NCBI GenBank assembly: GCA_036169595.1
Contig: CM069765.1
Span: 3,005,001 to 3,042,500 of the forward strand
Direction: 5' to 3'
DNA from: Dictyostelium firmibasis
Taxonomy: Eukaryota > Evosea > Eumycetozoa > Dictyosteliales > Dictyosteliaceae
Length of the DNA: 37,500 nt
Part shown: positions 1 through 37,500 of the stretch, one piece after another
Numbering within the stretch: position 1 is the first letter of the stretch
Layout: the number at the start of each line of letters is the position of its first letter
Program-made: the position numbers and the translations under genes
Notes under the pieces: model-generated
Database searches by the model: none
The model's input: only the letters and a program-made list of their open reading frames with translations
What the model was told of the DNA's origin: nothing

Positions 1-1
1 T

Positions 2-740
2 GCACAACAAGACTCTGGTTTTAGATTTAAAGGTGAGGGTTTACATTTTGGTTTCACTTCAGCAAACACAATATTCAAACCAATTAATCGTGAAACAAAT
101 ACTATTTACTATCAATTACCAATTCGTGAAACCATACTCTCAGTTCTATTCAATTCGTTGAATGTTCAAGAGGTCGCTTCTTTTTCATCTGGTTTAATAA
201 AGAATGAATTATGTAATACCAATCTCGAACAAACAAAAAAATATAATAAATCTATCACCTCAATCTCATCAGATTCAATGCCTGCTAGAATTAATATAAA
301 TAGTTACTCTGGTCAATGCTTATTAAAAGGTAATCTAATGTTTAGAAGACCAATTACAAATCGTAGTACTTCATCTTCCCATGAACCAACTATTGATCCT
401 CTAACTAATTTACAAGGCCCGCCTTTAATAGGATTAGAATCAACTATTAATTTAAATGATTTAAAACTCTATGGTGATAGAAAAGTTTGGAAAACTTTAA
501 TTTCTTATTTAATGCCACCCGAATCTGATAATGAATCTGACTTAGAGTCTGAATCTGGCTCAATTAGTGAACACCATCTCAACAATAGCGCTTTGGATTT
601 AGATAGTTTTTCAGATTTAAATAATAATAATTCAATCCAAAGGCCATCACCAACAAAGAATGTTATTACAACAATTACCTCACCAATGGATACTGTTCCA
701 TTGGTAATTAATGACGCCGATAAAAATAGGAATAATGGTA

Positions 741-811
<71 letters not shown>

Positions 812-2779
812 CCAACCGATGAAGATAATAAAATAGATGAAGAAAAAAAAGAAGTAACAATAGAAGAACCTAAAAAATCAGTAATAGAAAAAGGTAAAAA
901 GAAAATTAGTACTTTTAAAAGAAAATTAAAGTTATCGAATAATTGGAAGAGTCAAATAAAGATCATTCTAAAGGCAACCAATACTCAACTAACATTACCA
1001 GAGGAGAAGGAGAATGTTGATGAATCATTCAGAGGTTTAAGACTACAGATTTATTTACAATCATTTGTTATGTGTAATCATAGTGATTGGAAGACCGTTC
1101 CATTCTTAATGGATGGTATTCAATTGATAAATACAACCACTAACAATATCAATAATACTACCCCAATCGTTCAAGATCTCATTTCACAGTTTGGATTAGA
1201 CCATAGATTCTCATTCCAAATGGAGAACATTTCATTGAAAGTGATCGATGTCGACCATGATAATACCATTACAACCATATTAGAGCCTGCGACCATTAGT
1301 CTCTTCACTCGTATCTCTAGATCTCATGATCGTCTATTGTCAAATAACAAAAGAATACCAAAGATAGATCTATCGTTAATCTCATCGGATTTCGATTTTA
1401 AATTGACTTCACAACACTCTGAGCTATTGGATTTCATTGCAAACAAGTATTTATCACCAAAGAAATTGAAGAATCTATTGAAATCTAGAATCTCCAAAGA
1501 GGCAAAGAAAAGACTAAAATCATTGGAACAAAAGAAACAAGATAAAACTCTAACCATAAAGAACAAGGTTGAGAAAACATTACAACAATATTTTTGGACC
1601 TCTTATATCTCCATTCAAAATGGTAATTTCCATTTACCACTTCAACATCTTTTAGAACCAAAAGAAAAACACGATGATGGTGAGGATAACCAAAAACAAC
1701 CATCACAACAACAAGAAGATGATGATTTAACAACTGAAACCATTTCATTAGATTCACCAATTTCATCTGCATCAAATGATCAATTAGCACCAACTAAAAT
1801 CATTGGTGGAGTTATTGACACAATCATTGGTGACTTGGCAAAAACATCTATCATACCAGATCAATTGATCAATAAGAATGGCAATGTAAATAATGGGGAT
1901 GTTTTAAGCCAAATCAAAGTTCAATCAATGGGTGTCATATTACAAAACAATGATATTGGCCAAACCATAGTATTTAAGATTGGTGCCTTTGAAGCATATG
2001 GCATCGATCACCCAAAACTATCCACTTCAACTATACTTAGACCATTACCAATTCCAGAGGATGAGTTAATACCAGCCACAAATCAAGACAATACAAATCT
2101 ATTAATCACCTACAAGAGAAGACATCAAAAAGATTTAGCCAAACAATCAATACTCGTAGATAAAGAAATCGATGAATGGGTAACCGATGTTTGGGTTAAA
2201 CTTCAAGGTACTCAAGTTAGAGTGATGAAGAAGAAATATCCTCCAGGCTTTAAGAAACCACATAAATCAAAAACATTTGGAAAGAAAATTAAAATGCCAG
2301 ATATTAAAAACTTCATTACAAAGGTCGTCGGTCTGGTGGAAAGAAAGAGAGGAAAGATTAAGAACATTCAAAAAGGTATTAAAAAGGTAAATATGAACAT
2401 TAAATGGGGCGTTGAGTTGGGAAATTGCGAGATATTATTGGGTGAAAAATCCTCAAAGGCTTTGGACCCGTCTTCTGGTGGCATTTTGAATGACTTCACC
2501 ATCGATCCCTCTTATCAACCAAAAGGTATCATTAAAATAACCGATACCAATAGAAGAGTAAACGCTCAAGCCTATAAAAATATCGAAGAAGAATTGATAA
2601 AGAAAACCACAACCCTCACCCAAACTGTACTCGCCGAACAGGAAAGAGATGACTACATCAAAGGTCTATTGGAACAAATCGAAAAATTAAAATCTGAAAA
2701 GAAACTAATCGAAAATGATTACTCAATTTTAGAACAAAAGTTCATCAATACTAAAATGGAAATGGCAAGCTTACAATAA
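2..2779 (+). CDS. C-terminal part of a large protein, possibly a chorein/bridge-like lipid-transfer protein (5' end outside window)
   Basis: The reading frame is already open at the left edge, so this is the 3' part of a longer gene; about 925 codons are visible, ending in TAA. The visible N-terminal part alternates short hydrophobic strands with polar loops (GLHFGFTS..., then CLLKGNLMFRRP and PLIGLESTINLNDLKLY). This resembles the repeating beta strands of VPS13-type and UHRF1BP1/SHIP164-type bridge-like lipid-transfer proteins, including their 'lld-l-vw' stretch. A middle part (FQMENISLKVIDVD..., KIDLSLISSDFDFKL) repeats the pattern. A poly-Asn run lies at 749-812, followed by a Lys/Glu-rich segment. 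A basic region (KRKRGKIKNIQKGIKKVN-like) precedes a C-terminal coiled coil (LLEQIEKLKSEKKLIEND...), as in SHIP164-type proteins. The family call is inference from pattern and is uncertain; the coding status is certain. The downstream neighbour med22 is in tandem, 179 bases away. Confidence 0.85.
749..812. repeat. (AAT)n tract encoding poly-Asn
   Basis: Short AAT array in the first, partial gene, encoding about 20 Asn residues between an acidic linker and a Lys/Glu-rich segment. Confidence 0.9.
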
Positions 2780-2958
2780 TTTTTATTAAATAACAATAAT
2801 AATAAAAGTAAAAGATAAAAAAAATGACAAAAAAATTGGTGCCTTTATGTTTTTGTTTGGTTCAATTTTTTGGGATTTTTTTTTTTGAATTTTTTTTTTT
2901 TGAATTTTTTTGTTTTTTTTAATTTTATTTTCATTCAAAACATATTGGTTTTATCAAA

Positions 2959-3486
2959 ATGAATACTGGTGGAAACAATTCATTACCTCCTCAAACAAGG
3001 GGTGAAGTATTATTTAGAGATCAACAATTCTTTCAAAAACAAATTGATTCAAAAATCATGCAATTATTAGAAAACTATCATAATATTATAAAGATTTCTA
3101 AAGTAAATGATCCTTTAAAGAATGCAAGCGAAATTTATGAAATGGAAACAAGAACTTCTAATATGGTTTGTATTTTAACAAATAAATATTGAAAACAGTG
3201 TAGTAAATGCATACTAAATAAATAAAAAAATAAAATAAAAAAATAGTTGAATGCAGGCGAAGGATTATTAAAGATTATAGAGGAATTAAAACAAAATTTG
3301 ATTTTAAATGATTTTTCAACAATGGCTGAAGAGGTTAGAATTCAAAATTTAGTTTATCACAAAGAGAATGAAAGAACCAATAAATCTATTAAATTAATAT
3401 CTGAAGAGTTATCAAGATCACTAAAAGAATTGGAGGATGAATATTATAATTCAAGTTATAAACTCCCTCCTCAATCTTCTAAATGA
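2959..3486 (+). CDS. med22: Mediator complex subunit 22 (Med22/Surf5)
   Basis: Small subunit of the Mediator head module, which couples transcription factors to RNA polymerase II in the nucleus. Exons are 2959-3165 and 3247-3486; the 81-base intron (3166-3246) is GT-AG and AT-rich. The joined product is 148 aa, close to the usual length of Med22. Diagnostic parts are YEMETRTSNM just before the junction and LNAGEGLLKIIEELKQNLILNDF just after it. These align with the conserved Med22 segment ([33 protein letters not shown] in animals, as I remember it). The C-terminal ELEDEYYNSSYKLP also matches the family end. The protein is mostly helical, as expected for the Med11-Med22 heterodimer. The splice was chosen because only this join keeps the family alignment in frame. 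An AATAAA motif lies shortly after the stop. Confidence 0.95.
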
Positions 3487-3935
3487 TCATAGTATTGTAA
3501 ATAAATGTGTGTATATATAAAAAAAAAAAAAAATATAAAATAAAAGATTTAAATATTTTGGTGCCCAAAATTTTAAAGCTAGAAAACATGTCTTTAAAAA
3601 TCAAGAAACTCAGCAATTATTTTTATCAAACCTTTCTGTGAAGATCTTAAAGGTTATATATTTGATTAAGCAAGAACAATTTTTTCTTTTTTCAAAAATA
3701 AAATTTTTATTGGCGATTAAAAAATAAAGGCACATGTTTTTTTTAAATTTTTTAAAGAAATATTTATAAACAAACAACAAAGGTTGTTTATAATATTTAA
3801 AAGTTTATTTAATAAAAAGAAAATTAATAATCTCTTGTTAATTTTTTTTTTTTTTTTTTTTTTTGTTTTTTTTTTTTTTTTAAAAAATATGTGAATAGTA
3901 ATCCAATTGATATTATAGTTGAAATTAAATTACAA
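3487..3935. other. Convergent intergenic region between med22 and cycB
   Basis: About 450 bases between two 3' ends. It holds an AATAAA-type polyadenylation motif near 3498, T/A homopolymers (notably a T-rich run at 3843-3881), and an 8-bp inverted repeat (ATAAACAA ... TTGTTTAT, about 3767-3792) that could mark 3'-end structure. No ORF or RNA gene is seen. Confidence 0.6.
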
Positions 3936-6002
<2,067 letters not shown>

Positions 6003-6868
6003 TTTATATTTATTTTTTCTGTGTTTTTTTTTTTTTTCAATTTTTTTTATTTAAAATTTTTTAAATCTTATAAAAAATGATAATAAAGAATTAGGAATTA
6101 ATACATTAAGAAAAGGAAAAAAAAATTAAAAAAAGTAAAAAATACAATGGCATAGTTTAATGTGTAATGAAAAAGGTATATTAAAAAAAAAAAAAATCAA
6201 ATAGAGAAAGAAAAACAAAAAAAAAAAAGAAGAGAAAAAAAAAATCCACCTGATTACATTTTGAATTGGTAAGGCTAGTCAAAATACATCTAAATTATTA
6301 CTATTGATACAACTATTAAGATAAATAAATAATAAATAAATAAATAATTAAATACAATATTAAATTAAATAAATGAATATTAATTTAATAATGAATAAAA
6401 AAAATGAAAATAAAAAAATACTATTTATATTGAAATTAAATTTTTTAATTAAATTAATTAAATTTAATATCTATTTTTTTTTTTTTTTTTAAAGCCACAA
6501 ACACATTATTGTAATTTTTTTTTTTTTTGTAAATATTATTGATCTAACAAATGTGCAGTTATTTTTTTTTTTTTTTTTTATGTGTGTTTTTTTTTTTATA
6601 TTATTATTATTTATGTTTGTAAAAATAGTGACTGTATTCATACAACAAGCAGCACTTCAGTAGTATATTGTCAACCATCAACAAACACACACAAAAAATA
6701 AAAAAATACAATAAAAAAAAAAAATTTTGAAAAAAATAAATAATAAATAAAAAAAATTATAAAAATGTACTGCCAATACCCTATGATAGAAGATAATAAA
6801 AATAACAGTATAATTTAAAAATGCACACTTTAATAAATCTCTACACTAATTCGTATATTAAAAAAAAA

Positions 6869-6914
<46 letters not shown>

Positions 6915-7188
6915 CTTTTTTTGGGTTTGTTCATCTACAAAAAAAAATAAAATAAAAAAATAAAATAAAAAAATAAATAAAAATTAAATTGAAAAAAATA
7001 AAAAAATAAATTTATAAATGTGATCATTGTTATTTTTATAATAACAGATAAAAATAGTAAATCTACTGCAATTTTTGTAAACTAATTCATACCAACAACA
7101 AATCCACATATTATTTGTAGACTTAATTGCAGTGTTGGATATGATTGTAAAATTTATGTAAAAATGGAATAAAACAAATAAATAAAAA

Positions 7189-7398
<210 letters not shown>

Positions 7399-8036
7399 TT
7401 ATTCATTTATTTTATTTTATTTTATTTTATTTTATTTTATTTTATTTTATTTAAAAATCAAATAGTGCCATAGTTGGCTTTTTTTTTTTTTTTTTTTTTT
7501 TTTTAATGTACAATTTCTTTTTTGATATGCAAATATATTTTTGGTGTTATGTCTTTTGGTTTTGCGAATTACAAATTTTTTTAATTTTTTTTTGTGTGCC
7601 CAAATTATTTGAAAATCATAAAAAAAAAAAATATACACATATATTGGGACTGTAATCTATTATTTTTTAAATTATTGAATGATAAACAAAAAAAAAAAAG
7701 TTTGATCTATTTTTGGAAGTTTTATCTGTTGTTGTCATAATTGTGAGAAAAAAAAATAATATAAAAAAAATAAATTGGATAAACATTACAACTTCTCCTA
7801 TTAATAGGAGGTGAATTTTTGAGCGCCAACTAAAAAATTATTTTGATTCATTTTTTTTTTTTTTCAAAAATAAATTAAAAAGAATTATCTTTTGGGGTGG
7901 AGAAGAAAAAAAAAAATAAAAAGGGTAATAAAAAAAGATAAAAAGTTACAAGAAAAAAAGAAGTTTTTATATTATCTTACCTCGTTCTTAATTTCTCAGG
8001 TTGTAGCACTAAAGGAATGTTTAACATGTAGTCGCT

Positions 8037-8068
<32 letters not shown>

Positions 8069-8188
8069 CAGCAAATGATTAACTTTTTTTTTTTTGAAAA
8101 TACACTAATGGTGGCGTTTAAGGAACATAAACGTTTATCCTTTAATTCCAATTATGAATTGGTTAATTATTTAATTATCGAGCGGATA

Positions 8189-8422
<234 letters not shown>

Positions 8423-9233
8423 TTTGTTATTGTGTTTATTAATTTTATTGTTAATATTATTTATTTTTGTTTTTTTTATTTTTTATGTATAAATATATAT
8501 TTGACAACGTGCAAAAATTACGATATATGAATACAATAATAGGAATACAATAGTAATACAAGGTGATTTTTTTATATAATTTTTTAAAAAAAGTTATAAA
8601 TCTAGGTTTTTTTTTTTTCTATTTTTTTTTTTTTCAGATATCTGGTTTTGGATTCAGCGGTCAATTTAATATATTTTTTTTTTTTTTTTTTCTTTGTATT
8701 TTTTTTTATTTTTTTCAATTTTTTTTTATAAATTTTTAAAAATAATAAAAAAATAAGATATGAAAAAGAAAAAGTAATAAATTTTTTAATTAAACAAAAT
8801 AAAATAATTTTAACAAAAAAAAAAAAAAAAAAAAAATCTTAAGGTTATTTATATTTTTTTTTTTTTTTTTTCATGAAATTGGAAAAAAAAAAATATATTT
8901 TAAAAAAAATAAAATTCGCTACTTCTGAAAAAAAAGATATTTTTTAAATAGGATTTTCAAATACGTCAAAATAAATGCTGCAAATTTAAAAACACAGGTT
9001 ATTATAAACACATTAAAAAAAAAAAAAAAAAAAAATTCTTGCACTCAGAATCTTAACACAAAGTTTTTTTTTGAATTTGTATTGGGCTTTTTGGTTGTGA
9101 AAAAAATCAATTACACATAAAAAAAAAAAAAAGTGTGTTTTTTTTAAAAAATGTGATGATTATTTTGATTCTTATTTTTTTTTTTTTTTTTTTTAATTAA
9201 ATTAAATTTAATTTAATTAGGCTTTGCCTTATA

Positions 9234-9272
<39 letters not shown>

Positions 9273-10217
9273 AACAAGTTGGTTCACATAAATTATTTTT
9301 GTGATTATTAAAAAAAAAAAACTAAAAAAAAATATATATCTAAATATATTATTTTTATGGTTAAAAAAAAAAAAAAATTAAAATGATAGTAATAATAAAA
9401 AAAAAAAAAAAAAAAAAAAAAAACTTGTTTTAAAGTAATGAATATATTTAACAATACAAATAATAAATTGTTTTAATAATATTTTTTTTTTAAAAAAAAA
9501 AATAATAGATAAAAAGATATATTAAAATAGTACGAACCCCTCCCAAAGGTGTAGGAAGGGTCCTATGAGAATTTTTTTTTTTTTTTGTTATTATTATTAT
9601 TATTATATTATCACCTTTTTAACTAAGAATATGACGAAAACGAGTTTTTTTTTTTTTTTTTAATAATAGATTTTTTCAATTTTTGCACGAAATAATCTGA
9701 TGAAAAAAAACCCCAAAACTTTTTGGTTGAATTTTTTTTTTTTTTTTTTTTTTTTAATTAATTTTAAAATAGGATTTGATTTGCAACATAAATTTATATT
9801 ACATTGGGTATAATAAAATAAAATAAAATAAAATAAAAAAAAAAAATAAAAATAAAATCAACAAAATAAATGATAGTGTTATACAAAAAAGGTCATACAT
9901 ACAGTTTTTAGGTTGTATGAAACTATTGAAAATGTTTAAAGATCGATAACCACTATTATCGATTGGTTGTGAAAGAAAAAGCTTGTAAAATGAATGGTTT
10001 GATTTAACTGGTTAAATTTTTAGTGTTTATTTACAAAAAAAAAGTATAAAAAAAAAAAAATGTAACATTATTAATATTTTCTGCCACTATTATCATAATT
10101 TTTTATCAGTATAAAGAAAATGGAGCAGGTGTGAAAAAAGACCTACTATTTTTTTTTTTTTTTTAAATAAAAAAATTAGGATAAAGCCACACAAATAGGC
10201 GCTATGATCCTGTCTTT

Positions 10218-10248
<31 letters not shown>

Positions 10249-11321
10249 ATAAAATATTAAAAATTTATTTTTCTTTCTTTTTTTTTTTTTTTTTTTTTTT
10301 ATTTTTATTAAATTAACATAAAAAAAAAAAAGAAAAAAAAAAAACAAAAGTGGGAAAATGTTTGATAGAGTATAGAAAAAAAAAAAAAAAGATAGTGTTT
10401 GTAAAACAGTTATCCAGAGTTAATTTTTTTTTTTTTTTTTTTTGAATAGCTTAAAATACACACATAATCAATAAACCTTTCACTTTATAATAATAATAAT
10501 TAACCTTTATATGGTTTGTGGTATTTGAATTTTTTTTTTTTTTTATTTCAAAAAGAATGTTGTTTTATATGTTTGATAACCTCTTATTTCAAACCAACAC
10601 CTATTAATTTTTCAAATATACCACTAATTATTATTATTTTATTAAAGATAACTAAAAAGAGTTTATAATCAAAAAGGAAAAATAAATAAATAAATAAATA
10701 AAGAAGAAGAAAATATTTAATGAAATATATGAAAATGAGAAAAATAAATCCACTTAATATTACTTTTTTTTTTTTTTTTTTTTCTTTTTTTATTTTTTTT
10801 TTCTATAACTATTAATCTTTTTTCTATTTTTTTTATTTTTTTCTTTTTTTTTTTTTTTTTTTTTTATTTTTATTTTCCTTCGTTAATACCCAACAGGTTT
10901 TTTTTTTATTTTATTATTTAATTATTTTTATTTATTTATTTTTTTTTTTTTAATTTTTATTCGTCTTATAGATAATGAGAAAGGTTGCATTAATCAACAC
11001 AAATGAATCAATTTATAGTTTTCTTGTTGGTGGGAAGGTAAAAAAAAAAAATTTTCTGAATTTTTTTTTTTGAAAAAAAAAAAAAGTAAAAAAATAAAAA
11101 AAAATTTGGAGTTCAGCATTTCGTTATGGCGATTGTGGTTCAAAGTCGTATTGTGTTGTTTTTTGGTGGTTAATAATACCTTTGTTTTATTAGAATTTGT
11201 TTTTACCCATATATAAAATAAAAAAACGATAAATATTATTAGGAAATCAAATCAATATAAATCGAATAGAATTGTTTGTTTTAGAAAAAAGGGATTTATT
11301 TTTATTTTTTATATTAAACCG

Positions 11322-11362
<41 letters not shown>

Positions 11363-11830
11363 TTGTGAATGTCTTAAATTATAAAAATGATAATGAAATA
11401 ATAAAAAAAAATCATAGAAAAAAAAAAAAAAACTTGTTTTGTTTGGGTTTCAACATCAACTTTTAAATTGTTATTTTTTTTTTTTGGGAAAATTAAATCA
11501 AGATAATTTAAAATTTTTTTTTTTTATTTTTTTTTGGGTTTTTTTTCCTAAAGTTTTTAGGGTGGAAAGAAATTATTAATAAATCCAATGATTCTTTTTT
11601 TTTTTTTAAAAACAAAAAATAACAAAAGATTTTTTTTTTTTTTAATTTGAATTCAGACATTGAAGTCATAAAGTTTAAGACTTTTCAACAATAACAACAA
11701 GAACAACAACAAGAAAATACCAAAAATTGTGGTCAAACACAACATTTTTTTCTTTTTCGTGGTTTTTTTTTTTTTTTATTCATAAATTTTATTATTTTTT
11801 TATTATTTTTTTTTTTTTTTTATGTTTTTT

Positions 11831-14800
11831 TTAATCATCCTCATTATGAATTACATGTTGAGAAACACGAATTCTCTTTCTATCATCTAATAATTCTTTA
11901 AGTGATTCTCTTTTATGTTTTCTTTTCTTTTCTTTAGTTAATTGTCTCTTTTCTTGTTTCTTTTGTAGGAATTCCTTTGGATTGGCAATTGCTTCAATCT
12001 TTCTGTCAACTCTTCTCTTTTCTCTCATTTCATTGGTTGCTTTAATGATCGATTGATAGACAGACATAAACTTGCTTGGGCCGATCTTTTTCTTTAGAAT
12101 ATCGATTACCTCTTGAGCCAATTTCTTTTCTTGTGGAGTGGTACGAATCTTTTCATCGGTACATTTAATCAATGGAATCAATAGGATTGAAAGGTATGGC
12201 ATTAATTCTTGAACGGTTAATTGGGTTGAAACTGCAGCAATCCATCTGAAAATATATTTTCTTCTCACGAGACCAGCTTTAGTTGACATATATGATAATC
12301 TCTTAAATAACCACAATAACATTGATGATTCTTGTTCAACATCATTTGAAATTTGTTCATCATCTTCTTCTTCATTATTTCCTTGTTCTTCCATTGGTTG
12401 TTCATTATCATCATCTCCTTGTTCTTGTTCTTGTTCTTGTTCTTGTTCTTGATCTTGTTCTTGATTATCAACATTCATTTCATCATCCTCGTCATCACCA
12501 TCATCATCATTATTAATATTTTCATCAATATTTTCAATGAAAATATTTGGAGTTATATCATCTTTACTATTTGTTGGTGGTTTAATATTTTTACATTTAT
12601 AAAATAGCATTGAAAGATAAATTAAATTTTTAATGATGGTTAAACCAAGTTCGTCAGTTAATAATCTACTATTTAAAATTGAACAATGTTTTTTGGTAAT
12701 TTCAAATATTGAATTTGAATTAAATAAAGTATTATAAATTGGTGAAATTGATAAAGATGATTTCTTTTTGTTAGTGGTGGTGATTGATAGTTGATCAATG
12801 ATTGGAACTAAATTTAAAATTGAATGTTGAGTGAAGAAAATATTGAATAATCTAGTTAAACTAGTTCTAACCCAAATATGTGGATAATTAAGGAATTCAA
12901 TTGAAAGTTTCCAAAATTGAATTAAATTGGATGATGTTGAAAAGTTTGGATAGTTTGTTAAAATCTTTTCAAAGGAGGTAAAGATGGAATAGGATAATTG
13001 CCAACCTGGTAAGATTTGAGTTGAAGTTTGAGCATCGTCAGAGATTTCATCGATGATATTGAATGATTGTTCTTTCTCACGAAGTGATTGTAAACATTGT
13101 TCAATATATGGCAATGATTTTGCAACGATAGTTGGAAGTTTCGATTCAAAGTTTGCTAATGAACATTCCGATTGAATACCAATGATTTGAGCAGATGTTC
13201 TGGCCATAGTGAGATTCTTTGAACCATTTTCAAACCAACACATTGTCATGTCATAGATTTTAGAGGAGATTTGAACTGAAACACCTTTGATCAATTGTTT
13301 AATTAGTGAGGCAACCATTTCACGGCATGATGGGGATGGATCACTTGTTAAACGTACAACTAATGGAACGTAGATAATCAATGCATATTGATTTAATACT
13401 TCTTGTGGGAAACGTTCAACTATTTGAATTAATGTTTTCAATACCACTAGTCTACCATGTTCATACTCATATGAAAGATTCTTTATGAGGAATGTAATTT
13501 GTTGTTTAAGACGAGTATCACCCATCGGATAAAAGAGTAAAAAGTCGATGAAAATATTGCTAATCATTGTTGCAATAGATGGTTGATGAGAACGAATCAT
13601 CATTGTACAACATAGATCCATTAAATCGTAGATTTCTGGTAGTAGCACTTTTCTATTGACTAAAACATGAAGCATAGTTAATGAACGATTTAGATTTTGT
13701 TCACCACTTGTTAAATGTTGACGGGTTAAAGATAATATAGCTTTTAATTGTTCTTCATTGACATGTTCTTGTTTTTCATCACGAAGGAAGCAAGTTGCCA
13801 TCTCATAGGAGGTATTTGAAATCTTTTGATTACCTGAATCCATTTGAAGTCTCTTTAATACTTGTAAGGTCAATTGTTTTGAACTAGCCTTTACACTTGG
13901 TAAATCCATTGTAAATACTTTTAATAAACATTTCAAAGATAGATAAACTACACGTGGTTGTTTGTGTTCTAAGCATTTGGAGATATAGGCAATGAATGGA
14001 TCTATCATTGAACGATATTGCTCAAGGTCAATAGATTTCTGATTCTTAATAGCATGAATTAGGAGAGAGAAGCCCAACTCTGTGAAAATAAATGAATGTG
14101 TTTCATGTTGATGAATACGTTCATTTCTCTTTTTAGAAGGATCGGCTTGGATTGAGAATGTCTCTTCATAGGTTGGTTTATGACCATGACCAATTGATGT
14201 ATCTAATGTAATTGTTTTTCTGTTTGTTATATGATTGATCTCTTTCTCCCTTAAACCTTTGGTAATGAATTGATAGGTTAAAATTGAGAGATTCTTAAAA
14301 TCTAATGATTTGTTACCTCTTAGACCTTTACTAATCTTTTTCATCATCTCCTCCAAGTTTGGTAAAAGTTTTGGTGAATTTGAAACAGAGATAATCTCTT
14401 CGATTGGTTTAATGATATAATTTGTATTACTATAGTGAATAATGTTAGCAATGATACGTAAGGATTCGAATGAACGTTGGGTTTTTGCCTCTGGGTAGGT
14501 GTCTTGAACTTGTTTAATCTCACGTTGAACTGATGGTTCGCCAAAGAGATCTTCAATGATAATATCCATCAATAATGATATTTGACTATCTAATACACCA
14601 ACTTCTATACTCTTTGAAAGTGTATTCAATAGAGCATGTAAAGTATAAGCTAAAATATGTTTTTGATAGCCATTCTTTAGAACATTTCTCATATCTTTAA
14701 GAATATATGGGAAGAATCTATAACCTAATGTTTCCATCACTTGTAATAATGTGGATCTAGTTGTATCTCTAACTGAATATTCTTTACTCTTTAAACCTAT

Positions 14801-17800
14801 ACAAAGTTTACCAATAATATTTGGATACAATTGAGTGGAGGTAGTCTCTGGTAAAAGTTTATAAAGTTTTAATATTGCTAATGCAATCGAGAGATTAACT
14901 AAACCTTCATTCTTCTGTTTTTCTGCTTGGGCTGCACTACCAACATCCATCTTTGAACTTGATACAACTTTAACTTCAACTAAGTGTTTCTTTAAACTTG
15001 GTGCTAAAACACTTGTAATAGCTTGGAAAATCTCTTCTGAAATATTCTTTGTCTTTACAATTGTACTACCAATAACTCTCTTCTTTCTTATCTTTAATAT
15101 TGATTGTGCTTGAGTTTTAGATACTTTTAATACACCATTTTCTTCTTGATCAAAATCATTATATTCAGTTACTAAATTATTTTGATCATTTTCAATCTCT
15201 CTTAATTCTTTTTCTTCTTCTCCCATTTCTTCATCATCATTATCATCATCATCATCATCATCATCATTATTATTATCATCATCTTTAATGTCATTAACTT
15301 TATCTTCTTTAATTTCAGAACCAGTTAATAATTCATTTCTAACATCAGTTTCATTAATAAAGAAATGGAATTCATCAATAACTTCACAAACTGATTTAAC
15401 AAAGAATTTAAATCTATTTGGATGTTCATCCATAGTTTTAATTAATTTCTTTAAAACTTGATAGTAACATTTCCAATCTAATGATTTAGCAAGTACACCC
15501 AATGATTTTACAACTTCACCAAGTATAGCACTACCATGATCTTTAATTGAAGTTTCCAAAATTGCTTGGATTGAAAGTGGTAAAATAATTTGATTAATTG
15601 TTTCATTTGAAAATTTACAATTATTAATATTATTATTCTCATTATCATCAATGGTACTATTGGTATTATTTAAACAAATATTCTTTAATTGAAGGAAAGA
15701 TAATCTCTTTCTATGTTTTTGAATATGACAATAGTTTAAGAAAAAGTTCTTTTCATCATCACCAATGAATAAAAGTTGTTTTAAATCTGGGTAGAATTGT
15801 TTATGACCTTTCCAATCGATGAGTAATTGATTGAAGAGTATTAAATAATCATCTCTAACATCTTTATCATTAAAGCTTGAACGCATTGATGGAATGAAAA
15901 TTGATTTAAAGTGATTAATAGTTTCTGTAGTATTTTGTTGTTCGACTACTGATGATTTAATAAGTTCACCATTATCATTGATTTTCTTTGAGATTGATTT
16001 AATTAATCTTGAAATACCAGAGGTTGCACTATTTTTAATTGAAAAATCTTTATCTTTAATGAAATATACATAGTTTATAAATAATGGCAATAATTCACGA
16101 TAACCTAATTTCTCTAATAAATTATCATTGATATATTGATAGGCTTCTAAACGTTTATCGTAATCATATGTCTCTAAATGAACACTCTTTTTGGTGTATG
16201 CATTTAATTTCTCCAAGTATGGAGCTATCAAAGACATATAGCTAACCTTTTTACCCAATACTAAAAATATTTCAGAGAGAGTTGTACGAGTGAGACGAGT
16301 TTTAAATACACCAAATAATGTTGACAATGTTGGAATATGATGATCTGGATTCTCAATAATTGCCAACATATTCTTAAAGATCACTAAAATCGATAAGACT
16401 AAATCATCATCATCACCTAATTTATTATATCTAAGGAATGGAATTAATAATTCCAATAATTCACTAGCTTGTTCACCAGATTTTGCAAACTTACTAACTT
16501 CAGATAAAATTGCTAAATGTCTCTTTGATAATTTACTTGGATTTAATGAACTTGATTTTGGTGTAATATTACTTCCAGTAGTAGTGGTTGAAACTTGTGA
16601 TGATGATTTTTTATTATTTGTATTACGTAATAAAATTGATTTTACAGCATTAATGATCGAATCAATATGTGGCATTAAAACTTTCATATAAATTTCAACT
16701 GTTGAAGAATCCGCTTCATTTGAATCAACATTTAATAATAGATTTTCAATGATTGAAAGGAAAGCATCTTGATGTGGTTTATGGTTAATAAATGATAAAA
16801 TAGTTGGTAATAATTTTATATCTTGATTTAAATGGCCAACTAATTTTGGATTTGAACTAACAACAAATAGACATCTTCTTAAACCAATTGGTAAACCATA
16901 GGCATTTAGTGATGGTAAAATTTTAGAGAAGATCTTAAACAACTCTGATGTGTAATCTTTGAAATCCCAAGAATGATATTGTTGTAAAATCTCAGAGAAT
17001 CTTCTAAATGCCAATGAACGAATTGATGATATAATCTTTGGACGTTTATCATTTGAATTTACAATGGTTGTTGTTAATGTATTCTTTGAAATCAATAATA
17101 ATATCTTAACAATTTGATCCATAAATGGTTCTAACAATGATCCTAATTGTTTAACTGCTGATTGTAATATATTTAAAAAGTAAACTTGACTATCTAATTG
17201 TGGTAACAATGAAAAATCTTCTTCTTTAATAGTTGTTGTTGATGTTATTGATGATTTCTTATTGGTTTTTTTATTAACAACAGCAACGTTACTATTGTTA
17301 TTAATATTTTCATTTGAATCTAAAGATAAAATAAATGGTTGTAAAAGTTTTTTAATGATTGGTTTTAATTCATCGGATGTTAAACCAGAGAAATAAGAAA
17401 AGATTGTGATACGTTGAGCGCCAATTGATGAACGAGTAACTTTACGATTTAATTTTGAGAGTAAGATTTTGACTACCACTTCAACAATTTCACTTCTATG
17501 GTCATTTGAGATTGAACTATTTGGTGAACCTTTAGAAATGATAAAAGTTGTCATTTCCTCTCTCATTGTTTTATCTTGAATTAAACGTTCCAAATTCTTT
17601 TTATAGGGTTGAATTGATGGGTTTGTCCAAAGTAAATAACATTGTAATGTTTGAAATTGAATCTTTGGTTCATCAATATCTAAACAACGATAGAATAATG
17701 ATCTCATTAAATCATGTTGATACATTTTAGTTGGACGTTTAAATTGTGAAAAGAACTCTAAATAGTAAAGGAATAGTTGTTCAGCTTGAGATTTTGAATA

Positions 17801-20800
17801 TGGTTTAATAATTGATGGATCTCTTGTTGCTAATTTTGTAACTGAATCACCGAAATCGAAAGCATCACCACTTGAGTTTTTAAAAACCTTTGTAAATCTA
17901 TTGAAATCGTAATAAATGAATTCTAAAAACATTTGAATTAAATCTTTTGATTGACCTTCAACTAATGAACCTAACATTGACATTGTTTTCCATAATGTTG
18001 AATTATAATTGATTGGATCAGTAGATGTTAACAATATATTCTTTGCTGACTTTTCAAACATGTTTGAATTTTCAATATATAATTTCTCTAAAATTTCATT
18101 GAATAAATAAGTTAAATTTAATTTATCTTTAATAATTAATTTTTCAAATGATATAATTTCTGGTTTTGTAGTTTCTTCTTCTTCAACTTCTTCTTCAACT
18201 TCTTCATTATTATCTTCTACTTTTTCTTCATCATCTTCTTTTTCTTTTTCATTTTCACCATCTTCATCATCAATTAATTCTTCTTCCTCTTCCTCTTCTT
18301 TATCAATTACCATCTTATCTTTATTTATATTTAATATTGATTGTTCAGAATTTTGTAAAGTTTTATAAAGGATTGGATAAAATTTGTTTACATCTTTTTT
18401 ACAGAATAATACTATATTCTTTTGAATTGCTGACCAAATTGGAGTAAAACGAATATAGAAACCACCCATCATATAATGATATAGGAAATCATTGAAATAT
18501 GGTATCTTTGCATTGGTATAGATTGAGCCAATTGCATCAATCTTTGAAACTACACCTCTTGCCTCTCTTAAATGATATTGTGTTGTTTCAATTTCAAAAC
18601 AATAATCAAATAATTTTTGAATTTCATCATTTTCTTCCTGTGATGTTGTAGTTGTTGTAGTTTCATTGTTTTTAATTGTACATAAATGTAAATATTTTAA
18701 TGTTGATATTGTTTCTCTTCTTATTGAATTAGATTTATTTGTTAAATTCAATTTTAATAACTCTAAATGATTTTTAAATATTTCAAATTTAATTGGTTCA
18801 ATAATTGATGTTTCTACTACTGATGCAATAGATTTTGATGATGATTTCTTTGTTGATGATTTCTTTGTTGATGGTTCAATTGTTTGGGTGGCCGTTGGTG
18901 TTATTGTTGTTTGTTCAAAATCATTTAATTTTTCAAAATAAATTGATGATAATTTTAAAATATTTATATTATTTGAAAAGTTTAGTAATAAATTAAAGAT
19001 TCTTTTTGATAATTGTGGTAAATTGTTTGTTGTTTTTGAATATTTTGATAATAAAATAATATAACTTGATAATGATTGTGATAATAAATAAATTAAACTT
19101 TGATATTCCTGTGAATCTTTTGAAATTGTATTATTATTTATTGCAGATTCAATTAAAATTGTTGTATTTTCCAATATTGGTAATATTTCAACGATTGATT
19201 TAGAATAAATACAAGCCAAACTTGAAACAATTGACCAAATAGATCCGAAATTAAAATTAAAATCATTGACATTAAAATTCTTATTGAAATTAATTAATAA
19301 AGATTCCAACTTTTTTAAAAGATTTGGAATTTCATAGGAAGGATATAATGAGATTGACAAGGGTTCATCATTTTCATCCAATGTGAAAACACGAATTATA
19401 AATGATAACATTTCATCGATATCCAATGATGCTGAATTCTTATCTAAATATTTAACTAATCTACTTGTAATCATTGAATCTTGTAAATTTGATTTATTTA
19501 AACTTGTACAAAATTGAAATATCAATAAATGAGAATTCTTTATATTTTGTAATGAAAATAAATTATCCAAATATTTTAACATCAACTCTTTGTTTTTCTC
19601 ATTACTACTATTATTACTATATCTAGTTGATATTGGATAAGCCTTTGCTAAAACTATTAATAAATTTGATGAATTAAATTCATTTTCAATTATAGTTTTT
19701 AAAATTAATCCATTCTCAAAGAAATTTGATAATATAGTAAAAATATCATTTACATCGATCATTTTACTACCATTCATCCAATCTTTAATAATATTAAAAT
19801 AAGCTTCAAGTTGACTTGATAAATTTAATAAATCCTTTTGATTATTATTGTTGCCGCTGCTATTTTGTTGTTGTTGTTGTTGTTGAATAATTTTAATTAA
19901 ATTTAAAATTTCATTTGATTCTTTTTTTAAGGTTACCCAAATTGGTTTTAAGTTATCACCTTCATTAACACCATGATATTTAATCAATTGGAATAAACGT
20001 ACCATTACACGGAATTTACATTCATATTCACAATGTTTACTATTTTTTGAATCTAACTGTCTTAGCATCAATGGTAATATATGTTCAGTACGTGAATGAA
20101 ATTTACCTTTAACACCTTTCACTGCATGGAATAATAATATTGAGAATGCATCGATATACTCCTCACTATAATTATTGATTGATAATTGTCCAAATAAATA
20201 ATTTAATGTTAAATTAAACTCTTCAAATGAAATCTTTCTTAAAAAGAATGCAATACTTTCTGCTGCAAACTTTCTAATATATTTTCTTTTTTGTAAAAAT
20301 AATTCTGAATAAATCCTAGAAAATTAATTGGAAAATTGAAAAAAATTAGAATTCTATAAAAAATTACCAAAAAAAATAATAATAATAAAAACAAAAATAA
20401 GAATAAAAAGATAAACCTACTCAAATAATTGGGTAAAATTTGGTAAAATTTGTTTTTCTAAAAATTTGAAAATAAAACAAATTGATGTGAAAATTTCCTC
20501 AATTGATTCAGATTGGAATGAATTTTTTAATACTGTAATTAAAACCTTTAAAACTTTAAAAAATGACCCATAAAATTCTGATCTTAAATCACGTGATAAT
20601 GATGCTAAAATACTATAATAAAAATAATAAAAAATAAAAGTTGGTAATTTAAAATATTTTTTCACTTTTTTTTTTTTTCTTTTGTATAAAATTTACCTTA
20701 GTAATGGTTTTAAAGCAGTTGAATTTTTAATTGAAATATGTTGTAATAAAATATCGATAATTTTATCTTTATGGATGATAATTTCTGGAAGACTATTATG

Positions 20801-21239
20801 ATATTTACGAATATGAATGAAAAAATTATTATAATGTTGAGTAAGGTTTAATTCTCTCCAGGTCATAATTGATTGATGAAAGTATGAATCATTTTCATGT
20901 TCCAATTCAATTAAAACATCTCCAACTTTATTGAAAATATTTATATCAACTTTTGAAATTTTTTCGGAAAAACTTTGATACTAATAAATTTATAAAAAAT
21001 AAATAAATAAAAATAATTGGTAAATTTCGGGTTTTTTTTTTTTTTTTATAATTTAATTATTTATGATAAATTACTCTAAATGAATTGACTTTAGTTTTAG
21101 ATCTATCATCTCTATTTGTATCTACTTCATAGTATTCATCTTGTACACTCTCTGTTTCTAATAATAATTTCTTCTTTTTATTATTGGAAATCATATTGCT
21201 ACTATCACTACTATTTTCATTATTCTTATTAATTGGCAT
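11831..21239 (-). CDS. utp20: U3 snoRNP / SSU processome component Utp20
   Basis: Giant HEAT/ARM-repeat scaffold of the small-subunit processome, acting in the nucleolus in 18S rRNA processing. Four exons on the minus strand: 21239-21075, 20980-20697, 20612-20421 and 20315-11831, giving about 3041 aa; human Utp20 is about 2785 aa. Support: SFR-YQSFSEKI across the first junction, KPLLSILASLSRDLR across the second, and FTQLFEIYSELFLQKRKYIRKFAAESIAFFLRKI across the third, all matching the family N terminus. The body is continuous helical repeats. Three acidic low-complexity insertions (runs of Glu/Asp, one with Gln-Glu repeats) account for much of the extra length. The C terminus is strongly basic (KKRKHKRESLKELLDDRKRIRV), fitting nucleolar rRNA contact. 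The apparent start at 20122 is a GTG inside the last exon and is not the true start. Confidence 0.95.
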
Positions 21240-21850
21240 ATTAAAATAAAATTATTATTATTAATAAAATGTATATATATATATAAGAGAGAAACTTTAA
21301 AATTTATTAAATATATATATTTTATGAAGAAATAATGATAAATGTATTTGTAGATTCCAAAGAGAGTTTTGCGGTTTCTGGCAAATGTTTCGTTTTTTTT
21401 TTTTTTTTTTTTTTTTTTTTTCAAAAATTTTTTCAAAAAAAAATTTTTATTTTTTTTATTTTTTTTTTTATTTTTTTTTTTGAATATTTTTTTGATTTTT
21501 TTTTGAATTTTTTTTAATGTTAATTAAATTTTTAAAAAAAAAATAATAAAAAAAATTTTTTAAAAAAAAAAAAAAAAAAGAGAGAGAGGAAAGAGAGAAA
21601 AAAAAGCTTCTATTTATGGTTTTATAATAAAACATTTGGTTATTAATTTTTGTAACAAAATTAATAAATTAATAATTAATATATATAAAGTAAATTTTTT
21701 TTTTTTTTTTCTAAAAAAAAATAAGAAAAAAAAAAATAAAAATAAAAGAAAGATTTTTTGATTTGATGATCGTTTATTCTTGATTTATGTTTTTAAATTT
21801 TTATTTTTAATTTTAAAAAAAATTTCCTTAATACTATTTAATTTCTTTAC

Positions 21851-21887
<37 letters not shown>

Positions 21888-21901
21888 TCAAATAAATATA
21901 G
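21240..21901. promoter_or_regulatory. Divergent promoter region between utp20 and pan3
   Basis: About 660 bases separating two head-to-head genes. It contains T runs near 21392-21420 and 21455-21516, A runs, AG-rich sequence (about 21580-21605) and a (TA)n run at about 21856-21884 just before the pan3 zinc-finger exon. Such A/T tracts are typical of Dictyostelium promoters. It probably also holds the missing first exon or true start of pan3. No other gene is seen. Confidence 0.5.
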
Positions 21902-24755
<2,854 letters not shown>

Positions 24756-25217
24756 ATTTAAAAAATACTTCATCACACAAGAAGAAAAAGATCTCATCCA
24801 CCAAAAAAAAAAAAAAAAATTACAATAATTCTATTGAAAAAAAAAAAAAAAAAAAGAAAAAGAAAAAAAAAAAAAAAAAAGAAAAAGAAAAAAAAAGAAA
24901 AAAATAATTAAAAAAAAAAATATAAACATAAAAAAAAAATAAAAAAATAAAAAACAATTTTTTAAAAAAAAAAAAGCCTACAATCTTATTATTATTATTT
25001 CTAAAAAAAAAACAATAATAATTTGCTTCCAAATCAGGTTTTGTTTTAATTTTTTAAATTAGTGAGGTATTAAACAACGTTATTGGAAATTTTCGGTTTT
25101 TTTTACAAAAAAAAAAAAAAAAAAAATTTCACGAATTTTTTTTTTTTTTTTGGGCGAGTCGCCAACTATTTTTTTTTTTTTATAATATTTGATTATCTGT
25201 ATAGCATCCATATCACA
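24756..25217. other. Intergenic region pan3 - rpl31
   Basis: About 460 bases, mostly poly-A and A-rich runs (24802-24975), followed by T-rich promoter sequence of rpl31. Read in the minus frame it yields only poly-Phe. No gene is seen. Confidence 0.6.
25153..25163. promoter_or_regulatory. GC-rich inverted repeat in the rpl31 promoter
   Basis: GGCGA-g-TCGCC, a perfect 5-bp inverted repeat with one central base, embedded between T runs about 55 bases before the rpl31 ATG. A GC-rich dyad in a region that is otherwise almost pure A/T is a plausible binding site, but no factor is known to me for it. Confidence 0.4.
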
Positions 25218-25909
25218 ATGTCATCATCTGAAGCCGTCACCAGAGAATACACCATCAATCTCCACAAGAGACTCTATGGAACGTATGTAAAATGTTAATT
25301 CATATCTCAATCCTTAATTTATCTTTTTTTTTTCGAAGATTGGGATAGATTGAGGATAAAGGATTATTACATTTTGCAGGGGTCAGGTGTTTTGTATCTA
25401 TTGCAAACATAAAGTTCCTTTATGTTTCGATAGGGTATACAAGAGCAGTCATTCTGCCACCTCTTTGCGTAGTTGTGGCACTCACACTACGTACTTTTAG
25501 AGAGTCTTATACTTAATACAATCATTTGGTCCTTGTCAAATAAAAAAAATACATAGCGTGTTTTTGTTAACCATCATTGTTTTTTTTATTTTACCATTAT
25601 CATTGATTTTGTAAAATATAAATTCCTTAAAAATATAGTACCTTCAAGGATAGAGCTCCAAAAGCTATCAAACAAGTCAAGCTCTTTGCTCAAAAGATCA
25701 TGGGTACCAAAGATGTCCGTATTGATAACAAATTAAACAAATACTTATGGAGTCAAGGTATCAAGAACGTTCCACACAGAGTCCGTGTCAGTCTCTCAAG
25801 AAAGAGAAACGAAGACGAAAACGCAACTGAAAAATTATACACTCTTGCTTCTTTAGTCATCGTTAAGAGCTTCAGAGGTCTCCAAACCAAAAAAGTTGCT
25901 GACAACTAA
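25218..25909 (+). CDS. rpl31: 60S ribosomal protein L31 (eL31)
   Basis: Structural protein of the large ribosomal subunit, near the peptide exit tunnel. Exon 1 is 25218-25282 and exon 2 is 25639-25909, giving 111 aa. Family landmarks: VTREYTINLHKRLYGTTF (human VTREYTINIHKRIHGVGF), MGTKDVRIDNKLNKYLWSQGIKNVPHRVRVSLSRKRNEDE and LYTLASLVIVKSFRGLQT. The intron splits the codon in GGA-ACT, so the protein reads GTTFKDRAP. The start ATG has the A-rich context usual here (CACAATG). The intron is 356 bases, clearly longer than most others in this window and less AT-rich in its middle; see the ncRNA candidate. An AATAAA motif follows the stop near 25927. Codons such as GCC, GTC and AAC are more frequent than in neighbours, as expected for a highly expressed gene. 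Confidence 0.97.
25306..25523 (+). ncRNA. Candidate structured RNA inside the rpl31 intron (possibly H/ACA-like snoRNA)
   Basis: Within the intron lies a block of mixed sequence with strong inverted repeats. Hairpin A, 25392-25442: 6 bp (TTGTAT/ATACAA), 4 bp (CTAT/ATAG, GGT bulge), then 10 bp (AAACATAAAG/CTTTATGTTT) with a 3-base loop. Hairpin B, 25466-25493: CGTAG/CTACG with flanking U-A and G-U pairs, then TGTG/CACA, 5-base loop. Between them, AGAGCA at 25442-25447 fits the H-box ANANNA, and an ACA occurs at 25518-25520. A further pair, CTCAATC/GATTGAG, lies at 25306-25312 and 25348-25354. Ribosomal protein introns commonly host snoRNAs in other eukaryotes. The lower stem of a classical 3' H/ACA domain was not found, so the class is uncertain; C and D boxes are absent. 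Confidence 0.4.
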
Positions 25910-26119
25910 ATGTTTATTAATTAAATCAATAAATTTAATTTTTAATATATTTTTTTAAAGTATTTCAAGATTTTTTTTTTTTTTTTTTTTTTTTTTATTT
26001 TAAAAAATATCTATCTACAACAAAGTTTAAAAAATTTAAATTTTTTAAAGTACTAAAATTTTTTTAAATTTTTTTTTTATATATTTTCTTTTTATTAACT
26101 AAAAATTATACAATGCTAA

Positions 26120-26974
26120 TTAAGGGATTTGTTGGTATCCAGCAGTTGCTACACTTCTGAAAATCTTTGATTTAATGAAATCAACACCATCTTTAATTAA
26201 TGCACCAAAGTTTTTCCAGAATTCGATATTTGGAACAGCTTCAACTCTTCTCTTTCCTCTATAACATTGAATTCCAACACCAAAAATGAAATATGCACCA
26301 AAACCACAGAAAAATCTAGATATTTTTTTTTTTTTTTTCAATTTAGAAAAAAAAGTCTTGTTAGAACAGAAATTTTTTTTTTTTTTGGTTTTTTTTAATT
26401 TATTTTTATTCTTAACTTACATAATTAAACAGATATCACCTCCTGAAAGGCCAGATTTTGAGCTCGATGGACAAAAGATATCCGATTGAATAACAATCTA
26501 GAAAATATTAAATTTGTTTTAATTAATTGGAAAACAGATAATAAAAATAAAAGAAAAATGGGAAAAAAAAAAAAAAAAAAAACTTACGGTATTTGTTGGA
26601 CTACAACCACTAGCTTTTGGAGTATCTTGTACAGCAGAAACAATTGAATTGCTTGGACCACATTTAATGTTGACCACTGTATTCATATTTTTCATACCAC
26701 ACAATGTGCCTGTATATTGTAATGAAATGAGGGAAGTATTTCCGGGTTGAGTTATGAGATTTACAGAATTTGCTACAATACCAATACCAATTTGAGATTT
26801 TGAACTATCTTGTTGGCAAAGATAGGCTGGTTTTGGATTTCCTCCACATGGTTGAGTTCCAGTTAATGCAGCACAAACTTTTTATTGTTACCATTAAATA
26901 AAAATAATGAAAACAACAAATATATTTATTATATTTTTAAAAAAAAATTTATTAGTTTTGTTAAAGCAAAAAAG

Positions 26975-27012
<38 letters not shown>

Positions 27013-27123
27013 ATACGATTAACCCCATAAATTCTTGATGAAACTATAGATTTTGTTGCCTCATACTCAAGATAACTAGTTTAAGTAATATTATTAATGA
27101 TTTGAATAAATTTTGAGAGAATG

Positions 27124-27156
<33 letters not shown>

Positions 27157-27306
27157 GACATACCCAATCGAACTTAAATCATATGTTTTACCATCAGTTG
27201 CTAAATATGAACATGAACCAGTATCTTTAACTAAACTTACTGAGGTTGAAAAACATAAATTAACCAACAAAAGGATTGCAAAAACAAGTGGTAAAAGTAT
27301 TTTCAT
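26120..27306 (-). CDS. Atg27 / mannose-6-phosphate-receptor-like type I membrane protein
   Basis: Five exons on the minus strand: 27306-27164, 27075-27017, 26877-26588, 26497-26421 and 26315-26120, giving 254 aa, with every junction in phase. Residues 1-20 (MKILLPLVFAILLLVNLCFS) are a signal peptide. A Cys-rich lumenal domain follows, with GSCSYLATDGKTYDLSSIG, LCAALTGTQPCGG, AYLCQQDSS, QYTGTLCGMKN, INIKCGPSN-like VNIKCGPSN and SGCSPTN. This is the pattern of Atg27 and cation-dependent mannose-6-phosphate-receptor (MRH) domains. One transmembrane segment (about 185-206, CLIIFFCGFGAYFIFGVGIQ) precedes a short cytosolic tail with PNIEFWKNFGALIKDGVDFI and a C-terminal tyrosine motif GYQQIP, resembling sorting signals of M6P-receptor-like proteins. 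A role in Golgi-endosome-vacuole traffic or autophagy is inferred from family only. It converges on rpl31 (210-base gap). Confidence 0.85.
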
Positions 27307-28419
27307 TGTATTGTATTTTATTTTATTTGTGCGCTATATTTTATTTTTGATTCGATATGTGTGTATATGTGTATGTGTATTTGTTTTGTGTTGAGTATTT
27401 TGTAGATGCGTAAATGTGTAATATTATTTTTTGTATTTAAAAAAAAAACAACCAAATTACTTGTAATAGCGTACAAATTGGAAAAATATGTTGAGATTTA
27501 ATTTTTTGAAGGGGTTTTTATTTTATTTTAAATATAAAAAATATTTATATAAATATACACAAATTTACAAATAAAATGTGATGAATTTTTTTTTTTAAAA
27601 TAAAAATGGTTATTTGACCTCGAAAATTAAAAAAAAAATTTTTATAAAAATAAAAAAAATAAAATAAAAAAAGATTTGGGGAAAATGGTTTCAACTTTTC
27701 GAAATTTTGCTTTATTTTTTTTTTTTTTATAAAAAAACTTTTATTTGGACTTTTACATAAAAAATATCATTATTTTTTCATTTTTTATTTTTTTATTTTT
27801 TATTTTATTTTTTTTGTTTTAAAATTATTACAATGTGGTAGAAAAATATATATAAAATAAAAAAAAAAAAAAAAAACTAAATTGAAAAAATACCATCAAA
27901 CAAAGAATTCTAAAAGAAATTATTTTGTTGTTGTTTTTGTTATTGGTGATTTTGATGTTTCCTGTTGTTATTTTTATTACCATTATGTGAACAATTAATA
28001 ATCATCATTATTGGAAAGTTTATTAATAGTTGGCATTAAAAGATAGTTGTAAAAATCTGTACAGATAATTGACAAATTGTACATATCTTGAGTTTAAAAT
28101 TAACCATATTCATTTGATTAAGAGGTATTCTTTTTTTTTTTTAGGGTTTACATTACATAAGGGGGGTTGTATAAACAATTTTTATTTTTTACTTTAATCC
28201 TTTATATTAGAGATTATAAAATAAATAAAATGAAATTATTTTTTTATTATTTTTTTTTAATGGAGGAAAAAAAAAAAAAAAAAAAAAAAAAAAATAGAAA
28301 AAAAAAAAAAAAAAAATAAAAATATACAAATAAAAACAAAACCACTCACACATATCATCTATTAGTATTTACTTGTCACACAATCTTTTTTTTTTTTTTT
28401 TTTAAATTTTGTTTTTTTG

Positions 28420-28450
<31 letters not shown>

Positions 28451-28691
28451 AGTGCAACTATGAAGAATTGTATGTCTTATATTTAGAGTGTTATTATCAA
28501 TATTAAAATCTAATTAATTGAACATTTTTAATCTAATCTATTTACTTTTATATCAAAAATAAAAAAATATAATAAATAATATAAAAAAACAAAAAAAAAA
28601 AAAAAAACCAAACTATTTAAACAATCTTTTTTTTTTTAATTTTTTTTCTATAAACTTCAAATTATTTTTTAGAAATATAAAATTTACAAAA
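27307..28691. other. Intergenic region with promoters on both sides
   Basis: About 1.4 kb between two divergent genes. Near 27309-27420 there is TG-rich 5' flank of the Atg27-like gene. Long A/T runs fill 27590-27880 and 28130-28460. A more complex stretch at 27895-28125 contains a 12-bp palindrome (ATCTGTACAGAT, 28055-28066), and GGGGGG occurs near 28162. No ORF, tRNA or repeat family is recognised. Confidence 0.5.
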
Positions 28692-28933
28692 ATGACAATA
28701 ATTGGTAAGTTTTATATCTAATTATATATTTAAATATAAATATGTTGATTAACCATATTATAATTTATTTAGAATCTATTGCTAAAATAATTCCATTAAA
28801 AATCAATCAAAAATCCCATATATCGAATAATTATTATAATTCAATAATAAATGAAAAATCTTTTGTATCGAGATGGGATCCAAGAAAAACTGTTATCAAA
28901 AAGGGATTTTATGTTGGACCGGCCTATATTTAA
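28692..28933 (+). CDS. Small spliced protein of unknown function (57 aa)
   Basis: Exon 1 is only 13 bases (28692-28704, ATGACAATAATTG), followed by a consensus GTAAGT donor, a 68-base AT-rich intron ending TTTAG, and exon 2 at 28773-28933. The product starts MTIIESIAKIIPLKINQ, continues with a polar Asn/Tyr-rich middle, and ends SRWDPRKTVIKKGFYVGPAYI. There is no signal peptide or membrane segment; the C-terminal half is basic with aromatic residues. The context is right for a Dictyostelium gene: the leader is A-rich (AAAAATG) and an A/T-rich spacer follows the stop. Short genes with a first exon of a few codons starting MT-I/L occur in small Dictyostelium protein families such as hssA-like genes, but the rest of this sequence is not Gly/Ser-rich like those. 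I do not recognise a family. Confidence 0.7.
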
Positions 28934-29886
28934 TTTCTACCCAAAAATTTTTCAAAAAAAAAAATTAAAAATAAAAAAAACCATTTTACTTATTTAATTA
29001 AAAATACCCATTATTTTTCCAATATGACAATTATAAATAATGAATGAAAAAATATTTACAATGTTTTTTAAAAGTCAAACTTGCCTCCTACCTAATATTA
29101 TTTATTACCATCATCCTAATTGATGTATTCGACTTTTTGTTTATATAATGTTTTTTTTATTTTTCAAAAAAAATTACTAGCTCTAAATATTGTTATTTTA
29201 TATTAAAATTAGGTTAAATAATCTTTAGTAACACTGAGATTAATTGATAATAAACATTCTTAAATTCCACTATGGATTTAGTTTCACATAAAAAAAAAAA
29301 ATGAATTTTTTTCATTCTGAATTTTTTATTAACCCCATCATTTCTTATTTTTAAAAATTAGGTTTAATAAATATCTATTTTGCCGATTGGAAGTGGTTAT
29401 AAATGGTAGTGGATTTGAAACATTAATTATAACTCTGAACAACAGAATCATTTCTCTGAGTTAAAAAAGGTTATCTTTAATCAACATATTTTTCTTTTAC
29501 CAACTCTTTATTTTTCAACTTTATAGCACATACAAAGATTTATTCCCTAGATTGAATTAATATATACTGTTCTATTTCTAACCATCTTCTTAATTTTTTT
29601 ATTGATTCTTAATAACCAGTGCTGAAAAATTTTATTTCTTTTGTTAATATTTGTGAAAAAAATTGTTTTTTTTTATATTCAATTGCAAAAAAATCGGTTT
29701 TTTTTTTTTTAATAACCTCATCCAATTGGATGTGTTCGAATCATGTTTTTATTTATTAATTATTTTATTTTAAATTTTTTTTTCTGTGACCACGTTAATT
29801 CGTGGTATGATCAAGACTTGAACCAAGGCCATGGAGGCTGTGTTATTCAGTGTGAAACCACTATGCAAAGCCCCCCACAAAAAATC

Positions 29887-29926
<40 letters not shown>

Positions 29927-30378
29927 GGATCCACAAAAAATCGGTAAAATTGGATATTAAAAAAAAATTGTAAAGAACGCAATGTAATAAATTACTTTTA
30001 AATATTTATAATTTTATTTATTTATTTATTTATTTATTTTAATAATATATTTATTTGATGACAAATAATTTAATGAAAGAATGTTAGCTTTTATATTAAA
30101 AATAAAGTGTTGATTTGATTATTATAATATTAAGATTAATATGTGATATTTGATATTCATTGAAATTAGAAAGTGTGTGTGTGGTAAGAAGTATGAAAAT
30201 ATAAATTGTTAGAAAGTTGTTTTTAACCTATTGTCGGTTATGATTCTTCATGTAATCTGTGATTTACGATCTGTAATCTTCGATCTTCGATCGAAGATTT
30301 AATATCAGAGATTTACTTCAGATTTGTTGTTATCTGATGATTTTATCTTACCTGATTCTCCACAAAATTTTCATCCAA
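28934..30378. other. Intergenic region with Pol III-like relics and short repeats
   Basis: About 1.4 kb upstream of the tRNA-Cys gene. It contains an exact 15-bp direct repeat CCACAAAAAATCGGT (29875-29889 and 29931-29945) with a partial third copy near 29686, a 14-bp palindrome (29719-29732), a T-arm-like sequence (29730-29746), a decayed tRNA-like stretch on the minus strand (about 29795-29875), a hairpin ACCACG/CGTGGT (about 29790-29806), a (TTTA)n run near 30007-30038, and a 16-bp palindrome (30283-30298). No protein gene is supported. Confidence 0.5.
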
Positions 30379-30450
30379 GTTTCGATAGCTCAGTGGAAGA
30401 GCAAGCGACTGCAAATCGTTAGGTCGCCAGTTCAATCCTGGTTCGGAACT
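30379..30450 (+). tRNA. tRNA-Cys (anticodon GCA)
   Basis: A full cloverleaf of 72 bases without an intron. Acceptor stem GTTTCGA pairs with TCGGAAC over seven positions (one G-U). D arm GCTC/GAGC, anticodon arm AGCGA-CTGCAAA-TCGTT with anticodon GCA at 30411-30413, variable loop AGGTC, T arm GCCAG-TTCAATC-CTGGT (closing G-U), and discriminator T, as usual for Cys. The internal A box TAGCTCAGTGG (30386-30396) and B box around GTTCAATCC are present. A TTTT Pol III terminator follows at about 30454-30457. CCA is not encoded, as in eukaryotes. Confidence 0.97.
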
Positions 30451-30479
30451 TCCTTTTGTAAAATAGTGTCTGGTGCGTG

Positions 30480-30490
30480 GGTTCGATTCC
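30480..30490 (+). promoter_or_regulatory. External B box downstream of tRNA-Cys
   Basis: GGTTCGATTCC, a near-perfect Pol III B box, begins 30 bases after the tRNA 3' end and is not part of another cloverleaf. Extra B boxes downstream of tRNA genes are known in Dictyostelium and are linked to TFIIIC binding and to targeting by TRE3-type retrotransposons. No such element is seen inserted here. Confidence 0.65.
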
Positions 30491-30713
30491 GATTTCGGTT
30501 CCACGGTCAAACTATGCTGTCGCCCTAAAAGAAAACATTTTCTTAAAAACCCCTGGAGATTAATATAAAAAAAAAAAAAAAAAAAATCATTCGCGCTGTG
30601 TCGCACAATTTCAGAGATTTACGAGAGTGCGCCTCACCATGTTTTTTATATTAAAAAAAAAAAAAAAAAAATAAAACGAAATTGTCAACACACTATGGAC
30701 AAAACTCATTAAC

Positions 30714-30881
30714 ATGGAATATTCCAAGATCGCCCTCTCACGTAACAACATTGCAATCAAAACTGGCCCCACAATAGCCTCGAAAATAACCTATGGCACA
30801 CAAAACCCTAACCTTTTACAAAAACCGCCTTACTTTAACCTTTCCCAAAAAATAATTAAATTAACATTTTTCAATATATAA
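30714..30881 (+). CDS. Possible short ORF of unusual composition (55 aa)
   Basis: ATG at 30714 opens a frame to TAA at 30879-30881; the frame is open back to 30675. It reads MEYSKIALSRNNIAIKTG, then PTIASKITYGTQNPNLL and PPYFNLSQ. Codons ending in C (GCC, CTC, ATC, TCC, ACC, GGC) are common, unlike the A/T-ending codons of the neighbouring genes, and the + strand is rich in A and C. Such composition occurs in Dictyostelium retroelements that settle near tRNA genes, and also in some highly expressed genes. No family was recognised and the stretch is too short to judge; it may be a relic or chance. Confidence 0.3.
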   Translation: MEYSKIALSRNNIAIKTGPTIASKITYGTQNPNLLQKPPYFNLSQKIIKLTFFNI

Positions 30882-31066
30882 ATAGTAAATTGTTTTTCAA
30901 TAAAAAAAAAAAAAACTTAGATATTGAATTGCGAAGAATTTCAATATTTGAAAAAGGTTAAAAAAAACTAAAAAAAATTGAGAGGGTTAGACTCAAAAAG
31001 TTTATATAATTTAGATTTTTGTTTATTTTAATTTATTTCATTTTATTTTATTTTTTTCTATTTGAT
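30882..31066. other. Intergenic gap before the 5'-nucleotidase gene 3' end
   Basis: About 185 bases of A/T-rich sequence. Together with 30451-30713 it forms the spacer between the tRNA and the nucleotidase gene. The earlier part contains a GC-richer motif around 30590-30640 with the 10-bp pairing potential GTGCG/CGCAC-like elements. Nothing further is recognised. Confidence 0.4.
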
Positions 31067-33933
<2,867 letters not shown>

Positions 33934-34007
33934 GTTGTTGTATTTTGAATTTTAAATAAATGAAAAGAAATTTTTTTTTTTTGAAATTAATCAAAATTAA
34001 AAATTAA

Positions 34008-34039
<32 letters not shown>

Positions 34040-34245
34040 TTAAAAAATTAAAAAAAATTAAAAAAAATAAAATCAAAAAAAATCATAAAAAAAAATCAAA
34101 ATTAATATGATTTTTCCCTTTTGCAGTCATTTTCAATGAAAAAAAAAAAGCCACAACAAAATGAAATTAACATAAAAAGTTTTTTTTTTTTTTTTTTTTT
34201 TTTTTTTGAAGTTGTTTTGCTTTTTATTATCATTTTCTTAATAAT
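33934..34245. other. Tandem intergenic region
   Basis: About 310 bases between the 5' end of the nucleotidase gene and the 3' end of the next minus-strand gene. It is nearly all A/T runs (A-rich 33990-34105, T run 34181-34207). It must contain the nucleotidase promoter. No gene is seen. Confidence 0.5.
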
Positions 34246-37494
<3,249 letters not shown>

Positions 37495-37500
37495 TATTAA

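Follow-up and report, generated by a model that had tools for sequence, protein, structure and literature searches.

Zipper stems shorten long introns of yeast ribosomal protein genes, such as that of rp51b, and unproductive splicing of ribosomal protein genes occurs in worms and other animals. In budding yeast, the intron of RPL22B carries a stem-loop on which both the inhibition of splicing and the binding of the gene's own product depend, as described in the available part of PMC4838235. In Dictyostelium discoideum, two miRNAs, mir-1180 and mir-7102, are intronic according to the accessible text of PMC6161686. A limited search of the open-licence literature, covering titles and abstract openings, returned no structured regulatory intron in a dictyostelid ribosomal protein gene. 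The intron considered here belongs to the eL31 gene of Dictyostelium firmibasis and lies in a window of 37,500 nt, the whole stretch of DNA that was analysed. It is the sole intron of the gene, and it begins with GTATGT and ends with ATATAG.

25218..25282, + strand: eL31 exon 1, MSSSEAVTREYTINLHKRLYG plus 2 nt, placed by translation and by Pfam and PDB alignment over the junction
25283..25638, + strand: eL31 intron, 356 nt, placed by gapless alignment of the spliced product
25639..25909, + strand: eL31 exon 2, including the stop codon, placed by Pfam match

Joining the two exons yields an eL31 protein of 111 amino acids that matches Pfam family PF01198 over residues 5–85 (3.3e-41). When the spliced product is aligned to a solved eL31 chain in the PDB, the junction is free of gaps, and the intron is therefore placed at 25283–25638. 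The Pfam match and the gapless junction confirm the intron of 356 bases that an earlier note on this DNA had proposed. A profile search of the 31,455,843-bp assembly (12 contigs) matched PF01198 at one place in the genome, which is exon 2 of this gene. With exon 2 as the query, no other dictyostelid eL31 was recovered from the genome-contig or viral-contig collections.

The intron as a whole has a folding energy of −89.4 kcal/mol (z −6.98), and none of 100 shuffled sequences was as stable. An ab initio prediction over the window and 20 samples of 10 kb, 237.5 kb of this genome in all, gave 105 introns, among which the eL31 intron ranks first, with a z-score of −5.76 against −3.99 for the runner-up; the comparison introns are crude and predicted only, and the finder had misplaced the eL31 intron (25287), which was replaced by hand with the true one. 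Its energy per base is the lowest among the introns listed from the ab-initio set. The first 100 nt at the 5′ end reach a z-score of −4.4, unmatched in 200 shuffles. The minus strand of the intron is also structured, with z-scores of −4.3 and −3.7 in two runs. Six other introns of ribosomal protein or L7Ae-family genes, whose ends were drawn by eye and three of which are putative 5′-leader introns, gave z-scores of +1.9, +1.1, +0.85, +0.4, −1.5 and −3.55; the last of these folds more strongly on its minus strand. The earlier note's claim that the intron harbours a structured RNA is supported.

Observations at related loci are recorded here in their own right. The eL32 gene (locus L025, about 1240–1460) has a likely 5′-leader intron with the inverted pair CTCTCACCC...GGGTGAGAG. 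A stretch of that intron, GATTGGATAAGATTGAGGAT, resembles GATTGGGATAGATTGAGGAT at 25338–25357 of the eL31 intron, within the domain termed D1 below; the fold of the eL32 leader intron is no better than shuffles. Two L7Ae-family genes, on C3 and C4 (loci L029 and L030), are eS12-like and have equal family scores, which suggests a recent duplicate.

These amoebae were grown at 22 °C in the work described in PMC11014262. For this temperature, the predicted fold of the eL31 intron consists of two tight and adjacent RNA domains, D1 and D2, followed by a plain tail.

25286..25378, + strand: D1, a 93-nt hairpin, from fold prediction and shuffles
25366..25379, + strand: decoy 3′ splice site ATTACATTTTGCAG, splice-site weight (PWM) 6.17, predicted to be buried in D1/D2
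25379..25533, + strand: D2, a closed branched domain with a GC content of 39%, from fold prediction and shuffles
25535..25638, + strand: AT-rich tail with the real 3′ splice site and the inner 3′ site 25556, z −0.95

D1 is a strong additional hairpin that is absent from the description in the earlier note. Its outer stem brings positions +4 to +13 of the intron together with 25369–25378, directly before the decoy 3′ splice site, and its inner stem comprises 16 bp (25310–25325/25342–25357). The segment 25283–25379 has a z-score of −5.9 at 22 °C, unmatched in 300 shuffles, and among 17,521 windows of 97 nt (GC 0.19–0.31) only five are at least as stable. G–U pairs account for 7 of 36 pairs in D1 and 9 of 62 in D2. 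The outer stem of D1 has a p-value of 0.0024, which is optimistic because the stem was picked from the fold beforehand; the same holds for the p-values of stems and flanks in D2.

Two further repeats were noted. At locus L003, about 5741–5840, a strong inverted repeat, TTTTTTCTCACACC...GGTGTGAGAAAAAA, lies in a low-GC stretch and is nearly as stable as D1. In the eL31 intron itself, a near-direct repeat of 16 nt (88%) occupies both ends, as TGTAAAATGTTAATTC at 25286–25301 and TGTAAAATATAAATTC at 25610–25625; it may be an AT-rich coincidence, an insertion relic, or two rivals for the partner 25369–25378.

D2 is built from the following elements.

25379..25389 / 25523..25533, + strand: P1, closing stem of D2, from the fold and pairing tests
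25392..25397 / 25516..25521, + strand: P2, TTGTAT with ATACAA
25398..25433, + strand: hairpin A core, 16 bp with one bulged C and a 3-nt loop, pair probability 0.99–1.0 at 22 and 37 °C
25434..25439 / 25508..25513, + strand: P4, from the fold
25442..25447, + strand: AGAGCA, H-box-like, mostly paired
25445..25457, + strand: small hairpin GCAG/CTGC, from the fold
25461..25504, + strand: hairpin B with lower stem CTCTT/GAGAG, z −2.83
25518..25520, + strand: ACA, within P2 in the closed form of D2

Taken as 25378–25534, D2 has z-scores of −5.6 at 22 °C and −5.3 at 37 °C, with no shuffle among 300 as stable in either case. Its minus strand is weaker (z −2.1 versus −5.6; in a second run, −2.55 versus −4.9). 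None of 855 sampled 157-nt windows with GC 0.37–0.41 is as stable as D2, and six of 3,773 are when the GC range is 0.32–0.46. The GC content of 39% compares with a median of 13.5% in 51 predicted introns.

Hairpin A, the second hairpin at 25466–25493, AGAGCA at 25442–25447 and ACA at 25518 are all present as the earlier note described them. The enclosure of hairpins A and B by long stems in the single domain D2 was missing from that account. The note had also judged the two hairpins to be beyond chance; this stands for the intron as a whole (0 of 100 shuffles) and weakens for its parts, hairpin A alone being less special and hairpin B alone modest. With its three-part stem (25390–25444), hairpin A reaches −18.9 kcal/mol and a z-score of −5.0 (0 of 200 shuffles). 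Set against 70,430 windows of 59 nt, coding sequence included, this energy is inside the top 0.5% (−16.7) but short of the top 0.1% (−20.9). Hairpin B gave z −2.9 with 2 of 200 shuffles as stable, and z −2.4 and −2.8 with 3 of 300 each.

The enclosing flanks of D2, at 25370–25397 and 25514–25545, were equalled by one of 5000 shuffled pairs at 22 °C and by none of 5000 at 37 °C. For the narrower flanks, 25378–25397 and 25514–25534, the shares were 0.001 and 0.0012. Places of the same geometry in the window matched the flanks of D2 in 0 of 1470 cases at 22 °C and in 2 of 1470 at 37 °C. P4 alone is insignificant (p 0.18–0.22). In an isolated 157-nt RNA at 37 °C, the closed form of D2 has an energy of −50.0 kcal/mol, versus −39.9 kcal/mol for a form with a long hairpin A; TTGTAT at 25392–25397 is partnered by ATACAA at 25516–25521 in the former and at 25437–25442 in the latter. 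Within the whole intron, P1 has a pair probability of about 0.6 at 22 °C, and the best 37 °C fold gives its strands other partners. From these predictions, the intron RNA may be able to switch between forms.

Splice sites were scored with weights derived from 51 high-scoring predicted introns. The score of 9.19 for the real 5′ site equals the median; that of 4.60 for the real 3′ site lies near the lower quartile and is exceeded by three inner 3′ sites, namely 25338 (5.57), 25379 (6.17) and 25556 (6.36). When the intron is folded with its exons at 22 °C, the decoy at 25379 is buried, with unpaired probabilities of at most 0.08 across 25369–25381 and of 0.26 at 25368; the real 3′ site and the AG of 25556 are largely unpaired. 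Most of the real 5′ site is paired in the same fold, where the only open positions in 25280–25288 are 25285 (0.98) and 25286 (0.47). Past 25379, no inner 5′ site reaches the 5th percentile of 4.60; the two highest are 25611, at 4.36 and 28 nt before the intron end, and 25394, at 3.73. Splicing to 25379 would add 39 codons past the junction codon before a stop, and retention of the intron would bring a stop after four. With D1 and D2 looped out, about 107 nt would separate the splice sites; the median length of the 51 predicted introns is 105 nt, with an interquartile range of 85–242 and at least 250 nt in 11 of the 51.

It is proposed, tentatively and with a probability of about 0.36, that this intron acts in cis, through its structure, on the splicing of the eL31 pre-mRNA that contains it. 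This reading is ranked first, by a narrow margin over a hosted non-coding RNA, because the modelled D1 engages the 5′ flank, the decoy is hidden and the effective length is usual. D1 and D2 are predicted to fold side by side directly past the 5′ splice site, with D1 tying intron positions +4 to +13 to the bases before the decoy. The decoy would thereby be hidden while the real 3′ site stays mostly open, and looping out of both domains would bring the splice sites to a separation near that of the median predicted intron. Such a folded intron would be spliced at its real sites. Opening of the fold, or a bound protein that locks it, would stall splicing or move it to 25379. Because the 5′ site lies partly within the fold, eL31 would be the natural candidate for the bound protein, and by analogy eL31 itself is suggested as the signal to which the intron responds. 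Use of 25379 would join exon 1 to D2, so that translation would stop after 39 foreign codons and give no eL31. Intron structure that touches the splice sites, as looked for in an autoregulatory ribosomal protein intron, is present here by prediction. The earlier note had offered a splicing or autoregulatory element, and a small-RNA precursor, as secondary readings of hairpin A; both are retained as candidates here, the former in first place.

Several observations favour control of splicing. D1 and D2 were each unmatched in 300 shuffles, D2 is stronger on the transcribed strand, and other introns of ribosomal protein or L7Ae-family genes are not folded alike on the sense strand. The decoy scores 6.17 against 4.60 for the real 3′ site, and there is no good downstream inner 5′ site for a cassette exon. 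Hiding of the decoy is not a full account, however, because 25556 scores 6.36 and has its AG open in the fold. The mostly paired real 5′ site, which is not explained without a further factor, also counts against this reading, as do the probability of only about 0.6 for P1 in the whole intron at 22 °C, the other partners that its strands take at 37 °C, the lack of significance of P4, the wide spread of intron lengths and the structured minus strand.

The proposed arrangement shares features with each of the systems described above. As with the rp51b zipper, pairing would loop out most of a long intron and set the splice sites at their usual distance; the eL31 intron differs in having two closed domains beside the 5′ site, one of which would hide a decoy 3′ site. 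As in unproductive splicing, an alternative site would lead to an mRNA with an early stop, although use of the eL31 decoy is predicted only. The RPL22B intron of PMC4838235, as far as the available text goes, likewise has a stem-loop within a ribosomal protein intron, and it shows that such an autoregulated system can exist in yeast. It concerns another protein and another lineage, whereas the eL31 fold is larger and involves the flank of the 5′ splice site, and protein binding by it is a conjecture. The mir-1180 and mir-7102 loci in the accessible text of PMC6161686 resemble the eL31 intron in that a stable hairpin lies inside the intron of a protein gene; D2 is branched, in contrast to one long hairpin.

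A more elaborate version, in which the eL31 gene contains an RNA switch whose alternative partners sense eL31 or ribosome supply and choose the real or the hidden 3′ site, is unlikely on present modelling. Its candidate alternative partners would be TTGTAT with the two copies of ATACAA, and TGTAAAAT of D1 with a near copy by the 3′ end.

Several other classes were considered and rejected. At gathering score, Rfam 15 reports only a tRNA in the window and no match in the eL31 intron. With E-values up to 10, the region 25200–25700 gave five matches, to four miRNA families and to SNORD72, all far under their cut-offs; the lowest E-value belonged to MIR815, at 19.2 bits versus the 63 needed. Rfam searches of 14 of the 20 genome samples, and of ten loci that include the eL31 locus, yielded no snoRNA, and for that reason the silence of Rfam is weak evidence. 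As a separate observation, a tRNA-Cys (GCA) gene lies on the + strand of the window at 30378–30453. A box C/D snoRNA was rejected, since the + strand of the intron lacks CTGA and any C box (RTGATGA), even when one mismatch is allowed; one CTGA and two C boxes with a single mismatch occur on the minus strand. The DUSE of Class I RNAs lies about 60 nt upstream and contains three consecutive C in group 4, according to the available text of PMC7919456. A dictyostelid Class I RNA was rejected, as no CCC (the DUSE core) occurs on the + strand at 25100–25400. A cassette exon was set aside for want of a good inner 5′ splice site. D2 as a coding block was also dismissed: its codon scores are −0.40, −0.40 and −0.45 in the three frames, versus a 5th percentile of −0.20 in 552 pieces of long open frames, in a test that is weak for short pieces because the true exon 1 scores just −0.23. 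The frame that runs on from exon 1 is open for 39 codons through D2 (25380–25498), is not coding-like and is taken as chance. A repeat or mobile element was rejected, since a DNA search of the genome found the intron and D2 in single copy; a single-sequence covariance model of D2 found no second copy in 244.8 kb.

The earlier note read the intron as an H/ACA snoRNA with AGAGCA as the H box and a downstream ACA, a proposal that is now rejected on topology, box accessibility and energy and is very improbable. The order of hairpin, AGAGCA, hairpin and ACA does resemble such an RNA, as do the distances of 14 and 13 nt from the upper stems to the boxes. Hairpin A, however, has no open pocket, strands 25398–25403 and 25428–25433 pairing with a probability of at least 0.97, and the H box is mostly paired. 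AGAGCA has unpaired probabilities of at most 0.41, and its GCA of at most 0.01, in RNAs of 134 and 157 nt. For the ACA box, which in this class is single-stranded and three bases from the 3′ end, ACA 25518–25520 is unpaired at 0.43–0.61 in the 134-nt RNA and at 0.01–0.06 in the 157-nt RNA. Forcing the H/ACA form on 134 nt gives −19.9 versus −39.0 kcal/mol at 37 °C, which places it 19 kcal/mol above the minimum, and −29.7 versus −53.9 kcal/mol at 22 °C. When hairpins preceding a box were scanned for a pocket open on two sides, the sole form found for AGAGCA (−11.3 kcal/mol) requires an opened hairpin A stem. Pocketed units cost +2.3 kcal/mol before ACA 25518, with a lower stem of at least 4 bp, and +5.6 kcal/mol before ACA 25551. 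The note had called the 3′ lower stem unconvincing; the lower stem before ACA 25518 has only three bases and is not firm. Negative energies occur elsewhere, at ATA 25509 (−5.6), ACA 25439 (−8.3) and ACA 25484 (−18.5), the latter two in folds that depart from the note's hairpins. Another unit pair, AAAGGA 25358 as the H box with ACA 25439, reaches −17.9 kcal/mol together and speaks for a snoRNA; its ACA side breaks hairpin A. The boxes are commonplace: the intron's + strand contains 16 ANANNA and 6 ACA. Complementarity of the pocket to rRNA, which the note had put forward as a check, was assessed for 17S and 5.8S and lends no support: the best match by a pair-type-weighted score is at chance, being equalled in 32 of 60 shuffled rRNAs and in 142 of 200 shuffled guides. 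By a narrower score, the top pocket match is 17S T1004 with 9 of 10 pairs, a point in favour of a snoRNA, since the CCGTCGTAG context of T1004 is that of the yeast snR31 site; it comes third in the fuller score, and the narrow-score control (0 of 200) cannot be relied on, its shuffled rRNA having been mixed with masked N letters. A longer complementarity between D2 and 17S is within the range of 12 shuffles. In AT-rich DNA, the order of hairpin, box, hairpin and ACA does not by itself point reliably to an H/ACA snoRNA, and this intron serves as a worked warning.

The other alternatives divide the same structural evidence differently. D2 might be an intron-hosted, discrete non-coding RNA, about 155 nt long, trimmed from the excised lariat and of a class outside Rfam, with P1 joining its ends and protecting it; this is doubtful, yet the foremost of the alternatives. 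The GC-rich block roughly coincides with closed D2 (39% versus 13.5%), P1 starts where D1 stops, and ncRNAs in the genomes of dictyostelids are less AT-rich according to the available part of PMC11014262. The Rfam result for the samples and loci makes a missed dictyostelid RNA plausible, and a hosted RNA is unaffected by the open 25556 and the buried 5′ site, which are both awkward for the splicing model. It must be squared with a single copy in the genome DNA search and in the covariance search, with the missing CCC of a group-4 DUSE, which would leave it dependent on the host gene, and with the box C/D snoRNAs of the D. discoideum set in the accessible text of PMC8817022, which are all intergenic except CD38. 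Chance, by which functionless inverted stretches in an AT-rich intron have arisen as a neutral by-product, is improbable. Stability like that of hairpin A is found within the best 0.5% of windows and that of D1 is matched by five of 17,521, the evidence comes from one species and one copy, and the minus strand of the whole intron is likewise structured. First rank among 105 introns, the unmatched shuffles for D1 and D2, the strand asymmetry of D2 and the absence of an equally stable window among 855 of matched GC all argue against it. More improbable again is an intronic miRNA locus in which D1, hairpin A or both are precursors of DrnB-dependent small RNAs. Such a locus is possible because mir-1180 and mir-7102 are intronic in D. 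discoideum, and the criterion of less than −0.2 kcal/mol/nt in the same available text (PMC6161686) compares with −0.287 for the D1 region and −0.32 for hairpin A. At 93 nt, D1 is also inside the usual 75–125 nt of amoebozoan pre-miRNAs (PMC11014262, available part). Only nine miRNAs were called in D. firmibasis in that paper, the Rfam miRNA matches are far below cut-off, and hairpin A is short, with a 3-nt loop.

If the reading of the eL31 intron as a cis-acting structure in its own splicing is true, control of ribosomal protein supply by intron folds would extend to Amoebozoa, and would do so near an easily edited organism.
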